Assembly: GCF_028748065.1 (NCBI RefSeq)
Contig: NZ_CP118166.1
Span: 1,069,501-1,133,500 of the forward strand
From: Hyphococcus flavus
GTDB lineage: Bacteria > Pseudomonadota > Alphaproteobacteria > Caulobacterales > Parvularculaceae
Length of the DNA stretch: 64,000 bases
Direction: 5' to 3'
Part shown: positions 1 to 64,000 of the stretch, in pieces
Numbering within the stretch: position 1 is the stretch's first letter
How the letters are laid out: the number at the start of each line of letters is the position of its first letter
Translations under genes and position numbers: made by a program
Notes under the pieces: model-generated
What the model was told of the DNA's origin: nothing
The model's input: only the letters and a program-made list of their open reading frames with translations
The model's database searches: none

Positions 1-1
1 C

Positions 2-646
2 GGTGAGCACTGGAATGTCTGGTCCGAACACGGACGACTGATTTATCAGGATGAGACCGGTCTTTGCGATCTCAAACTTCCGCGTCTTCCCGGCGCGCAT
101 CAGATCGAAAATGCTGGCGCCGCAATCGCCGCCATTCGCGCTGCCGGACTGACGTTTGATGATGCGACCATTTCAAAAGGCATAGAGCTCACACACTGGC
201 CTGCTCGTCTTCAAAGGCTTACGGCCGGGCCTCTCATTGATCTTGCATATGAACAACTTGGCGAAAGCCCTGAAATCTGGCTCGACGGCGGCCATAACCC
301 GCATGCGGGACGCGCCGTCGCGCGCGCCATGGCGGACATGGAAGCTCGCCACTCAAAACCGCTGGTCATGGTATCAGGCATGCAAGCGAACAAGGACGCA
401 GCCGGTTACTTTGCACCTTTCAATGGCATTGCAAGAAAAGCGTATTGCGTTGCTGCAGACCATGAAGGTGTGATGCGTGCTTCTGAAGTCCGCAACGCAG
501 CCACCAATGCGGGGCTAAACGCGGAAAGTTTTGATTCAATTGAAACGGCCTTCACAAAGGCATGCGCGGAATCAAACGAGCCGCCGAGGTTTCTTATTAG
601 CGGCTCGCTCTATCTAGCTGGCGAAATTTTGCACGATAACTCTTAA
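2..646 (+). CDS. folC: Folylpolyglutamate/dihydrofolate synthase, C-terminal part
   Basis: The reading frame enters from the left edge, so only the last 214 residues are present. FolC adds glutamates to folates and in bacteria also makes dihydrofolate in the cytoplasm. The visible part carries the Mur-ligase-like C-terminal domain: a [14 protein letters not shown] stretch (substrate and ATP-domain hinge), then [10 protein letters not shown], the conserved Mur-ligase DGGHN motif, and a Rossmann-like tail ending in SGSLYLAGE. It converges on trxA, and the two stop codons share the palindrome TTAA, overlapping by 4 bp. The family call is firm; the N-terminal ATPase part lies outside the window. 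Confidence 0.93.
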
Positions 647-978
647 GCGGCGGCTTGTTTCAGCACTTCATCAACCCATGCCGCGAGCGTGCTTTTCGGA
701 GCAGCGCCAACACGCGTCGCCACATGCTCGCCGCCTGAGAAAATCATGAGCGTCGGAATGCCGCGCACGCCATACTTGCCGGGCGTTTCAGGGTTCTCGT
801 CGATATTCACCTTGGCGATGGTGATCTTCCCTGCGTATTCATTGGCGATTTCTTCCAGCGCCGGCGCAATCTGCTTACATGGCCCGCACCATTCGGCCCA
901 AAAATCGATAAGAACAGTGTCTCCGGATTCAATGACATCGGCGGAAAAGCTGGCGTCGGTAACGGTTTTGATAGCCAT
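643..978 (-). CDS. trxA: Thioredoxin
   Basis: A 111-residue protein with the thioredoxin active site WCGPCK around residues 31-36, followed by the conserved cis-proline segment RGIPTLMIF and the glycine-rich VGAAPKS end. It is the cytoplasmic disulfide reductase that serves ribonucleotide reductase and other targets; no signal peptide is seen. It is the last gene of the minus-strand series tsaE-amgK-murU-addB-addA-trxA, 66 bp after addA. An AGGAG-type ribosome site lies just before the ATG (atcAGGAGtaattt on the coding strand). Length and motif agree with TrxA. Confidence 0.97.
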
Positions 979-1044
979 GATCTAAATTACTCCTGATCTC
1001 GCGTTTGGTGCGAAAGCATGAAGATAGACCGAACCGCGCTGGTT

Positions 1045-4000
1045 TCAACCCGCTATTCCGGCACGCACCGCCGCGTGATCAAGCATTTCTTTCGGAACCA
1101 TCATCAACCGGGCATCATAAGTCCATAAAAGGCCACAGATGATCTCATGGCCGGAATAGATTTCCTGAACCAACGCGCGATAGGCAGCCATTTGCGCAAC
1201 ATAGGATGGATCGATCTCAGCGGCCACCTGCGGAGGAGGCCGGTTGGTTTTATAATCAACCACAAAAACCTGTGATTCAGAAACGACGAGACGATCAATC
1301 TGTCCACTGATTTTTAAAGCGGTATCGCCAGCACCGAGCGTCCCGGCTATCGGAACCTCCGCCATGGACCCCGGCGCAAAAACCTTCGCGAATGACGGGT
1401 CATGCAACACCTTTAAAACTTCATCGCGCCACCTTTCGCGCTCACCCAGGTCGACAGAGTCTGCAAGCCAGCCAAGCAGCCGATCCGCTACGTTTAAGCG
1501 TTCCTGCTCGGCTACCTCTGGCAACAACTCTAACAATCTGTGCAAAACCCTCCCACGAAAATACTTGTCGTGTCCGCGCAAAGGTGAATAAGAACCGTCA
1601 GCCTCCTCCAAATATTGATGTATCTCTTCCTCTCCACCGAGCTTCGAAGGAGTCAATCTTTGCGCGAGCGTTTCTTTTCCTGCTTTTTGAAACAACCATG
1701 ACGGCGTCGAAATTGCTGGCGTCTCTACTAGTAGCGGTTCTTTCTTGACGGGCGCCGACTGGTCGCAGCTTATCCTGCGAACAACACCACCCCCCTCTTC
1801 CCAGAACGGGCTTGAGTCGGTTGATACATTGACCAGGCGGCCGAATGCATCTTCAGCCAGAGCGTGCCAGGTTTTTTGATTGACCGGCTTCTTATGGGGA
1901 TCGCTTTTTTTACCGCTCTCGACACCGCAAATATAAAGCCGGTCTTTAGCGCGCGTCGCCGCCACATAAAAAAGCCGTCGATACTCCTCATAATCTTTGC
2001 ATTTCAGGTTTTCTCGCGCTCTTTCGGTAAGATCAATGTCATCAGACTTTGAGTTGACCAATAACGCCGCCTCAGGTGGCAGTCCGCGTCCTTCGCAATC
2101 CTTTAGCGAAATCAACGGGCCAATATTTCGCGTGTTTATATCGCGATGTGCATCGAGAAGAAAAACGATCTCCGCTTCAAGGCCTTTCGCCCCATGCGCG
2201 GTCATGACACGCACGGAATCATTTTCTCTTTCCATCTCGCGTTTGATGTCCGCAGCGCTACGGTCGAACCAATCCACAAAGGCGCGCAAGCTGCGTGGAT
2301 TCGAATTCTCAAAATCCAGCGCCTGTCGCAAAAGTTCGTCTACTGCATCACTCGATGCTTTTCCGAGCCGCTGATAGAAACGTTTTCGTCCTGATGTCTC
2401 ACCTGCATCTATGACGTGATTGAGAAACGCCAAAGGCCCCTCAAACTTCCCAATGGCGCTAGCGGCGCTTATCTCATCAACGGCTGACCGCCATCGAAGG
2501 TGCTCATTTGCGCGGCGGCGCAACGATTTCCACAATGTCTCATGCTTTTCGCGATCGTAAGCCAGAGGGAAAAGATCAGTATCGTCGTCAAAGCCGTAAA
2601 GCGGGCTTTTCAGAACCTCCGCAAGAGATAAGTCATCTGACGCACACAATGCAAAGCGTGCGTAGGAGATCAGGTCTTCAACCGCCGGATCTTCATTCAA
2701 CTTCAGCCGATCAGGCCCCGCCACTGGGACGCCTAATGCCGAAAGCCGTGAAATAATTTCTGTGAACAGCTTTCCGCGGCTCTGAACAAGTATGAGGATG
2801 TCTCCAGGCCTGACGGCGCGCCCTTGAGACTCAAGCAACTCACTCTTATCGATCCAGTCTTTGATTGTGCTGGCGACACGATCGCAAAGCACCCGCACCG
2901 GGTGATTACTGACCGGGGCGTCAACTGGCGCATCCCATGGATTGACTTCCGGTTTCTCAGGATACGGCGTCAGCGGCCACAGCTCCACCACTCCTGCTTC
3001 GCCATCCCGCTTGACTCCATGAACCGGAACAACATCGCCCAACCCTTCCGCCGCTTGCTTGTCGGCAAAAGCAGAATCAACAAAGGAAAGAACCGGCGCA
3101 GTCGTGCGAAACGAAAGATTTAACGGCACGCTTTTATAATCGGTAACCTGCGCCAGTTTCTCACCAAGTTCCTGTTCCTTTTGCTTGAACAAGTCGACAT
3201 CAGCACCTTGGAAAGAATAAATAGATTGCTTGAGATCGCCAACGGCGAAAAAGCTTCGCGAAACCTCGCGGGCGCCAGCACCGCTAAAAAATTCTTCGAA
3301 CAGGCTTTCGATTACCGACCATTGTTCAGGGCTAGTATCCTGCGCTTCGTCCAGCAGAATATGCTCGATGCCAAAATCGAGCTTGTACATCACCCATGCA
3401 CTTTCAGCACGCATGAATAACGCGCGTGTGCGCAAGATGAGATCGTCAAAATCAAGCACCGCTCGGAAAGATTTTGTAGCATTATACTGCTCGCGGAGCG
3501 CAGCGGTCAGCCGCCAATGAGCGGCGGTATCCTGAAAGATTTTCAGCGCCTTCAGATTATCAACAGTATCATCAAATCCTGTCAGCAAATCTTGCAGGTA
3601 TGGCTTAACCCACGGATCATGCTTATCTGTCGCATTAGTCGCAAGTTGCTTGTAAGGCGTACCGGCGCTGGTCAATAAAAAATTTTCAAGAACAAGCCAC
3701 TTTTCAGAATTCTCCTCGGTTGAAAAATACGGCGCCAATCTTTTTGCGGCGTCCTGTGGCTTCTTTCCTTCAGCGGCAAGACCATCATGAGCGCGTTTCA
3801 AATCTTGAACATCAAGAGCAGAAAGAAATTGATCCTTTACTCGGGCGGCGTCGAAAGGAGGATTAACCTTTAACGCTTGCGCCAATTGCGCGATTTGCGT
3901 TTCACAATCACTGGCTTGCTCGAATATAGCGCCCTTGGCTGCAGCCCCGATGAGCAATCCACGTAGCTGATCTTCATTTCGCTCACCAGAAAGTTGACTG

Positions 4001-4536
4001 AAAGCTGCAGCGAGCACAGGATCATCTCCAGCATCACGAGCAACGCGGTCCAGCGCTGCATTTATAAGCGCGAAGCCGTCAGCATCCTCCAGCACCGTAA
4101 AGCCCGGCGGCGCGCCGGCTTCCAAAGGAAAACGTCGCAGCACGCTTTCGCAAAACGAATGGATGGTCTGAATTTTAAGGCCGCCCGGCGTTTCAAGCGC
4201 TCGTGCAAAAAGCCGGCGCGCCTTGGCGAGATCATCTGGCGCGCGCTCGTTCCTGGCGCCCTCAAGCTCTTCCAGAGCAACCATCAACTGCGCATCCGTG
4301 GCAAGAGCCCAATCACCAAGCACAGAGAACAACCGGTCAGCCATCTCGGCCGCGGCCGCTTTGGTGAATGTAATGCACAAAATTTTTTCAGGATCGACGC
4401 CATCAAGAAGCAATCTGGCGACACGATTTGTAAGCACGCGCGTTTTGCCTGATCCGGCGTTAGCCATGACGAAAGACGAACGCGATGGAGTCGCCGCAAT
4501 ACGCTGATTAGCGACTGTTTGCTCAAAGGGTGTCAT
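1045..4536 (-). CDS. addA: Double-strand break repair helicase-nuclease AddA
   Basis: A UvrD/Rep-type superfamily 1 helicase of 1163 residues with a C-terminal RecB-like nuclease domain. Seen: Walker A ANAGSGKT (about residues 25-32), ILCITFTKAAAAEM (motif Ia), LLDEAQDTSP (Walker B, DEAQ), QSIYSFQGAD, VRVMTAHGAKGLEAEIVF, YVAATRAKDRLY (motif VI) and a late VVDYKTNRPP, the PD-(D/E)XK nuclease core. With AddB it forms the RecBCD-equivalent enzyme that processes double-strand ends for RecA. It starts inside the 3' end of addB with a 4-bp ATGA overlap, indicating translational coupling. Length is typical of the alphaproteobacterial subfamily. Confidence 0.97.
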   Translation of the reverse strand: MTPFEQTVANQRIAATPSRSSFVMANAGSGKTRVLTNRVARLLLDGVDPEKILCITFTKAAAAEMADRLFSVLGDWALATDAQLMVALEELEGARNERAPDDLAKARRLFARALETPGGLKIQTIHSFCESVLRRFPLEAGAPPGFTVLEDADGFALINAALDRVARDAGDDPVLAAAFSQLSGERNEDQLRGLLIGAAAKGAIFEQASDCETQIAQLAQALKVNPPFDAARVKDQFLSALDVQDLKRAHDGLAAEGKKPQDAAKRLAPYFSTEENSEKWLVLENFLLTSAGTPYKQLATNATDKHDPWVKPYLQDLLTGFDDTVDNLKALKIFQDTAAHWRLTAALREQYNATKSFRAVLDFDDLILRTRALFMRAESAWVMYKLDFGIEHILLDEAQDTSPEQWSVIESLFEEFFSGAGAREVSRSFFAVGDLKQSIYSFQGADVDLFKQKEQELGEKLAQVTDYKSVPLNLSFRTTAPVLSFVDSAFADKQAAEGLGDVVPVHGVKRDGEAGVVELWPLTPYPEKPEVNPWDAPVDAPVSNHPVRVLCDRVASTIKDWIDKSELLESQGRAVRPGDILILVQSRGKLFTEIISRLSALGVPVAGPDRLKLNEDPAVEDLISYARFALCASDDLSLAEVLKSPLYGFDDDTDLFPLAYDREKHETLWKSLRRRANEHLRWRSAVDEISAASAIGKFEGPLAFLNHVIDAGETSGRKRFYQRLGKASSDAVDELLRQALDFENSNPRSLRAFVDWFDRSAADIKREMERENDSVRVMTAHGAKGLEAEIVFLLDAHRDINTRNIGPLISLKDCEGRGLPPEAALLVNSKSDDIDLTERARENLKCKDYEEYRRLFYVAATRAKDRLYICGVESGKKSDPHKKPVNQKTWHALAEDAFGRLVNVSTDSSPFWEEGGGVVRRISCDQSAPVKKEPLLVETPAISTPSWLFQKAGKETLAQRLTPSKLGGEEEIHQYLEEADGSYSPLRGHDKYFRGRVLHRLLELLPEVAEQERLNVADRLLGWLADSVDLGERERWRDEVLKVLHDPSFAKVFAPGSMAEVPIAGTLGAGDTALKISGQIDRLVVSESQVFVVDYKTNRPPPQVAAEIDPSYVAQMAAYRALVQEIYSGHEIICGLLWTYDARLMMVPKEMLDHAAVRAGIAG

Positions 4537-7526
4537 TCGTCACCCCCTTGCGCCTGGCGTTCCCGGCGGCGCGCAAGATGATCGAAATCCCCGAACCGGT
4601 TTGCATATTGCGGGCGCGGCTGCGATGGAAATGATGTCGACGGATCGGCAAAGTGGCGCAAAATGCTAAATAAGCCGTCGCGTGTGTCGCCAATCAGCGC
4701 ACTTGCATCTTCTCCCGTAAAGCCTGACGATTTCTCGCTGTCTTTTTTACCGCCGATGAGGCGCAAAAATTCAAATCCGCTTACGGAAGCTGCGCCAATT
4801 TCTTCAAACCCGCCCTGCTCGACGATCAGGCCAGTCAAAGGCAACTGCGGACTGAACATGGCCTTTTGCTGATCGAGACTTGGCGGTTCGCCGGATTTGT
4901 AATCTATTATATAGGCGCCGCCATCTCTTATTTGGTCGATCCGGTCAGCGCGCGCACTTAATGTAAACTCGAGGCTGTTGAGCGGAAAAGTCCAAACGCC
5001 TTTGCCCTCGATAACAGCCGGGCAGCCGAGGCGCTGACGTTTTACATCCCAGTCAATTATCTGTTGAAAAGCTTCTTCGAGCCTGCGCTTCAAAAAACAA
5101 AAGTGCGTTTCATCGAGTCCATAGTCTTGTGCATGACGCTCAAAAATCTGACTCAGATGTTCTACTGACTCCTCGACTTCTGAGTTGTCGCCAGCTTCGC
5201 GAAAATAGACTTCGAGCACTTTGTGCAAAAGGTTGCCAAGATAACGCGAACTAAAGTCTTCACCGAGCGGATCGAGCGGATCCAGGCGGAGAATATGCCG
5301 CGCGTAAACCGCATAGGGGTCGCGCAGCAACTTTTCTATTTGCGTAACAGAATAGCGTTTGGGACGCGCATCAACGGGAGGGCGCGGCGCCGGCGCTGCG
5401 ATTTGCAGCACTTTTTCGGGCTGATCGAGAAGATCCGATAAAGATTCCCATCGCGAAGTGTCATCAACTTTCTCGAGCGCATCAGCCCCTTTGAGTATAT
5501 TTTTCAACCGAACAATCCACCGCGAAGGTTTCGTCGGTTTTCCGCCAGCACGCGTTGAGCGTGTCAGCATCACCTCGCCCATGGAAGTCATTTGCATGAA
5601 GTCATGCGCGGCCAGTCCAATTCGCCGCTCGGGAGACGGCAACCCGAGTTCCCGCCGCATTGGTCTCGATAGAAACGGGTCGATGGCGGCATCGCGCGGC
5701 CACACGCTTTCGTTCAACCCACCAAGGACGACGACGTCGGCTGTTTGCAGGCGCGCTTCAAGCGGACCTAGAATTGTGATGCGTGGATGTGCCGGCGAGC
5801 GACGGCGCACCATAACGCCGGCGATCAGGCGCGTGAAAATGTCGGCATACTCTTCCGGCCGGTCGTATGCGATCAGTGAAAGCGACTCCATCAGTTGCGG
5901 CAGCGCGCTGGCGCCAGCCTCACCATCTTCGCCGCGCCATAAGCGAACTTCGCCTTTCTCATCGTCAACTGATGATAGTTGTTCGGCAACCGCAAGGTGC
6001 GCATGAACACGTCCTGAAAACGACGAGTCTTTTCCCGGCCACATCGCAGCCGCGCGTTCAAGCGACTCCAATAACTCAGCCGCGAACTCGGGAAGCACTT
6101 GCTGGTTTTCGAGCTTCCGTCTCAGGCCCGCTATAGTTGACGCCGGACGAAGCCCGCGTAAGCCGCGGTCGAAGAAACTTCTCGCCTTCTGAAAGACTGA
6201 AGGCGCCATACCACCGCCGAAAATCGGGTGATCAATCAGTGCCATGACTTTTACGGGATCGGATGCATCATTCAGCCATTGCGCCGTCAACCGCAAAAAG
6301 CCGCCGCAGAGCGTGTTGGCGAACGGCGCCCCAGCAGAGTCATCAACAGTGACGCCCCAGCGGCGCATTTTTAACGCAACTCGCCGCGAAAGGTCTCGGT
6401 CAGGCGTTACCAGCATCCCAGTTCGGCCGGACGCCTCAAGCGTCTCGCGCAGCTTTAGCGCAATTATGCTTGCCTCACACTCCTCGTCACGCGCTTCAAT
6501 GAGCGACAAACCTTCTACCGCTTCTGATATAGATGTCTTTGCGGCGCGTGCATCAGCAGCCCAATCACGCCAACCGTCAGAAGCGCCCGCCGGACGCAGA
6601 GCCACACTGATTAAGTCAGTGCGGGAATTGTGTTTCACAGTGCCTGACGCCGGCCAGATACGCACATCCCGCCTGCCGATCTCCAGCGACTGTATCAACG
6701 CTTTTAAGCCGCTTTGCGGATGCGGCTCGTCCACGGCATCCCAAACGCTGTCGGGCGCCTCAAGATCGAGGCCCGGTAAAACGACGGCGCCAGCCGGGAG
6801 GCCGGCAACAACTTTCATCATCCGTGCAACAGCAGGTGTTGAGCCTGTAGTGCCGGCAATAATGACAGGTTTTCTCGGCGGATGCTCTTTCCACCTTTGC
6901 GCCTGTAAGCCGATCAGTGCGATGCGACGCGCCGCCGGATCCATCAGGCCCTGTTCTTTCAGAATCGACGGCCATTCAGTTACGATAATTGACAAGAATT
7001 CCAGCGACTCCTTCCAGTGGTGGGCCAAACCATCTGGCACGATGTCGTGGAGCTTTGTAGGCTTTATTTCTTCCGTATAGAGCGAATCGAGGAGTTTTCC
7101 GAGCTCATCGGCCGCCGCAATTGCACCTGGCCAGCGCCTTTGCCCCTCGAAATATGTCCGCTCACGCTCAGTGACGAGCCGCGCCAGCATAAGCCGCCGT
7201 TGCGCAGGCGGAACGGCTGGAGACAAGGCAGCTTCATCTTCCGCAGCTCCCTCAAACAGGACAAGCTCGTCTTCGTCGATATCGCCAAGGGCGCGAATTC
7301 GCGGCGGTAACACGGCGCGGGCATGGCTTGCCTTCAAAAACGCATCGCCAAGCGCGCGCATGGCTCGGCGGGTTGGCAAATAAATAGTCACATCGGGAAT
7401 CTGAAAATCATTCTTGCGACAAGCATCAACGACGCCTTCCGCAAGGTCTTCCAAAAACGCGCGCCCAGGTGGAATGGAAAAAAATCTCGGGCCCGGCCCG
7501 CTGAAAGGGTTAGTCGATGAGGTCAT
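4533..7526 (-). CDS. addB: Double-strand break repair nuclease subunit AddB
   Basis: A 997-residue partner of AddA. The N-terminus has the AddB-type FSIPPGRAFLEDL segment, a degraded helicase-like body follows (VVLGGLNESVWP, GLPSPERRIGLAAHDF), and the C-terminal nuclease carries ARADRIDQI and IIDYKSGEPP (the D-x-K of PD-(D/E)XK). I see no cysteine cluster around the nuclease, so the iron-sulfur staple known from Bacillus AddB is probably absent, as in other alphaproteobacterial forms. It overlaps murU by 4 bp upstream and addA by 4 bp downstream, in one operon. Confidence 0.95.
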   Translation of the reverse strand: MTSSTNPFSGPGPRFFSIPPGRAFLEDLAEGVVDACRKNDFQIPDVTIYLPTRRAMRALGDAFLKASHARAVLPPRIRALGDIDEDELVLFEGAAEDEAALSPAVPPAQRRLMLARLVTERERTYFEGQRRWPGAIAAADELGKLLDSLYTEEIKPTKLHDIVPDGLAHHWKESLEFLSIIVTEWPSILKEQGLMDPAARRIALIGLQAQRWKEHPPRKPVIIAGTTGSTPAVARMMKVVAGLPAGAVVLPGLDLEAPDSVWDAVDEPHPQSGLKALIQSLEIGRRDVRIWPASGTVKHNSRTDLISVALRPAGASDGWRDWAADARAAKTSISEAVEGLSLIEARDEECEASIIALKLRETLEASGRTGMLVTPDRDLSRRVALKMRRWGVTVDDSAGAPFANTLCGGFLRLTAQWLNDASDPVKVMALIDHPIFGGGMAPSVFQKARSFFDRGLRGLRPASTIAGLRRKLENQQVLPEFAAELLESLERAAAMWPGKDSSFSGRVHAHLAVAEQLSSVDDEKGEVRLWRGEDGEAGASALPQLMESLSLIAYDRPEEYADIFTRLIAGVMVRRRSPAHPRITILGPLEARLQTADVVVLGGLNESVWPRDAAIDPFLSRPMRRELGLPSPERRIGLAAHDFMQMTSMGEVMLTRSTRAGGKPTKPSRWIVRLKNILKGADALEKVDDTSRWESLSDLLDQPEKVLQIAAPAPRPPVDARPKRYSVTQIEKLLRDPYAVYARHILRLDPLDPLGEDFSSRYLGNLLHKVLEVYFREAGDNSEVEESVEHLSQIFERHAQDYGLDETHFCFLKRRLEEAFQQIIDWDVKRQRLGCPAVIEGKGVWTFPLNSLEFTLSARADRIDQIRDGGAYIIDYKSGEPPSLDQQKAMFSPQLPLTGLIVEQGGFEEIGAASVSGFEFLRLIGGKKDSEKSSGFTGEDASALIGDTRDGLFSILRHFADPSTSFPSQPRPQYANRFGDFDHLARRRERQAQGGDE

Positions 7527-8257
7527 CCTGAAACAGAGACTACACCATCGCGCAAGCGTTTTTCAGCCGCTTCAAGACCAGGTGGATCGCCTACATGCAG
7601 CCATTCGCCGTCATAGACGACGCCCAAGAGCCTGTTGTTGGCCGCAGCTTTATCCCAAAGGACGCGTGTTGAAAAAGCGCCGTCAGGCCCTTCGTCGATC
7701 AGCCTTGGAGATATGATCTGCAGGCCCGTGAACACAAATGGGGCCGTTTCGCCGGAACGAAGTGCTATTTTACCATCATCACCACGCTCGAAATCGCCGC
7801 GACCTTCATAGCCGCTAGTTCGCTCAATCGGGACCAACAACAAAAGCGCATCCATACGTGAGCCATCCCAAGCATTGGCGAGAGCCGCACAAGCCTCCTC
7901 GCCCGCGCCGTCGATCATAATGGCGTCGGTGTTCGTACAAAAAACAGGGCTATCAGCAAACTGCGGACGCGCTTTTTTTAACCCGCCGCCAGTTTCTAAA
8001 AGGGCGCCGCGTTCATCTGAGATGACAACATCCAAACCAGACACATTCGACATGTGCGCTTCAACCTGATCGGCAAGGTGGTGCACGTTCACAATAACAC
8101 GCCCCACGCCGGCTCGTTTGAATCGATCCAATGCATAATCAATCAGTGGCTTGCCAGCGACTTTAATCAGCGGCTTTGGCGTTTCATCCGTAAGCGGGCG
8201 CATGCGCGTGCCAAGCCCGGCGGCAAGCACCATGGCGGTCTGAGGCGTCTTTGTCAT
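7523..8257 (-). CDS. murU: N-acetylmuramate 1-phosphate uridylyltransferase (MurU type)
   Basis: A 244-residue sugar-nucleotidyltransferase. The N-terminal signature AAGLGTRMRPLT followed by PKPLIKVAGKPLI is diagnostic of NDP-sugar pyrophosphorylases, and the DERG and NTDA segments line the nucleotide site. Next to an AmgK-type kinase, the likely role is peptidoglycan recycling: UTP plus MurNAc-1-phosphate gives UDP-MurNAc, bypassing de novo synthesis. That assignment rests on context; mannose-1-phosphate guanylyltransferase is the usual automatic label for the same fold. It overlaps amgK and addB by 4 bp on each side, so translation is coupled. Confidence 0.85.
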   Translation of the reverse strand: MTKTPQTAMVLAAGLGTRMRPLTDETPKPLIKVAGKPLIDYALDRFKRAGVGRVIVNVHHLADQVEAHMSNVSGLDVVISDERGALLETGGGLKKARPQFADSPVFCTNTDAIMIDGAGEEACAALANAWDGSRMDALLLLVPIERTSGYEGRGDFERGDDGKIALRSGETAPFVFTGLQIISPRLIDEGPDGAFSTRVLWDKAAANNRLLGVVYDGEWLHVGDPPGLEAAEKRLRDGVVSVSG

Positions 8258-9339
8258 ACGCCGAGCTCCGGCAGGTGTTTCGAAATGAACGCCGCCAATG
8301 GCGCCAGTGGTTCACGCTTTAAATCGTTCCTGAAATGCGCCTCAACGCGCGGCAAGAGGTCAAGATACCGGGGCTTGTTGTCGCGTTTTGCCAGTCGCGC
8401 AAAAATACCAAGAATCTTGGCGTTCCGTTGAGCCGCGAGAATAGCGTAATCGCGCCTGAAACTCTCCTTATCAAAATCCGGGTCTGTATGGCGTTCATAG
8501 CGATTGATCATGGCGTCTGCGAGTTCGGGCGACACATCGCGGCGTGCATCCTCCAAGAGCGAAACGAGATCATAAGCAGCGTGGCCAAACAGGGCGTCCT
8601 GAAAATCAATCACGCCCACCCGCATCACGCCTCGTCTTGACGGCAGCCACAACAGGTTTTCCGCATGAAAGTCTCGCAATGCAGGCGCATGCGGAGGAGA
8701 CAACTTTTTCAAGGCTTCACGCCAGCGAGCAATATACTCATGACAAAGATCATCACTGATCGCCGCACCTGTTTTCAACGGCCAATACCATTCCGTCAGC
8801 AAACAGACCTCTGCCTCTAGCGCTAAACCGTCATAAGACAACATACTGTAGGTATCACACGACGGTGCTAACAACCGAGCGCCATGAAGATGTAGAAGCG
8901 CATCGACTGCGGAACTGTAAAGCGTTTGCTCATCTACGCGCTCGACAGCACTGGCAAACAGATCGTCACCAAGGTCTTCTAACAGAGCATACCCCTGATC
9001 AGGGTCAGCGGCATAAATCTCAGGCGCCGAAAGCCCTGCTTCCCGCAGCAAGTTTGACACGGCGACAAACGCATTGAGGTTGGGTCCCGCAAGCCGCGCC
9101 ATGGCGTTGTATCCAAGCGCGCGCCGCTCATCCTCCGTGGCGTTTATTGGACAGCCAGACGTTTCAGCAGCAGGTGGCGCAATCATCAAAATGGCGTGCT
9201 TACCGGCCATTTCCAGCCGCTCATACCGGCGCGTTGACGCATCACCCGCCAAGGCCCGCGCTTGCGCTTTCCCCCAGCCTGCAGATTTCAGAAATGCTTG
9301 GCGCGTAACTTCCATATGGTCGATGTCACCATTCATCAT
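8254..9339 (-). CDS. amgK: Anomeric N-acetylmuramate/N-acetylglucosamine kinase (AmgK type)
   Basis: An aminoglycoside phosphotransferase-fold kinase of about 361 residues. The catalytic loop reads LRDFHAENLLW (His-x-x-x-Asn type Brenner motif) and the metal motif IDFQDALFG follows. Together with murU it fits the cell-wall recycling route that phosphorylates MurNAc at C1. The frame is open further upstream into tsaE, but the ATGATG at 9339, one base after the tsaE stop, is the most economical start; the ATG at 9318 (beginning MEVTRQAFL) is an alternative, and neither has a strong ribosome site. Family certain, exact substrate inferred from neighbours. Confidence 0.85.
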   Translation of the reverse strand: MMNGDIDHMEVTRQAFLKSAGWGKAQARALAGDASTRRYERLEMAGKHAILMIAPPAAETSGCPINATEDERRALGYNAMARLAGPNLNAFVAVSNLLREAGLSAPEIYAADPDQGYALLEDLGDDLFASAVERVDEQTLYSSAVDALLHLHGARLLAPSCDTYSMLSYDGLALEAEVCLLTEWYWPLKTGAAISDDLCHEYIARWREALKKLSPPHAPALRDFHAENLLWLPSRRGVMRVGVIDFQDALFGHAAYDLVSLLEDARRDVSPELADAMINRYERHTDPDFDKESFRRDYAILAAQRNAKILGIFARLAKRDNKPRYLDLLPRVEAHFRNDLKREPLAPLAAFISKHLPELGV

Positions 9340-9340
9340 A

Positions 9341-9808
9341 TTAATTTGACTTGATTCCCGCCGCCGCAAGACGCGCCATCCATGCTCTATTCACTTTAAT
9401 ATTTGCCTGACGGCCGTTCACCACAATTTCCAATCGAATGGCCAGAGCCTCCTCTGGCAGATAACCTTCCGCACGTTCAGGCCACTCAACCAGGACGGCG
9501 CCATCTTCCAGCGCTTCTTCCAGCCCAAGCTCCCAGACGTCTTCAGACTTTTCCAGCCGGTAAAAATCAAAATGCCAAAGCGTGAAATCAGGCGCGTCAT
9601 AGGTTTCCACGAACGTAAATGTCGGGCTCGGCGCCTCGACAACACCCGTCAGCTCTTGGATGAGCGCACGCGCAAGCGTCGACTTCCCGGCGCCAAGGTC
9701 GCCTTCCAGCCGAACCACATCGCCTGCGCGCAGCAGCGGCGCAAGCCTTACGCCAAGCGCCGATGTCTCAGTTTCACTCGCCAAATGAAATAAAATTCCG
9801 GTCATCAA
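9341..9808 (-). CDS. tsaE: tRNA threonylcarbamoyladenosine biosynthesis ATPase TsaE
   Basis: A 155-residue P-loop protein with Walker A GDLGAGKST at residues 36-44 and PSPTFTFVETY plus LVEWPERAEGYLP further on, the usual TsaE (YjeE) pattern. It drives the TsaB-TsaD complex that places t6A on ANN-decoding tRNAs. It is the first gene of the minus-strand operon leading to amgK, murU, addB, addA and trxA; the tsaE-amgK-murU order is common in alphaproteobacteria. The coding strand begins ATGATGACC, so either of the first two methionines may be used. Confidence 0.95.
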   Translation of the reverse strand: MMTGILFHLASETETSALGVRLAPLLRAGDVVRLEGDLGAGKSTLARALIQELTGVVEAPSPTFTFVETYDAPDFTLWHFDFYRLEKSEDVWELGLEEALEDGAVLVEWPERAEGYLPEEALAIRLEIVVNGRQANIKVNRAWMARLAAAGIKSN

Positions 9809-9896
9809 CTTTGCGCTCTTAGCCGCGACATTATGCGGTGAAAGGTGAAAAAGGGCTTGCCCTCATAGCCTGAGGCTTTACATGCACGGAACTTAA

Positions 9897-10247
<351 letters not shown>

Positions 10248-10282
10248 TCCGGTCCATTGTAGGCGGACTTGACGTCTGGGCC

Positions 10283-10756
10283 TTGGCGGCGTTTCATGAA
10301 CAAATGCAGAACAATCAGCTCGCTTCAGACATAGCTCGTCCGGATCGGACAGTCGCGCTAACACGCGGCGTCACGCGTCTTTTTATCGATCTGGGCTTCA
10401 GTCCGCTTTGCGAATTTCGCCTCGCCAATGGCCGAAGGGCTGATGTGGCGGCGCTGGATCGGAAAGGGCGCCTAACCATCGCAGAGGTGAAATCCTGCCG
10501 CGCCGATTTCGATGTTGATGAAAAGTGGCCGGAATATCTTGAGTACTGCGATCAGTTTTATTTCGCCGTGGACCCGGCTTTTCCGCAGGACATCCTTCCA
10601 GAAACGGAAGGATTAATCATCGCAGATGAATATGGCGCCGCCATTTCACGCAACGCGGCCGAACGCCCGCTTGTGGCCGCGCGGCGCAAGGCCGTAACAC
10701 TGCGCTTTGCCCGGCAGGCGGCGCAGCGCGCGCTACTAGCGCCTTGTGAAGCTTAG
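10283..10756 (+). CDS. mmcB: MmcB-family DNA repair protein
   Basis: A 157-residue member of the alphaproteobacterial MmcB family (formerly DUF1052). The core shows a PD-(D/E)XK-like arrangement, FRLANGRRADVAAL then LTIAEVKSCRADF, with the conserved WPEYLEYCDQFYFAV segment. In Caulobacter the family acts in mitomycin-induced damage repair with the ImuABC mutagenesis proteins; that function is family knowledge. It follows the ferredoxin by 35 bp and converges on the sugar dehydrogenase with 3 bp between stop codons. No LexA box was recognised upstream. Confidence 0.88.
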   Translation: MAAFHEQMQNNQLASDIARPDRTVALTRGVTRLFIDLGFSPLCEFRLANGRRADVAALDRKGRLTIAEVKSCRADFDVDEKWPEYLEYCDQFYFAVDPAFPQDILPETEGLIIADEYGAAISRNAAERPLVAARRKAVTLRFARQAAQRALLAPCEA

Positions 10757-10759
10757 CTT

Positions 10760-11959
10760 TTATTGCGGCGTTACGCGCAGGACTTTTCCCTCCGGCGCAC
10801 CACGGCGTTCTTCCGTCGTGACATAGATGGCGCCGTCAGGACCAACTCTGACTTCGCGAATTCGTTCACCAATGAGGTAGCGTTCTTCACCAACTTCTTC
10901 ATTGCCGTCCAAAATCACGCGGTGAAGCGCTTCCCCGGAAGACGATGACATCGCGCCCACTAGCAAATCGCCATTCCAATCAGAAAAAAGCTCGCCCCGG
11001 TAAACCGCCAGACCTGACGGTGCTATGGACGGCGTCCAGTATTTAAAGGGCTGTCTTGTCCCTTCATACTCAGTAAACGGCGTAATTTTCGCGCCATTAT
11101 AGTCAATGCCATAACTTGCAAGGGGCCAGCCGTAGTTGGCGCCCGGCTCTACAATATTGATTTCATCGCCGCCACGGGGACCGTGTTCATGCTCCCAGAG
11201 AATATCGCGCTCAGCGTCATAGGCGAGCCCTTGCGGATTACGGTGACCTTTTGAATAAAGCTCCGGCAACGCACCTTCACCAAAGTCCGGATTATCAGCC
11301 GGAATAGAGCCATCCTCATTGAGACGCAGGACGGCGCCAAAACTGCTCGACATGTCCTGAGCTTTCTCTTTGTAGCGCGAGCCCTCGCCGACAGAGACAT
11401 AAAGCTTGCCATCGCCGCCCCAGACCATGCGGCCGCCAAAATGGTGACCGGTATCCTTTAGCGGCTTCGCATCATAGAGCACTTCAACATCATTCAATGA
11501 TTGCCCATCGAACCTGGCGCGAGCAACCCGTGTAGCATTAGACCCTTCCGTACCGTGAGCATAAGCAAGATACAAAAGCCCGTTCTCTTCAAAGTTTGGA
11601 TGCGGCAGAACATCATGTAGCCCGCCCTGATTATACGATAGCACCTCGGGGACGCCGGCGACGGGCGCATCAACAAGCTCACCATCACGTATGATGCGAA
11701 GACGTCCCTCACGCTCGCTCACAAGCATGGAGCCGTCCGGCAGAAACGCGATGGACCAGGGATTGACGAGGCCGTCCGCGAGCGTTTCAACGCTCAATGC
11801 AAGCTCGCCTTCCGGCGCCGGGGAAGCAAGCGTTTCTTGAAGCTCGGCATCGCCTCCGCCCTTCGCCTGCGAGGATGAAGCGACGCCATCTCCTGCAGAA
11901 CAGGACATCAATGCCGCAACGCAACACGCACAAAGAAATTTTCGGCCTGCATCAACCAT
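10760..11959 (-). CDS. Soluble aldose sugar dehydrogenase-like PQQ beta-propeller lipoprotein
   Basis: 399 residues of the glucose/sorbosone dehydrogenase family. The N-terminus is a lipoprotein signal with lipobox LMSC around residue 19, so the protein is probably anchored in the envelope. The propeller shows LPDGSMLVSEREGRLR, GGDGKLYVSVGEGS, SKGHRNPQGLAYD and HGPRGGDEINIVEPGANYGWP, the recurrent family signature that binds PQQ and calcium. It oxidises aldoses in the periplasm in characterised members; the substrate here is unknown and no PQQ synthesis genes are in the window. It stands alone, converging on mmcB. Confidence 0.9.
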   Translation of the reverse strand: MVDAGRKFLCACCVAALMSCSAGDGVASSSQAKGGGDAELQETLASPAPEGELALSVETLADGLVNPWSIAFLPDGSMLVSEREGRLRIIRDGELVDAPVAGVPEVLSYNQGGLHDVLPHPNFEENGLLYLAYAHGTEGSNATRVARARFDGQSLNDVEVLYDAKPLKDTGHHFGGRMVWGGDGKLYVSVGEGSRYKEKAQDMSSSFGAVLRLNEDGSIPADNPDFGEGALPELYSKGHRNPQGLAYDAERDILWEHEHGPRGGDEINIVEPGANYGWPLASYGIDYNGAKITPFTEYEGTRQPFKYWTPSIAPSGLAVYRGELFSDWNGDLLVGAMSSSSGEALHRVILDGNEEVGEERYLIGERIREVRVGPDGAIYVTTEERRGAPEGKVLRVTPQ

Positions 11960-12087
11960 AAAAGCGCCCTCCGGACAGATAAAACTTCGCTCTCATGGGT
12001 AGGCGCTCTAGCTAATGGGGGTCAATATTGCGCAACATCAAAAAATCGCGCAGATCGTACTCTAAGGACGGCAAACAGGTGGCGCGC

Positions 12088-12522
12088 ATGAGTATACTGA
12101 AAACAGCGATCGCATTTCTGGTGTCTTTAATCGCGACCTATGTGCTTGCAACAGGATTTTATACGCAACAGGTCATCGCCAAACAGGCTGCGATAGGCGC
12201 GGTTTATTCTCCACAGCAACAGCTTGACACCTTCATCTTAAATTTCACCGGATTGACCATTTATGGCGCGATCATCGCCATCATGCTGGCAGTCGCGTTT
12301 CTGGTCGCGTTTGGCGTCAAACGCGTTCTGAAACCGCTTTCGCCGATAGCTTATCCAGCAGCAGGTGCTGTTGGCATGCTGGCCATGCTGACGCTGGTCG
12401 AACAGCAACTCGGCGGGGGCGCAGGCATCATAGGCGGCGCGCGCGATGCGTTTGGCGTGTCATTGCAATGTCTTGCAGGCCTGATCGGCGGCATCATTTT
12501 CGCAAACTTACGCCCTCGCTAA
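12088..12522 (+). CDS. Hypothetical membrane protein, four predicted helices
   Basis: Not recognised. About 144 residues from the ATG that begins MSILKTAIAF; a longer form from a TTG at 12028 would add a charged 20-residue tail but lacks a ribosome site. Hydrophobic segments lie at roughly residues 5-25, 50-72, 85-105 and 120-140, the last two glycine-rich (AAGAVGMLAML, AGLIGGIIFA). It is 19 bp upstream of the DUF885 peptidase gene and probably co-transcribed with it. No catalytic residues stand out. Confidence 0.75.
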   Translation: MSILKTAIAFLVSLIATYVLATGFYTQQVIAKQAAIGAVYSPQQQLDTFILNFTGLTIYGAIIAIMLAVAFLVAFGVKRVLKPLSPIAYPAAGAVGMLAMLTLVEQQLGGGAGIIGGARDAFGVSLQCLAGLIGGIIFANLRPR

Positions 12523-12541
12523 TCAACGAAAGAATTCAGAC

Positions 12542-14308
12542 ATGAAAGTCAACAGACTGAACAGAACTCTAGCTGTCGCTCTCGGCTTGTTCTCGGCGAT
12601 AACTTCGGTTGCCGCGCAGCCAGCCTCAGACACTCTTCAGTCCATCATCGATGACCATTGGGCTTACAGGTTAGAGCAAAACCCTGTTTTCGCGACAACG
12701 CTTGGCGTTCGCGATTTTGATGATCAATTGGGATCGCCTTCTATTGAAACTTCGGAAAAACAATTCGCCAAAGCGCAAGAGTTTTTAGAACGGCTGGAAG
12801 CGCTCGATACTACGACGCTGACGGAAGACGAAAAAATAAACTACAAGCTCCTACTGCTCGACGTTCAAAATGATGTTGAAAGCGCTAAGTATGGCGGCAA
12901 ATACCTACTCATCAACCATCGATGGGGGCCTCATCGAACCATTGTAAGCATGGCGAACCGCCTGCCTTTTTTCACCCAAACGGATTATGAAAGCTATCTG
13001 GCGCGGCTTGAAGACAGCCCGCGTTATTTAAGCGAAGCCGCAGAAACATTACGCGCGGGTGTTGCAGCAGGGTGGACGCAACCATGCGCCCCAATGGAAG
13101 GCGCTGAAAAAACTATCCTCTATCACATTGTCGATGATGTAGAAGACAGCGTTTTGATGAAACCATTCGAAACGCAACCATCGACTATCTCGAACAGCGA
13201 CTGGAGGCGTATACGTAATCGCGCCGAAAACATTGTCGAAAGCGTTGTTATTCCTGCCTTCGCAACCTTCGCAGAATTTTATCAGGACGAGTACGCACCC
13301 GCCTGCAGAGAAAGCGTTGGCGCATCTTCATTTCCTAATGGCGAAGCGTACTACGAACATCGCGCCCGAGTGTACACAACAACCGATCAGGCCCCTGAGG
13401 ATATTCACCAAATCGGGTTGCGAGAAGTAGCGCGCATCCGCTCCGAGATGGATAAAGTAATTGAACAATCCGGCTTTGATGGCGACTTTACGGAATTCCA
13501 GGAGTTCCTGCGTACTGATCCGCAATTTTACGCAAAGACAGCCGATGAACTGGTTGCTGTTACTTCAACTATTGCAAAAAAAGCAGACGGCGCATTGCCG
13601 TCTCTCTTCACGAAGTTTCCTCGCATGCCGTATACTGTCAAACCAGTCCCGGAAGACATCGCTGAGGGAACGACAACTGCGTACTATGAACGCCCGTCGG
13701 GAGATGGCAGCCGCGCTGGCGTTTACCGCATCAATACATCGCTGCTTGAACAACGCCCGCTTTTTGAACTGGAAGCTCTTTCACTGCACGAGGCTGTGCC
13801 TGGGCATCATTTCCAGGTTGCCCTTGCACAAGAATTGACGGTCCCAAATTTCCGTAGATATGGCGGTTTTACGGCATTTACCGAAGGATGGGGCCTTTAC
13901 GCTGAAAGCTTAGGCCTTGATGCCGGGTTTTATCAGGACCCTTACTCGAATTTTGGCCGCCTCTCTTATGAGATGTGGCGGGCCAGCCGCCTCGTTGTGG
14001 ATACAGGTCTGCACATGAAGGGCTGGACGAAACAACAGGCAATCGACTTTATGGCGTCTAATACCGCCCTGTCGCTCCACAACATTGAAGCTGAAGTAAA
14101 CAGATACATTGTGAACCCGGGGCAAGCTTTGGCCTACAAGATGGGCGAATTGAAAATGCAGGAACTGCGAAAACGCGCGACGACAGCACTAGGACGAGAT
14201 TTCGATTTGCGCCGATTCAACGACGCCCTCCTTGAAAACGGCGCCGTTCCCCTGTCTGTGCTTGAGGACAACATTGATACCTGGATCGCAGATGAACTGG
14301 GAAGGTAG
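12542..14308 (+). CDS. DUF885-family exported metallopeptidase-like protein (copy 1)
   Basis: 588 residues with a cleavable signal peptide (LAVALGLFSAITSVAAQ) and the DUF885 architecture. The presumed zinc motif is LHEAVPGHHFQVALAQE, followed by FTEGWGLYAE and YEMWRASRLVVDTGLH, all hallmark segments of this family. Members are thought to be periplasmic zinc carboxypeptidase-like enzymes; no substrate is established. Two further DUF885 genes occur at 22961-24826 and 57435-59339. Unlike those, this copy has no lipobox, so it should be soluble in the periplasm. Confidence 0.92.
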   Translation: MKVNRLNRTLAVALGLFSAITSVAAQPASDTLQSIIDDHWAYRLEQNPVFATTLGVRDFDDQLGSPSIETSEKQFAKAQEFLERLEALDTTTLTEDEKINYKLLLLDVQNDVESAKYGGKYLLINHRWGPHRTIVSMANRLPFFTQTDYESYLARLEDSPRYLSEAAETLRAGVAAGWTQPCAPMEGAEKTILYHIVDDVEDSVLMKPFETQPSTISNSDWRRIRNRAENIVESVVIPAFATFAEFYQDEYAPACRESVGASSFPNGEAYYEHRARVYTTTDQAPEDIHQIGLREVARIRSEMDKVIEQSGFDGDFTEFQEFLRTDPQFYAKTADELVAVTSTIAKKADGALPSLFTKFPRMPYTVKPVPEDIAEGTTTAYYERPSGDGSRAGVYRINTSLLEQRPLFELEALSLHEAVPGHHFQVALAQELTVPNFRRYGGFTAFTEGWGLYAESLGLDAGFYQDPYSNFGRLSYEMWRASRLVVDTGLHMKGWTKQQAIDFMASNTALSLHNIEAEVNRYIVNPGQALAYKMGELKMQELRKRATTALGRDFDLRRFNDALLENGAVPLSVLEDNIDTWIADELGR

Positions 14309-14352
14309 GAACGCCTTGCTCAGATTGGTCTGAAGCTCTAGGCGTATCCGCC

Positions 14353-15750
14353 ATGCAGGACGATCTCGCAACGCTCATACGCAATACTGCCGCGCAAGTG
14401 CGCGCGCGCGATTTTATATGGGCAATCGGCATCAGCGCAGGCGTGTGCGCGGCCTTGATCGCCTCAGGCCTTGCTGATTGGCGCCTGGCATTGGTGACAT
14501 GGCTGGCGTTCATGGCCGCCCTGGCTGTTCGATACCGTTTTTCGTCCGGCCGCGTTTGGGCGGCGCCTGTTCAACGTATTGTCGAAACCGAGCTCAACGC
14601 ACAGGAAGCGGAACTGGCGCGCCTCCGAATGGTGCATGGCGTTGCCCGAGTATTGCCGGAACCGTTATTTATTCTTGATGCAGACGGTATGGTCGAGCAC
14701 GCCAACCCTGCGGCCCTCGACCTTGTTGGACTGACAGAAGTTACCGGACGTCATTTCGCCTCGGTGTTACGGGCGCCAAACGTCTTTGAAGCATCTGAAG
14801 CTGTCCTTTCAAGCCATGAGCCAGCAACAGTCGAATTTACGACCATTGGCGGCGTTGAACGCACCTGCCGTGCTTATATCGCACCGATCGAAACTGGCGC
14901 TCAACAAGATGGGAAAAACCGCACGCGCGTTCTTATATTCGTCAGGGATTTGACGACAGAACGCCGACTTGAGCAAATGCGCGCAGACTTTATCGCCAGC
15001 GCCAGCCATGAACTTAGAACGCCTTTGGCTTCAGTTATCGGTTTCATCGAAACACTGCGCGGCCATGCAAAAGACGATCCGGAGGCCCGGGAAAAGTTTT
15101 TGTCCGTGATGCAGTCGCAAGCGGAACGCATGCAACGCCTTGTGGCCGACCTGATGTCGCTGTCGCGGATTGAGTTGAATGAACATGTTCCGCCACGAGA
15201 TCGCGTTGACCTTGCTGAGCTTTCACGTGACGTAATCGAAAGCTTAGCGCCGCTCTTTGAAGCCGCCGGCGCCATTGTTGATTTCGCGCAGGAAGACGGC
15301 GTAAATACTGAAATTCGCGCTGATCGCGATGAAGTTTTCCAAGCCATTCAAAACCTGATCGACAACGCGGTTAAATATGGCGGTGATCCCGCCATGGTTA
15401 AGATCAGTGTTGGACGAGGCGCTGCGCCGACGCCGTTTGCAGACGGTCCGCCGGCGCATCGTGCTGGTGATAGCGCAGAACAGGTAGCCGCGAGATTGGG
15501 TGTTGGCATCGACAATCTCATTTACGTGCAGGTACGTGATTTTGGGCCCGGCATAGAACGCGCTGACCTGCCGCGGCTGACAGAACGGTTTTATCGGGTC
15601 AATGTGGAACGCAGCCGCAAAAGCGGCGGCACAGGACTTGGGCTTGCCATCGTCAAGCACATCATGAACCGGCATAAAGGCGGTTTTCAGATCGAAAGCC
15701 GGCTTGCGGGCGGTACTGTCTTCGCATGTCATTTTCAGCAAGCGCCATAG
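14353..15750 (+). CDS. phoR: Phosphate regulon sensor histidine kinase PhoR
   Basis: 465 residues: two membrane helices near residues 25-60, a PAS domain (LFILDADGMVEHANPAALDL), then HisKA with SASHELRTPL (phospho-acceptor His219) and the ATPase domain with QNLIDNAVKYG (N box), FGPGIERADLPRLTERFYR (G1/F) and GGTGLGLAIVKHI (G2). This is the PhoR layout. It senses phosphate status through the Pst-PhoU complex and phosphorylates PhoB. phoU and phoB follow directly, but the pst transporter genes usually found between phoR and phoU are missing here. Confidence 0.93.
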   Translation: MQDDLATLIRNTAAQVRARDFIWAIGISAGVCAALIASGLADWRLALVTWLAFMAALAVRYRFSSGRVWAAPVQRIVETELNAQEAELARLRMVHGVARVLPEPLFILDADGMVEHANPAALDLVGLTEVTGRHFASVLRAPNVFEASEAVLSSHEPATVEFTTIGGVERTCRAYIAPIETGAQQDGKNRTRVLIFVRDLTTERRLEQMRADFIASASHELRTPLASVIGFIETLRGHAKDDPEAREKFLSVMQSQAERMQRLVADLMSLSRIELNEHVPPRDRVDLAELSRDVIESLAPLFEAAGAIVDFAQEDGVNTEIRADRDEVFQAIQNLIDNAVKYGGDPAMVKISVGRGAAPTPFADGPPAHRAGDSAEQVAARLGVGIDNLIYVQVRDFGPGIERADLPRLTERFYRVNVERSRKSGGTGLGLAIVKHIMNRHKGGFQIESRLAGGTVFACHFQQAP

Positions 15751-15846
15751 TAAAAACAGGGCTTTAGGGCGCTTAGGCCTGAGGAAAATTTACAGGCGCA
15801 AAAAATGCGCCTAAAAGGGTCGGCCGACAAGAATTTGTCATAAAAA

Positions 15847-16629
15847 ATGGGCATGTACACGATCCTTCAAGCCCCTATTGCACAGGCGAACTCAACAATG
15901 GCTACCGCGGCCCCGCAATCTTCTTATCAGGCGCGTCTCGCCCTCGAAACGGCGCTTTCCCGTATGGCGGCGCAAGTGGAGAGCCAGCTTGCGAAAGCCG
16001 TCACCGCATTTGAACGCCGAGACTTGCCGGCTGCGGAAGCCATTATCGCCGCTGACGCGCGTATCGACGCCCTTGACGACCAAATCGAATTCCAGGTCAT
16101 GGAACTGTTGAAAACAGGCCCTCTCCCTGAGGAGGCGCTGCGCGAAGTCATGACTATCGGCAAATTGGCTGGCGAACTGGAACGGGTTGGGGATCTCGCC
16201 AAGAACGTCGCTAAGAGAACGCTCGTGGTTAGCCTTGAGGCGCCGGCGCGTCCGACATCTGGCGTTGCCCGCATGGGGCGGGCAAGCCTTAGACAATTTT
16301 CCGACATTTTAAATGCCTATGCAGCCCGCAATCTCGATGCGGCACGGGCCGTATGGGGCGGTGACGACGAGCTTGATGAGCTCTACAACTCGATCTTCGA
16401 AGAAATTCTGCTCGCCATGATGGACGACCCGGCGCGCGTAAACGCCTGCACCCATCTCGTGTTTACAGCCAAGAATTTTGAACGAGTGGGCGATCACGCA
16501 ACAAATATCGCCGAGGCGCTGCATTTTCTGGTGACCGGCTCGCGGCTGATGGAGCAGCGCCCTAAAGGCGATAAGACCTCGACAACGATTGTATCTCCGC
16601 CTAAGCAGTCCGGAACGGCTGGCGGGTAA
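15847..16629 (+). CDS. phoU: Phosphate signalling complex protein PhoU
   Basis: 260 residues forming the two PhoU repeats: FERRDLPAAEAIIAADARIDALDDQIE with GELERVGDLAKNVAKR, and later DELYNSIFEEIL with TAKNFERVGDHATNIAEA. The metal-binding helices E-R-V-G-D are clear in both. PhoU keeps PhoR in its phosphatase state when phosphate is plentiful. The start is uncertain: ATGs at 15847, 15853 and 15898 are all possible and none has a good ribosome site. It sits between phoR (96 bp) and phoB (16 bp). Confidence 0.93.
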   Translation: MGMYTILQAPIAQANSTMATAAPQSSYQARLALETALSRMAAQVESQLAKAVTAFERRDLPAAEAIIAADARIDALDDQIEFQVMELLKTGPLPEEALREVMTIGKLAGELERVGDLAKNVAKRTLVVSLEAPARPTSGVARMGRASLRQFSDILNAYAARNLDAARAVWGGDDELDELYNSIFEEILLAMMDDPARVNACTHLVFTAKNFERVGDHATNIAEALHFLVTGSRLMEQRPKGDKTSTTIVSPPKQSGTAGG

Positions 16630-16645
16630 CACGGGACACAACGGA

Positions 16646-17335
16646 ATGCCTGCGACGAAAGTTCTTATCGTCGAAGACGAAGATGCTCTGTCTACGCTTC
16701 TTGAATACAATCTCGCCAAGGAGAAATTCGAGGTGGCGCTCGCCATGGATGGCGAGGAAGGCCTTTTAAAGGTTGAAGAATTCGGCCCTGACATCATCAT
16801 CCTGGACTGGATGCTGCCGAAAGTATCCGGGATTGAGGTTTGTCGTCGGGTCCGGTCAAAATCAGAAACCCGGAACATTCCCATCATCATGCTCACCGCC
16901 CGCTCAGAAGAAGCGGACCGCATCAGAGGCCTGGAAACCGGCGCCGACGATTATTTGACCAAACCGTTCTCTACGAACGAGCTGATCGCGCGGGTGAAAG
17001 CGATCCTGCGCCGGATTAGGCCTGGACTCGCTGATGATACGGTTACTGTCGGCGATATCAGCATCGACCGCGTTTCCCACAAGGTGACGCGTGGCGGCAA
17101 GGATATTCACCTCGGGCCCACTGAGTTTCGATTGCTCGATCATTTGATTCAGCACCCGGGGCGCGTTTTTTCCCGTGAGCAATTGCTGAACGCCGTTTGG
17201 GGATCGGACGTCTTCGTTGAAGTCCGTACGGTTGATGTTCATATCGGCCGGCTGAGAAAAGCGCTCAACAAATACAAACAGGGCGATGCAATCAGAACCG
17301 TTCGTTCGGCCGGATACGCTCTTGATATGCGATAA
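16646..17335 (+). CDS. phoB: Phosphate regulon response regulator PhoB
   Basis: 229 residues, OmpR/PhoB class. The receiver domain has KVLIVEDEDAL and the phospho-acceptor Asp54 in ILDWMLPKVSG, then MLTARSEE and GADDYLTKPF. The winged-helix DNA-binding domain shows HLGPTEFRLLDHLIQHPGR, FSREQLLNAVWG and VDVHIGRLRKAL. The start is the ATG reading MPATKVLIV, 16 bp after phoU. A strong intrinsic terminator follows at once, so phoR-phoU-phoB is a closed transcription unit. Confidence 0.96.
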   Translation: MPATKVLIVEDEDALSTLLEYNLAKEKFEVALAMDGEEGLLKVEEFGPDIIILDWMLPKVSGIEVCRRVRSKSETRNIPIIMLTARSEEADRIRGLETGADDYLTKPFSTNELIARVKAILRRIRPGLADDTVTVGDISIDRVSHKVTRGGKDIHLGPTEFRLLDHLIQHPGRVFSREQLLNAVWGSDVFVEVRTVDVHIGRLRKALNKYKQGDAIRTVRSAGYALDMR

Positions 17336-17337
17336 TA

Positions 17338-17365
17338 AAAACCCGCCTTTCGGCGGGTTTTCTTG
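17338..17365 (+). terminator. Rho-independent terminator of phoR-phoU-phoB
   Basis: A perfect 10-bp stem AAAACCCGCC/GGCGGGTTTT with a TTTC loop starts 2 bp after the phoB stop and is followed by TCTTGTTTTA. It can work on both strands, and so may also serve gcrA, which ends at 17387 on the minus strand. Confidence 0.93.
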
Positions 17366-17386
17366 TTTTATACCAATTTAGAAAAG

Positions 17387-17890
17387 TTATCCTGCTGCGC
17401 GGCGCCGTTCGAGTTGCGCAGCAGGCCGTCTGACTTCAGTCCGATCACGGCGCTGCGGCGGTTGAAACGCCATCCGGGCATGATGCGAGCAATATGACTT
17501 TCCAACCATGGCGGGCTGACCGCAAAAGTGGAAATCATCTTTCGCCGGGTCACCGATTGGCCACTTGCACATATTGTTCTTGATCGTATTGACCGTGGTT
17601 TTATCACCAGAATCCAAAACCAGCGGCGCGATGCTGTCCGGCTCTGGAATAACGGGCCGCAACTCAGCGCGCTCGGGTTTCACGACGGTCTCTTCTTTCC
17701 TGACCGCAGTAGGAGCACAGCCGCGCTGAGGCTTTGCTGGCGTCGCGCGACCAGAAAGCCCTAATCGATGCACTTTCCCGATGACCGCGTTCCTTGTAAC
17801 GCCGCCCATTTTGTTCGCGATTTGGGCGGCCGAGAGCCCCTCCGCCCACAAGGTCTTCAAAAGCTCCACCCGCTCATCTGTCCAAGCCAT
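17387..17890 (-). CDS. gcrA: Cell cycle regulator GcrA
   Basis: 167 residues beginning MAWTDERVELLKTLW, followed by GLSAAQIANKMGGVTRNAVIGKVHRLGL, the GcrA helix-turn-helix that recognises GANTC methylated by CcrM. A variable linker rich in R, P and E leads to the zinc-like C-terminal segment CKWPIGDP ... FHFCGQP ... KSYCSHHARMAF. GcrA binds sigma70 and drives S-phase genes in alphaproteobacteria. An open frame continues upstream of the chosen ATG, but the family N-terminus is exactly MAWTDER. It is the clearest taxonomic marker in the window. Confidence 0.95.
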   Translation of the reverse strand: MAWTDERVELLKTLWAEGLSAAQIANKMGGVTRNAVIGKVHRLGLSGRATPAKPQRGCAPTAVRKEETVVKPERAELRPVIPEPDSIAPLVLDSGDKTTVNTIKNNMCKWPIGDPAKDDFHFCGQPAMVGKSYCSHHARMAFQPPQRRDRTEVRRPAAQLERRRAAG

Positions 17891-18128
17891 TTCGACCATC
17901 TCCTTCGTATCTATCGGGATTGCGCCTGCCGCATGGATGTGCTTCACAATATTTTGTGCCGTGAATATCCGCTGTCCCTACAGCGTCTAAATATAGTATC
18001 CAATAAGATCAGAAACACAACATGGCGCCTAAACAAATTTTTGCCCACCATATGTTGATAACCCGTCAGGCTTGACGGATGCCCATCAGCGGGCACACAT
18101 CGTTGCATTGCAGCAACCGGAAATTGTC

Positions 18129-18995
18129 ATGTCTGTCATCGACACCGCCCAACCCGTTGGTCATGAGCCGTCATCAAAAAGCGCCGACGCCAATTTCGGC
18201 GCACGCCGTTTCGGACGCGTGAACTGGCTTGGCCTTTGGACCCTTTATGCAAAGGAAGTCCGGCGGTTCCTGAAAGTTATTTTCCAGACCGTTGTTGCGC
18301 CGGTTATCTCAACGCTCCTGTTCCTGATCGTCTTTACGCAGGCTTTTGCAGACTCGCGCCCCGACATTAACGGCGTGCCGTTTGTTGAGTTTCTCGCGCC
18401 AGGCCTGATCATGATGGCGGTACTGACGAATGCATTCACAAACTCCGCGTCATCATTGATCATTTCAAAAGTTCAAGGATCAATTGTCGATGTGCTGATG
18501 CCGCCGCTTTCAGCAGCGGAAATCGCTGTTGCGTTTATTGCCGGGGCGGCGACGCGCGGGCTTCTGGTCGGCTTTGTGACTGCTGTCACTTGTGCATCTT
18601 TCATGTTCGCCATCGGGACGCCAATGCAAGTCCAAGCTGTATCGGCAATACTGTACTTTTCTCTTATCGCTGCGATTATTTTCGCCGCGATTGGCGTCAT
18701 CGGTGGGATATGGGCGGACAAGTTTGATCAGATGGCCGCCGTAACGAACTTTGTGATCACACCGCTGACATTTTTGTCGGGCACGTTCTATTCGATAGAG
18801 CGCCTGCCCGAACCATTTCGCACGATCAGCCATTACAACCCAGTCTATTATATGATTGACGGTTTCCGCTCAGGGTTTACCGGCGTGGCCGAAGCGCCAA
18901 TGAGCATCGGTATTGGAATCACGGTTTTTTTCGCAATACTATTTTCCGCTATCGCGTATCTGATGCTCCGGACTGGGTATAAAATCAAAGAATAG
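18129..18995 (+). CDS. ABC-2 type transporter permease
   Basis: 288 residues with about six membrane helices and the ABC-2 signature NPVYYMIDGFRSGFTG near the C-terminus; the N-terminal part has LYAKEVRRFLKVIFQTVVAPVIST. This is the NodJ/DrrB-like export permease group that moves drugs, lipids or polysaccharide through the inner membrane. Its ATPase is not adjacent: upstream is gcrA on the other strand and downstream is hslO, starting at the base after the stop. The start at MSVIDTAQP is preferred to an upstream in-frame ATG at 18072, without strong proof. Confidence 0.88.
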   Translation: MSVIDTAQPVGHEPSSKSADANFGARRFGRVNWLGLWTLYAKEVRRFLKVIFQTVVAPVISTLLFLIVFTQAFADSRPDINGVPFVEFLAPGLIMMAVLTNAFTNSASSLIISKVQGSIVDVLMPPLSAAEIAVAFIAGAATRGLLVGFVTAVTCASFMFAIGTPMQVQAVSAILYFSLIAAIIFAAIGVIGGIWADKFDQMAAVTNFVITPLTFLSGTFYSIERLPEPFRTISHYNPVYYMIDGFRSGFTGVAEAPMSIGIGITVFFAILFSAIAYLMLRTGYKIKE

Positions 18996-19928
18996 ATGAC
19001 TGACGAAGCGTACCCTGAAGATCTAATTGTGCCCTTTCAAGTGGCCGATACCGCTGTGCGCGGACGAATTGTCAGGCTCGCCGGCGCCATAGATGACATC
19101 CTGGACGCGCACGCATTTCCTGATCCCGTTTCCGAACTCGTTGGTGAAACAGTCGCGCTCGTCGCCATGATGGGCGCAGCGCTGAAATTTGACGGAAAAC
19201 TGATTTTTCAAGCGCAGGGTGACGGCATTACACCGCTCGTCGTTGCTGATTATTCCGCCAACGGCACAGTACGGGCAACCGCAAAGGTCAATGATGCGGC
19301 CGTTGCGTTAAACACGGCAACACCCCGCCAGCTTCTCGGCGCCGGATCGATCGTGATGACCATAGATCAAGGATCGGACATGGACCGCTACCAGGGCGTC
19401 ACGCCAATCGAAGGGGAAACGCTTGCGGAAGCGGCAGTCGCTTACTTTGATCAGTCCGAACAGATCCCTACAGCCATAAAACTTGCAGTCGGGAAGGTAT
19501 CGAAACCCGGCGAATCTGAAACCTGGCGCGCCGGCGGTGTGATGGCGCAATTTGTTCCTGGCGAAGGCGGGATCAGGGAACGTGGCGAAGCCGCCCTGCA
19601 AACCGCTGACGAGCGCGAAATCTGGGATCGTGCCGCTGCCTTTCTCGAAACAGTGCAAGCAGATGAACTGCTGGATCCTTCCATTAGTGCCGAGACTTTA
19701 CTCTATAGGCTGTTTCACGAGGATGGTGTTCGCGTTTTTGACCCGCTGCCGGTACGCCATGAATGCAGTTGCAATCAGGAAAAAATCACCGCCGTCTTGT
19801 CGAGATATTCGAAGGAAGACTTAAGCGACATGGTGGAGGACGGCGCCATTACGGTTTCTTGTGAGTTCTGCCGCAAAGATTATAAATTCTCCCCTGATGG
19901 CGCACCACAAGCGGACCAACATCGATGA
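18996..19928 (+). CDS. hslO: Redox-regulated chaperone Hsp33
   Basis: 310 residues. The C-terminal zinc switch reads HECSCNQ ... SCEFCRKDY, i.e. C-x-C then C-x2-C about 30 residues later, the defining Hsp33 motif. The N-terminal domain has LVGETVALVAMMGAALKFDGKL and LLGAGSIVMTID. Under oxidative stress the cysteines form disulfides, release zinc and activate a holdase for unfolding proteins. Its ATG follows directly on the permease stop (TAGATGAC), and its own stop overlaps ppk2 by 4 bp, so the three genes are probably co-transcribed. Confidence 0.95.
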   Translation: MTDEAYPEDLIVPFQVADTAVRGRIVRLAGAIDDILDAHAFPDPVSELVGETVALVAMMGAALKFDGKLIFQAQGDGITPLVVADYSANGTVRATAKVNDAAVALNTATPRQLLGAGSIVMTIDQGSDMDRYQGVTPIEGETLAEAAVAYFDQSEQIPTAIKLAVGKVSKPGESETWRAGGVMAQFVPGEGGIRERGEAALQTADEREIWDRAAAFLETVQADELLDPSISAETLLYRLFHEDGVRVFDPLPVRHECSCNQEKITAVLSRYSKEDLSDMVEDGAITVSCEFCRKDYKFSPDGAPQADQHR

Positions 19929-20716
19929 AAAAGAAACGCTTCAAAAAAGAATTGGAAGACCTTGAGTTTGAGCTCGCAAAACTCCAGGAAACGGTTTCCC
20001 GAAAAGGGTTGAAGCTCGCCATTGTCTTTGAGGGGCGCGATGCAGCAGGCAAGGGCGGCGCCATAAAAACCATCATGCGCCGTATGAATGCGCGCATCTG
20101 GCGCATCGCCGCTTTACCCAAACCATCCGATCGCGAACGCACGCAATGGTATTTCGAACGCTATGTTGCGCACCTGCCGGCGGGCGGAGAAATCGTTCTT
20201 TTTGACCGCTCATGGTACAATCGAGCCGTGATTGAACCGGTGATGGGTTTTTGCTCGCCGGAAGAACATGAAACTTTCATGCGCGAAGTTCCCATGTTTG
20301 AAAAGATGCTTATCGACAGCGGCTTGATCCTCATAAAATTCTGGATCCACGTTTCGCCCGAGGAACAGGAAGCGCGCTTTCAGGATCGCGCTACCGATCC
20401 GCGCAAACGCTGGAAACTTTCACCGATTGACTTGAAAGCCCGAGATCTGTGGATCGAGTTCACGCGTTATCGTGACAAAATGTTTGAACGAACTTCCACG
20501 CAAGACGCGCCATGGCTTGTGGTTGATGGTAACGACAAGGAAAAAGCGCGGCTCAATATTATCCGGGCGATCCTCGACCGCGTTCCTTACGAATTCAACA
20601 AAGACGCTTTTGATCCTATAACACTGCCGCCGCGCCCGAAGATTGAAGATAGTGACTATAAAGAACCGGCTCTTGACGCCCTTAATTGTGTCAAAGATTA
20701 CTATCCGGACAGCTAA
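19925..20716 (+). CDS. ppk2: Polyphosphate kinase 2
   Basis: 263 residues of the PPK2 family, single domain. Walker A is FEGRDAAGKGGAIK, followed by the lid and Walker B elements VLFDRSWYNRA, EHETFMREVPMFEK and RATDPRKRWKLSPIDLKAR. PPK2 enzymes phosphorylate nucleoside mono- or diphosphates from polyphosphate. Overlap with hslO by 4 bp (ATGA) ties it to the stress chaperone; polyphosphate is itself a known chaperone in oxidative stress, so the pairing makes sense, as does the Pho cluster close by. That link is inference. Confidence 0.95.
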   Translation: MKKKRFKKELEDLEFELAKLQETVSRKGLKLAIVFEGRDAAGKGGAIKTIMRRMNARIWRIAALPKPSDRERTQWYFERYVAHLPAGGEIVLFDRSWYNRAVIEPVMGFCSPEEHETFMREVPMFEKMLIDSGLILIKFWIHVSPEEQEARFQDRATDPRKRWKLSPIDLKARDLWIEFTRYRDKMFERTSTQDAPWLVVDGNDKEKARLNIIRAILDRVPYEFNKDAFDPITLPPRPKIEDSDYKEPALDALNCVKDYYPDS

Positions 20717-20786
20717 ACAGGCGCTTTTCCCAACTTGGAACCAATTCCATTGCCTTCTGTTACCTTAAAAACAGGAGGACTATGTC

Positions 20787-21260
20787 ATGAAAGCGAAAGC
20801 AATGATTGCTGCGCTAGCATTGGCCACTGCAGGCTGTGCAACAGGCGCTTATGGGCCCGTATATGAACGCGCAAGCTCACAATATGATGACGGGTATTCT
20901 GAAACGCGCATCGACGACAATCGTTACCGCGTACAATATCGCGTTGACAATGGTGACTTACGCCTCGCTCAGGACTGGGCGTTGCGCCGCGCTGCTGAAC
21001 TAACACTCAGCCAGCGCTATGACTGGTTTCAGGTCATCAGCCGTAACCGCATGTTCCGCGATGATGACTTTGATCGTTATGAGTCTTTCCGTACATACAA
21101 CGACCGATATAACGATTACCCACGATATGACTCCCGCTATGACGATGAAGCAGTCGCAGTCGTTGAGATTGTGATGGGCAACAACCCGCCGCCGCGAAGC
21201 GCCAGCGTTTACGACGCACGTGATGCGCTGGATTACACCCGCGGACGGACACGATATTAA
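20787..21260 (+). CDS. Tyr/Asp/Arg-rich lipoprotein, CC0125/CC1285-like
   Basis: 157 residues with a lipoprotein signal (ALATAGC, Cys17 or nearby). The middle segment YRVQYRVDNGDLRLAQDWALRRAAELTLSQRYDWFQV resembles small alphaproteobacterial outer-membrane lipoproteins of the CC0125/CC1285 kind. The C-terminal half is crowded with Y, D and R (FDRYESFRTYNDRYNDYPRY). An excellent AGGAGG ribosome site 9 bp upstream fixes the start. Function unknown. Confidence 0.85.
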   Translation: MKAKAMIAALALATAGCATGAYGPVYERASSQYDDGYSETRIDDNRYRVQYRVDNGDLRLAQDWALRRAAELTLSQRYDWFQVISRNRMFRDDDFDRYESFRTYNDRYNDYPRYDSRYDDEAVAVVEIVMGNNPPPRSASVYDARDALDYTRGRTRY

Positions 21261-21276
21261 CTTTCCAACCAGTGAG

Positions 21277-22071
21277 TCAAAGTTCGGGAGCGTGCGGATT
21301 TTTGCTCGCGCGCTCCCACATTTTTACATCGCGCATCCAGCGCCCGTACCCGGACACCATAGCGAGCGCAAAACCATAGACGCCGCCGCGAAAATATTGC
21401 TGCAGAAAATACTTCTTTGAAAAATATACAGGCAGGCCGAATAGAATTCTCAAGGCGAGATACGGTTTCGATTTTAACGGCAGGGCTTGTGCACGCACTG
21501 AGGAATTGCGGTTCACCTTGGCAATGAATTGCTCTGCGCCGGTAAAAGCGTGGTGCAGAATCGGCTCATTTAACCTGCCCAAATTAACGCCCGATGGAAT
21601 ATCGAATTGATCCCAAGCTTTATGCGACGGCGCACGAACGACGCGGCGATCGTAAAGTTTATGGCGCTTCTGCAGACCGAAATCACGCCAGGGCCTGCCC
21701 ACCGGGGGCGCCAGCGCCAATGGCGTCATATAGATTTTTTGTTCCGGCTCGCCATTACGGAACTTCGCGGCAATCTCCGCAGCTAATGCCGAAGAGATAA
21801 GCTCGTCGGCGTCAAGATCTAACAGCCAGTCATTGGCGCAAGCATCTTCCGCCAGCCGTTTTTGATGACCGTTGCCAAGCCATTCATGATGGATAACCCG
21901 CGCGCCGGCGTCTTCTGCGATCTCAATCGTCCGGTCCGTCGAGCCGGAATCGATGACGATGACTTCCTGTACGACCTGCAACGCAGCGCGCACTACCTCA
22001 CCGATCATCCGCTCTTCATTGAGGGTGCGAATATAGGCGGAAATAGGAGGTTTCAAATTAGAAGCAGTCAT
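21277..22071 (-). CDS. Family 2 glycosyltransferase, WaaE/LPS core type
   Basis: 264 residues. The GT-A fold is shown by ISAYIRTLNEERMI, VIVIDSGSTDRT and LDLDADELIS (the DxD-like metal site), with a HHEWLGNGHQKRLAEDACANDW stretch typical of the WaaE/KdtX and LpsA group that adds beta-linked glucose to the LPS inner core. A hydrophobic C-terminal region with a basic patch (RILFGLPVYFSKKYFLQ) suggests membrane association. It stands alone between convergent and tandem neighbours, so the acceptor cannot be deduced from context. Confidence 0.9.
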   Translation of the reverse strand: MTASNLKPPISAYIRTLNEERMIGEVVRAALQVVQEVIVIDSGSTDRTIEIAEDAGARVIHHEWLGNGHQKRLAEDACANDWLLDLDADELISSALAAEIAAKFRNGEPEQKIYMTPLALAPPVGRPWRDFGLQKRHKLYDRRVVRAPSHKAWDQFDIPSGVNLGRLNEPILHHAFTGAEQFIAKVNRNSSVRAQALPLKSKPYLALRILFGLPVYFSKKYFLQQYFRGGVYGFALAMVSGYGRWMRDVKMWERASKNPHAPEL

Positions 22072-22115
22072 GCAATGGCAAGTAGCCTAATCCGCAGCCC
22101 GCCGGAAGGTGCTGT

Positions 22116-22940
22116 CTATTGTATGGGAAATCGCCAAACGCCATCGACCAATTCCGCATACCAACAGCGGTAATGGTTCGAAGGCGTGTCAAGCCATATG
22201 TCGCCTTCCCGTTTTGGCCAGTCCGAGTCTGCGCACTCCTCAACTAAACAAATGCACGCCCCTCCGACAGCATCGATCTCGGCACCGTCAAGCATTTCTG
22301 AGTCTGCACGGTATGTATATACGAAATCAGGCAAAATGTTTTCCTCATCAAAGACTGAAGATTGCTCTTGAAACGCTTCGCTTATGGCCGAGACAGTTTC
22401 ATCGTCTGGAATTCCCAACGGATCGATACCGTAAGCATTAATGACACCACCAACGGTCGGTCGACGGAAATGTGTCTTGATTATTCTTGCTTGCTCAAGC
22501 TCCGACGCACGATCAGTGCACATAACAATAATATCATCTTGCAAAGAAGTACCTGTGCATGATGCATCATACACTGCTTCTATGGTGGATGTCGTAAACC
22601 TAGCCAGTGTTTCATAAGCGCCTTCAACAGAGAAATGAGCCCCATACGCATACTGAGCAAATCTTTCTGGGGCCATCCTCTCCTGATCACTGTGGAAAGA
22701 AACTCGCATGCAGTGACTACCAGGATCGCCAGGTTTGCTAACGTGTTCTTCCCTTTCACAAAACTCGCACGTATATGAAATACACTCATCAAAGGTGCCA
22801 GTAACCCGCACAACCTTGCCGTCCCATGTCCGGGGATTTTTCTGAATTTCAGAAATTGACGTTTCTATGGGCCCAGAGACCTGCGGCGTAACGCAGGCCC
22901 CCGAGGCGAAGAGCATGACAAAGAAAGTGGCTTTTTTCAT
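22116..22940 (-). CDS. Hypothetical lipoprotein with N-terminal OB-fold-like segment
   Basis: Not recognised as a named family. About 274 residues starting MKKATFFVML with a lipobox ASGAC, so membrane-anchored. Residues 30-130 contain NPRTWDGKVVRVTGTFDEC, a pattern seen in tRNA_anti-like/OB-fold exported proteins, and a cysteine cluster CEFCEREEH. The second half ends with an acidic, Trp-rich region (WLDTPSNHYRCWYAELVDGVW). Base composition is somewhat more AT-rich than its neighbours. It lies 20 bp after the DUF885 gene on the same strand. Confidence 0.7.
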   Translation of the reverse strand: MKKATFFVMLFASGACVTPQVSGPIETSISEIQKNPRTWDGKVVRVTGTFDECISYTCEFCEREEHVSKPGDPGSHCMRVSFHSDQERMAPERFAQYAYGAHFSVEGAYETLARFTTSTIEAVYDASCTGTSLQDDIIVMCTDRASELEQARIIKTHFRRPTVGGVINAYGIDPLGIPDDETVSAISEAFQEQSSVFDEENILPDFVYTYRADSEMLDGAEIDAVGGACICLVEECADSDWPKREGDIWLDTPSNHYRCWYAELVDGVWRFPIQ

Positions 22941-22960
22941 TCGCAGTAACGCTTCAATTG

Positions 22961-24826
22961 TTAACCAGCCCGCACCTCCGTGATCCACGCATTCACAGTC
23001 TCTTCAAGGATGGCCATCGGCACTGGACCGTCTTTCAGAATAACGTCATGAAATGCACGAATGTCGAAATTATCGCCAAGCGCCGCTTCGGCGCGCCCGC
23101 GAAGTTCAAGAATTTTTATCATGCCTATCTTATACGCTGTCGCTTGACCGGGCATGACTACATATCGCTCAATCGCATTGATGCAGTCCCCTTCGGGGTT
23201 GGGCGTGTTTTCGAGAAGATAATCAATCGCCTCTTCGCGAGTCCATTTTTTATGATGTATGCCTGTATCAACGACGAGTCGCGCTGCCCGCCAAAGCTCC
23301 ATGGCAAGGCGTCCAAAGTCCGAATATGGATCTTCGTAAAGCCCCATTTCCTTTGGGATAAACTCTGAATAAAGCCCCCACCCTTCGGAATAAGCAGTGA
23401 ACCCGCCAAATTTCCTGAAGCTCGGGACATCTTCCAGCTCCTGAGCAATTGCGATCTGCATATGATGGCCCGGAATGCCTTCGTGATAGGCGAGCGCTTC
23501 CATCTGATATGTCGGCATGTTCGCGGTGTTGTAGAGATTGGCGTAGAAGATGCCTGGGCGAGAGCCGTTCGGCGCAGGACGCTGATAGAAACCTTTGCCG
23601 GCAGCTTGCTCGCGGAATGGTTCAACACGGCGCACTTCCAACTCGGCCTTTGGGAAAGTGTAGAAAAGCTCATCGAGTCGCTCGCGCATATTATCGATAA
23701 TCGCCGTCGCTTCCGCGAGATAAGCTGCCCTGCCTTCGTCCGTGTTGGGATAAGAAAACCGACCGTCCGGATCGGTTCTGAGATAAACAAAGAAGTCCTG
23801 AAGGCTGCCTTCAAAACCGACGTTTTCCTTGATGGCGTTCATTTCAGCATGGATGCGATCGATTTCCGACAGACCGAGATTGTGTATCTCCTCGGCGCCC
23901 ATATTCGTTGTCGTCATCGCCTCTAGCTGAAGCGCGTAATATTCGTCGCCGTCTGGCAATTTCCAAGCACCGTCATCATTGGAGACTATCGCCGTCTGCT
24001 CTTCAAACATAGCGATGAGGGATTCGTAGGCAGGCTTTACGGAATTTTCCAGCGCCGCAACACCACGCACCATGAGGGCTTCTTTTTCCTCGTCCGAAAT
24101 ATCAAGGCCGCCGATTTTTCTCTCAAGATCAGCCATCATCGCTGACGGCTCAGTGCTGTCATCAAACGGCGCTCCGGAAATAATATTCCGTGAAGTGACG
24201 ATCATCTTTTCAAAAGACCATTTAGGAGGAAATATGCCGTCTTCATATTGCTGCCGGGCGATGCCCTCGTGCTGCGCTAAATATTCCTGAACCCCTTCCA
24301 GTCTTGCGATATAGGCCTGCGCATCTTCGAGACTATCGACCCGGTGATTATTCGCCATGAAGGTAGGTACGCTCGTGTGTGGCCCGCGGAAGTGGCTGAA
24401 CTGGTACCAATGATTGCGGAAGGGAAAGCGGCGATCGGCCATCTCACCCTCATACTCCGCGAGACGATAAGAGAGCTGCGCCGAAGGATCGAGGTTTTCT
24501 ATATCAAAACGTTGACGCATTTCCGCCAGCGCCGCCATTTCCAGGCGGTGCGATTCCTGCTCGAATTCGTCTGTCGCCGTGTTCCACTGATCATAATTTG
24601 TCTTTCGCCCAAGGAACGTTTGGGTCTGGGGCGAGCGCGCCACCTGCCGTTCAAACTCATCTTCGAACCATTGATTGATGGCTTGGCTCTGGTTCTCACC
24701 AGCTTCCTCCTCTGACGGCGTGACGGGAGTGTTGGCGCCGGCTGTGGTGGTTCCGCTATCGCATGCCGCCGCCAGCGAAATCACCGCCGCGGACATATAA
24801 ACCAGGTTCCGTAGCGTAACGGTCAT
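22961..24826 (-). CDS. DUF885-family metallopeptidase-like lipoprotein (copy 2)
   Basis: 621 residues. The N-terminus is a lipoprotein signal (VISLAAAC, Cys22) followed by a low-complexity T/E linker, so it is anchored to a membrane. The family core is present: YHEGIPGHHMQIAIAQE, FTAYSEGWGLYSEF, MELWRAARLVVDTGIHHKKW and MPGQATAYKIGM. A good AGAAGG ribosome site precedes the ATG. It resembles the copies at 12542 and 57435 in layout, and the unknown lipoprotein gene follows it. Confidence 0.92.
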   Translation of the reverse strand: MTVTLRNLVYMSAAVISLAAACDSGTTTAGANTPVTPSEEEAGENQSQAINQWFEDEFERQVARSPQTQTFLGRKTNYDQWNTATDEFEQESHRLEMAALAEMRQRFDIENLDPSAQLSYRLAEYEGEMADRRFPFRNHWYQFSHFRGPHTSVPTFMANNHRVDSLEDAQAYIARLEGVQEYLAQHEGIARQQYEDGIFPPKWSFEKMIVTSRNIISGAPFDDSTEPSAMMADLERKIGGLDISDEEKEALMVRGVAALENSVKPAYESLIAMFEEQTAIVSNDDGAWKLPDGDEYYALQLEAMTTTNMGAEEIHNLGLSEIDRIHAEMNAIKENVGFEGSLQDFFVYLRTDPDGRFSYPNTDEGRAAYLAEATAIIDNMRERLDELFYTFPKAELEVRRVEPFREQAAGKGFYQRPAPNGSRPGIFYANLYNTANMPTYQMEALAYHEGIPGHHMQIAIAQELEDVPSFRKFGGFTAYSEGWGLYSEFIPKEMGLYEDPYSDFGRLAMELWRAARLVVDTGIHHKKWTREEAIDYLLENTPNPEGDCINAIERYVVMPGQATAYKIGMIKILELRGRAEAALGDNFDIRAFHDVILKDGPVPMAILEETVNAWITEVRAG

Positions 24827-25059
24827 ATTACCTTCTCCGTTTGTTGGATAGCTTTGCCCCGATGGCTTGCGGGCAGGCTAGGAAATTTACCGTGACACTG
24901 CAACTCTCACGATTTGGTATGTCATTGCCTCCCCGCACAACCAAGCACTCGATAACCACATTACTGTCTTGTTAGGTCATTCTGATGAGCGACCTCTAAA
25001 AGTTAGGCCTGACGTCAGCAATGACAGGCGTCTTGCCAACCCGCTATAACGTTATTCCT

Positions 25060-26466
25060 TTAGTCAAATGCGAAACTAAACGGCGCCGCAAAGCGTCTGT
25101 ATTCGTCAATTATCAAGCGCCGCTCAAGGGGCGGGTGTGCTCGCGCCGCGCAAGCCGGCCTCGAACATAACCGGCAAGTAACGCCGATCTCGGCGTGCGC
25201 CACTGCATCTGGCGTTCTGTGCTGCGCGTAGATCAATCGATCAGCATACTTACTGTCACATCCGAGCGCGACAGCGCGTTCAGCGCTCTGCGCACCAAAC
25301 CCACCCACACCGCCATGGACAGTTCGTGCAATTGAAAAATACGTGCCGCCGTCAGGTAGCTGTACGAATTGAGTGAGAATCTTGCGCGGCGTTCGAAAAG
25401 TTTGGTGTATATTCCAGATAGGGCATGAACCACCGTACCGCGCAAACGGAAAAACGCCGCCTGAGAACCGTTTTGAAACATTGCCCGCCGCATCAAAGCG
25501 CAAGAAGAAAAACGGGATGCCTTCCTCACCTGTTTTTTGCAACGTTGTTAATCGGTGGCAGACTTGCTCAAAACTGGCGCCGAAACGCCGGCCTAGCGCC
25601 TCAACATCATACTGAAGCTCTTCCGCAGATCGGCGAAACTTGCCATAGGGCAGCATGATCGCGGCGGCGTAATAATTTGCAAGCGCTGCGCGCGTTAGTC
25701 GTTTGCCGGCATCTGTTTCAAATGCAGCGCGGCTTACCGCCTCATCAAGCAATTCCTCGCCCTCAAGCAGAGCAAGTTGCAACGACAGTTGAAACACACG
25801 ACTTGCATGATCCAGTAACTCAGAAACCATGACCTGCTTTCGGTGGCGGTCATTTCTTCTGTAGGCGCCAACCATGATGTCGTCAGGAAGAACGCGAACC
25901 TTCAGACCGTGCCGATCCTGAAACCGTTGGGCCAGCGCTTCATATTGGCCGGTTTTTTTTGCGCCCAGCGCGATAGCGGTTTCCTCACCAGCCTGATCCA
26001 GTGCGGGAAAGTAATTCCGTTCTCGGCTAATGAATTCACGCGCCTCTTCCAGCGGGTCATTTGCAACATCGCCGCCCGCCCGCGCCTCCATGACAGCGTT
26101 TTGACTCGCGCGATATGCACCGTATAGGGCTGCGACCGCATCCCCAAGCGCAGGGTTCGTCGCTGTCAGGTCACGAATATCTTCGCGTTCGATTGAAAAG
26201 TTTGAAAAAACCGGATCGCCAAGGGCGGCCTGAAGTTGCGAAACGGTCCGATCCTCAGCGCCCGCGAAAGCGGCAATTTCGATGTCATAGATTTCCGCCA
26301 GGCGGATCAGCAGTTCCGCAGACAAAGGACGGTGGTTTCGCTCTATGAGCGCAATGTAGGATGCAGATACATCCAGATCTTTCGCCATAGCCGCTTGCGT
26401 TAGCCCTAGCCCGCGCCTCAACCGGCGCAACCTGGGCCCTAAAAACGTGCTTCGGTCCGTACTCAT
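25060..26466 (-). CDS. XRE-family short-chain-acyl regulator (ScfR/RamB type)
   Basis: 468 residues. The N-terminal helix-turn-helix is LRRLRRGLGLTQAAMAKDLDVSASYIALIERNHRPLS (residues about 12-48). The middle has the IrrE-like ANYYAAAIMLPYGKFRRSAE without an HExxH site, and the C-terminal DUF2083 region carries a cysteine cluster CRLCSRPAC that may bind a metal or Fe-S cofactor. RamB and related proteins control acetate and glyoxylate-shunt genes. It is divergent from aceA, which strongly suggests it regulates isocitrate lyase and itself. Confidence 0.9.
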   Translation of the reverse strand: MSTDRSTFLGPRLRRLRRGLGLTQAAMAKDLDVSASYIALIERNHRPLSAELLIRLAEIYDIEIAAFAGAEDRTVSQLQAALGDPVFSNFSIEREDIRDLTATNPALGDAVAALYGAYRASQNAVMEARAGGDVANDPLEEAREFISRERNYFPALDQAGEETAIALGAKKTGQYEALAQRFQDRHGLKVRVLPDDIMVGAYRRNDRHRKQVMVSELLDHASRVFQLSLQLALLEGEELLDEAVSRAAFETDAGKRLTRAALANYYAAAIMLPYGKFRRSAEELQYDVEALGRRFGASFEQVCHRLTTLQKTGEEGIPFFFLRFDAAGNVSKRFSGGVFPFARYGGSCPIWNIHQTFRTPRKILTQFVQLPDGGTYFSIARTVHGGVGGFGAQSAERAVALGCDSKYADRLIYAQHRTPDAVAHAEIGVTCRLCSRPACAARAHPPLERRLIIDEYRRFAAPFSFAFD

Positions 26467-26482
26467 GAATATTCTACCCGTT

Positions 26483-26523
26483 TGTAATATTCTTTACATA
26501 TTTACACTGAAAATTCGTAAATA
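26483..26523. promoter_or_regulatory. Inverted repeats in the regulator-aceA intergenic region
   Basis: Two inverted repeats sit next to each other in the AT-rich 145-bp divergent promoter region: TGTAA-N6-TTACA (26483-26498) and TATTTAC-N11-GTAAATA (26499-26523). They share the half-site TTTACA/TGTAAA and are the natural candidates for the operator of the divergent regulator. The sequence shows the symmetry; binding is inferred. Confidence 0.6.
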
Positions 26524-26611
26524 TATACACCTGCACGCTTTCGCAGCTGCGGCATCTGCTTAATCGGCATAGTTATTGGCCTAGTCACAGTTTTTAATCA
26601 GGACCAACACA

Positions 26612-28192
26612 ATGCCTTTTGAAGATTTTCCAACGACTTCTCTTCAACCTGCCAAAAGCTTTCCGGGGATTGACGCAGAGGCCGTCTCCCGCATGCGTGC
26701 GCAAAACCGCTTTCCTACCGGTCTTGATATCGCGAAATATTGCGCCAGGATCATGCGAGACGACATGGCCGCCTATGACGCCGACCCGGCCGCATACACG
26801 CAGTCCCTTGGATGCTGGCACGGATTTGTCGCTCAGCAAAAGATGATCTCCATCAAGAAACACTTTGGCGCGACCAAAGGAAGATATCTTTACCTTTCAG
26901 GCTGGATGGTTGCCGCATTGCGTTCCGAATTCGGGCCACTTCCCGACCAGTCTATGCACGAAAAAACGTCTGTGCCCGCCCTGATCGAAGAACTATACAC
27001 ATTCATTAAGCAGGCCGATGCGCGTGAGCTAGGACTTTTATTCCGAGATCTCGATGCGGCCCGCGCTGCGAACGACAGCGCGAAACAGACTGAGATTCAA
27101 AGCAAGATCGATAATTATCAGACTCATGTGGTGCCGATTATCGCCGATATCGACGCCGGTTTCGGCAACGCGGAAGCAACCTACCTTCTTGCAAAGAAAA
27201 TGATCGAAGCCGGCGCATGCGCCCTTCAGATTGAAAACCAGGTTTCGGATGAAAAACAGTGTGGCCATCAGGACGGCAAGGTTACCGTTCCACACGAAGA
27301 CTTCCTCGCGAAGATTCGCGCTTGCCGCTACGCTTTTCTCGAACTTGGCGTTGAAGACGGTGTTATCGTCGCTCGCACGGACTCACTTGGCGCCGGCCTC
27401 ACCAAACAGATCGCATACAGCGAAAAGCCGGGCGATCTTGGCGATCAGTATAATTCTTTCCTAGATTGCGACGAGGTTTCTGCCGACGACATCGGCAACG
27501 GTGACGTGCTGATCACCCGCGATGGCAAGCTGATGCGTCCAAAACGCTTGCGCTCAAACCTTTTCCAGTTCCGTAAGGGCACCGGCGAAGACCGCTGCGT
27601 TCTTGATTGCATCACCTCGCTGCAGCATGGCGCGGACCTGTTGTGGATCGAGACAGAGAAACCACACGTTGAACAGATCGCCGGGATGGTCGATCGCGTT
27701 CGCGAGGCAGTGCCGAATGCAAAGCTTGTCTACAACAACTCACCGTCATTCAACTGGACGTTGAATTTCCGCCAGCAGGTTTTCGACGCCTGGAAGCAGG
27801 ATGGAAAAGACGTCTCAGCCTATGATCGCGATAAACTGATGAGCGTTGAGTATGACGATACAGCGCTGGCGCTGGAAGCTGACAAGAAAATTCAGTCGTT
27901 CCAGCGTGACGCATCGAAGCGCGCCAGCATTTTCCATCATTTGATCACGCTGCCGACCTATCACACGGCGGCGCTTTCAACGGACAACCTCGCCAAGCGC
28001 TATTTCGGCGAAGACGCCATGCTTGGCTACGTCAAGAACGTGCAGCGCGAGGAAATCCGCCAAGCCGTCGCCTGCGTCAAACACCAGAACATGGCGGGCT
28101 CGGATATTGGCGATGATCACAAGGGGTATTTCGCCGGTGAAGCGGCCCTGAAAGCCGGCGGCAAAGACAACACAATGAACCAGTTTGGTTAA
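26612..28192 (+). CDS. aceA: Isocitrate lyase
   Basis: 526 residues, the longer bacterial isocitrate lyase type like that of Pseudomonas aeruginosa. The active-site loop reads KQCGHQDGK (Cys nucleophile) instead of the KKCGH of the E. coli-like short form, as expected for this subgroup. Other markers: IIADIDAGFGNAEATY, ALQIENQVSDE, VIVARTDSLGAGL, VYNNSPSFNW. It splits isocitrate into succinate and glyoxylate for growth on acetate or fatty acids. Malate synthase is not in the window. It has its own promoter region shared with the divergent regulator, and a terminator downstream. Confidence 0.97.
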   Translation: MPFEDFPTTSLQPAKSFPGIDAEAVSRMRAQNRFPTGLDIAKYCARIMRDDMAAYDADPAAYTQSLGCWHGFVAQQKMISIKKHFGATKGRYLYLSGWMVAALRSEFGPLPDQSMHEKTSVPALIEELYTFIKQADARELGLLFRDLDAARAANDSAKQTEIQSKIDNYQTHVVPIIADIDAGFGNAEATYLLAKKMIEAGACALQIENQVSDEKQCGHQDGKVTVPHEDFLAKIRACRYAFLELGVEDGVIVARTDSLGAGLTKQIAYSEKPGDLGDQYNSFLDCDEVSADDIGNGDVLITRDGKLMRPKRLRSNLFQFRKGTGEDRCVLDCITSLQHGADLLWIETEKPHVEQIAGMVDRVREAVPNAKLVYNNSPSFNWTLNFRQQVFDAWKQDGKDVSAYDRDKLMSVEYDDTALALEADKKIQSFQRDASKRASIFHHLITLPTYHTAALSTDNLAKRYFGEDAMLGYVKNVQREEIRQAVACVKHQNMAGSDIGDDHKGYFAGEAALKAGGKDNTMNQFG

Positions 28193-28290
28193 GACCTGGT
28201 TTGGGCGGTTAACGTCAACCATGCGTTGAACGTTTTCACCAAAACCGCTCAAGCCTTGGGCGCTTTTTACAGGGAGGAAGCGCCGCATTG

Positions 28291-28330
28291 AACGCCGCTG
28301 CAAACTTCGGTTTGTGGCGGCGTTTTTATT
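28291..28330. terminator. Bidirectional terminator between aceA and the glycerophosphodiesterase gene
   Basis: A 15-bp stem (28291-28305 with 28310-28324, two G-T pairs) closed by a TTCG tetraloop and followed by TTTTTATTTA. It lies about 100 bp after aceA and touches the stop codon of the convergent gene, so it can end both transcripts. Confidence 0.88.
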
Positions 28331-29438
28331 TATCGTCGCGCACTTTAACCGCAGTATCGGGGAAATCAGTGAAAACGCCGTCAATACCCAAAGAGAAAAA
28401 CAGTTCATACTCCTGGGCTATTTCATCAACCAGATCACCCATTGTGAGGTTACCTTCTGACCTTTCGTCGGCATGATCCAATACAGTGGAATTTGAGCCG
28501 TTTAGCTGAACCGTGCCTTCGATTGTATAAGGTATATTTTCATTTCGCACATCATCCCTAAATGTCCATGTATGCACTACAAGACTTAACATATGCGCTT
28601 CAGTAAGAAGCTCAGCCGATTCTCCGGCTCGATTAAAAACAATATCCTTAGCAGGGCCAAACCCATCCGCATATTCGACAATCTCCGCCAGCGGAATATT
28701 CGGACCGGCGCCCGGCGTTTCCTCATAGACAAGCTGCACCAGTTTAGCGTCGGTTTTGCCATTCAGCCGCTTCAGAATTTCCGGCTCAAATGACTGGATG
28801 AAAACCGGACCGGCATCGAAAGTATCAAGCGCCGCCAGCAGCGGTTCTTCGAAGTCCATGCCGATGCTTTCAAAGTAACCCGGATGCTTCGTTTCCGGAT
28901 AAACGCCCACAGGCCGGCTGATATCAGCAGCGCGCATTGAAACATGCGAAAGCATCTCTTTAAATGTTGGAATCTCATAGAGGTCGTCGAACTCTTTTGA
29001 TCGGCCGGGAAAAGGTTGTCTGGCGCGTAAGGTTTTGAGCTCCGCTAAAGTAAAATCCTCAACCCACCAGTCATCACGCGCCTCGCCGTTCGGATCAGCG
29101 TTTGGCTTTTTACGATCTGCAAATTCAGGATGATCGGAGACGTTCGTCGTCGTTGATAGATACCTGTCGTGGCGCGCCACCAGCACACCGTCCTTGGTGA
29201 AGACAAGATCGGGCTCGATCACGTCGGCTCCCTGTTCGATAGCGAGGTCATAGGCCTCTATCGTATGCTCGGGCAGATAGCCGCTGGCGCCGCGATGCGC
29301 GATCACCAAGGGCGACGACCCGTCAAGCGTCGCCCACTTCATTTCAGAATTTTCCGCTTCGTTGTCAGCGCTTTGATTGGCGCAAGCACCGGCTATCAAC
29401 AACACTACTAAAATGACAGGTATTTGCAGATAATTCAT
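28326..29438 (-). CDS. Glycerophosphodiester phosphodiesterase lipoprotein (GlpQ family)
   Basis: 370 residues from the ATG reading MNYLQIPVILVVLLIAGAC, a lipoprotein signal with lipobox IAGAC. The catalytic GDPD pattern follows: VIAHRGASGYLPEHTIEAYDLAI, then GADVIEPDLVFTKDGVLVARHD (His-Arg, Glu, Asp and His of the active site). It hydrolyses glycerophosphodiesters from lipid head groups in the periplasm to glycerol-3-phosphate, a phosphate source. An in-frame upstream ATG (29474) would add 12 charged residues and spoil the signal, so it is rejected. Confidence 0.92.
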   Translation of the reverse strand: MNYLQIPVILVVLLIAGACANQSADNEAENSEMKWATLDGSSPLVIAHRGASGYLPEHTIEAYDLAIEQGADVIEPDLVFTKDGVLVARHDRYLSTTTNVSDHPEFADRKKPNADPNGEARDDWWVEDFTLAELKTLRARQPFPGRSKEFDDLYEIPTFKEMLSHVSMRAADISRPVGVYPETKHPGYFESIGMDFEEPLLAALDTFDAGPVFIQSFEPEILKRLNGKTDAKLVQLVYEETPGAGPNIPLAEIVEYADGFGPAKDIVFNRAGESAELLTEAHMLSLVVHTWTFRDDVRNENIPYTIEGTVQLNGSNSTVLDHADERSEGNLTMGDLVDEIAQEYELFFSLGIDGVFTDFPDTAVKVRDDK

Positions 29439-29497
29439 GATCGTCCCTCTCTCGTCCCGGAAAACATTGCGCACGAGAAACAGAGCCGATCAAGACC

Positions 29498-30187
29498 CTA
29501 GCGGCGGCGCCTTCCTTCCGGCCGGCCACCTCCAGCTTGACCGCTTTGCGGGCGCTGGCCGCCTTGCCCGGCACGATCGCCTACAGGCGGCACGAACTCA
29601 TCCAGGGAAATTTTCGTGAACCCTGCCGCTTCTTTGCGCGCGCGCTGCAGCTCATTTTGATCAAGCGCTGCATGTAACTTTTCCAGCACGACCGGACCGA
29701 CAGGCTGCAACCCATAGGTTTCACGCACGCCATTCGCGTCGTAAATCTCCGCCCATGTCATTGCACTGAGCGGATCGACGGCCACATGAGAGACGGCGTA
29801 TGCGGGAACGCCGCTCAAAACTTGCGTCAGTTTCAATTGCGCTCGTGGATCGCCCGCCCAAGCGGCGCGCTTTAACCAGAAAAGCCCTTCTTCGCGGAAT
29901 AGCACTGTTTCCTGCGCGCCAGCCCCCTCCATTTCCATGAGGCAAGCGCCAAGTTCATACTGCGCGATTTCGTAGCCTTCCCCGTAGCTTGCAACGATAC
30001 GATAGGTCGGAGCCGCCTTCGCACAACCCTGCCGCCCCTGCACAGTGCGCGCCTTTGCCAATAGTGAAGATGGCTGCTGGATACTTGCGCTTGGCCTTTG
30101 ACCTTGGCCAGGTCCGCGCTTGCCGGAACCAGCGCACGCAGCCGCGCATAAGGCGAGACTGATCAAAAGAACGGATCGTGCAAACAT
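29498..30187 (-). CDS. Sel1-like repeat lipoprotein with basic Gly/Arg tail
   Basis: 229 residues. The lipoprotein signal ends in CAAAC (about residue 18). The middle region alternates short helices typical of Sel1-like/TPR repeats (YEIAQYELGACLMEMEGAG, LFWLKRAAWAGDPRAQLKLTQVL, the AxxG-x-xAQ pattern). The C-terminus is a low-complexity tail rich in G, Q and R ending PEGRRRR. Function unknown; Sel1 proteins often scaffold envelope complexes. The region upstream contains a TCGAAAA inverted repeat at 30258. Confidence 0.75.
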   Translation of the reverse strand: MFARSVLLISLALCAAACAGSGKRGPGQGQRPSASIQQPSSLLAKARTVQGRQGCAKAAPTYRIVASYGEGYEIAQYELGACLMEMEGAGAQETVLFREEGLFWLKRAAWAGDPRAQLKLTQVLSGVPAYAVSHVAVDPLSAMTWAEIYDANGVRETYGLQPVGPVVLEKLHAALDQNELQRARKEAAGFTKISLDEFVPPVGDRAGQGGQRPQSGQAGGGRPEGRRRR

Positions 30188-30257
30188 CGAAAAACTCTCT
30201 TTTTGCCAGGAAAATACAATAAGTGCTGTTTTTCAACGCACGGCTATATGAAATCCG

Positions 30258-30273
30258 TCGAAAATTTTTTCGA
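30258..30273. promoter_or_regulatory. TCGAAAA/TTTTCGA inverted repeat upstream of the Sel1-like gene
   Basis: Perfect 7-bp arms TCGAAAA and TTTTCGA separated by TT, 71 bp before the Sel1-like lipoprotein start. The same heptamer recurs, also in inverted form, upstream of rdgB and the small-peptide operon at 40471-40524. Possible operator; the binding protein is unknown. Confidence 0.4.
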
Positions 30274-30317
30274 TTTTTCTGCAACGGAACATGAAAAACA
30301 CAGCGTTTAATGATCGG

Positions 30318-30429
30318 GTTTGGGGAAACGCGATGCTCGGCGCCCAGAGCGCGCGCGGAACCAGACCCAAACGCCCTCCCGCGCGCCCTCGAGGTTGATT
30401 ATCCCCCTTGTAACCAACTCTTTCGGGGG
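30318..30429. other. GC-rich structured intergenic element
   Basis: The 253-bp gap between the Sel1-like gene and the M20 peptidase gene contains stacked pairings: a 12-bp GC stem with one mismatch (30347-30358 with 30379-30390), GTTTGGG/CCCAAAC (30318-30324 with 30366-30372, which crosses the stem like a pseudoknot), and CCCCC/GGGGG (30403-30407 with 30425-30429). No coding frame of note covers it. It may be a terminator region, a leader or a small RNA; I do not recognise a known RNA family. Confidence 0.35.
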
Positions 30430-30440
30430 CGCGCTCCTCT

Positions 30441-31970
30441 TTATTCCATCGTCAAAACCGCTGCATAAGCCTCAATGCCGTAGAAAAGATTGCCAAGGCG
30501 AATGTTTTCGTCAGCGGCGTGCTGATTGTTGTCATAATTCGCAATCGGCAGGATCACGATTGGCGCATCCGAACTGACTTCAAACATATAAAGCGGCAAT
30601 GAGCCGCCGAGACTTGGCGTTAAAATAAGATCTTCCGCAGCAACGCGCAGCGCGCCAATCAACGGTGCTATACGCTCATCACTCATATTGCTTCTCACAG
30701 CAGGATAGCCATCTCTGCGCGTTATCTTTGCGATCAACGGATATTCTGTACGTGTCGCTGCATCCGGCTCTTCGCGGACAATATGATAGCCCTGTTTTTT
30801 GATATGAGCTTCCACAAGATCAAGCATTGCTTGCGGGTCATTGCCTTTCACCAGACGCACACCAATTGCCGCTGTCGCACTGGGGGGAATGACATTGCGC
30901 GCCGCCGGCCCTACTTCGGCGCTTTTCAACCCGAGCAGGTTTAGTGCGGGGATAAGCATACGTTCGCCCAATAACGCGTTGTCGTCTTCTGATTCAGCAA
31001 GGCCAAATGTCTCACGCAAGAGATCATCGACAGGCGGCGCCGCGGCGATCGCCTCACGTTCAGCATCCGAAACCGGCGCTGAGGATTTGTAAAAATCCTT
31101 GATACGCACACGCCCCTTTTCGTCTTTCATGGTTGCAAGCAACTGGGTCAAGCGCCAGCCTGGACCCGGAGCCCAGTTGCCATAATGACCGCTGTGCAGA
31201 CCACGGTTAGGGCCATAGACGGTCAGTTCGAGCCCGGTGACGCCGCGCACGCCAAAAACAAGCTGCGGAAGTCCGCTTTGGTGGGTTGGCCCGTCGCAAA
31301 ACAGCCAGAGGTCAATATCTGAAAACTTGCCGGCGTAGGTGCTCAAAAAATCGTCAAGATGGTCCGACCCAGCTTCCTCTTCACCATCAAAGACAAGCTT
31401 GATATTGGATGAAAATCCGATGCCAGCCTCATCTAGCGCATCAATAGCGGCGAGCAGCGCTGGTATCGGCGCTTTGTCGTCACTCGCGGAACGCGCGTAA
31501 AGACGCCAGTCTTCATCTATCTCATCGCCATCCTCAGGGAGCGGAATAACTTCGCCGCCATCGGTCATCGCCGCTGAATATAGCGTCGCCTCATACGGCC
31601 CATGGGTCCAGTTCGCTGCTTCCACCGGCTGGCCGTCATAGTGTACGTAAATTGCAATGGTGCGCGTCGCGCCCGGCGCCTCGCGTAGCCCATAGATCAA
31701 CGGCGGTGAGCCTTCGACTTCCAGAAGCTCCATCTCAAAGCCGCGCTCGGAAAACAAGCCTGAAATATATTCGGCGTTACGTCTAATGTTTGGCGCATCT
31801 TTCGCATCGTTCGGTAACGACAACAGGTGCGCAAATCCGCGCACAATCTCCGCCCCATGAGCTTCGCGCCATTCCCGCGCCGTCTCGACCGCGGTCTCGA
31901 TTTGCGGTTGCGCCGCAACATGCTGAACGCTTAACGAAAGCGCCGCTATTCCAGCCATCAAATATTTCAC
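30441..31970 (-). CDS. M20/M25/M40-family exported metallopeptidase
   Basis: 509 residues with a signal peptide (GIAALSLSVQHVAAQ), so periplasmic. Metal ligands of the M20 fold are visible: IYVHYDGQPVEAANW (first His), YARSASDDKAPI (bridging Asp), FDGEEEAGSDHL (Glu-Glu catalytic and metal), GLHSGHYGNW in the lid/dimerisation region, and a late NQHAADENI (last His). Such enzymes cut dipeptides or N-acyl amino acids. The start is a GTG at 31970 preceded by GGAAG. Transcribed after the Met-rich protein gene but separated from it by a terminator. Confidence 0.9.
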   Translation of the reverse strand: MKYLMAGIAALSLSVQHVAAQPQIETAVETAREWREAHGAEIVRGFAHLLSLPNDAKDAPNIRRNAEYISGLFSERGFEMELLEVEGSPPLIYGLREAPGATRTIAIYVHYDGQPVEAANWTHGPYEATLYSAAMTDGGEVIPLPEDGDEIDEDWRLYARSASDDKAPIPALLAAIDALDEAGIGFSSNIKLVFDGEEEAGSDHLDDFLSTYAGKFSDIDLWLFCDGPTHQSGLPQLVFGVRGVTGLELTVYGPNRGLHSGHYGNWAPGPGWRLTQLLATMKDEKGRVRIKDFYKSSAPVSDAEREAIAAAPPVDDLLRETFGLAESEDDNALLGERMLIPALNLLGLKSAEVGPAARNVIPPSATAAIGVRLVKGNDPQAMLDLVEAHIKKQGYHIVREEPDAATRTEYPLIAKITRRDGYPAVRSNMSDERIAPLIGALRVAAEDLILTPSLGGSLPLYMFEVSSDAPIVILPIANYDNNQHAADENIRLGNLFYGIEAYAAVLTME

Positions 31971-31984
31971 TTGTTCTTCCTCCC

Positions 31985-32018
31985 AAAAAAAGCCCGGACG
32001 AGCAAAGCACGTCCGGGC
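31985..32018 (-). terminator. Terminator of the Met-rich exported protein gene
   Basis: A perfect 9-bp stem (32010-32018 with 31992-32000) with a 9-nt loop, followed on the minus strand by seven T residues. It lies 27 bp after the stop at 32045 and just before the M20 peptidase start. Confidence 0.9.
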
Positions 32019-32044
32019 CTATATCACAAAACGCAATATTGTTA

Positions 32045-32611
32045 CTAAGAGCGCGACTTATCTTCCATGTATTCGTCAAGCTGGCCCTTGACAGATTGAA
32101 CCGCTGCTCTGTCTTCAGGCGAAACATTTTCAATTGTTTCCATCATCACCAGCACTTGATTGAACTGGTCCTGCATCTCTTTTGGCATCATTTCGAGCAT
32201 GGATTTATCCATAGCCTGCATCTGCGCCATGGCTTGGGGGTTTTCCTCTTCCATTTTGATAGCGAGGTAAGCAGTGATTACACGATCGCCGACAAGCCCC
32301 CATTCCGATGCGGAAAACCCGTGCGGCTTCACGGCGCTATCAAGCTTGGCGTAATCGGAAGGGTACTTTTCTTTCAGACCCGATACAGCTTGCGAATAAG
32401 GCTTGAACGCCTGGCCGGCTTTTGGAGTTGGGTCAATTTTCAACTCATCCATCTTACCGTCGGCTTCCAGAGACTCACCAAGCGCATCCAGCGCCGGCAG
32501 GCTTTCAACAAACCGTTTCGCCTGATCTTCCGTAAGCGGTGCGTCAGCTGCGACGGCATTTACAGTCATCAGCGCAACTGCGCCGAACGCGACAAATAGT
32601 GACTTCAACAT
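32045..32611 (-). CDS. Hypothetical exported Met-rich helical protein
   Basis: Not recognised. 188 residues with a clean signal peptide (FVAFGAVALMTVNAVAADA) and an otherwise helical, charged body. The C-terminal half has many Met and Gln/Glu residues (NPQAMAQMQAMDKSMLEMMPKEMQDQ), a composition seen in periplasmic metal-binding or chaperone-like proteins, though no defined metal motif is present. A GGAG ribosome site precedes the ATG and a strong terminator follows the stop, so it is a single-gene unit. Confidence 0.75.
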   Translation of the reverse strand: MLKSLFVAFGAVALMTVNAVAADAPLTEDQAKRFVESLPALDALGESLEADGKMDELKIDPTPKAGQAFKPYSQAVSGLKEKYPSDYAKLDSAVKPHGFSASEWGLVGDRVITAYLAIKMEEENPQAMAQMQAMDKSMLEMMPKEMQDQFNQVLVMMETIENVSPEDRAAVQSVKGQLDEYMEDKSRS

Positions 32612-32717
32612 GGAACTTAATCTCCCTCTATTCCGGTGTGCACCCCAGCCAGGCCGGGGCGGTGGCTAAATCTTCATCGCGCCACGACTAACATGGTTCC
32701 GCCCCGGCGCCATGTGA

Positions 32718-33140
32718 TCAATCAGAAAGATTGGGACGGGCGCGTTTCGCCTTGATTTCGCTGCGTTTTCGCTTGTCGCCGACACGTTTGCGCTTTTGGC
32801 TTTTTGGCACCCTTGTTTTCCGGCGCGGTTTCGGCGGCGTCGCGGCGCGCTCAATCAGCGCCGCGAGGCGGGACCGCGCATCCTCGCGATTTCGCTCCTG
32901 ATCGCGAAACCTTTTCGCCTCTATTATAAGAACGCCGTCCTTGGTCATCCGCCTGCCGGCAATGGATTTGAGGCGCGCTTTGACGGATGGCGGCAATGAC
33001 GGCGAGTTCTTCGCATCGAACCTGAGCTGCACGGCGCTGGCGACCTTGTTGACATTCTGCCCGCCAGGGCCGGAGGCGCGGATGAAGGTTTCAACCAGCT
33101 CCCAGTCCTGAATGTTGATATCGCCGATTGAAATCGCCAT
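32718..33140 (-). CDS. arfB: Alternative ribosome-rescue factor ArfB (peptidyl-tRNA hydrolase)
   Basis: 140 residues from MAISIGDINIQ. The catalytic GGQ lies in ASGPGGQNVNKVAS (around residue 28) and the C-terminal tail is strongly basic (KPRRKTRVPKSQKRKRVGDKRKR), which enters the empty mRNA channel of stalled ribosomes. It frees non-stop ribosomes independently of tmRNA. A longer reading with MSARRSVLSL is possible but would displace the conserved N-terminus. It is divergent from the DUF1244 gene, 57 bp apart. Confidence 0.95.
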   Translation of the reverse strand: MAISIGDINIQDWELVETFIRASGPGGQNVNKVASAVQLRFDAKNSPSLPPSVKARLKSIAGRRMTKDGVLIIEAKRFRDQERNREDARSRLAALIERAATPPKPRRKTRVPKSQKRKRVGDKRKRSEIKAKRARPNLSD

Positions 33141-33197
33141 GAGGCTCAATACACTTCGCCGCGCAGACACGACAATGCATTTCGAAAGGCTGACGCC

Positions 33198-33500
33198 ATG
33201 ACTGATATTTCACCGGAGCTTCAGGAAAAACTCGACGCCGCAACCTTCAGACGGCTGGTCTCGCATCTTCAAAACCGGCCTGACGTCCAGAATATCGAAC
33301 TGATGATCCTCGCGGATTTTTGCCGCAACTGTCTCGGCGACTGGCAGCGCGAAGCAGCGGAAGCGGAAGGCGTTACTATGACGAAAGACGAAGCCCGCGA
33401 GCGCGTTTATGGGATGCCTTATGCGGAGTGGAAAGAGAAACACCAGAAGGAAGCGACGCCGGAGCAGATGGCTGCGTTTGAGAAGAGACGGAAAGGGTAG
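33198..33500 (+). CDS. DUF1244-family small protein
   Basis: A 100-residue protein of the DUF1244 family, common in alpha- and gammaproteobacteria and of unknown function. The conserved core FRRLVSHLQNRPDVQNIELMILADFCRNCLGDWQ is intact, with the FCRNCL cysteine pair that may bind a metal, followed by ARERVYGMPYAEWKEKHQ. The cytoplasmic location is inferred from the lack of a signal. It is divergent from arfB, and an AT-rich gene follows it on the opposite strand. Confidence 0.9.
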   Translation: MTDISPELQEKLDAATFRRLVSHLQNRPDVQNIELMILADFCRNCLGDWQREAAEAEGVTMTKDEARERVYGMPYAEWKEKHQKEATPEQMAAFEKRRKG

Positions 33501-33551
33501 GGTGTTGTTATATCAACTTTACTCTCATCACAAATTAGCAAATTGGGGCGG

Positions 33552-34355
33552 TTAACGCTCATTCCTAACTTGCCATTCAACAATAATATCATTCTCGTGT
33601 AGTTCTAAGAGTTTAACGAGAAGACAAAAATTTACGTCGTTTGGTTTCACTATTGAAATCATTCCTTTTCGCATTCTTGAAAAATGACTAGGAAATCTAA
33701 ACACCATCGGCTCTGTAATATCACTAAAATTTTCAACATCTGATGCTACTCTGACTGCGTCTTGCGCAGCAATAAGATCAACGCACCCATGAGCAGGCTG
33801 CAAGCTAGAAAATTTAATCTCTATGCTTCGGTTATCAGCATGACTGAATTGTACCTTTAATTTGGTGCCGCTATGTACTACTGGTATGCGCCTTTTTCCG
33901 CTTCCTATAACTAACTCGACTTGCCCATATCTGAAAGTTTGCTCCTCAATCGCCGCCCTTAGCTTACTATTGAAAAACGCCACGCTAATTTTATTTTCTA
34001 AAAGTTTTCTATAACCTTGCGAGTAGATTGAACCATTTGGATCCAAGACGCCTATTACTACTTTCGGCAACTTCGATTCGATTATGAGGTCCGAACAAGA
34101 TTGGATTTGATCTTCATGTATTTCGACGCAAGGCTCTAACGTGGTGAATAATGTCGCATTTTTCAATTGTCGACTCTTGAGTTTTTCAATTGCAACTCGC
34201 TCTGCATGAAAACCATCAACTTCTCCTCGATAACCTGTCGACAGAAGAATCCCATGCTCAGCAATAACGGCTCCAACCCTCGGGTGAACTTGGCACTTTG
34301 AAAGTTCGCTCAAGGCTATCTTCATAAAATCACTATCTGAATAAGCCTTAGTCAT
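33552..34355 (-). CDS. RibD-like deaminase domain protein, AT-rich orphan
   Basis: 267 residues. The first 145 form a cytidine-deaminase-fold domain: VHPRVGAVIAEHG, the zinc/proton-shuttle motif HAE (His50, Glu52), then TLEPC (Cys76) with the third ligand probably Cys87, and VVIGVLDPNGSIYSQGYRKL, which closely follows the RibD deaminase pattern. The C11 spacing between the cysteines is longer than in RibD. The rest (150-267) is an unknown beta-rich domain; the RibD reductase half is absent. Base composition is far more AT-rich than the neighbours, suggesting transfer. Nucleotide or base deamination is likely; a defence role is possible but unproven. Confidence 0.75.
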   Translation of the reverse strand: MTKAYSDSDFMKIALSELSKCQVHPRVGAVIAEHGILLSTGYRGEVDGFHAERVAIEKLKSRQLKNATLFTTLEPCVEIHEDQIQSCSDLIIESKLPKVVIGVLDPNGSIYSQGYRKLLENKISVAFFNSKLRAAIEEQTFRYGQVELVIGSGKRRIPVVHSGTKLKVQFSHADNRSIEIKFSSLQPAHGCVDLIAAQDAVRVASDVENFSDITEPMVFRFPSHFSRMRKGMISIVKPNDVNFCLLVKLLELHENDIIVEWQVRNER

Positions 34356-34502
34356 TCTTTTAATTCTTACCTTCGTTACCGCCGCAGCTGACCCTCAGCT
34401 AAATCAGCATGCTAGCGCAAAGCCGGTCGCCAGAAGCCAATGAAATTGGTCCCGCGGAATCCACACTTTCGACTCGCGCTTAAGTTTTTAGCGCTGCAAA
34501 TC

Positions 34503-35645
34503 CTAAGCTGTCCGCTCTTTCCTCGCCTCACTCGCCCTCTTCTTCACGCTCTCGGACTTCAATTGTCCGCAGGCGGCGAAAATATCGCGGCCGCGCGGCG
34601 TGCGGATGGGCGAGGCGTAACCAGCACGCGAAAGGATATCAGCGAAGCCCTCAATCCGCTCCCAGCTTGAACATTCGTACGGCGCGCCGGGCCACGGGTT
34701 GAAGGGAATTAAATTGATCTTCGCCGGCACGCCTTTCAGCAGCTTTACCAGCTCGCGCGCTTCGGCGTCAGTGTCGTTGACGCCCTTCAGCATCACATAT
34801 TCAAACGTGATCCGTCGCGCGTTCGACGCGCCCGGATAATTGCGGCAGGCGTCCATCAACTCGGCAATGTTGTATTTGCGGTTGATCGGCACCAGTTCGT
34901 CGCGCAGCTTGTCGTTGGTGGCGTGCAGCGAGATCGCCAGCATCGCCGAAGTTTCTTCACCCAGCCGGTGCATTTGCGGCACGACGCCTGAGGTCGATAC
35001 GGTGATGCGCCGCCGCGACAGGGAAATCCCCTCATTGTCGGAGATGACGTCAATCGCTTGCGATACATTATCGAGATTATAGAGCGGCTCACCCATGCCC
35101 ATGAAAACGATGTTGGAAAGACGCCGGCCCTCGCCGCCCGAAGGCCACTCCTCCAGATCGTCCTTCACCGCCATCACCTGATTGACGATTTCAGCCGCCG
35201 TCAGATTACGGACGAGTTTTTGCGTGCCCGTATGACAGAAGGTGCAGGCAAGCGTGCAGCCCACCTGCGACGAGACGCACAGCGCGCCGGCCCGGCCAAC
35301 ATCGGGAATAAAGACGCACTCAACTTCCGTACCCGGACCAAGGCGGATCAGATATTTTCGCGTGCCATCGACGGAGACGAGCCGTTCGGTGACCTCCGGC
35401 CGTGCGACCACAAACTTCTCAGACAGCCCCGCGCGCATGTCCTTGGAAATGTCGGTCATGGCGGAAAAATCCGTCTGCCCGTAATGATAGATCCATCGCC
35501 AGAGCTGGCTGGCGCGCATGCGCGCCTTTTTCGCATCAAGCCCGAATGTCTCGCCCATAAGCGCTGCAAGCTCGCCGCGGGTTAATCCAGCAAGGTTTGA
35601 AAGCCCCTTATCGGCGGGACGAGCTGAGAGATCCAATGTGGCCAT
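34503..35645 (-). CDS. rlmN: 23S rRNA/tRNA adenine-C2 methyltransferase RlmN
   Basis: 380 residues from [14 protein letters not shown]. Radical SAM enzyme with [11 protein letters not shown] (the C-x3-C-x2-C ligands of the 4Fe-4S cluster), the preceding [34 protein letters not shown] and [13 protein letters not shown], and the C-terminal [10 protein letters not shown] with the Cys that forms the methyl-enzyme adduct. It methylates A2503 of 23S rRNA and A37 of some tRNAs. The open frame extends 73 codons upstream, but the conserved N-terminal helix starts at the chosen ATG. Confidence 0.96.
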
Positions 35646-35701
35646 AACAGGCGGGGATATAAGCGTTCGGATACGCCCCGTCCATGGCGCGACCCGAAGG
35701 G

Positions 35702-36814
35702 TTATTCCTCTTCGGCCTCCTGCTCTTCCGCCCGCCCAAGGATTACCGGATAGCCAAGGCCCGCCCAGCCCTGAATGCCTTCCCACAGGACGGCGGTTTT
35801 CTCGAACCCGCGATCGTGCAACTGCCGGATGGTGTAGGCCGCAAGCGCACGCGGACATTCGCAATAGCCGACAATCCAGACATCGCGCGGCAGGTCGTCG
35901 ATGATGTCGTCAAAGTCGCTGTAATAGGGGATCGGCACGGCGCCCTCGATATGGCCCATGCGCCACCATGAGGCCGCGCGCGTATCGAGAATGACCATCC
36001 GCCGCTTGTCTTCCAGCGCCTGGTTGAGTTGTTCAGAGGAAATATAGATTTCATCTTCCAGCGTAAATTCCGGATCAGCGCCGTCGGCGTTAATCACATA
36101 TTCATCCGGGGTCGGCGGGTTTTTATCGCCCGGCTGTTCAAGATCAGCGCCGCCTGCCTTGCTGCGCAGGAAAGCCGTAACGCCGTCTATTTCCTCCGGC
36201 GTCAGCTTGTCTTTAAAACCAAGCATGGGCGTGTTCTCCCGCCCTTCTTCGATAGTTCGTTTGAGGAACAGGTCGGACGCGAATATCAGCATCACAGGAT
36301 TTGAAAGCGCCGTGCCGGTCCCGCCCTCGCCACTTGCGCCATGGCACGATGCACACTCGCGCGCATAAACCTGACGGCCGAGATCAACATCTCCCTCGAT
36401 GCGAATATAGGGCAACTGCCCGTCATTACCGTCTTCGTCGTAGCGCGGATCAACGCCTTCTTGCGCGTACAGCCAGTCAACCATGCGGAAAATTTCGCGA
36501 TTGCTCATAGGCCCGCCGGATTCTTCGCGATAAGCCGCCATGGCTGTGTCCGGCCGGCCATAGGCGATGGACCGGAACAGGAAGAGCCGGTTGCCCGGAA
36601 ATAAAAGCGTGCCCGATTTTAGCGAAGGCGCGTGATCGTTCGCGTACCCTTCGCGTTCGGGGCCATGGCAGAGCGCGCAATAGCGCTCATAATCTTCCGC
36701 CGCCCGCGCCGCATCGCGTTCACTGAGCGGGGATGAGGTTTGCGCGGACGCAGTCACCAACGCCGAAGTCAAAACACACAACGCCGCCCCAACCATACGC
36801 AACCACAGTTTCAT
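35702..36814 (-). CDS. Diheme cytochrome c fused to a rhodanese domain
   Basis: 370 residues: signal peptide ([17 protein letters not shown]), cytochrome c domain 1 with CALCH near residue 47, cytochrome c domain 2 with CASCH near 152 and probable axial Met in [10 protein letters not shown], then a rhodanese domain from about 255 to 360 with [22 protein letters not shown], the cysteine loop GYCECPRA and [15 protein letters not shown]. The product is periplasmic. The fusion joins electron transfer to sulfur or thiol chemistry, suggesting oxidation of a sulfur compound; the substrate is unknown. No sox or thiosulfate genes are nearby. Confidence 0.9.
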
Positions 36815-36939
36815 CTAACGCTTCCCTTACCGCAATTTTTCAGACCTTAAGCGCAAGTCACTGCGGGGTGAAGCAACACACGCGACCCCCGCCTTCGCTT
36901 CATCGCTCGGAGAGTTCGGTTTGTCCCTCAATCGCGCGT

Positions 36940-37425
36940 TCAACTTTCTTTCGCCAGCCTCGCCCGCTCGATACTTTCTTCGGGCCAGTAGTCCTTGCGG
37001 CTGTAATATTCTTTCACCGCCGGTATGTTATGCGAAAGCTCAAGCCAGGGCTGTTTCGAAGACGTATAAATGTGGATGTCGGGCGGGATTAGGTCCGGGT
37101 CATCCAAACTCCCTACACGGACGAAAGCGATCTTCTCACCAGCACCGGCGTAATGACTCCACAAAGTGATGAAACATTTCGGGCAGCGGTGTATTTTTTG
37201 GCCGCGCCCGCTTTCGGATGGCGTATCAACGGCCTTAGTCGCCCCTGACGTCACCTCCACTCGGGACGTTTCTATCATCGCGTTGATCGCGAACGCCGCG
37301 CCGCTTTCGCGCTGACACCAGCGGCAGTGGCAACAGTGAACGTATAATGGCTTCGCCGTAAGCCGGTAACGCACGGCACCGCAGGCGCAGCCCCCATCCG
37401 CCGAAAATTCATCCTCAGCTTGCAT
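36940..37425 (-). CDS. GFA/CENP-V-family zinc protein
   Basis: 161 residues of the glutathione-dependent formaldehyde-activating (GFA) family. Zinc ligands are GGCACGAVRY (C-x-C), VHCCHCRWCQRESGAAF (C-x2-C-x2-C region) and HRCPKCFITLW (C-x2-C). Family members bind two zinc ions; most have unproven function and true S-hydroxymethylglutathione synthase activity is doubtful. It is divergent from the MFS transporter gene. No formaldehyde pathway genes lie nearby. Confidence 0.9.
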   Translation of the reverse strand: MQAEDEFSADGGCACGAVRYRLTAKPLYVHCCHCRWCQRESGAAFAINAMIETSRVEVTSGATKAVDTPSESGRGQKIHRCPKCFITLWSHYAGAGEKIAFVRVGSLDDPDLIPPDIHIYTSSKQPWLELSHNIPAVKEYYSRKDYWPEESIERARLAKES

Positions 37426-37514
37426 CAGCGCGCCTCCGTAGCTCTGTCTCGCATCACTTTATCGAGCGTGCGCGCATTGGCAAAGACATTCACAGCCTTT
37501 TGCAATTGCAAAAC

Positions 37515-38861
37515 ATGAGCGCGCGTGTTGTGACGATCCCGACAACGGAGCCCGCCATCAACACGCAAGAACATACCGAAACAGCAAGCGAGCCATCTTC
37601 GCAACCGGTGACAACCCTGCGCCAGCGGCGCATTGCGATTGCATTGCTGCTGGTGGGCGCAGTCTGCGCCGGCATTGGTCAGACGGTGGTATTTTCCGTA
37701 CTGCCGCCGCTTGCGCGCGATTTGGGTCTCTCGAATTTTCAGGTCGGCTCGATCTTTATGATATCCGCCACAGCCTGGGTGCTGCTCGGTCCGCGCTGGG
37801 GAAAACAAAGCGACGCGCGCGGGCGCAAACCGTTCATTCTCACCGGGCTGTTGGGCCTTGCGTTTTCCATGGCGCTTTTCGCGTCCTCCATTCAGTTCGG
37901 CATTGCCGGCGCGCTTTCCGGCCTGCCGCTTTACCTTTTGATGATCGCGACACGTTCGCTTTACGGCATCATCGGTTCGGCGGGCCCGCCGGCGGCGCAA
38001 GCCTATATCGCCGATCGCACCAGCCGAACGGACCGAACCGCCGGGATCGCCGGTTTTACCGCCGCGTTTGGTTTCGGCGCGATGCTGGGGCCGGGCTTTG
38101 GCGCGATCACCATATTGATCGGTCCGACGGCGCCTTTTTTCGCCGTCGCCATCCTGGCGGCAGTAATGGCTCTTGCCGTTTTCGCCTTTTTGCCCGAACG
38201 CACCGGCCCGAAGGAACGCATGCCCTACGCCGATATCCGCATTGGCGACAAACGCCTTCTTCCTTTCTTCGCCTTTGCGCTGGCATTCAGCATCGTCAAT
38301 GCGATCCCCATACAGACGATTGCGTTCTATTTCATCGACCGGCTTGGCTACACGACGGAAACGGCGCCCGGTTATGTGAGCATCGGCCTCACCGCCGGGG
38401 CCATGGCCTCGCTCTTTGCGCAACTCGTGATCGTGCAACGGTTTCGGCTGACCCCGGCGCGGCTGATGCGTATCGCGCCTGCATTGATGATCGCCGGTCA
38501 TTGCCTGATCTGGCTTACGAGCGATCTCTGGCCCGTTGTCGCCGGCATGTTGATCTCCGGCCTTGGGGCGGGGCTCGCCATTCCGGCTGCGACCTCCGCG
38601 ACATCCATCGCCGTCGAACCGCATGAACAGGGCGCGGCGATCGGCCTTGCGAACGCGTTCGGAGCGGCTGGATTTATTTTCTCGCCAATTATCGGCTTCT
38701 GGCTTTACGGCTTCGCGCCGCAGGCGCCCTATTATTTCACCACCGTGCTCGCGGGCTTGTTGCTGGTCTATGCCTGGAAAAGCCGCGCGGTCGCCGGGGC
38801 CGTGCCACCGCCGGAAGACCAGCCAGCCGAAACCGGCGCTGCGCCAGCGCCCTATCGCTGA
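37515..38861 (+). CDS. MFS transporter, drug/metabolite exporter type
   Basis: About 448 residues with twelve predicted membrane helices and a cytoplasmic N-terminal tail. The loop 2-3 signature G-x3-D-x2-GRKP is present as GKQSDARGRKP, and a second-half repeat appears after the central loop FLPERTGPKERMP. This places it in the DHA1-like major facilitator group that expels drugs or small metabolites by proton antiport. The ATG at 37515 (MSARVVTIPT) is chosen over a TTG at 37500. The divergent partner is the GFA-family gene. Confidence 0.92.
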   Translation: MSARVVTIPTTEPAINTQEHTETASEPSSQPVTTLRQRRIAIALLLVGAVCAGIGQTVVFSVLPPLARDLGLSNFQVGSIFMISATAWVLLGPRWGKQSDARGRKPFILTGLLGLAFSMALFASSIQFGIAGALSGLPLYLLMIATRSLYGIIGSAGPPAAQAYIADRTSRTDRTAGIAGFTAAFGFGAMLGPGFGAITILIGPTAPFFAVAILAAVMALAVFAFLPERTGPKERMPYADIRIGDKRLLPFFAFALAFSIVNAIPIQTIAFYFIDRLGYTTETAPGYVSIGLTAGAMASLFAQLVIVQRFRLTPARLMRIAPALMIAGHCLIWLTSDLWPVVAGMLISGLGAGLAIPAATSATSIAVEPHEQGAAIGLANAFGAAGFIFSPIIGFWLYGFAPQAPYYFTTVLAGLLLVYAWKSRAVAGAVPPPEDQPAETGAAPAPYR

Positions 38862-39201
38862 CCGGCGCCCGAAAGTTGTACAACTTCTGCTTTTTGATCC
38901 CCGCCGCCGCTCTTTGATTTGGCCTGACGCAAGGCCTGCAGCCGATTGTTGTACAACGCCGCAATAAATCTCGCAGGGCGTTTCAGCCGGGCTGACCGGC
39001 AGGGGCCGTCTTTCAACAGCCCGAACGCACGCACGTGGTTGAAGTCTGACATTTGACATCAAACACATCATAACGCCGCCACCAAGGTGTGAGGACAACC
39101 GTCCACCAAAAGCGGGTTTGCTTTAAATTTTCATCGGAAATGAGGTATTTTTCCGCATCCGGATCAACCTATTGGTGCGGAAATTTTTAAGCGGCCCTGC
39201 G
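38862..39201. other. 340-bp gap with two copies of a 10-bp palindrome
   Basis: No convincing gene. It contains two copies of GTTGTACAAC (38875-38884 and 38948-38957), each perfectly palindromic, whose starts are 73 bp apart, close to seven helical turns, and a hairpin at 39150. A 66-codon minus-strand frame (38852-39052) spans both palindromes but lacks a ribosome site and looks like chance. Confidence 0.5.
39150..39188 (+). terminator. Hairpin with T-tract before the XRE gene end
   Basis: Stem TTTCCGCA/TGCGGAAA (39150-39157 with 39176-39183) with an 18-nt loop, followed on the plus strand by TTTTT. It could end readthrough from the MFS gene; on the minus strand, where the XRE gene stops at 39202, the T-tract is poor. 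Confidence 0.6.
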
Positions 39202-39411
39202 CTATTCACCCTCGTCAAAAAACAGAATGTCGCCCGGCTGGCAATCAAGCTCCTTGCAGATCGCTTCGAGCGTCGAAAAACGGATCGCCTTGGCTTTTCC
39301 CGTCTTCAGGATCGACAGGTTTGCAATCGTCACCCCGACCCGCTCTGACAGCTCTGTCAGAGACATGCCGCGCTCCAAAAGCACGCGGTCGAGTTTGACG
39401 GAAATACCCAT
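39202..39411 (-). CDS. Small Cro/C1-type HTH regulator (YozG-like)
   Basis: 69 residues consisting almost wholly of one helix-turn-helix: LDRVLLERGMSLTELSERVGVTIANLSILKTGKAKAIRFSTLEAICKELDCQPGDIL. This is the YozG-like group that nearly always accompanies a DUF2975 membrane protein, as here: its ATG directly follows the DUF2975 stop. The pair is thought to form a regulator and a membrane sensor or target; the function is unknown. It ends a minus-strand series that begins with two very small peptides at 40259. Confidence 0.92.
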   Translation of the reverse strand: MGISVKLDRVLLERGMSLTELSERVGVTIANLSILKTGKAKAIRFSTLEAICKELDCQPGDILFFDEGE

Positions 39412-39924
39412 TTAAACCGTGAGATCCTGTTCATCTTTCATCCGCGCGCCTTCGCGGAACACTTCGGACAGCACCAGGACAGCAATGATCGCCAGCCAGG
39501 TGAGAAACGACATGTCGATGTCCACTTCCGTATCGAAAATGAGCGACAAAAAGCCGAAGGCGAATTTCGCGCCCTCGCCGATCAACAGCGCATAGCCGAC
39601 GGTGCGGAAACGGTCGGCGTTTTCCTTGACGAAGGGAGAGCCGAACCGGAGCGTTTTCAGAATTTCCAGAAGCCGGTTCACCACGAACAGCATCACGCCG
39701 GTATTCACAAATGCGTGGGTGACTTCGAAATATTCGCCGATCTCAAACCCGCCGTTAATGCTCACATTGTCAGAGTCGGTGAAAATATCCGCTACGAACG
39801 GTACGAACGGGAACGCGATCATGGCGATGGTGACGCCGAAAAGAACGACCCACAAAATGATCCGCGTCACATGCAGCCCCACCGCAAGGATGGACGCCAG
39901 CGACCCTTTGCCTATCGCGCGCAT
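39412..39924 (-). CDS. DUF2975 membrane protein
   Basis: 170 residues with four membrane helices (about 12-38, 62-85, 110-130, 140-158), the DUF2975 layout. The second half has the typical LLEILKTLRFGSPFVKENADRFRTVGYALL stretch. It is always found with a small Cro/C1 regulator, here immediately downstream. A GGAG ribosome site precedes the ATG. Function unknown; the partnership suggests a membrane component of a small regulatory system. Confidence 0.9.
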   Translation of the reverse strand: MRAIGKGSLASILAVGLHVTRIILWVVLFGVTIAMIAFPFVPFVADIFTDSDNVSINGGFEIGEYFEVTHAFVNTGVMLFVVNRLLEILKTLRFGSPFVKENADRFRTVGYALLIGEGAKFAFGFLSLIFDTEVDIDMSFLTWLAIIAVLVLSEVFREGARMKDEQDLTV

Positions 39925-39975
39925 GCCTGAACTCCGTATTGTCGACTGTCTGCGCGTTGCATCGCGCCCTGATTC

Positions 39976-40125
39976 TTAAAAGAAGGCGACGATGCAAAAC
40001 GCCTTGTGGCAGTTATCGGGCTGCGCTTCCTCAGTGGCCGGCGCCGCCGTGGCGAGGGCGATGAGGCTGGCCGCCGCCAGGGCGGCGAAAACGCCAGCCG
40101 TCGCCATTCGAAAAAGCTTAACCAT
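39976..40125 (-). CDS. 49-residue exported micropeptide with two cysteines
   Basis: Too short for routine gene calling. It reads MVKLFRMATAG then an alanine-rich hydrophobic stretch, a possible signal-peptidase site after ALATAAPA, and a short end EEAQPDNCHKAFCIVAFF with Cys39 and Cys44. If cleaved, the secreted product would be about 19 residues and could close a small disulfide ring. Its ATG overlaps the stop of the preceding peptide gene by one base (TAATG), a classic coupling arrangement. No family recognised. Confidence 0.65.
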   Translation of the reverse strand: MVKLFRMATAGVFAALAAASLIALATAAPATEEAQPDNCHKAFCIVAFF

Positions 40126-40259
40126 TATGCAACCCCTGCGAAGGAACCGAGCGCCGAGAAGTAGCCGACGCCGATGAGCGAGACCGTGACGAAGACGGCC
40201 AAACCATTGACAATTCCGCCGAATTTGCCGAGAGTATCTGGTGAGTTTGTGTTACGCAT
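40125..40259 (-). CDS. 44-residue small membrane protein
   Basis: Reads MRNTNSPDTLGKFGGIV followed by a single membrane helix (about residues 15-34) and a short tail SALGSFAGVA. A very good ribosome site, AAGGAG six bases before the ATG, supports translation. It is the first gene of a minus-strand cassette: this gene, the 49-residue peptide, DUF2975 and the Cro/C1 regulator. The family is not recognised and the function unknown. Confidence 0.7.
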   Translation of the reverse strand: MRNTNSPDTLGKFGGIVNGLAVFVTVSLIGVGYFSALGSFAGVA

Positions 40260-40470
40260 GGGTTTCTCCTTTTCTTTCCTGTGTTTCGCGACTCGTTTGA
40301 TCTTTTCTTGAGCGGTGCGGGTTTTTCCTGTGCCGCTCTTTTTTTCTTTTCTTTCCTGTGCGCCGGTTTCCCGGTCTTTTTTGTTTGGCCCTTTGGCTGG
40401 TAACATCGCCGCCCGGGCCTTGGCTTGCGGCGGTTGTTCCGCCGTCTTGTTGATTATCGATATACACTTA

Positions 40471-40524
40471 TCGAAAAACAATACAAGGGGTTTTCGTCGA
40501 AAAACGATAATTTTTTTTCGAAAA
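40471..40524. promoter_or_regulatory. Triple TCGAAAA motif in the small-peptide/rdgB divergent promoter region
   Basis: Within the 276-bp divergent region the heptamer TCGAAAA occurs three times (40471, 40497, 40518), with inverted TTTTCG arms giving TTTTCG-T-CGAAAA (40491-40502) and the palindrome TTTTCGAAAA (40515-40524). A palindromic TATCGATA (40455-40462) lies just beside. The same heptamer is inverted at 30258. Likely operator sites; the Cro/C1 regulator of the nearby cassette is a candidate binder. Confidence 0.45.
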
Positions 40525-40535
40525 GGAATAAAAAC

Positions 40536-41147
40536 ATGGGCGAAAATGTGCCGAAATTGGGCCCGGGAAGGCTTGTGATCGCCTCCCACAACGACGGAAA
40601 AGCCCGCGAAATCAATGACTTGCTGTCACCGTTCGGGATTGAGGCGATTGCGGCAAAAAAATTAGGGCTGGATGACCCCGAAGAGACCGGAATCACCTTC
40701 GCCGAGAACGCTATTTTGAAAGCCAGAACCGCTTCAGACGCGTCCGGCCTGCCGGCCCTCGCCGATGATTCAGGCCTCTCCGTGACCGCCCTCGGCGGCG
40801 CGCCGGGCATTTATTCGGCGAGATGGGCGGGCGAGCCCCGGAATTTCGATAACGCCATGAAAAAGGTCGAAAACGCCCTGAACGAGAGCGGAACGGAAGA
40901 TTTCTCCGCCCGTTTCGTCTGCGCCCTCGCCCTCGCCTGGCCCGATGGCGAGGAGGCGGTGTTCGAAGGCGAGGTGCGCGGCGCGCTGGTCTATCCCCCC
41001 CGTGGGGAAAACGGCTTCGGCTACGACCCGATTTTTGTCGCAGACGGATACGATATTACCTTCGGCGAGATGGACCCGGAAGAAAAACATTCTATATCCC
41101 ATCGCGCCGATGCGTTCCGTAAGCTGATGAAAGCCTGTTTCCAATGA
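40536..41147 (+). CDS. rdgB: XTP/dITP diphosphatase RdgB (HAM1)
   Basis: 203 residues. Family pattern: [13 protein letters not shown] at the N-terminus, [39 protein letters not shown] (catalytic acidic residues) and GFGYDPIFV ... [13 protein letters not shown]. It hydrolyses deaminated purine triphosphates (dITP, XTP) to monophosphates, cleaning the nucleotide pool. The ATG with AAAAGGAAT upstream is preferred to a 37-codon longer reading. Its stop overlaps the lactamase start (ATGATG), so the two are coupled. Confidence 0.96.
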
Positions 41148-41923
41148 TGCGTTTGTTATTGACATTGCCGTTCGTTTTGCTCGCCGCCTGCGCCAGCGCG
41201 CCGGAACCGGAGCAGCAAGCAGAACTGCCTGCTCTGTCACTCGAAAAGATCGCTGACGGCGTATGGGTACACAAAAGTTACAAGGATATCCACCCATGGG
41301 GACCGATATTGTCCAACGGGCTTGTGATCGACATGGGCGAGAACGTGGCTCTCGTCGACACCGCCTGGACCAACGAGGATACCTCAACCCTGCTCGACGA
41401 GATTGAGAAAACGACAGGCGTGCTGCCTGACATTGCAATTATCACCCATGCTCATGAAGACAAGATGGGCGGCGTCGGCGCGCTTCAACAAAGACGCATC
41501 GGCGGACGCGCGCATCCGCTCACCAACGAAGACGCGCCGGGACGCGGACTTAAACAAACGCTCTTCACGATTTTAGACGGCGTGGACCGTCAAACCCTGT
41601 TCGGTGTGAGTGAAGAAAACATCGAACGGGACGGCCCGATCACCGTCTTTTACCCCGGCCCAGGCCACACGCGCGACAACATCGTGGTTTATTACGCACC
41701 ATCCAAAGTGCTGTTCGGCGGCTGCCTGATCCGGCCCGGCGGCGCGACCAACCTTGGCAACACTGCGGACGGCGATATCGGCCACTGGGCCGAGGCCGTG
41801 CGCAAGGTGGCTGAAGCCTTCCCCGATGCCGAAATCGTCATCCCGAGCCATGGCGCGCCAGGCAGGCGCGAGCTTCTCGATCACACCATAGCGCTCGCTG
41901 AAGCCGCCGCTAACGCGCAATGA
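41144..41923 (+). CDS. Subclass B1 metallo-beta-lactamase, NDM-like lipoprotein
   Basis: 259 residues. The lipobox LLAAC near residue 17 indicates membrane anchoring, as in NDM-1. All six B1 zinc ligands are present: [10 protein letters not shown] (His102, His104, Asp106), [10 protein letters not shown] (His175), [10 protein letters not shown] (Cys194) and PSHGAPG (His236). The segments HAHx[13 protein letters not shown] and GGCLI match NDM-1 closely; Arg stands where NDM has the substrate-binding Lys after GGCLI, and LGN keeps the conserved Asn. It likely hydrolyses beta-lactams including carbapenems, as shown for environmental B1 enzymes such as that of Erythrobacter. Sits between rdgB and hemW with 4-bp overlaps on both sides. 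Confidence 0.88.
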
Positions 41924-43059
41924 ACGAGACACCGCTCGGCGTTTACGTTCACTGGCCTTACTGCGCGCGCATCTGTCCCTATTGCGATTTCAACGTCTAC
42001 AAAAACCAGGCGGTCGATGTTGCCGCATGGAAAAACGCTTTCAGCCGTGACCTTGAACATTGGGCGGAACGAACGCCGGGAAGAAAACTTTCCAGTCTTT
42101 ATTTTGGCGGCGGCACGCCGTCGCTGGCGCCGCTCGAAATCATCGAACACATTATTCAAACCTGCGAGCGCTTGTGGGGGTTTGAGCCGGAACCAGAAAT
42201 CACGCTGGAAGCCAATCCGACGGATGCGGAGCAATCGCGCTTTCATGATCTCGCGCGCGCTGGCGTCAACCGTTTGTCACTTGGGGTTCAATCCCTGCGC
42301 GATGACGCGCTGAAATTTCTTGGTCGCGATCACAGCGCGGATGAAGCGCGCAGCGCCATCGCCGCCGCCCAAGAAGCCTTCGCCCGCGTGACTTTCGATC
42401 TGATCTATGGGCGGCCGGAACAGACGCTGGATGATTGGCGAACGGAACTGGTCAAGGCGCTTGATTTCGGGACTGATCATTTGTCGCTTTATCAACTCAC
42501 CATTGAACCGGGCACTGCTTTCGCGCTGGCCGTCGACAAGGGACGCTGGGCGCCGCCGGATGATGATATTTGCGCTGATATGTTCGACGCCGCGCAAGAG
42601 ATAACGGCCGCCGCAAACCTGCCCGCCTATGAAATCTCCAACCATGCAAAACCGGGCGGGGAGTCCCGGCACAACATCATCTATTGGCGTTACGCCGACT
42701 ATATCGGCGTCGGCCCTGGCGCCCATGGCCGGCTGACACGGGATGGCAAACGCATCGCCACCGAGACCCTGCCGAAGCCGCAGGACTATCTCGCCGCCGC
42801 CGCCTCCGGCGCGCCCATAAGCATAGAAACGCCGCTGACCGAAACCGAAGCGACGGTCGAACGGCTTTCCATGGGGCTGCGCCTGACGGGCGGCATGGCG
42901 TTCGCCGCCGATGACGCATTCTTCAAAGACGCAGGCGGCGACGACAATCTCAACCGGATGATCAGCGATGACCTGCTTGAGTGGGACGGACATACGCTGA
43001 AAGCGACGCCGCAGGGCCGGCGCCTTTTAAACCGCGTCCTTTACGAACTCTTCGGTTAG
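41920..43059 (+). CDS. hemW: Radical SAM heme chaperone HemW
   Basis: 379 residues. The radical SAM cluster motif is WPYCARICPYCDFN (C-x3-C-x2-C, plus the additional cysteine typical of HemN/HemW), preceded by the family start GVYVHWPYC. Further: YFGGGTPSLAPLE, EANPTDAEQSRF, GVNRLSLGVQSLRDDAL and LSLYQLTIEPGTAF. It lacks the extra N-terminal part of true coproporphyrinogen dehydrogenase HemN, so it is HemW, which hands heme to respiratory proteins. It overlaps the lactamase by 4 bp; rdgB-hemW adjacency is common and the lactamase is inserted between. Confidence 0.95.
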   Translation: MNETPLGVYVHWPYCARICPYCDFNVYKNQAVDVAAWKNAFSRDLEHWAERTPGRKLSSLYFGGGTPSLAPLEIIEHIIQTCERLWGFEPEPEITLEANPTDAEQSRFHDLARAGVNRLSLGVQSLRDDALKFLGRDHSADEARSAIAAAQEAFARVTFDLIYGRPEQTLDDWRTELVKALDFGTDHLSLYQLTIEPGTAFALAVDKGRWAPPDDDICADMFDAAQEITAAANLPAYEISNHAKPGGESRHNIIYWRYADYIGVGPGAHGRLTRDGKRIATETLPKPQDYLAAAASGAPISIETPLTETEATVERLSMGLRLTGGMAFAADDAFFKDAGGDDNLNRMISDDLLEWDGHTLKATPQGRRLLNRVLYELFG

Positions 43060-43075
43060 GCGCAAGACACGGCTC

Positions 43076-43531
43076 ATGAACGAACTCTCCGATCTCGCCC
43101 ATATTATCGAGCTGGCCGTGGCGCCCGTGTTCCTGCTCGCCGGGATCGGCGCGTTTTTGAATGTCATGGCGTCGCGCCTGGCGCGCATTGTCGACCGTTC
43201 GCGATCGCTTGAAGCCAGATGCGGCGAAGACCCGGACGAAATGGAAATCGAACGCATCCGCACCGAACTTTCCGTCCTCGACAAGCGTACCGCTTACGCC
43301 CAGCGCGCCATCTTTCTTTTCTCGTTCGCAGCGTTGATGGTCTGTCTGGTGGTTGCGGCGTTTTTTATCGGCGCGTTCATCAACATCACCCTCGCCGCGC
43401 CAGTGGCGCTGATGTTTATCGCCGCCATGTTCGCCATGATCGGCGGGCTCACACTTTTCCTCATGGAAATTTCCATCGCCACACGCATCTTGCGCATCCG
43501 GCCGGAATTGTTCGTGAAGCCGAACGCGTAA
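43076..43531 (+). CDS. DUF2721 membrane protein
   Basis: 151 residues, DUF2721 family. Three membrane helices (about 8-30, 78-100, 105-128) and a conserved charged cytoplasmic loop MASRLARIVDRSRSLEARCG. The family is widespread and its function is unknown. It follows hemW by 16 bp and precedes the PhyH gene by 6 bp, so all belong to one transcript starting at rdgB. Confidence 0.9.
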   Translation: MNELSDLAHIIELAVAPVFLLAGIGAFLNVMASRLARIVDRSRSLEARCGEDPDEMEIERIRTELSVLDKRTAYAQRAIFLFSFAALMVCLVVAAFFIGAFINITLAAPVALMFIAAMFAMIGGLTLFLMEISIATRILRIRPELFVKPNA

Positions 43532-43537
43532 TCGACC

Positions 43538-44212
43538 GTGCGAAACGTCAAAGACACATTAGAACGAGAAGGACGCGTCTGGTTTCGTAATTCACTGAGC
43601 GATAGCGCACTTAAGAATCTAGACAGAAATTTTTCATCAAAACCCGATGCAGGTCACCGGCATGAATGGGCCCCAGTCTTTGATGGTTTTTTCGGCGCAG
43701 GCAGTGAGGTAGCGGAACTCGTTCAAAGCATCGTCCCACACGCAAAACCAGTCCGCCTCGTGTCCTTCAACAAAGTGACGGATAATAATTGGTCCCTTCC
43801 GTGGCATCAGGACCGCGTCATCGCGGTGCGGGACCGTCATGACGTCGACAACTTTTCCAACTGGTCCCAGAAAGAAGGGACATGGCATTGCGAACCGCCT
43901 ATTTCATTTCTGGAAAATATGGTTTTTGTTCGCATCCATCTGGATGACGCAACACAAGGCAATGGAAGTTTGGAACTCGCATTAGGGTCCCACAAGTCCG
44001 GTTATATAGCGGCAGATAAAGCCGCAGCAACTGCCGACTGCTATCCAGTAGAGTTATGCCGCGCCACCCGCGGTGATGTATTGATCATAAAAATGTTGAC
44101 GCTTCACCGTTCCCGCGCATCAACCACAGCCGCCAATCGACGCGCCATCCGCATAGACTATTCACCTGATAGCCTGCCCCAGCCATTAACGTGGGCCACA
44201 AGCCATTCCTGA
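43538..44212 (+). CDS. Phytanoyl-CoA dioxygenase (PhyH) family protein
   Basis: 224 residues of the PhyH non-heme iron dioxygenase family. The iron motif PWHQD (His90 and Asp92) and a later TLHRSRA (His190) with RRAIRIDY (2-oxoglutarate Arg) complete the facial triad. It uses Fe(II) and 2-oxoglutarate to hydroxylate a small molecule; the substrate is unknown. The start is GTG at 43538, seven bases after the DUF2721 stop; no strong ribosome site is visible. The base composition is slightly more AT-rich than hemW. Confidence 0.85.
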   Translation: MRNVKDTLEREGRVWFRNSLSDSALKNLDRNFSSKPDAGHRHEWAPVFDGFFGAGSEVAELVQSIVPHAKPVRLVSFNKVTDNNWSLPWHQDRVIAVRDRHDVDNFSNWSQKEGTWHCEPPISFLENMVFVRIHLDDATQGNGSLELALGSHKSGYIAADKAAATADCYPVELCRATRGDVLIIKMLTLHRSRASTTAANRRAIRIDYSPDSLPQPLTWATSHS

Positions 44213-44253
44213 GAAAGTTTGCACCTTTCACAACTACCGGCCAAAATGATGTG

Positions 44254-45015
44254 ATGACGCCAGAACAACGCGAACGTTACGCCCGCCACATCCTCCTGCG
44301 CGAGGTGGGCGGACAGGGCCAGCAAAAGCTGATGGACGCGCGCGTGCTTGTGATTGGCGCGGGCGGGCTCGGCAGTCCGATCCTGCAATATCTCGCGGGC
44401 GCCGGCGTCGGTACGTTGGGCATCTCCGACAGCGACGATGTTTCGTTGTCAAACCTGCAACGACAGGTGATGTTCCGCACCGAGGATGTGGGCGCCGACA
44501 AAACCAAAAGCGCGGCGGCGTATATCGAACGGTTGAACCCGAACATCACCGTCAAAACGCACCCGCGCATCAGCGATGAAAACGCCTCGGCGATCATCGC
44601 CGATTACGACCTCGTGGTTGAAGGCGTCGATAATTTCGCCGCGCGTTATGTTTTGAACCGCGCCTGCCTCACCGCGAAAAAGCCCCTCGTTTCCGCTGCC
44701 GTCGGAAGGTTCGAAGGCCAGCTTTCAACCTTCAAGCCTTATGATAACCCCGGCGTCCTGCCGTGTTATCGCTGCCTCGTGCCTGAGGAGCCGCCGCGCG
44801 ACCAACAGGTGAACTGCGCAGAGGAAGGCGTTCTCGGCGCTGTCACTGGCGTTCTCGGCACGCTCGCCGCTATGGAGGTGTTGAAAGAACTTCTCAGTGT
44901 CGGCGACAGCATGGCCGGACGACTGCTCGTTTACGATGGCCTTGCCGGCACGTTCCGCACCATCCGCCTGCCGGCGGACCCGGCATGTAGTGATTGTGGT
45001 CGTGTGGCTGATTAG
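44254..45015 (+). CDS. moeB: E1-like adenylyltransferase MoeB/ThiF/HesA
   Basis: 253 residues from MTPEQRERYARHILLREVGG. Nucleotide-binding GAGGLGSPILQYLAGAG, catalytic Arg and Asp segments VSLSNLQRQVMF and VVEGVDNFAARYVLNRAC, and the zinc pair CYRC ... CSDC are all present; CAEEGVLGAVTGVLGTLAAMEVLK follows. It adenylates the C-terminus of MoaD or a similar sulfur carrier in molybdopterin synthesis. No rhodanese tail. It overlaps nothing but lies 41 bp after the PhyH gene. Confidence 0.92.
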   Translation: MTPEQRERYARHILLREVGGQGQQKLMDARVLVIGAGGLGSPILQYLAGAGVGTLGISDSDDVSLSNLQRQVMFRTEDVGADKTKSAAAYIERLNPNITVKTHPRISDENASAIIADYDLVVEGVDNFAARYVLNRACLTAKKPLVSAAVGRFEGQLSTFKPYDNPGVLPCYRCLVPEEPPRDQQVNCAEEGVLGAVTGVLGTLAAMEVLKELLSVGDSMAGRLLVYDGLAGTFRTIRLPADPACSDCGRVAD

Positions 45016-45191
45016 ATCCCGCAGATAATAACGATAGCGCCACCACATTAACTGCGGGTACCTATAGCTTACCTTTCTGTCCGCCCCCCCGAATTAGAAA
45101 CAGCATGTGTATAACTCGTCGGCGGAGCTCTGTACCTCAAAAGATAGAAATGTATGTTGATGCAACGATAAGCATTACCGGAAAATTCTCA

Positions 45192-46796
45192 ATGAAGATC
45201 AAAACTCTACAACTTAAAAATGGATACAAACGGTTTCACGATTTAACCATTGACCTCGGCGACAATCCCGCACGCATTGTTGCGCTTCTGGGCCCAAACG
45301 GTAGCGGCAAAAGTAGTGTCTTTGATGGAATGCTATTCCTGCAGAACAACCACAACCAAATCGGCGGAGAAGGTCATCGGCCTAATAAGTATCACTCAAT
45401 GCACGGTGAGACCAATTTTCAATCCAGCAATGTTTCTATTGAGTTTGACCAAGGCCAATACAATGAAGTTTACGCAGCAAAAAACAAAAGCGGGCAAGCA
45501 GGTACTATCTTCTCATTCAGGAGCTCTTATAGATATAATAGCCAACTCAACGTCACCCAAATCAAGTCGATAGAGGACATAAGCACAAATAATTATGGCG
45601 CTGGATCGGCCAGCGCTATCGACCAGAAAATGGACGTAAATTACCGAAGGCTGTTCGCATATTACAATAACTATCTTGAAGAAAAAGACTGCAGGCCTAG
45701 CGAAGCTAAAAAAGCTATTGTCAGTGAATTGAATGATTCACTAGAAAAATGTCTCGATATAAAAATCGATAACCTTGGAAATATCGAAGACAATAAAGGA
45801 TCTCTTTTTTTTACAAAATATGATCAAGCTACACCATATGAATTCGATGTATTATCGTCTGGAGAAAAAGAGGTCGTTGATATACTCTTAGACTTATTTT
45901 TAAGAAAGGAGCGATACTCCGACACAATCTACATTATTGACGAGCCAGAACTACACATAAACACATCAATTCAAAAGTTGTTGCTGTTGGAAATAGAAAA
46001 GCTTATTGGCGACCAGTGTCAAATATGGGTGGCCACACACAGCGTTGGCCTCATGAGAGCGCTGCAGTCAGACCTTAAAGATAAGTGCCAGATCATCTAT
46101 TTCGAACCAGGAAGAAATTACGGCACTGAAAGCATAACGCTATATCCAATCGAAAAAAATTACAGAACTTGGCGTGAGATTTTTCGCACTGCGTTAGATG
46201 ATCTCACAGAACTAGTTAGTCCGAAAAGAATTATCTATTGTGAAGGACGTGATAAGCCAGGCTCAAGTGGGATTGAACGTGGATTTGATGCAAAAATTTA
46301 TAATGAAATTTTTGGAAAAGCACACCCAGATACACTGTTCGTCTCTAGCGGAGGAAACACTGAACTAGATCAAAGAAGTAACATAGCAATGATGGTTCTA
46401 TCAAAGGCTTTGCCTACGTTAGAAATACTCGTGCTTAAGGATCGAGATATTATGCCGGACCGAGCAACTACAATAACCGACCGAACAACATATCTCGAGA
46501 ACAATCCGCAAAACCATCGCATGTTGAAACGAAAAGAGATCGAGAATTACCTTTTTGACAAATCTGTAATCGTAAGCTTTTGCGCGGCTAGGGGCTTGTC
46601 ATTTGATGAGGCTAGTTTCGATAAATTAGTTTCTGATATTAGTGATGAAGATGTGAAATCTCTAGCAAGCGAGATTAAAAACTGTTGTGGATTAGCCTCT
46701 AATTATGGAACCCAGCAATTTAAGTCGGAGCTTGCACAACATATCACGCCAGAAACACCCACATATACGGAGTTGCATTCGGTAATTTTCAACTAA
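45192..46796 (+). CDS. SMC-like ATPase fused to TOPRIM/DUF4435-like nuclease; probable defence protein
   Basis: 534 residues, AT-rich compared with all neighbours. Residues 1-300 are an ABC/SMC-type ATPase: the canonical N-terminus TLQLKNGYKRF, Walker A GPNGSGKSS (34-42), signature LSSGEK (221-226), Walker B IIDEPELH (Asp250, Glu251) and the switch VATHS (His283). Residues 345-460 look TOPRIM-like: IIYCEGRD (Glu351), LKDRD (Asp417, Asp419) and RKEIENYLF (Glu449, Glu451), a pattern of DUF4435. This is the domain content of the PARIS anti-phage system (AriA ATPase plus AriB DUF4435 nuclease) in a single chain; OLD-family nucleases are an alternative. Start at MKIKTLQL; upstream in-frame ATGs at 45150 and 45105 are less likely. 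Confidence 0.8.
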   Translation: MKIKTLQLKNGYKRFHDLTIDLGDNPARIVALLGPNGSGKSSVFDGMLFLQNNHNQIGGEGHRPNKYHSMHGETNFQSSNVSIEFDQGQYNEVYAAKNKSGQAGTIFSFRSSYRYNSQLNVTQIKSIEDISTNNYGAGSASAIDQKMDVNYRRLFAYYNNYLEEKDCRPSEAKKAIVSELNDSLEKCLDIKIDNLGNIEDNKGSLFFTKYDQATPYEFDVLSSGEKEVVDILLDLFLRKERYSDTIYIIDEPELHINTSIQKLLLLEIEKLIGDQCQIWVATHSVGLMRALQSDLKDKCQIIYFEPGRNYGTESITLYPIEKNYRTWREIFRTALDDLTELVSPKRIIYCEGRDKPGSSGIERGFDAKIYNEIFGKAHPDTLFVSSGGNTELDQRSNIAMMVLSKALPTLEILVLKDRDIMPDRATTITDRTTYLENNPQNHRMLKRKEIENYLFDKSVIVSFCAARGLSFDEASFDKLVSDISDEDVKSLASEIKNCCGLASNYGTQQFKSELAQHITPETPTYTELHSVIFN

Positions 46797-46834
46797 CTTC
46801 ACTCTCTTAAAACTGAACAATTCGGCTTTTCCGC

Positions 46835-47143
46835 CTAGTTTCTTTTCTTCTTGTCTATCAATACTGCCTGCTGCCATTTGCTGGGTTTCTTGTCAGTGCG
46901 GTGAATGCAGCCCGCCCAGCAGCAAGGGCGTTTTTGACCGTCGAGAAGCTCTTCTACAGCGCGTGTGATCCGTCTTACGCGGGTCTTCTCCTGTTTTGCG
47001 TCTTCAACCCAGCAAATGAATTCGTTCCGCCCGATCGGCGTCAGGCTTTCCCAGAGCGTTGTTACCTCTTTTGTCTCGGTCAACGCCTTGACGAAATCAG
47101 CGGGAAGATCGTGCACCAGGCCGCCTGAGAGTTTCTTTGCCAT
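46835..47143 (-). CDS. OmdA/YdeI-type small protein
   Basis: 102 residues. The body ALTETKEVTTLWESLTPIGRNEFICWVEDAKQEKTRVRRITRAVEELLDGQKRP matches the YdeI/OmpD-associated (OmdA) helical domain: a W-x-x-L-x-P-x-x-R start, I-x-W-V-x-x-A-K and the K-T-R-x-R-R-I repeat. The function is not firmly known; E. coli relatives have been tied to envelope stress. The C-terminus has CCWAGCIHR, three cysteines that could bind metal. It converges on the defence-like gene, 38 bp between stops. Confidence 0.85.
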   Translation of the reverse strand: MAKKLSGGLVHDLPADFVKALTETKEVTTLWESLTPIGRNEFICWVEDAKQEKTRVRRITRAVEELLDGQKRPCCWAGCIHRTDKKPSKWQQAVLIDKKKRN

Positions 47144-47249
47144 ATGCTCCGCTTACCAAATTTGCGTCGCCCGTCACAAGTCCGCATGAGACAGAGCGCA
47201 ACCATCACGCGGGCGCGCACGAGCCTGACAAATTCAACAGATCTGGAAC

Positions 47250-47720
47250 TTAGTCTTCGAGGGTGATGACAACGACGCTGCCGGGCGCGACGGCGACTTT
47301 CGTTTCGTCAAAGCGGGGCTTTCGCAGTTTCGGACGGAAGCCGTTGGAAAACGCCACCGGCTCCTTCGGGCGGCCGAGAAAACCGCCGCGATTAAGCACG
47401 CCGTCGCCGTTTTCATCCAAGTAAGCCGCGAAGGAATATTCGCCTGGCTCGAGACCGAGCAAAGAAACGACCGCGACGCCTTCCTCGTTCAACTCGCCCT
47501 GATGCTTCAGGCGTGCAAGTTCAAGGAAAGAATCTTCGCTATCGTAAACGGTAATGCGGACGGGCTGACCGGGCTTGGCTTTGAATTCTGTCTTCACCGC
47601 GGCGACGACAGAATTCGGATCGGCGTATTTTGCAAAAGCATCCGTCATAACGCCAGCGGAATCGGCGTGCGCAGCGCTTGCCGCCGCCAGAAGAACCCCA
47701 ATCCCCAACAATTTACGCAC
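47250..47720 (-). CDS. DUF2141-family exported protein
   Basis: 156 residues. Signal peptide (GIGVLLAAASAAHADSA) and the DUF2141 beta-rich domain: VRITVYDSEDSFLE, LEPGEYSFAAYLDENGDGVLNRGGFLGRPKEPVAFSNG. The D-x-N-x-D-G segment could bind calcium. The family is exported and of unknown function. A near-match to the CtrA box (TTTA-N7-TTAAC, 47801) lies about 80 bp upstream on the divergent side, so its promoter may be cell-cycle controlled; weak inference. Confidence 0.88.
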   Translation of the reverse strand: MRKLLGIGVLLAAASAAHADSAGVMTDAFAKYADPNSVVAAVKTEFKAKPGQPVRITVYDSEDSFLELARLKHQGELNEEGVAVVSLLGLEPGEYSFAAYLDENGDGVLNRGGFLGRPKEPVAFSNGFRPKLRKPRFDETKVAVAPGSVVVITLED

Positions 47721-47886
47721 GAGCTTTTGCTTTCCAGTTACGCGTTACAGACACTTTTCTTACGCCCCACCTAGGGCAAAATAAAGACTGCGCAATAGGT
47801 TTTACGGAACCTTAACCATATGATGCGCCTTGAACCTTTCGATTCAACTAAAATTAGAACCAATTCCCGGCAATGTGAGCGGCCTG

Positions 47887-48504
47887 TTACCGCCCCGCCA
47901 CGCCGCCGGTGACGAATCCGGCGATTTTGGGCATCCAGGGGACGTAATGCTGTTCCAGCGTCTCAATCCGGAAACCTGCAACGGAGACCATTTCCGCCGG
48001 TTTCCGGTTCAAATGACAGCCGCCGGCAAGCTTGCCCCAGACGCCGTTGATACGGCCCTGCCACCGGGCGACGCCCCGATCCGGGGCCGCGCCGTGTTCG
48101 AGAAAGACGAGTTTTCCATCAGGCTTCAACACCCGGCGCATCCCCGCCAGCGCCTGTTCGACGCCGGGTATCGTACACAGCGAAAACGTCACCAGCACTG
48201 TGTCGACAGATTCATCCGCCAGCGGAATTTCCTCGCCGGGAAGATCGAGCCATTCTACTGAAAAGGGCAGTTTCGAAACCTTTGGTTCAGCAAGCTTGCG
48301 CCAAGCCGCCGACGGCTCCAGCGCATAGAGATGCGAAACTTTTTCGCGGTCATAAAACGGTTCATTGTGACCTGATCCAAAACCGATCTCAAGAACGCGC
48401 CCTTGCGCTTTGGGCACGAACTTTGCGCGCTCATCGGAAATTGGTTTCATACCGCAAATGCAGGAGACAAGACGCGGCTCTATATTATCAGCGTAAAATC
48501 CCAT
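47887..48504 (-). CDS. Class I SAM-dependent methyltransferase, METTL7-like
   Basis: About 205 residues from MGFYADNIEPRLVSCICGM, chosen because AAGGA lies seven bases before this ATG; a longer form from 48552 adds an unconserved acidic leader. SAM site: GRVLEIGFGSGHN (motif I), YALEPSAAWRK (motif II), VDTVLVTFSLCTI (motif IV), VLKPDGKLVFLEHG. The WQGRINGVWGKLAGGCHLNR stretch is typical of the METTL7/UbiE-like type 11 group. The substrate is probably a lipid or quinone-like molecule; not proven. Confidence 0.88.
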   Translation of the reverse strand: MGFYADNIEPRLVSCICGMKPISDERAKFVPKAQGRVLEIGFGSGHNEPFYDREKVSHLYALEPSAAWRKLAEPKVSKLPFSVEWLDLPGEEIPLADESVDTVLVTFSLCTIPGVEQALAGMRRVLKPDGKLVFLEHGAAPDRGVARWQGRINGVWGKLAGGCHLNRKPAEMVSVAGFRIETLEQHYVPWMPKIAGFVTGGVAGR

Positions 48505-48628
48505 GACCGCATCCTTTGCCGTGGCGTCCGTTTCTTCGGGGGCGGGCTCCATAACAAACCGAGCCCTCCGGCGCTACAGTTTTTTCAGCATCCGAACGGC
48601 CGCCAACGAGCGTAGCTTCATGCTTGCT

Positions 48629-49633
48629 CTAGGGATTTGGCTCGCGGTTCGCATCGAGCCCAAGGATCACACGGTCCGGCGGCTTATGACCGTCGGCGAA
48701 CATCTTGATGTTGATGATCATCCGCTCGCCCATCTCCACCCGGCTTTCGACCGTGGCGGAGGCGAGATGCGGCAGCAGCACCACATTGGGCGCCTTTAAC
48801 AGCTTCTCGCTCGGCGCACCGCGCTCATAAACATCAAGCCCCGCCCCGGCGAGACGGCCGCCCTCTATCATATCGGCGAGCGCTTCTTCATCGACGATCT
48901 CGCCGCGTGAGATATTCACCACATAGGCGTGAGGCTGCAGCAACTCGAGCCGGCGGCGCGAGAGCAAATGAAACGTCGCCGGCGTATGCGGGCAATTGAC
49001 CGACACAATATCGACCCGGGCCAGCATCTGGTCGAGACTGTCCCAGTAGGTTGCTTCCAGCTCTTCTTCCATATGCGGATTGATCGGCGAACGGTTGTGA
49101 TAATGGATCGACAATCCAAACGCGCGCGCGCGGCGCGCAATCGCTTCGCCCACGCGTCCAAGGCCGATAATGCCGAGCTTTTTACCGCGCACGCGGCGGC
49201 CAAGCATCCATGTGGGCGACCAGCCGGGAAAGTTCCCGTCTTCAAGCGCGCGCACGCCTTCGGCCAGGCGTCGCGGCACCGCGACAATCAACGCCATCGC
49301 CATGTCAGCGGCGTCCTCAGCCAAGACCGAGGGCGTATTGGTGACAGTGATGCCGCGCTCATTGGCGGCGGCGATATCAATATGATCCGTACCGGCGCCA
49401 AAATTTGCGACCAGTTTCAGCCGGTCGCCCGCTGCCTCAAAAAAAGCAGCGTCAAGTTTATCGCCCAGCGTCGCCGCCAGAACGTCAACATCCTGCGCTA
49501 ACGACACGAGCGCCGCCGCCGAGAGCGGCGTATCGCGGTCATGCAGCTTCGTGTCGAACAAGTCTGACAGCCGCGCCTCAACCGATGCGGGCAGCCGCCT
49601 TGTCACGCCAACGCGGATACGGGTCGAACTCAT
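48629..49633 (-). CDS. D-isomer-specific 2-hydroxyacid dehydrogenase (glyoxylate/hydroxypyruvate reductase type)
   Basis: 334 residues with the full catalytic set: NAD-binding GIIGLGRVGEAIARRARAFG, active-site Arg in VVNISRGEIVDEEAL, Glu in GLDVYERGAPSE and His in LLPHLASATVESR. The family reduces glyoxylate, hydroxypyruvate or similar 2-oxo acids to D-hydroxyacids. With isocitrate lyase at 26612 it could handle surplus glyoxylate; they are not linked in an operon. The gene starts 122 bp from the divergent SH3 gene, with a CtrA box in between. Confidence 0.92.
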   Translation of the reverse strand: MSSTRIRVGVTRRLPASVEARLSDLFDTKLHDRDTPLSAAALVSLAQDVDVLAATLGDKLDAAFFEAAGDRLKLVANFGAGTDHIDIAAANERGITVTNTPSVLAEDAADMAMALIVAVPRRLAEGVRALEDGNFPGWSPTWMLGRRVRGKKLGIIGLGRVGEAIARRARAFGLSIHYHNRSPINPHMEEELEATYWDSLDQMLARVDIVSVNCPHTPATFHLLSRRRLELLQPHAYVVNISRGEIVDEEALADMIEGGRLAGAGLDVYERGAPSEKLLKAPNVVLLPHLASATVESRVEMGERMIINIKMFADGHKPPDRVILGLDANREPNP

Positions 49634-49682
49634 CGTAACGCCCTCCCGGCCAGGCGCGATCGCAGGAAAAATTCCGCGCCAG

Positions 49683-49698
49683 TTAACGGAAGCTTAAC
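49683..49698. promoter_or_regulatory. CtrA box
   Basis: TTAA-CGGAAGC-TTAAC matches the CtrA consensus TTAA-N7-TTAAC exactly. It lies in the 122-bp divergent region, 58 bp before the SH3 gene and 50 bp before the 2-hydroxyacid dehydrogenase start, so either or both promoters may be under CtrA control. The sequence match is exact; binding is inferred. Confidence 0.7.
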
Positions 49699-49755
49699 CG
49701 CTCTGTCGTTGTTTAAGGGTTTATTCATCATCACCGGTTCGAGCGTACGGAATTC

Positions 49756-50334
49756 ATGCAGCGTAAAGGCTTATTCCCGGCCATCATTACTGGCCTCTTT
49801 CTATATTTGACCGGAGCCGCCCCCTTAGCGCAAGCCGTTGAGGCAAAAGGACTTCGCGTCACTGACCCGGACCAAATCCGGCTTGATACGCCGTCTGGCC
49901 TGCCAGTGCCGCGTATGGTTTCCCTCAAATCGGGGAAAACTTATTGCCGAACTGGACCATCGTTCGAACACCCCATTGAACTGACCTTCATGCGCAAGGG
50001 TCTGCCGGTTATGGTGATCGCTGAAACCACCGATTACTGGCGCAAAATTCGCGACCTTGAGGGCGATGAATGCTGGACCCACAAATCGACCCTTTCAGGC
50101 GCTGAAACCGCACTGGTGTTGCGGGACGGGCTCGTTCTTCATGCCCGGCCCCAGGCAAACGCCCCCGCCAGGGCCCGGCTGGGCCGCGGCGTCATCGCCT
50201 ATATCGAGGACGCCCGCAACGGCTGGCTGAAAGTCTCTGCAGACGGCGTAAAGGGCTGGGCCAGCGTGGAGGCGTTCTGGGGGGCGAAAGCCGCCGCACC
50301 TATCGCCATAGCGAATGCTGCGACGCATAATTGA
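49756..50334 (+). CDS. Exported SH3-domain protein
   Basis: 192 residues with a signal peptide (FLYLTGAAPLAQAVEA) and two bacterial SH3 (SH3b) domains: SLKSGKTYCRTGPSFEHPIEL ... PVMVIAETTDYWRKIRDLEGDECWTHKSTL, and LHARPQANAPARARLGRGVIAYIEDARNGWLKVSADGVKGWASVEAFWG. SH3b modules bind the cell wall. Being preceded by a perfect CtrA box, it is a good candidate for a cell-cycle-timed envelope protein. No hydrolase domain is attached. Confidence 0.9.
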   Translation: MQRKGLFPAIITGLFLYLTGAAPLAQAVEAKGLRVTDPDQIRLDTPSGLPVPRMVSLKSGKTYCRTGPSFEHPIELTFMRKGLPVMVIAETTDYWRKIRDLEGDECWTHKSTLSGAETALVLRDGLVLHARPQANAPARARLGRGVIAYIEDARNGWLKVSADGVKGWASVEAFWGAKAAAPIAIANAATHN

Positions 50335-50417
50335 CCAAAAGTGAGCGCATCTATACCAAGCGCGTTAAATGAAACCGCACCGTTTACGGGCGGCGTTGAC
50401 AGTTTCCGACAGGGCGC

Positions 50418-50951
50418 ATGAGCGAAGCAAAAAACAGTTACAACCGCGAAGAACTCCTCGAATGCGGCTATCACGGCCTACGAGGCAAGGGCACGGCGCA
50501 ATTGCCGGTGCCGCCAATGCTGATGTTTGACCGCATCACCCATATCAGCGACGACGGCGGTCAATACGGCAAGGGCCGTGTTGAAGCCGAACTCGATATC
50601 AATCCCGACCTCTGGTTTTTCGATTGCCACTTTCCGAACGACCCGGTGATGCCCGGCTGTCTTGGCCTCGACGCCCTGTGGCAGCTCGTCGGGTTTTTCC
50701 TCACCTGGACTGGCGCACCCGGCCATGGCCGCGCGCTCGGCTCCAAGGAAGTAAAATTCGCCGGCATGGTTGTTCCGACCGCCAAGAAGGTTACCTATGA
50801 ACTTGATATCCGGCGTATGATGCGCCGGCCATTGATCCTCGGCATTGCCGACGGGATCATGAAAGTCGACGGTCGCCAGATCTACACCGCGAAGGATTTG
50901 CGGGTGGGCCTCTTCTCAGAAGAGGAATTGGCGGCCGGGCTGTCACTTTAA
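50418..50951 (+). CDS. fabA: 3-hydroxydecanoyl-ACP dehydratase/isomerase FabA
   Basis: 177 residues. Catalytic His in [23 protein letters not shown], the FabA signature, and Asp in the same helix. It makes trans-2 and then cis-3-decenoyl-ACP, the branch point for unsaturated fatty acids. It heads an operon fabA-fabB-small membrane protein-fabI. The ATG follows the SH3 gene by 83 bp with an ACAGGGCGC upstream region. Confidence 0.96.
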
Positions 50952-50988
50952 GAGACAACCGTTTTCAACAGAAAACGAAAGGATCATT

Positions 50989-52203
50989 ATGCGGCGCTGC
51001 GTGATCACCGGCATGGGAATCGTTTCCTCCATCGGCTCGAATGTCGAGGAAGTCAAAGCCTCTCTTTACGAAAGTAAGTCAGGCACGGCGCATGATGAAA
51101 GCTTCGCCGAACACGGCTTCAAGTGTCAGGTGTCTGCACGTCCGGCGCTGAACTATGAGGATGTTCTGGACCGCCGCACGCGCCGGTTCATGGGCGAGGG
51201 CGCAGGCTGGAATTACATCGCCATGCAGGAGGCGATTGAGCAATCTGGCCTCGCCGAAGATGAAATCAGCCACCCGCTGACCGGCATCATTATGGGGTCC
51301 GGCGGGCCGTCAACCAAAGCCATTGTCGAGGCCGCCGACATCAACCGCAAAACCGGATCGCCAAAGAGAATTGGACCGACCGTTGTGCCGAAAGCCATGG
51401 CGTCCACCAACTCGGCGACGCTCGCGGTTCCGTTCAAGATTTTGGGCGTCAATTATTCGATTTCTTCTGCATGTGCGACGTCCGTTCATTGCGTCGGCGC
51501 GGCGGCCGAACAAATCATGTGGGGCAAGCAGGACGTCGTTTTCGCCGGCGGCGGCGAGGAACTCGACTGGACGCTCGCCAATATTTTTGACGCCATGGGC
51601 GCCATGTCCACCGGCTATAATGAACGCGCCGGCGTCGCGAGCCGCGCCTATGACAAGGACCGCGACGGCTTCGTCATTGCTGGCGGCGCAGCGGTCGTCG
51701 TGCTTGAAGAGTATGAGCGCGCGAAAAAACGCGGCGCGCCCATCCTCGGGGAAATCGTGGGTTACTTCGCCAATTCGGACGGCTATGACATGGTGCAGCT
51801 TTCCGGCGAAGGCGCGGTTCGCTGCATGCGCGGCGCGCTCGAAACCGTCCGTACGCCAATCGACTACATCAACCCGCACGGCACCTCGACGCCGGTCGGC
51901 GATCAGAAAGAAACGCAAGCCATTCGCGAAGTCTTCGGGTCTGAAATCCCGCCATTTTCCTCAACGAAATCCCTCACGGGGCATTCGCTCGGCGCCACAG
52001 GGGCGCAAGAATTAGTGTACGGGCTCATCATGATGCGCGACAAGTTCCTTGCCGCCTCGGCGCATATCGAAAACATCGATCCGGAATTTGAAGACCTGCC
52101 GATCATCCGCGAAACGGTGGACAACGCCAAGATCGACAGCTTCCTCACAAACAGTTTCGGCTTTGGCGGCACCAACGCCTGTCTCGCCGTCACGCGGGCC
52201 TAA
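50989..52203 (+). CDS. fabB: 3-oxoacyl-ACP synthase I FabB
   Basis: 404 residues. Condensing enzyme triad: Cys in SISSACATSVHCVG, His in INPHGTSTPVGD and His in KSLTGHSLGATG, with FGFGGTNACLAV at the C-terminus. With FabA it extends the cis-unsaturated intermediate. The start MRRCVITGMGIVSSIG is canonical; 37 bp after fabA with an AAAGGATC ribosome site. Confidence 0.96.
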   Translation: MRRCVITGMGIVSSIGSNVEEVKASLYESKSGTAHDESFAEHGFKCQVSARPALNYEDVLDRRTRRFMGEGAGWNYIAMQEAIEQSGLAEDEISHPLTGIIMGSGGPSTKAIVEAADINRKTGSPKRIGPTVVPKAMASTNSATLAVPFKILGVNYSISSACATSVHCVGAAAEQIMWGKQDVVFAGGGEELDWTLANIFDAMGAMSTGYNERAGVASRAYDKDRDGFVIAGGAAVVVLEEYERAKKRGAPILGEIVGYFANSDGYDMVQLSGEGAVRCMRGALETVRTPIDYINPHGTSTPVGDQKETQAIREVFGSEIPPFSSTKSLTGHSLGATGAQELVYGLIMMRDKFLAASAHIENIDPEFEDLPIIRETVDNAKIDSFLTNSFGFGGTNACLAVTRA

Positions 52204-52206
52204 CCG

Positions 52207-52398
52207 TTGAACGCATCCGCGCTCATCGCCATTCTTGTCTCCGCGGGGATCGCCACGCTTGGCCTGTGGTGGTTCCGGTTCATTCTGCCGGTCATTCGAA
52301 AGCAGCCAAAAAATACCCGCTACGGCGTTTACGCGCTCATCTGGCTCGCCTATTTCATCCTCTCCATGTTACTGATCGGCTCAGCGGCCGGGACCTGA
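52207..52398 (+). CDS. Small membrane protein in the fab operon
   Basis: 63 residues, starting with TTG four bases after the fabB stop. Two membrane helices (about 4-24 and 42-60) with a basic RKQPKNTRYG loop between. Not a recognised family; the position between fabB and fabI suggests co-translation. The start codon is weak, so the frame is likely but not certain. Confidence 0.6.
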   Translation: MNASALIAILVSAGIATLGLWWFRFILPVIRKQPKNTRYGVYALIWLAYFILSMLLIGSAAGT

Positions 52399-52418
52399 TC
52401 TCAAAGGAACAAAAAGAC

Positions 52419-53234
52419 ATGAGCGAAATTCCGTTCCCGAAGGGCGAATTGATGAAAGGCAAGCGCGGACTTGTCATGGGCGTCGCCAACAAGAACTCAA
52501 TCGCCTGGGGCATCGCGCAACAGCTCGTCGCACAAGGCGCAGAGCTGGCCTTTTCCTACATCCCGGCTATGGAAAGCCGTGTGAAATCGCTAGCCGAGAC
52601 GATTGGCGTCGACTTCTTCGTCGAAGCAGACGTTATGAGCGACGATGATATGGACGCGGCCTTCGCCGAAATTAAAAACAAATGGGGCACGATCGACTTC
52701 CTCGTCCATTCCATCGCGTTTACGGACAAGGACGCGCTGAAAGGCTCCTTCGTTGAAAACACCACGCGGCAGAATTTCAAAGACACGATGGATGTTTCCG
52801 CATTTTCATTCGTTGATGCGGCGCGCCGGTCAGCGGAGTTGATGCCCAATGGCGGCGCCATGATCACGCTTACCTATCTCGGCTCGGAACGGACCGTTCC
52901 TAATTACAACGTCATGGGTGTCGCGAAAGCGACGCTTGAAGCGTCCATGCGCTATGTCGCTCGCGACCTTGGGCCAAAAGGCATTCGCGTCAACGCCATC
53001 TCCGCCGGGCCGATGAAAACGCTCGCCATGGCCGGCATTACGGGCGGGCGCCAGTTGATGTCTACCGGACGCGATTGGTCTCTATTGAAACAGGACACGT
53101 CTATCGAGGGCGTTGCCGGCGCAGCACTATACCTGTTGTCCGATCTCGGCTTTTCCTGCGCAGGCGAAGTCCTTCACGTCGATGCGGGCTTCCATGCCGT
53201 CGCCGTTCCGGACAGTGTGGCGCACAAGGAATAG
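52419..53234 (+). CDS. fabI: Enoyl-ACP reductase FabI
   Basis: 271 residues from MSEIPFPKGELM. NADH-binding GLVMGVANKNSIAWGIAQQL, the Y-x6-K catalytic pair in NYNVMGVAKATLE and SAGPMKTLA. Last step of each fatty acid elongation cycle and the triclosan target. An AAAGGAAC ribosome site supports this start. It lies 20 bp after the small membrane protein gene and completes the operon. Confidence 0.96.
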   Translation: MSEIPFPKGELMKGKRGLVMGVANKNSIAWGIAQQLVAQGAELAFSYIPAMESRVKSLAETIGVDFFVEADVMSDDDMDAAFAEIKNKWGTIDFLVHSIAFTDKDALKGSFVENTTRQNFKDTMDVSAFSFVDAARRSAELMPNGGAMITLTYLGSERTVPNYNVMGVAKATLEASMRYVARDLGPKGIRVNAISAGPMKTLAMAGITGGRQLMSTGRDWSLLKQDTSIEGVAGAALYLLSDLGFSCAGEVLHVDAGFHAVAVPDSVAHKE

Positions 53235-53250
53235 ACAAAAGCAAGCGCTT

Positions 53251-53691
53251 GTGAACCAACCGCAATGCCAGACGGCGGATGACATCATTCAACGCCTCGC
53301 CTTGTCGCCGCATCCCGAAGGCGGATGGTTTCGCGAGACATGGCGGGCTGAAGCATCTATTGGCCAGCGCCCGAGCGGCACAGCGATATATTACCTCTTA
53401 AAGGCTGGCGAGCGTTCTCAGTGGCATCGCGTGGATGCGGTAGAGATTTGGCATTACTACGCGGGCGCGCCGCTGGAACTTTCCCTGTCGAATAACGGCA
53501 AGACCATACGTAATCAAAAGCTTGGCGCCGACATTTCGAACAATGAAACGCCTCAGGTCATCGTTCCGAAAGATTGCTGGCAGTCAGCGGAAAGTTTAGG
53601 CGCGTGGACGCTGGTCGGTTGCACCGTGTCGCCGGGATTTCAGTTCGAGGGTTTTGAAATGGCGCCTGAAGACTGGTCGCCAAGCGCGTAG
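53251..53691 (+). CDS. DUF985/cupin-5 family protein
   Basis: 146 residues beginning with GTG (VNQPQC) seventeen bases after fabI. The double-stranded beta-helix is shown by LALSPHPEGGWFRETWRA, AIYYLLKAGERSQWHRVDAVEIWHYYAGAPLEL and GCTVSPGFQFEGFEMA. The DUF985 cupins are of uncertain function. It may share the fab transcript. It converges on the desaturase with 2 bp between stops. Confidence 0.9.
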   Translation: MNQPQCQTADDIIQRLALSPHPEGGWFRETWRAEASIGQRPSGTAIYYLLKAGERSQWHRVDAVEIWHYYAGAPLELSLSNNGKTIRNQKLGADISNNETPQVIVPKDCWQSAESLGAWTLVGCTVSPGFQFEGFEMAPEDWSPSA

Positions 53692-53693
53692 GC

Positions 53694-54800
53694 TTATTGC
53701 GCCGCCAGCGGCGCGGGCTCGCGGCGATTCTGCAATGACGGCCCCGTCGGGTTGCCTTCAAAATCCGTCCAGCAATGGTTGCGATAATCGTAAAGCTTGC
53801 AGTTCCTCAATACACGGAAGAAATCGCGGAAACTGAACTCGTAGGCCGTTACCGCGTCGCCGTAACGGGCGCGCAAAAGCTTGCCCGCCTTGTCGAGATG
53901 ATAGATCGGTATCGTCGTCAGCGCATGATGCGCCGTATGTTCCATGACATTGTAATAAAGCCCCAGCCATTTGAGCGCAGGGATTTCCAAATGCGTCGTC
54001 CCCTCGATCGAGGCCTGATAGAACGACCAGTTCTCTTCACTGTCGAACCAATGCCCGTCTTCATGAGCGTGGTGCAAAAAGAAACTGAACGACGCGAGGA
54101 AGTTCCAGACAATCATCGGCAACAACCACGCTATCGCAAAAATCGCGAGCAAGCTTCTTTCGGGCTGCCAGAGTTTTCCGAAGAACAACAATGCGGCGAT
54201 GATCGCGCCGTGCCCGGCCACCACCAACACCGAATCCCAAAAGTAACGCTTCCAGTTTTTTCGAATTTCCGGCGCAACAGGCAGGATCAGTTTCGGTATC
54301 CAGATAGAAATGGGATAATTGAAAAACTGCCCTAAAACCCCGCGATTAAGCCGCTCGACAAAGCGCCGAAAAGGCGAAGCCGCGCGGTACTCCTCAACCG
54401 ACATGGGCGTCCAGACATAATCGACGCCTTTGAAATTGGTTTTGCCGTGGTGAAACCGGTTGTGACCCGTCTCCCACAGGCTGGCCGAATGCGCCGTCGG
54501 CAAAAAGGCGAGACGGCCGATAATCTGGTTGCCCCGCAGACTCGGCACAAAGCATTTGTGCACGCAATCATGGCCGATAATGAACAAAAGCCCGAGCGTG
54601 AATCCGTTGGCAAAACCAGCAAGCAGATTGACGGCTAATGGAAAAGGCCCGATGGCTGCGTAAAGGGTCGCCACATACGCCGCGAGATGTGCCGCCAGAA
54701 GGCGAAGCCCTTTAGACCATGACGGTGTTTCCACCAAACGGCGCTCATCGTCACTCAGCCATTCAAACGGCCGGCCTGTAGGCGTCGCATTAGCAGACAT
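53694..54800 (-). CDS. Membrane fatty acid desaturase
   Basis: 368 residues with four or more membrane helices. Three histidine boxes for the di-iron centre: GHDCVHK, GHNRFHHG and EHTAHH, with HHAHEDGHW between. Membership of the integral membrane desaturase/hydroxylase superfamily is clear; delta-9-type or lipid-modifying function is inferred. It lies next to the fab operon, which makes a fatty acyl substrate likely. The 5' end overlaps a short upstream ORF by 11 bases. Confidence 0.92.
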   Translation of the reverse strand: MSANATPTGRPFEWLSDDERRLVETPSWSKGLRLLAAHLAAYVATLYAAIGPFPLAVNLLAGFANGFTLGLLFIIGHDCVHKCFVPSLRGNQIIGRLAFLPTAHSASLWETGHNRFHHGKTNFKGVDYVWTPMSVEEYRAASPFRRFVERLNRGVLGQFFNYPISIWIPKLILPVAPEIRKNWKRYFWDSVLVVAGHGAIIAALLFFGKLWQPERSLLAIFAIAWLLPMIVWNFLASFSFFLHHAHEDGHWFDSEENWSFYQASIEGTTHLEIPALKWLGLYYNVMEHTAHHALTTIPIYHLDKAGKLLRARYGDAVTAYEFSFRDFFRVLRNCKLYDYRNHCWTDFEGNPTGPSLQNRREPAPLAAQ

Positions 54801-54936
54801 GGACCTCGCGCCTTGTTGCCTTCATCAGAGCCGGGAAATACGCCCCCCGCCAGCGCAGATCAAGCTTGGTAAGCGTAAACAACCCCGTATCGGTTTCGTA
54901 TCGATACCGATATGGCCGAACCCCGCCTATGGTCAC
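54790..54936 (-). CDS. Hidden 48-residue ORF overlapping the desaturase start
   Basis: A GTG at 54936 preceded by GGAGAG four bases away opens a frame reading VTIGGVRPYRYRYETDTG and ending in MKATRREVHVC, with its stop inside the first codons of the desaturase gene. The amino acid pattern (alternating aromatic and basic, no rare residues) looks like real protein rather than noise, and no longer gene covers this gap. Frame overlap implies coupling with the desaturase. No family recognised. Confidence 0.45.
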   Translation of the reverse strand: MTIGGVRPYRYRYETDTGLFTLTKLDLRWRGAYFPALMKATRREVHVC

Positions 54937-54954
54937 TGGGCTCTCCGCGCTGAA

Positions 54955-55890
54955 CTACTCGTCAAAAACCAGCGCGATCCATGTGCCGCTCTCGTTCACC
55001 GCAAGGCGCGTCAGGCCGGACAAACCGTCTTCCGAAAAATCATGAACGGGACGCCAATTCGTATTTCCGCTCGGCATGTAATCGTAAAGCACTGAATCCG
55101 CTCCTGAGAAAATACGCTCAAGCGAACCGGCGTCATCAAAATGCGGCCAGAAAAAGTCCATGCCGTCGTTCAACGCAGCGACTGCTGAGATATCGCCGCT
55201 ATCGAGATCGAACATCATGATAGATTGCGCGCCAGAGTCATCTGCCTGCGTAAAGTAAAGCCGTTGACCATCCGGCGATGGCTGCAGGGAACGGCCGATA
55301 TTGCTGGCGAGTTTTCGCGTCTCACCGCTTTCGATATCCACAAGGTGTAGTTCGCCGGGTTCGGTACGCAGGAACACGCCGAGTTGTTGTCCATCGGCAA
55401 GCCAGGCGTAATAGCCGAGCGGCTTGAACTCAGCGACGGCGGCGGGCTCACCCGAACCGGGCATGTGATAGACTTGCGTCGTCTCGCCGCTTTCGTCGAT
55501 TTCCTGAATATAGGAAACGCCGTAATCGCCCGGCGCAGGTTTGGGAGAATACTCGCTAAAGCTCGGCGTATTCGTCACGCGCGTTTGCGATGCCGACAAA
55601 ATATCGTAACGCCACAAATCGGTTTTGCCGCTGTCGCCTTCGGAAACGAAATAAAACGCATCTGTACTCGCTAGAAAATACGGCTGGTTGTCGTAGCCGC
55701 CACCCTCAGTGATGCGGTTAAGCCCTGAAACGCTGACGCCGTCCGCTCCTGAAGATAACGTCGCGATATAAATGTCCGTACCCGGCAGTCCCGCAGGTGC
55801 GTCTTGGGACTGCACGCCTGCCGTTTCAGACTGATCAGGCGCGCCGCACGCGGCCAACGCCAACACAAATAGCCATACAAAGTTTTTCAT
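54955..55890 (-). CDS. TolB-like WD40-type periplasmic lipoprotein
   Basis: 311 residues. Lipoprotein signal LALAAC (about Cys15), then repeated beta-propeller blades as in TolB and prolyl oligopeptidase N-domains: GGGYDNQPYFLASTDAFYFVSEG, SPDGQRLYFTQADDSGAQSIMMFD and YAWLADGQQLGVFL. A tricorn-like or WD40-PD40 sensor/scaffold is likely; no enzymatic residues are visible. The S10 peptidase gene lies upstream on the same strand, 10 bp away, suggesting one unit. Confidence 0.85.
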   Translation of the reverse strand: MKNFVWLFVLALAACGAPDQSETAGVQSQDAPAGLPGTDIYIATLSSGADGVSVSGLNRITEGGGYDNQPYFLASTDAFYFVSEGDSGKTDLWRYDILSASQTRVTNTPSFSEYSPKPAPGDYGVSYIQEIDESGETTQVYHMPGSGEPAAVAEFKPLGYYAWLADGQQLGVFLRTEPGELHLVDIESGETRKLASNIGRSLQPSPDGQRLYFTQADDSGAQSIMMFDLDSGDISAVAALNDGMDFFWPHFDDAGSLERIFSGADSVLYDYMPSGNTNWRPVHDFSEDGLSGLTRLAVNESGTWIALVFDE

Positions 55891-55899
55891 GTGCGTAGC

Positions 55900-57411
55900 C
55901 TACTCGGCGTTGATGAAAGCGCGTACGTCCGCCGCCAGCGCTTCGAGCGAGGGTTGGTGAATATACATCATGTGACCGGCTTCATAATAAGTGAGCGTTA
56001 AACGCGACCGGTCAAACCCCGGCTGCGCCAGGGTCATTTCCGTGCCGAAAAACGGGGTTGCAAGATCGTAATAGCCATTGGCTGCGAGAACGCGCAGATC
56101 CTTGTTCTGACGCATGGCGCGTTCGACCCACGGGGCGACGTTAACATAAGCGTTTTCACCGCCGCCATTGCCTGCGTCCCAGTTCCAGCTTCGAACACCG
56201 CCAAGGGTCGAGTAAGGCTCATCGATATCAACGCCAAGATCGCGGCTGAAATAATCAAGCATTCCAGCCGTATAGGCTGCATCTATACCGTATGCGGACG
56301 GATCATATTCCGGCGTTTCACCAACACCGTCTGCTTCCATGCCGGTAAACCGGGAGTCGAGACGACCAACAGCCAACCCTTCATCACGGCGCAGTTCACG
56401 CATGAAACGCGCCAAAGTAACGCGCAGGTGCGCTCGCTTCAAATAATCCTCTGATAAGCCGATGAACGACGCAAGCTTCGCCGCCACCGCATCGCGCTCC
56501 GCCTCCGGCATGAGCTGACCCTTCAAAAGCGCCGGCATGTATTCATCGGTCGCAAACGCTCGCGCATCGTCCAGGAACGCTTCCATGTCGCCGCCCCATT
56601 GGCTGCGGTCGACTTTCTCATGATACCAGGCCGTCGCAGCGTATCCCGGCATCAAGCCGATATAACCGACATCATTGCCTGCATCCGTCGCGTCGAGGCC
56701 GAAGTTCAGAACCGTCGAGATCAGGACAATGCCGTTGACAGCGATGTCAGTCCAGCCGCTTTCAAGCGCGGACAGCAATGCAGCGGAGCGGGTGGTGCCG
56801 TAACTTTCACCCATCAGGTATTTCGGCGAGTTCCAGCGCTTGTGCTCCACCAGCCAGCGGCGAATAAACTCGCGCACGGAAGCCGCGTCCTGCGTCACGC
56901 CCCAGTAATCGTCAGTAGACGCATCGCCAATGGTTTTCGACCAGCCTGTTCCAACAGGGTCGATAAATACCATGTCCGTCACATCAATGATCGATTCCGA
57001 ATTGGCGATCAGGTCATAGGGCGCAGCGCCATCATCATCCGGATCGGAGGGCAGGCGCACCCGCTTCGGCCCGAAGACGCCCATATGAAGCCACAATGAA
57101 GCCGAACCCGGCCCGCCGTTAAATATAAAAGCAACAGGCCGTTCGCGCGGATCATCATAACCGTCGGCGATGTAAGACGTAGAGAATATCGATGCGACCG
57201 GCTCGCCTTTGTCATCTTTCAAAAAGGTCTCGCCGGCAATCACACGATAACTGACCGACTTGCCGCCCGCGTTCACGCGCGCCGTTGTTTCATAGACCCG
57301 TGGCGCATTGGCGCCCTCTTCTGATTTCTCGGCCGGCGTTTCTTCCTGTGCGGCGGCGCAGCTTGCAATGAAAAGGCCTGCCATCAGGGTGGCGAGCAGT
57401 CTCATGATCAT
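55900..57411 (-). CDS. S10-family serine carboxypeptidase
   Basis: 503 residues with a lipoprotein-like signal (FIASCAAAQEE), so enveloped. Serine protease triad of family S10: FNGGPGSASLWLHMG (oxyanion), MGESYGTTRSAALL (Ser nucleophile), a late Asp in the YYDLATPFF region and His in YYEAGHMMYIHQPS. VFIDPVGTGWSK is also characteristic. It trims C-terminal residues from exported peptides, in line with the other exported peptidases in this window. Upstream is the third DUF885 gene. Confidence 0.92.
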   Translation of the reverse strand: MIMRLLATLMAGLFIASCAAAQEETPAEKSEEGANAPRVYETTARVNAGGKSVSYRVIAGETFLKDDKGEPVASIFSTSYIADGYDDPRERPVAFIFNGGPGSASLWLHMGVFGPKRVRLPSDPDDDGAAPYDLIANSESIIDVTDMVFIDPVGTGWSKTIGDASTDDYWGVTQDAASVREFIRRWLVEHKRWNSPKYLMGESYGTTRSAALLSALESGWTDIAVNGIVLISTVLNFGLDATDAGNDVGYIGLMPGYAATAWYHEKVDRSQWGGDMEAFLDDARAFATDEYMPALLKGQLMPEAERDAVAAKLASFIGLSEDYLKRAHLRVTLARFMRELRRDEGLAVGRLDSRFTGMEADGVGETPEYDPSAYGIDAAYTAGMLDYFSRDLGVDIDEPYSTLGGVRSWNWDAGNGGGENAYVNVAPWVERAMRQNKDLRVLAANGYYDLATPFFGTEMTLAQPGFDRSRLTLTYYEAGHMMYIHQPSLEALAADVRAFINAE

Positions 57412-57434
57412 GGCTTTCCCTATTCCGGCCTTTC

Positions 57435-59339
57435 TTAGGCCCCTTGTTTTTCTTTTATCCAGGCGTCGATTTTACGCTCTAGCACCGGCATCGGCATGGT
57501 GCCGGTCAGCAGGATTTCATCGTGAAATTCGCGGATGTCGAAATCCGGCCCCAAAGCCTCTTCCGCTTTTTTGCGCAACTCATTCATCTTCAGCATGCCA
57601 AGCTTGTAGGACGTCGCCTGCCCCGGCCAAACAGAATAGCGCTCAACCTCGCGCGTGATGGACGCTTCCGAACGGCCCGTATTGTTCAACATGTATTCAA
57701 TCGCCTGTTCGCGCGTCCATTGTTTGTGGTGAAGACCGGTATCGACGACAAGCCTGACGGAACGGAAAAGTTCCGACTGCAGCCGCCCGAGATCACCCAT
57801 GGGATCGTCGGCGAACATACCCATTTCAGCCGCCACCTGTTCCGCGTAAAGCGCCCAGCCTTCAGAAAATTCCGAGAAACTGGTCATGTTACGGATTAAA
57901 GGCAGGCCCGCCGCACGTTCCAGCGAACGCTGGAAATGGTGCCCCGGCACCGCCTCATGATAGGTCAAGGTTTTTAACGTCAGCTTTGGCCAATCGGCGG
58001 TGTTTTTAAGATTGATCCAGTAAATGCCTGGTCGCGACCCATCGAGCGGGGGCGCGCTGTAATATCCGCCGGGCGCGGAATCCTGTTCGTAAACCGGAAT
58101 GCGACGAACCTCGACCGGTTGCTCGGGCAGCGTCCCGAACCAGTCACCCGCCAGCGCCATGATGTTGCTCACCTGCACATTCAAATCGGCGAGCAACTGA
58201 GCACGGCCGGCGTCATCGTTCGGATACAGCATGTCCTCGCGCGCGCCGATCTGCCGGAAACGTTCTGTAACGGAGCCTTCCGTCAATCCTTGCGCATCAA
58301 GAATGGCATCCATTTCGGCGGTGATGCGCGCGACCTCGTCTAGGCCTATCTGGTGAACGTCATCAGCCGTTTTGGCGCCAGCGCCGTAAACCTGCAGCGC
58401 ATGGGCGTAGAACGCCGTCCCTTCATCGCCAAGCCGCCAAATGCCGGCGTCGGTCCCTGCTTGGGCTTTAAGGCTTTCAAGCGTCGCCGAAAGCCGCGCA
58501 TAGGCTGGATAAACATTTGTTTCCAGCGCTGTTACGGCTTGTGTCAAAAGATCGGCGCGTTCCTCATCACTCAACTCAGAGACATTTTCGAGCCTTGCCG
58601 CAAACGATGTTGCGAGCACGTTTTGATCGGGCGGCGAGGATGTGAAACCCGTTATCGAATTAATCGCGCCGTTCACCGCGAATAATGGCGGCGTCACGCC
58701 TAACGCGGCATCGCCGCTGACAGTTTCAATCGTTTCGTCAAAGACACGGCCGAACTCATTCAACCGCGAAACATAGTCTTCCGCCCCCTGACGGGTTTCC
58801 ACCTTATGACGGTTCAACATCAAGCTCGGCAGACCTAAATGCGGCCCTGAAAGTTGGGTCACCACATAGGGCGAACCTGAACCGTAGGGAGTTGCGCCGC
58901 CAAAAGCGAACTGATTGCGGCGGGCGCCATTTTGATAAGACGTTCTAAGGACGTCATAGGTGATGGCGTCCTGCCCTGAAAACTGGTCGCGCTCAAAGCC
59001 CCTGATCTCCTGCAGAAACATCTCATTCAAGCTGCGCGCCTGTTCATTCGCGGCAAAACCGTAACCGCCAAGCCTGCCATTAAACCCGGCGCCGGCAATG
59101 TCTTCATCAACGCCCAGTGACGTGGCGTATTCCGGCGCCATTCTCAGAACCTGTTGTGCATGATCGGCCAACATAGCCTGCAACATGGAGGCAGGCGTCG
59201 GGGCGGCTTCCTGGGTTGGCTCATCCACCGTGCTAACCACGGTGTCTTCTGCGGGCGCAGCGCGCTCACCACATCCCGACAACATCAAGATCGCCAACGC
59301 TGATCCGGCCAACAAAGACTGTTTTTTATGAAGTCGCAT
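57435..59339 (-). CDS. DUF885-family metallopeptidase-like lipoprotein (copy 3)
   Basis: 634 residues from MRLHKKQSLLAG, a lipoprotein signal with lipobox LMLSGC. The DUF885 core is intact: LTYHEAVPGHHFQRSLERA, FSEFSEGWALYAEQV, LQSELFRSVRLVVDTGLHHKQW and VWPGQATSYKLGMLKMNEL. A 46-codon open extension upstream is not conserved-looking and is rejected. It precedes the S10 peptidase and TolB-like genes on the same strand, a likely peptide-degrading unit. Confidence 0.92.
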   Translation of the reverse strand: MRLHKKQSLLAGSALAILMLSGCGERAAPAEDTVVSTVDEPTQEAAPTPASMLQAMLADHAQQVLRMAPEYATSLGVDEDIAGAGFNGRLGGYGFAANEQARSLNEMFLQEIRGFERDQFSGQDAITYDVLRTSYQNGARRNQFAFGGATPYGSGSPYVVTQLSGPHLGLPSLMLNRHKVETRQGAEDYVSRLNEFGRVFDETIETVSGDAALGVTPPLFAVNGAINSITGFTSSPPDQNVLATSFAARLENVSELSDEERADLLTQAVTALETNVYPAYARLSATLESLKAQAGTDAGIWRLGDEGTAFYAHALQVYGAGAKTADDVHQIGLDEVARITAEMDAILDAQGLTEGSVTERFRQIGAREDMLYPNDDAGRAQLLADLNVQVSNIMALAGDWFGTLPEQPVEVRRIPVYEQDSAPGGYYSAPPLDGSRPGIYWINLKNTADWPKLTLKTLTYHEAVPGHHFQRSLERAAGLPLIRNMTSFSEFSEGWALYAEQVAAEMGMFADDPMGDLGRLQSELFRSVRLVVDTGLHHKQWTREQAIEYMLNNTGRSEASITREVERYSVWPGQATSYKLGMLKMNELRKKAEEALGPDFDIREFHDEILLTGTMPMPVLERKIDAWIKEKQGA

Positions 59340-59458
59340 GGTTTCGTCCCCTCGCTTTTCCGGCCCTTGCTGTTCCGGTGTCGAATCGCGGTTCACCATA
59401 GCCTTCAAAACCGCCGCCCCAAAGCCGGGAAGAGGCGCCGAGGTCATCAAAAACAAAA

Positions 59459-59487
59459 AGCGGCGCCTGATTGCCACAGGCGCCGCT
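59459..59487 (-). terminator. Terminator of pnp
   Basis: A perfect 11-bp stem (59477-59487 with 59459-59469) and 7-nt loop, followed on the minus strand by TTTTTGTTTTT. It begins about 30 bp after the pnp stop. Confidence 0.93.
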
Positions 59488-59517
59488 CTTCATGGAGTCT
59501 TGAGTGAAATCAAGCGG

Positions 59518-61632
59518 TTAGTCGCGCTCAATCTCCTGGCCTGTGGATTGATCCACGACTTTCATAGAAAGACGCACTTTGCCCCGATCGTCAAAGCCGA
59601 GAAGTTTCACGAAAACTTCGTCGCCTTCCTTGACCACATCGGTGGTCTTTTCAGGCCGTCCGTCCGACAATTGCGAGATATGCACGAGGCCGTCACGCGG
59701 ACCGAAGAAGTTGACGAAAGCGCCGAAATCCATGGTCTTGACCACTTTGCCCTTATAGATTTCACCAACCTCAGGTTCGGCGACGATGGAATGAATCCAC
59801 TTGTACGCCGCATCGATCTGCGCCTTGTCGCTGGAGGCGATCTTGATCAGGCCTTCGTCATCGACATTAATTTTTGCGCCGGTCTCTTCGACAATTTGCC
59901 GGATGACCTTGCCGCCTGAACCGATCACGTCGCGAATTTTGTCTTTCGCAATCTGCATCGTTTCAATGCGCGGCGCATAATCGCCGAGATCCGCACGCGC
60001 CGTATCAAGCGCCTTGTTCATCTCACCCAGAATATGCATGCGGCCGTCTTTCGCCTGATCGAGCGCGACCTGCATGATCTCTTCGGTGATGCCAGCGACC
60101 TTGATGTCCATCTGCAACGATGTGACGCCCTGATCCGTGCCGGCGACTTTAAAATCCATGTCGCCAAGGTGATCTTCGTCGCCAAGAATATCAGACAGTA
60201 CCGAGAACCGCTCGCCCTCGAGGATCAGTCCCATGGCGATACCCGCCACCGGGCGCTTCACCGGCACGCCGGCGTCCATCATTGCGAGCGACGAACCGCA
60301 GACCGTCGCCATGGACGATGAGCCGTTGGATTCGGTAATTTCCGAGACAAGACGGATGACGTAAGGAAATTCATCCTGGGTCGGAATAACTGCTTTCAGG
60401 GCGCGCCAGGCGAGCTTGCCGTGGCCGATTTCACGCCGGCCGGTAAAGCCCATGCGGCCCACTTCGCCAACCGAATAGGGCGGGAAGTTGTAGTGCAGGA
60501 GGAACTGTTCCTTGTAGGTGCCGGACAACGCGTCGATGAACTGCTCGTCCTCACCAGTGCCGAGCGTTGCAACAACCAGCGCTTGCGTTTCACCGCGAGT
60601 GAACAGCGACGAGCCGTGCGTGCGCGGCAATACGCCTGCCTCGGCGACGATCGGGCGGACTGTTTTGGTGTCGCGACCGTCAATGCGTTCGCCCGTGTCG
60701 AGAATGCCGCCACGCACGATGTCAGACTCGATCGACTTGAACGCCCCGCCAACAACAGCTTTCGATGGCGCGTCTTCGTTTTCGTCATCGCACAGGGCTT
60801 CGACGACCTTGTTTTTCGCCGCCGCCAGCGCTTCCTGACGGTCCTGTTTGACGACAAGCTTGTAGGCCGCCTTGACGTCTTCCTCGACGAGTTCGCGGAC
60901 CTGACGCTCAACATCCGAGTTATCGGGCGCTGTAAAGTCCCAGGGCTCTTTCGCGCATTCTTCCGCGAAATCGATGATCAGGCTAATCGCCTCTTTTGCA
61001 GCCTTGTGACCGAAACTCACCGCGCCAAGCATCACGTCTTCAGAAAGCTCGCTCGCTTCTGACTCAACCATCATCACCGCATCGGCGGTGCCGGCCATAA
61101 CGAGGTCGAGTTTGGACTCGTCCATCGTATCAATCTGCGGATTGAGGACATACTCGCCATTGATATAGCCGACGCGCGAGGCGCCGATCGGACCCATAAA
61201 AGGCACGCCTGAAATCGTCAGCGCCGCAGAGGCGGCAATCATCGCGACGACATCAGGATCGTTTTCAAGATCGTGGCTTAAAACCTGGGCCACAACCAGC
61301 ACTTCGTTTTTAAAGCCTTTGGCGAACAGCGGCCGGATCGGGCGGTCGATAAGGCGCGACGTCAGGGTCTCTTTTTCAGTCGGGCGCCCTTCGCGTTTGA
61401 AGTACCCGCCCGGCACGCGGCCGGCGGCGTAGTATTTTTCCTGATAATGGACCGTCAGTGGAAAGAAATCGAAAGCAGGGTTCGCTTCCTTTGCAGCGGT
61501 GACCGCAGCGAGCACGGATGTTTCGCCATAAGTGACGAGCACGGCGCCGTCAGCCTGGCGCGCGATGCGCCCTGTTTCGAGCGTCAGCGTTCTGCCGCCC
61601 CATTCGATCGATTTTTTCGTGATATTGAACAT
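59518..61632 (-). CDS. pnp: Polynucleotide phosphorylase
   Basis: 704 residues: two RNase PH domains ([58 protein letters not shown] with the catalytic Asp pair), then KH domain [25 protein letters not shown] and the S1 domain [20 protein letters not shown]. It degrades RNA 3'-5' by phosphorolysis in the degradosome. rpsO lies upstream on the same strand, but an SDR gene with its own terminator stands between them, breaking the usual rpsO-pnp pair. Confidence 0.98.
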
Positions 61633-61710
61633 ATTTTCTCTTCTCTTCTTACGCGTCGGCTCTCACGCGGATCGCAAAAGCCCTTCGGTTTTATGTAGCC
61701 AAAAACGAAA

Positions 61711-61733
61711 GCGCCGCCTTATTGAGGCGGCGC
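61711..61733 (-). terminator. Terminator of the SDR gene
   Basis: Stem GCGCCGCC/GGCGGCGC (61711-61718 with 61726-61733), 7-nt loop, followed on the minus strand by TTTCGTTTTT. It sits between the SDR stop and pnp. Confidence 0.9.
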
Positions 61734-61740
61734 GGGTTGG

Positions 61741-62502
61741 TTATCTCGGCTGCATTCTGATGGCTCCATCGAGCCTTATGGTTTCGCCGTTCATGTACCC
61801 GTTACGGCAGATTTCTACTGCAAGTGATGCGTATTCTTCCGGCGCACCCAGTCGCTTTGGAAACGGCACCATGGCGGCGAGCGCATCCTGAATTTTTTGA
61901 TCCATGCCGGCCATCATCGGGGTCCAGAAAATGCCCGGCGCGATGGTGTTGACGCGCACGCCAATACTCATCAGGTCGCGCGCGATCGGCAGGGTCATGC
62001 CGGCGACGCCTGCTTTTGACGCCGAATACGCCGCCTGCCCGATCTGGCCGTCAAAAGCGGCGACCGAGGCGGTATTGATGATGACCCCGCGCGCGCCGTC
62101 TTGTTGCGGTTCGTTTTTCTCCATCTGCTCCGCAACGAGGCGAATGCAGTTAAACGTACCGATCAGATTGACCTCAAGGACGCGTTTGTAATTGTCGAGA
62201 TTGTGCGCGCCATTCTTGCCCACCGTTTTTTCGCCGACAGCGATGCCCGCGCAATTCACAAGGATCGACGGCGATCCATTGGCTTCAACGGATTTGGCGA
62301 GCGACTGCTTGACGTTGTCCTCATCGGCAACGTTGGTTTTGCAGAAGACGCCGCCGAGTTTTTCGGCAAGCGCCTCGCCCTTTTCTTCATTGAGGTCCCA
62401 GAGAGCGACTTTCACGCCGGCTTCCGCCAGGGCTTCGGCTGTCGCCGCGCCGAGGCCAGATGCGCCGCCAGTGATGATTGCTGATGTTCCGGAAATTTTC
62501 AT
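61741..62502 (-). CDS. SDR dehydrogenase, type 2 3-hydroxyacyl-CoA dehydrogenase-like
   Basis: 253 residues from MKISGTSAIITGGASG, with an AGGAG ribosome site. Cofactor motif TGGASGLGAATAEAL, NAG motif ILVNCAGIAV and the catalytic Y-x3-K in QAAYSASKAG; the ALAAMVPFPKRLGAPEEYASLAVEIC stretch is typical of the HSD17B10-like group acting in fatty acid or branched-chain breakdown. It is wedged between rpsO and pnp with its own terminator, an unusual position. Confidence 0.92.
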   Translation of the reverse strand: MKISGTSAIITGGASGLGAATAEALAEAGVKVALWDLNEEKGEALAEKLGGVFCKTNVADEDNVKQSLAKSVEANGSPSILVNCAGIAVGEKTVGKNGAHNLDNYKRVLEVNLIGTFNCIRLVAEQMEKNEPQQDGARGVIINTASVAAFDGQIGQAAYSASKAGVAGMTLPIARDLMSIGVRVNTIAPGIFWTPMMAGMDQKIQDALAAMVPFPKRLGAPEEYASLAVEICRNGYMNGETIRLDGAIRMQPR

Positions 62503-62531
62503 TTTTTCTCCTCGCCCGTTCGTCAAATAAA

Positions 62532-62561
62532 GCGCCGCTCCCCCTGGAACGGCGCCGGGCG
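62532..62561 (-). terminator. Terminator of rpsO
   Basis: Stem GCGCCG/CGGCGC with an inner TCC/GGA pairing (62532-62537 with 62550-62555), followed on the minus strand by TTTATTT. It separates rpsO from the SDR gene. Confidence 0.8.
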
Positions 62562-62565
62562 CAAA

Positions 62566-62835
62566 TTAGCGGCGCAGGCCAAGCTCTTCGATCAGCTTCT
62601 TGTAGCGCCCTTCGTCATTGCGCTTGACATAATCAAGAAGACGACGGCGCTGAGAGACCATTTTCAACAGCCCGCGACGCGAGTGATTGTCTTTCTTGTG
62701 TCCCTTGAAGTGTTCGGTGAGGTTCGAAATGCGCTCCGACAGGATCGCAACCTGAACCTCCGGCGAGCCTGTGTCGCCATCATTCTGAGCAAATTTTTTA
62801 ATGAGTTCAGCCTTACGGCCAGCCGTAATGGACAT
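62566..62835 (-). CDS. rpsO: 30S ribosomal protein S15
   Basis: 89 residues with the whole S15 pattern: [38 protein letters not shown] and [28 protein letters not shown]. It binds 16S rRNA early in 30S assembly. Its terminator follows, then the inserted SDR gene and pnp. The start [11 protein letters not shown] is canonical. Confidence 0.98.
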
Positions 62836-62971
62836 ACTTGTGTTTCTCCGCAGCGTCCCCTGAAAATCACGGCCTTGCCGGGACGCCGTCCAGCAAGGTC
62901 GTTAGAATTTCGGGGCTTATGGGGGAAAAGCGGCGGGATGGCAAGGGGCTGGCCTGAGCCCTATCCGACGA

Positions 62972-64000
62972 CTACGCGCTTGCCCGCGCTTCGCCCTCAT
63001 CAGACCTGCCCCACTTTGCAATCATCTGCTTCAGGGGAGCAGCCTTTATCGGCTTGGCGACATAATCGTTCATTCCCGCCGATAGGCAGATTTCCCGATC
63101 AGTCTCCATGGCGTTAGCTGTCGCCGCGATGATCGGCGTAGGCTTCAGTTTCAGTTCCGTTTCGATCTTGCGGATTTCCTCAGTCGCCTTAATACCGCTC
63201 ATTACGGGCATGGAAACATCCATCACGATGAGATCAGGGCTAATCCGGCGCCAGGCAGCAACGGCCGCAGCGCCGTCCTCTACAGCCGTGATCTCCACGG
63301 GCTCGTTTTGAAGCAGGCTTTTGAAGACAAGCTGGTTCACTTGATTGTCTTCAGCGAGAAGAATTTTCAAAGGCGCTGCCCCGGCTGCGGAAGCTATGCT
63401 GCGTTGGGGAACAGGCGCATTGGTAATCGTATCATCAGCGACATGAGCACACACGTTCCGGACTGCTTGCCTGAGCTGCGAAGCGCGCACCGGCTTTGTC
63501 AGCCATGCGTCCACACGGTCTTCCGGGCCCTCAGGCCCTGTTCGTTCGTTAACCGATGAAAGAACAATAATCGGCGTTTTCGAATGCGCCGCAGAGTCCC
63601 GAACGCGCTTAACAAGGTCAAGTCCTGACAGTTCCGGCATTTGAAAATCGGTGATAATAAGCTCAATCGGATCGCCTTCGCTGCGAGCGGCGTCAAGGAC
63701 ACGCAAAGCTTCAATGCCGCTCGCGGCGATGACCGGCCGCATTGACCACTGTCCCACATATTCCTTGAGAATAGTGCGGTTAATTTCGATGTCATCGACT
63801 ATAAGAACGCGCCCGTCAGCCGGATCAGGCCCTAGCGCATTACTGTCCATGGGTTGCGAGACCGCACGCAAGGGAAGGTCGGCCCAAAAGATTGAACCCT
63901 TCGCCAGTTTGCTTTCCACCCCGACGCTGCCGCCCATTTGCTCAACAAGGCTTTGGGTTATTGCCAGCCCAAGACCGGTACCCTGGTGTTTTCGTGTCGC
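62972..64000 (-). CDS. Hybrid sensor histidine kinase with two receiver domains (partial)
   Basis: The reading frame enters from the right edge, so the kinase core is cut off; 342 residues remain. At the edge is the end of the ATPase domain (GTGLGLAITQSLVEQMGG). Then a receiver domain with VLIVDDIEINRTIL, ITDFQMPELSG (Asp acceptor), and a second one with ILLAEDNQVNQLVF, VMDVSMPVMSG and AKPIKAA. Hybrid kinases of this RR-RR build act in phosphorelays. No partner is visible in the window; the C-terminus ends with no Hpt domain. Confidence 0.93.
   Translation of the reverse strand, partial: ATRKHQGTGLGLAITQSLVEQMGGSVGVESKLAKGSIFWADLPLRAVSQPMDSNALGPDPADGRVLIVDDIEINRTILKEYVGQWSMRPVIAASGIEALRVLDAARSEGDPIELIITDFQMPELSGLDLVKRVRDSAAHSKTPIIVLSSVNERTGPEGPEDRVDAWLTKPVRASQLRQAVRNVCAHVADDTITNAPVPQRSIASAAGAAPLKILLAEDNQVNQLVFKSLLQNEPVEITAVEDGAAAVAAWRRISPDLIVMDVSMPVMSGIKATEEIRKIETELKLKPTPIIAATANAMETDREICLSAGMNDYVAKPIKAAPLKQMIAKWGRSDEGEARASA

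What the first reader, a model, noticed from the sequence alone, without database searches (positions are those of the whole stretch)
45192..46796. Single-gene PARIS-like ATPase-TOPRIM defence candidate
Seen: an AT-rich 534-residue gene amid GC-rich housekeeping genes. Its first half is an SMC/ABC ATPase (Walker A 34-42, signature 221-226, Asp250-Glu251, His283) and its second half has TOPRIM-like acidic motifs (Glu351, Asp417-x-Asp419, Glu449 in RKEIENYLF). Known: PARIS defence uses an AriA ATPase and an AriB DUF4435 nuclease, usually two genes, and OLD nucleases join ATPase and TOPRIM. Inference: a fused one-chain PARIS relative or a new OLD-type branch, acquired horizontally between moeB and an OmdA-like gene.
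Basis: partly seen in the sequence, partly recalled or inferred. Interest (0 to 1): 0.75.

Follow-up and report, generated by a model that had tools for sequence, protein, structure and literature searches.

The report
Divergent one-chain PARIS-like phage-defence gene
A single foreign-looking gene has been dropped between two ordinary chromosomal genes; it joins an ATP-driven sensor to a TOPRIM nuclease and most likely stops phage-infected cells from growing, as a distant one-piece relative of the known PARIS defence system.

Summary
In detail: 45192-46796 (+) encodes 534 residues, an SMC/ABC ATPase plus a C-terminal TOPRIM domain, at GC 0.40 among ORFs averaging 0.56. E351, D417 and D419 are invariant in nine aligned sequences; the fourth acid is E451, not E449. 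It is a single-gene insertion: two congeners carry 52 and 75 bases where the window has about 1.85 kb, and 1 of 62 family genomes, its own, encodes it. Eight of the 12 intact relatives used come from viral contigs, several beside Mu-like, tail or integrase genes. Sequence profiles place the TOPRIM half with PARIS AriB/DUF4435 (hhalign 89-99%) rather than OLD (15%); its predicted fold modestly resembles OLD TOPRIM structures, and AriB is not among the 50 hits listed. Trees group 13 proteins apart from both known fused AriAB types, with moderate support. Best reading: a divergent branch of one-chain PARIS-like abortive defence. AriAB fusions were published in 2022 (PMC9122126), so the fusion is not new; the branch and its tethered effector are mildly novel. 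No function was tested.

The parts
45192..46796 (+). One-chain ATPase-TOPRIM gene, 534 aa (P0001)
   Evidence: relatives start at the same methionine
45192..46091 (+). ABC/SMC-type ATPase half, about residues 1-300
   Evidence: AAA_21 residues 29-288 E 6.9e-20; AAA_15 E 5.5e-16
45291..45317 (+). Walker A GPNGSGKSS, residues 34-42
   Evidence: 7 of its 9 positions invariant in 9 of 9 sequences
45852..45869 (+). ABC signature LSSGEK, residues 221-226
   Evidence: L221, S222, G224, E225, K226 invariant in 9 of 9
45939..45944 (+). Walker B Asp250-Glu251
   Evidence: invariant in 9 of 9
46038..46040 (+). His283, switch histidine (role recalled)
   Evidence: invariant in 9 of 9
46143..46796 (+). C-terminal half, residues 318-534: TOPRIM domain plus helical tail
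   Evidence: fold model pLDDT 84.6; PDB match 6nk8 E 1.7e-4; PADLOC AriAB E 1.9e-6 for residues 325-534 alone
46242..46244 (+). TOPRIM Glu351 (YCEG motif)
   Evidence: invariant in 9 of 9
46440..46448 (+). TOPRIM Asp417-x-Asp419
   Evidence: both Asp invariant in 9 of 9
46542..46544 (+). Glu451 of IENYL, the conserved third acidic motif (reader named Glu449)
   Evidence: E451 invariant in 9 of 9, position 449 variable
44988..46838 (.). Stretch missing in a congener: 1851 bases here, 52 bases in L007
   Evidence: L010 has 75 bases against 1836 (44983-46818)
44191..45015 (+). Upstream neighbour, MoeB/ThiF family
   Evidence: the 19 congener loci compared were fetched by it
46835..47143 (-). Downstream neighbour, OmdA (YdeI-like)
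   Evidence: PF13376 E 1.2e-17; adjacent to moeB in L007 and L010 without the gene
47250..47720 (-). DUF2141 gene, far flank of the variable site
   Evidence: PF09912 E 2.1e-17; found in 15 of 19 congener loci

Best explanation
A horizontally acquired, single-gene, PARIS-like anti-phage protein. Shown here: an ABC-type ATPase and a TOPRIM-like domain in one chain, conserved catalytic-type acids, a sporadic and mobile distribution, and an empty insertion site in two congeners. Inferred: the ATPase half oligomerises and senses a phage product (in PARIS, anti-restriction proteins such as Ocr); ATP-coupled rearrangement frees or pairs the tethered TOPRIM domains; these then cut nucleic acid with two metal ions, most likely host tRNA as AriB does, halting growth of the infected cell before phage release. 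Because effector and sensor are covalently joined, activation must act in place, by pairing of TOPRIM domains, not by release of a free effector subunit as in two-gene PARIS, unless the chain is cut.
For: PADLOC best hit is the fused AriAB model PDLC02981, 112.2 bits, E 6.9e-33, then AriA 76 and 75 bits, PtuA 72 bits; residues 325-534 alone list only AriAB (E 1.9e-6) and AriB (E 0.023). Profile-profile TOPRIM comparison: two fused PARIS groups 96.0 and 96.4%, AriB-type group 89.0%, pooled PARIS 98.7%, OLD 15.3%, reversed controls 0.1-0.6%. A relative (L005) scores DUF4435 at E 8.1e-5, 22.4 bits, below the 27-bit cut-off. Acids invariant. Mobile contexts: Mu-like phage genes, tape measure, integrases, R-M genes. 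Empty site; 1 of 62 family genomes. The genome has a strong N6_Mtase gene, E 1.1e-111 (its HsdM-like role is recalled), that such a system could back up. AriB chemistry and PARIS action: PMC12409363, PMC9122126.
Against: No Pfam DUF4435 match for this protein. A close PDLC02981 member (L034) scores 668 bits, this one 112. The PARIS groups are themselves loosely joined: hhalign gives 94.1% between the two fused groups, 59.3% and 3.5% between each and the AriB-type group, and 79.5% between pooled PARIS and OLD. PDB sequence search with the family profile puts Rad50 (E 5e-8) and retron ATPases before AriA (E 0.0055). Foldseek: the full model finds Septu/retron PtuA first, the TOPRIM half finds OLD first, closely followed by unrelated alpha/beta folds (lipase, E 4.6e-3); AriA or AriB is in neither list of 50 shown (of 862 and 1412 matches). 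Clade support is moderate (91/92 and 84/95). No trigger, substrate or phenotype was tested. The viral collection is biased toward phage contexts. 13 of 14 control genomes also have an N6_Mtase.
Confidence: 0.55

Rival explanations
1. An OLD-type (class 1) single-gene nuclease: the TOPRIM half cuts invading or phage-altered DNA, gated by the ATPase, and does not target tRNA.
For: Same single-gene ATPase-TOPRIM layout; best PDB fold matches of the TOPRIM half are OLD C-terminal regions 6nk8 and 6njw; retron-Eco8 chains appear among the full-model matches (Eco8's effector is an OLD protein, PMC10568477); a phmmer hit to an OLD protein (6p74) at E 0.015 stands before AriA at E 0.037; pooled PARIS and OLD TOPRIM profiles are themselves related (79.5%).
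Against: hhalign of our TOPRIM group against 10 OLD-type proteins gives 15% against 89-99% for PARIS groups; 8 of 10 OLD rows split off in the TOPRIM tree; PF20469 (OLD-like TOPRIM) has no match in the own genome at E 0.001.
Confidence: 0.25
2. Defence ATPase-TOPRIM protein with a different target or trigger from PARIS, for instance a superinfection-exclusion cargo gene of Mu-like prophages that was stranded in the chromosome.
For: Relatives sit in Mu-like and integrase-bearing contigs; their clade is separate from both fused AriAB types.
Against: Closest profiles are still AriAB. This overlaps with the main reading and differs mostly in trigger and target.
Confidence: 0.15
3. A non-defence housekeeping or repair ATPase.
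For: Pfam, PDB sequence and fold searches also find Rad50/SMC-type ATPases.
Against: Absent from 61 of 62 family genomes, low GC, single-gene insertion, relatives on viral contigs and a plasmid.
Confidence: 0.05

Closest known systems
Fused PARIS AriAB, PADLOC PDLC02981 type (about 694 aa; e.g. L034)
   Same: One chain, ABC ATPase followed by TOPRIM; best profile hit; TOPRIM profile match 96.0%
   Different: 160 residues shorter; 112 bits against 668 for L034; separate clade; Cys before the catalytic-type Glu (CEG) in 13 of 13 members, V/L/F in 20 of the 21 compared PARIS and OLD-type proteins, L070 being the exception
Fused PARIS AriAB, PADLOC PDLC02982 type (about 536-559 aa; e.g. L053, L056, L033)
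   Same: Similar length and order of domains; TOPRIM profile match 96.4%
   Different: L053, L054 and L056 pass the DUF4435 cut-off, ours does not; separate clade
Two-gene PARIS AriA + AriB (e.g. L057)
   Same: ABC ATPase sensor plus DUF4435-type TOPRIM effector; AriB-type group TOPRIM match 89.0%
   Different: Two proteins, so AriB can be released; here it is tethered
OLD nucleases, class 1
   Same: Single gene, ATPase plus TOPRIM; TOPRIM fold match 6nk8
   Different: Sequence profile 15.3%; no PF20469 match in the own genome; the 10 OLD-type proteins used are all longer, 585-798 aa
Septu/retron PtuA ATPase
   Same: ATPase half: best Foldseek matches
   Different: PtuA works with a separate HNH protein PtuB (HNH named in PMC12409363; the pairing shows in the PDB titles); here no partner gene is seen and no Rfam match

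Membership tests
PARIS (AriAB) | AAA_15 or AAA_21 ATPase above Pfam cut-off | tested here: met
   72.7 bits against 27 (AAA_21) and 59.6 against 32.1 (AAA_15)
PARIS (AriAB) | DUF4435 (PF14491) above Pfam cut-off | tested here: not met
   no match for the protein or its C-terminal half; 1 of the 4 members of A1 at E 0.014; L005 E 8.1e-5, below cut-off. The AriB-like gene of L057 also stays below it, 25.9 bits
PARIS (AriAB) | Fusion profile score; the 2022 rule was 80 bits for AAA_15+DUF4435 (PMC9122126) | tested here: inconclusive
   112.2 bits to PDLC02981, but that this model is the published AAA_15 fusion profile is my inference
PARIS (AriAB) | TOPRIM domain homologous to AriB | tested here: met
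   by sequence profile: hhalign 89.0-98.7%, reversed controls 0.1-0.6%; not confirmed by fold search
PARIS (AriAB) | Triggered by anti-restriction proteins; abortive infection | not testable with these tools
   needs phage assays
[quoted passage not shown]
   catalytic-type acids present, substrate unknown
PARIS (AriAB) | ATPase hexamer holding the effector inactive | not testable with these tools
   only monomer models were made
OLD class 1 | Single gene with ATPase and TOPRIM | tested here: met
OLD class 1 | OLD-like TOPRIM sequence (PF20469 or OLD profile) | tested here: not met
   no PF20469 match in G000 at E 0.001; hhalign 15.3%
Retron or Septu ATPase systems | Partner gene (RT, msr/msd RNA or HNH protein) next door | tested here: not met
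   no Rfam match up to E 1 in 44900-47300; no candidate ORF within the inserted stretch, whose neighbours are moeB and OmdA

The most novel reading that the evidence does not exclude
A third, phage-borne clade of one-chain PARIS in which the TOPRIM tRNase is never released: infection triggers pairing of tethered TOPRIM domains inside the ATPase assembly, so these proteins bridge PARIS and OLD nucleases and could show how separable effectors evolved.
Probability: 0.3. Interest if true: 0.5.

Novelty: new variant of a known kind. Interest (0 to 1): 0.36.

Why it matters
Two-gene PARIS works by releasing its effector (PMC12409363); whether single-gene AriAB works differently from class 1 OLD is stated as unclear in PMC10568477. 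A compact 534-residue one-chain form with relatives at 52-55% identity in viral contigs is a tractable protein for that question, and it shows that DUF4435-based detection sits at the edge of this branch.

Tried and rejected
Rejected: vertical inheritance; a retron or Septu system; the upstream ATG at 45105 as start (relatives start at 45192); E449 as the conserved acid. Led nowhere: phage record searches (no match); PDB sequence search with the TOPRIM profile (two hits up to E 5, at 0.05 and 0.94, both judged chance); DNA search of the insert in plasmids (none); repeats at the insertion (one 17-base pair at 82% identity, 44951 and 47023, spans it but lies inside moeB and OmdA and is judged chance; no target duplication recognised); promoter/terminator scan (2 against 3.6 and 3 against 2.7 in shuffles). 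The single genome-contig scan returned one 35-residue match, L001, not used. The paper search listed one paper with the label PARIS_II_merge (PMC12874462), seen in the listing only.

Rows dropped: L005/L039 (two in-frame stops) was left out of all alignments and trees; L001, L036, L037, L049-L052 (short matches) were left out; plasmid hit H4 was not used; of 12 OLD loci (L062-L073) 10 were used, L071 and L072 dropped as short. L038 is in the hhalign group and the trees only. L060 and L061 were grouped with L034 on 39-40% identity, not scanned with PADLOC; L054, L035 and L055 were not scanned either; L058 in the AriB-type group is a DUF4435-type ORF below the cut-off whose neighbour I did not examine.

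Full report
What is there. Window 45192-46796 (+) encodes a 534-residue protein. Its GC is 0.401 and GC3 0.393, while the other 54 ORFs of at least 150 aa in a greedy, nearly non-overlapping set average GC 0.557 (sd 0.037); one other ORF is lower. Residues 29-288 match AAA_21 (E 6.9e-20) and residues 68-285 AAA_15 (E 5.5e-16). For the C-terminal half Pfam lists only an LRR model at E 0.11.

Relatives. tblastn found one plasmid record, Zymomonas mobilis pZMOB01, 30.6% identity over 95% of the query, and no phage record. With the protein, 4 of 385 genomes of the class matched at E 1e-10, own included; with alignment A1, 3 of 398 of the phylum at E 1e-30, own included. Three viral-contig scans gave eight full-length relatives of about 530 aa: L040 and L041 at 55 and 52% identity and six at 28-31%. 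In the nine-sequence alignment A4 seven Walker A positions, the signature, D250-E251, H283, E351, D417, D419 and E451 are invariant; position 449 varies. The glutamate of the first TOPRIM motif is preceded by Cys (CEG) in 13 of 13 intact members.

Mobility. In L007 (G387) the moeB and OmdA alignments are separated by 52 bases where the window has 1851; in L010 (G407) by 75 against 1836. In 19 congener moeB loci (each 2 to 3.7 kb) none shows the gene. Fifteen of the 19 also hold DUF2141, with 7 to 751 bases between the two hits: 2 with OmdA (452 and 475), 5 with 7 to 184 bases, and 8 with 661-751 bases, in 5 of which an ORF of 210-228 aa is readable. By protein search at E 1e-10, 1 of 62 genomes of the family has it, own only, which includes 1 of 28 of the genus; 42 of the 62 are at least 90% complete and at most 5% contaminated. 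Among the eight viral-contig relatives, Pfam shows Mu-like phage genes near L041's (morphogenesis gene next door, portal and gp27 further on) and L042's (S24 repressor next door, Mu transposase 4 kb on), a tape-measure gene next to L043's, an integrase 5 kb from L045's, a weak integrase match next to L046's (E 1e-4, below cut-off), and an Eco57I-type methylase 4 kb from L040's; L044 has a DUF4357/GIY-YIG-like and an AlbA_2 gene nearby, and the 4-kb L030 was not examined. That collection is of viral contigs, so phage genes are expected; what the contexts add is that the gene is cargo in unrelated places. It is lower in GC than most listed neighbours in L040-L043 and L046; L044 and L045 are mixed.

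Family. PADLOC ranks the fused AriAB model PDLC02981 first (112.2 bits, E 6.9e-33) before AriA (76 and 75 bits) and PtuA (72 bits); all 4 members of A1 match it, and it is the first hit of L040, L044 and L045 (112, 98 and 82 bits). Residues 325-534 alone list AriAB at E 1.9e-6 and AriB at E 0.023 and nothing else (HMMER's filters drop most matches above 0.1). Known-type fused proteins score 668 (L034) on PDLC02981 or 176-365 on PDLC02982 (L053, L056, L033). TOPRIM profile-profile comparison of our 13: fused PARIS 96.0 (3 sequences) and 96.4% (5), AriB-type 89.0% (3), pooled PARIS 98.7%, OLD 15.3% (10), reversed controls 0.1-0.6%. Controls that weaken this: the PARIS groups reach 94.1, 59.3 and 3.5% among themselves, and pooled PARIS reaches 79.5% with OLD. 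The groups are small and anchored by hand at the E-G motif, so these are comparisons, not database E-values. TOPRIM tree, 34 rows: the 13 members form one clade (91/92); 8 of 10 OLD rows split off (93/80); one OLD-type row (L073) sits in an unresolved fork with the PARIS types and ours, another (L070) just outside it. Full-length tree, 22 rows: clade 84/95, its order relative to the PARIS types unresolved (61/35).

Structure. Full-length model: pLDDT 75.6, pTM 0.60; Foldseek against PDB gives Septu/retron PtuA ATPases first, TM to query at most 0.42 among the 50 listed of 862, retron-Eco8 from rank 26 on, so it mainly reads the ATPase. Against viral predicted structures the hits listed are ATPases. 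The C-terminal model (pLDDT 84.6, pTM 0.79) matches OLD TOPRIM domains, 6nk8 at E 1.7e-4 and 6njw at 3.4e-3, TM 0.43 and 0.38; lipases follow at 4.6e-3, so the fold match is modest. AriA and AriB chains are in neither list of 50. By sequence, the family profile finds Rad50 at E 5e-8 and AriA at E 0.0055 in the PDB. Thus TOPRIM is supported by fold and motif, and the PARIS affinity rests on sequence profiles.

Known background. Single-gene ariAB fusions were reported with the discovery of PARIS, found as two genes or one in 5.2% of genomes (PMC9122126, passages read). A review states that it is unclear whether single-gene AriAB differs from class 1 OLD (PMC10568477, passages). AriB is a two-metal TOPRIM tRNase; the E26A mutant gives no cleavage fragments; AriA hexamers hold three AriB copies until phage proteins release them (PMC12409363, abstract and two sections; commentary PMC11455837, whole text). 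The two Nature structure papers are not held. The listings showed no paper on this branch; that is a statement about those searches and that library only.

Mechanism. Shown: domains, conserved catalytic-type residues, mobility. Inferred by homology: sensing by the ATPase, activation of TOPRIM, nucleic-acid cleavage, growth arrest. That E351 is the equivalent of AriB E26 is inferred from its place as first TOPRIM glutamate. In a fused chain the effector cannot diffuse away, so activation in place follows unless the chain is cut. The genome also has an N6_Mtase gene (E 1.1e-111), compatible with PARIS as a back-up to restriction, but 13 of 14 control genomes have one as well.

Verdict. Real, horizontally acquired, probably anti-phage; works like PARIS in the best reading, while membership is not fully met because DUF4435 is not reached. 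A divergent variant of a known kind.

Noticed in passing
window 33552-34355 (-): Another low-GC gene (GC 0.40, GC3 0.34), 267 aa, with a cytidine/deoxycytidylate deaminase domain (PF00383 E 2.1e-15), between an RF-1-domain gene and an rlmN-like radical SAM gene; possible second foreign gene.
   Followed up: partly
window 45015-47250 and L007-L025: The moeB-DUF2141 gap varies across the genus: of 15 loci with both, 5 have 7-184 bases, 2 have OmdA, 8 have 661-751 bases, some with another gene of 210-228 aa; a small insertion spot.
   Followed up: partly
L040:9608-10627 (+): A trypsin-like protease gene overlaps the end of the closest relative's gene by 4 bases and is equally low in GC (0.37); a possible partner, not recognised among the neighbours scanned at other loci.
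   Followed up: no
L042, L030, L046 TOPRIM motif: The D-R-D motif reads D-L-D in these three relatives, a natural variation next to the catalytic-type acids.
   Followed up: no
L005 (G158): This relative carries two in-frame TAA stops, and its genome holds a second, intact DUF4435 fusion, L053.
   Followed up: no
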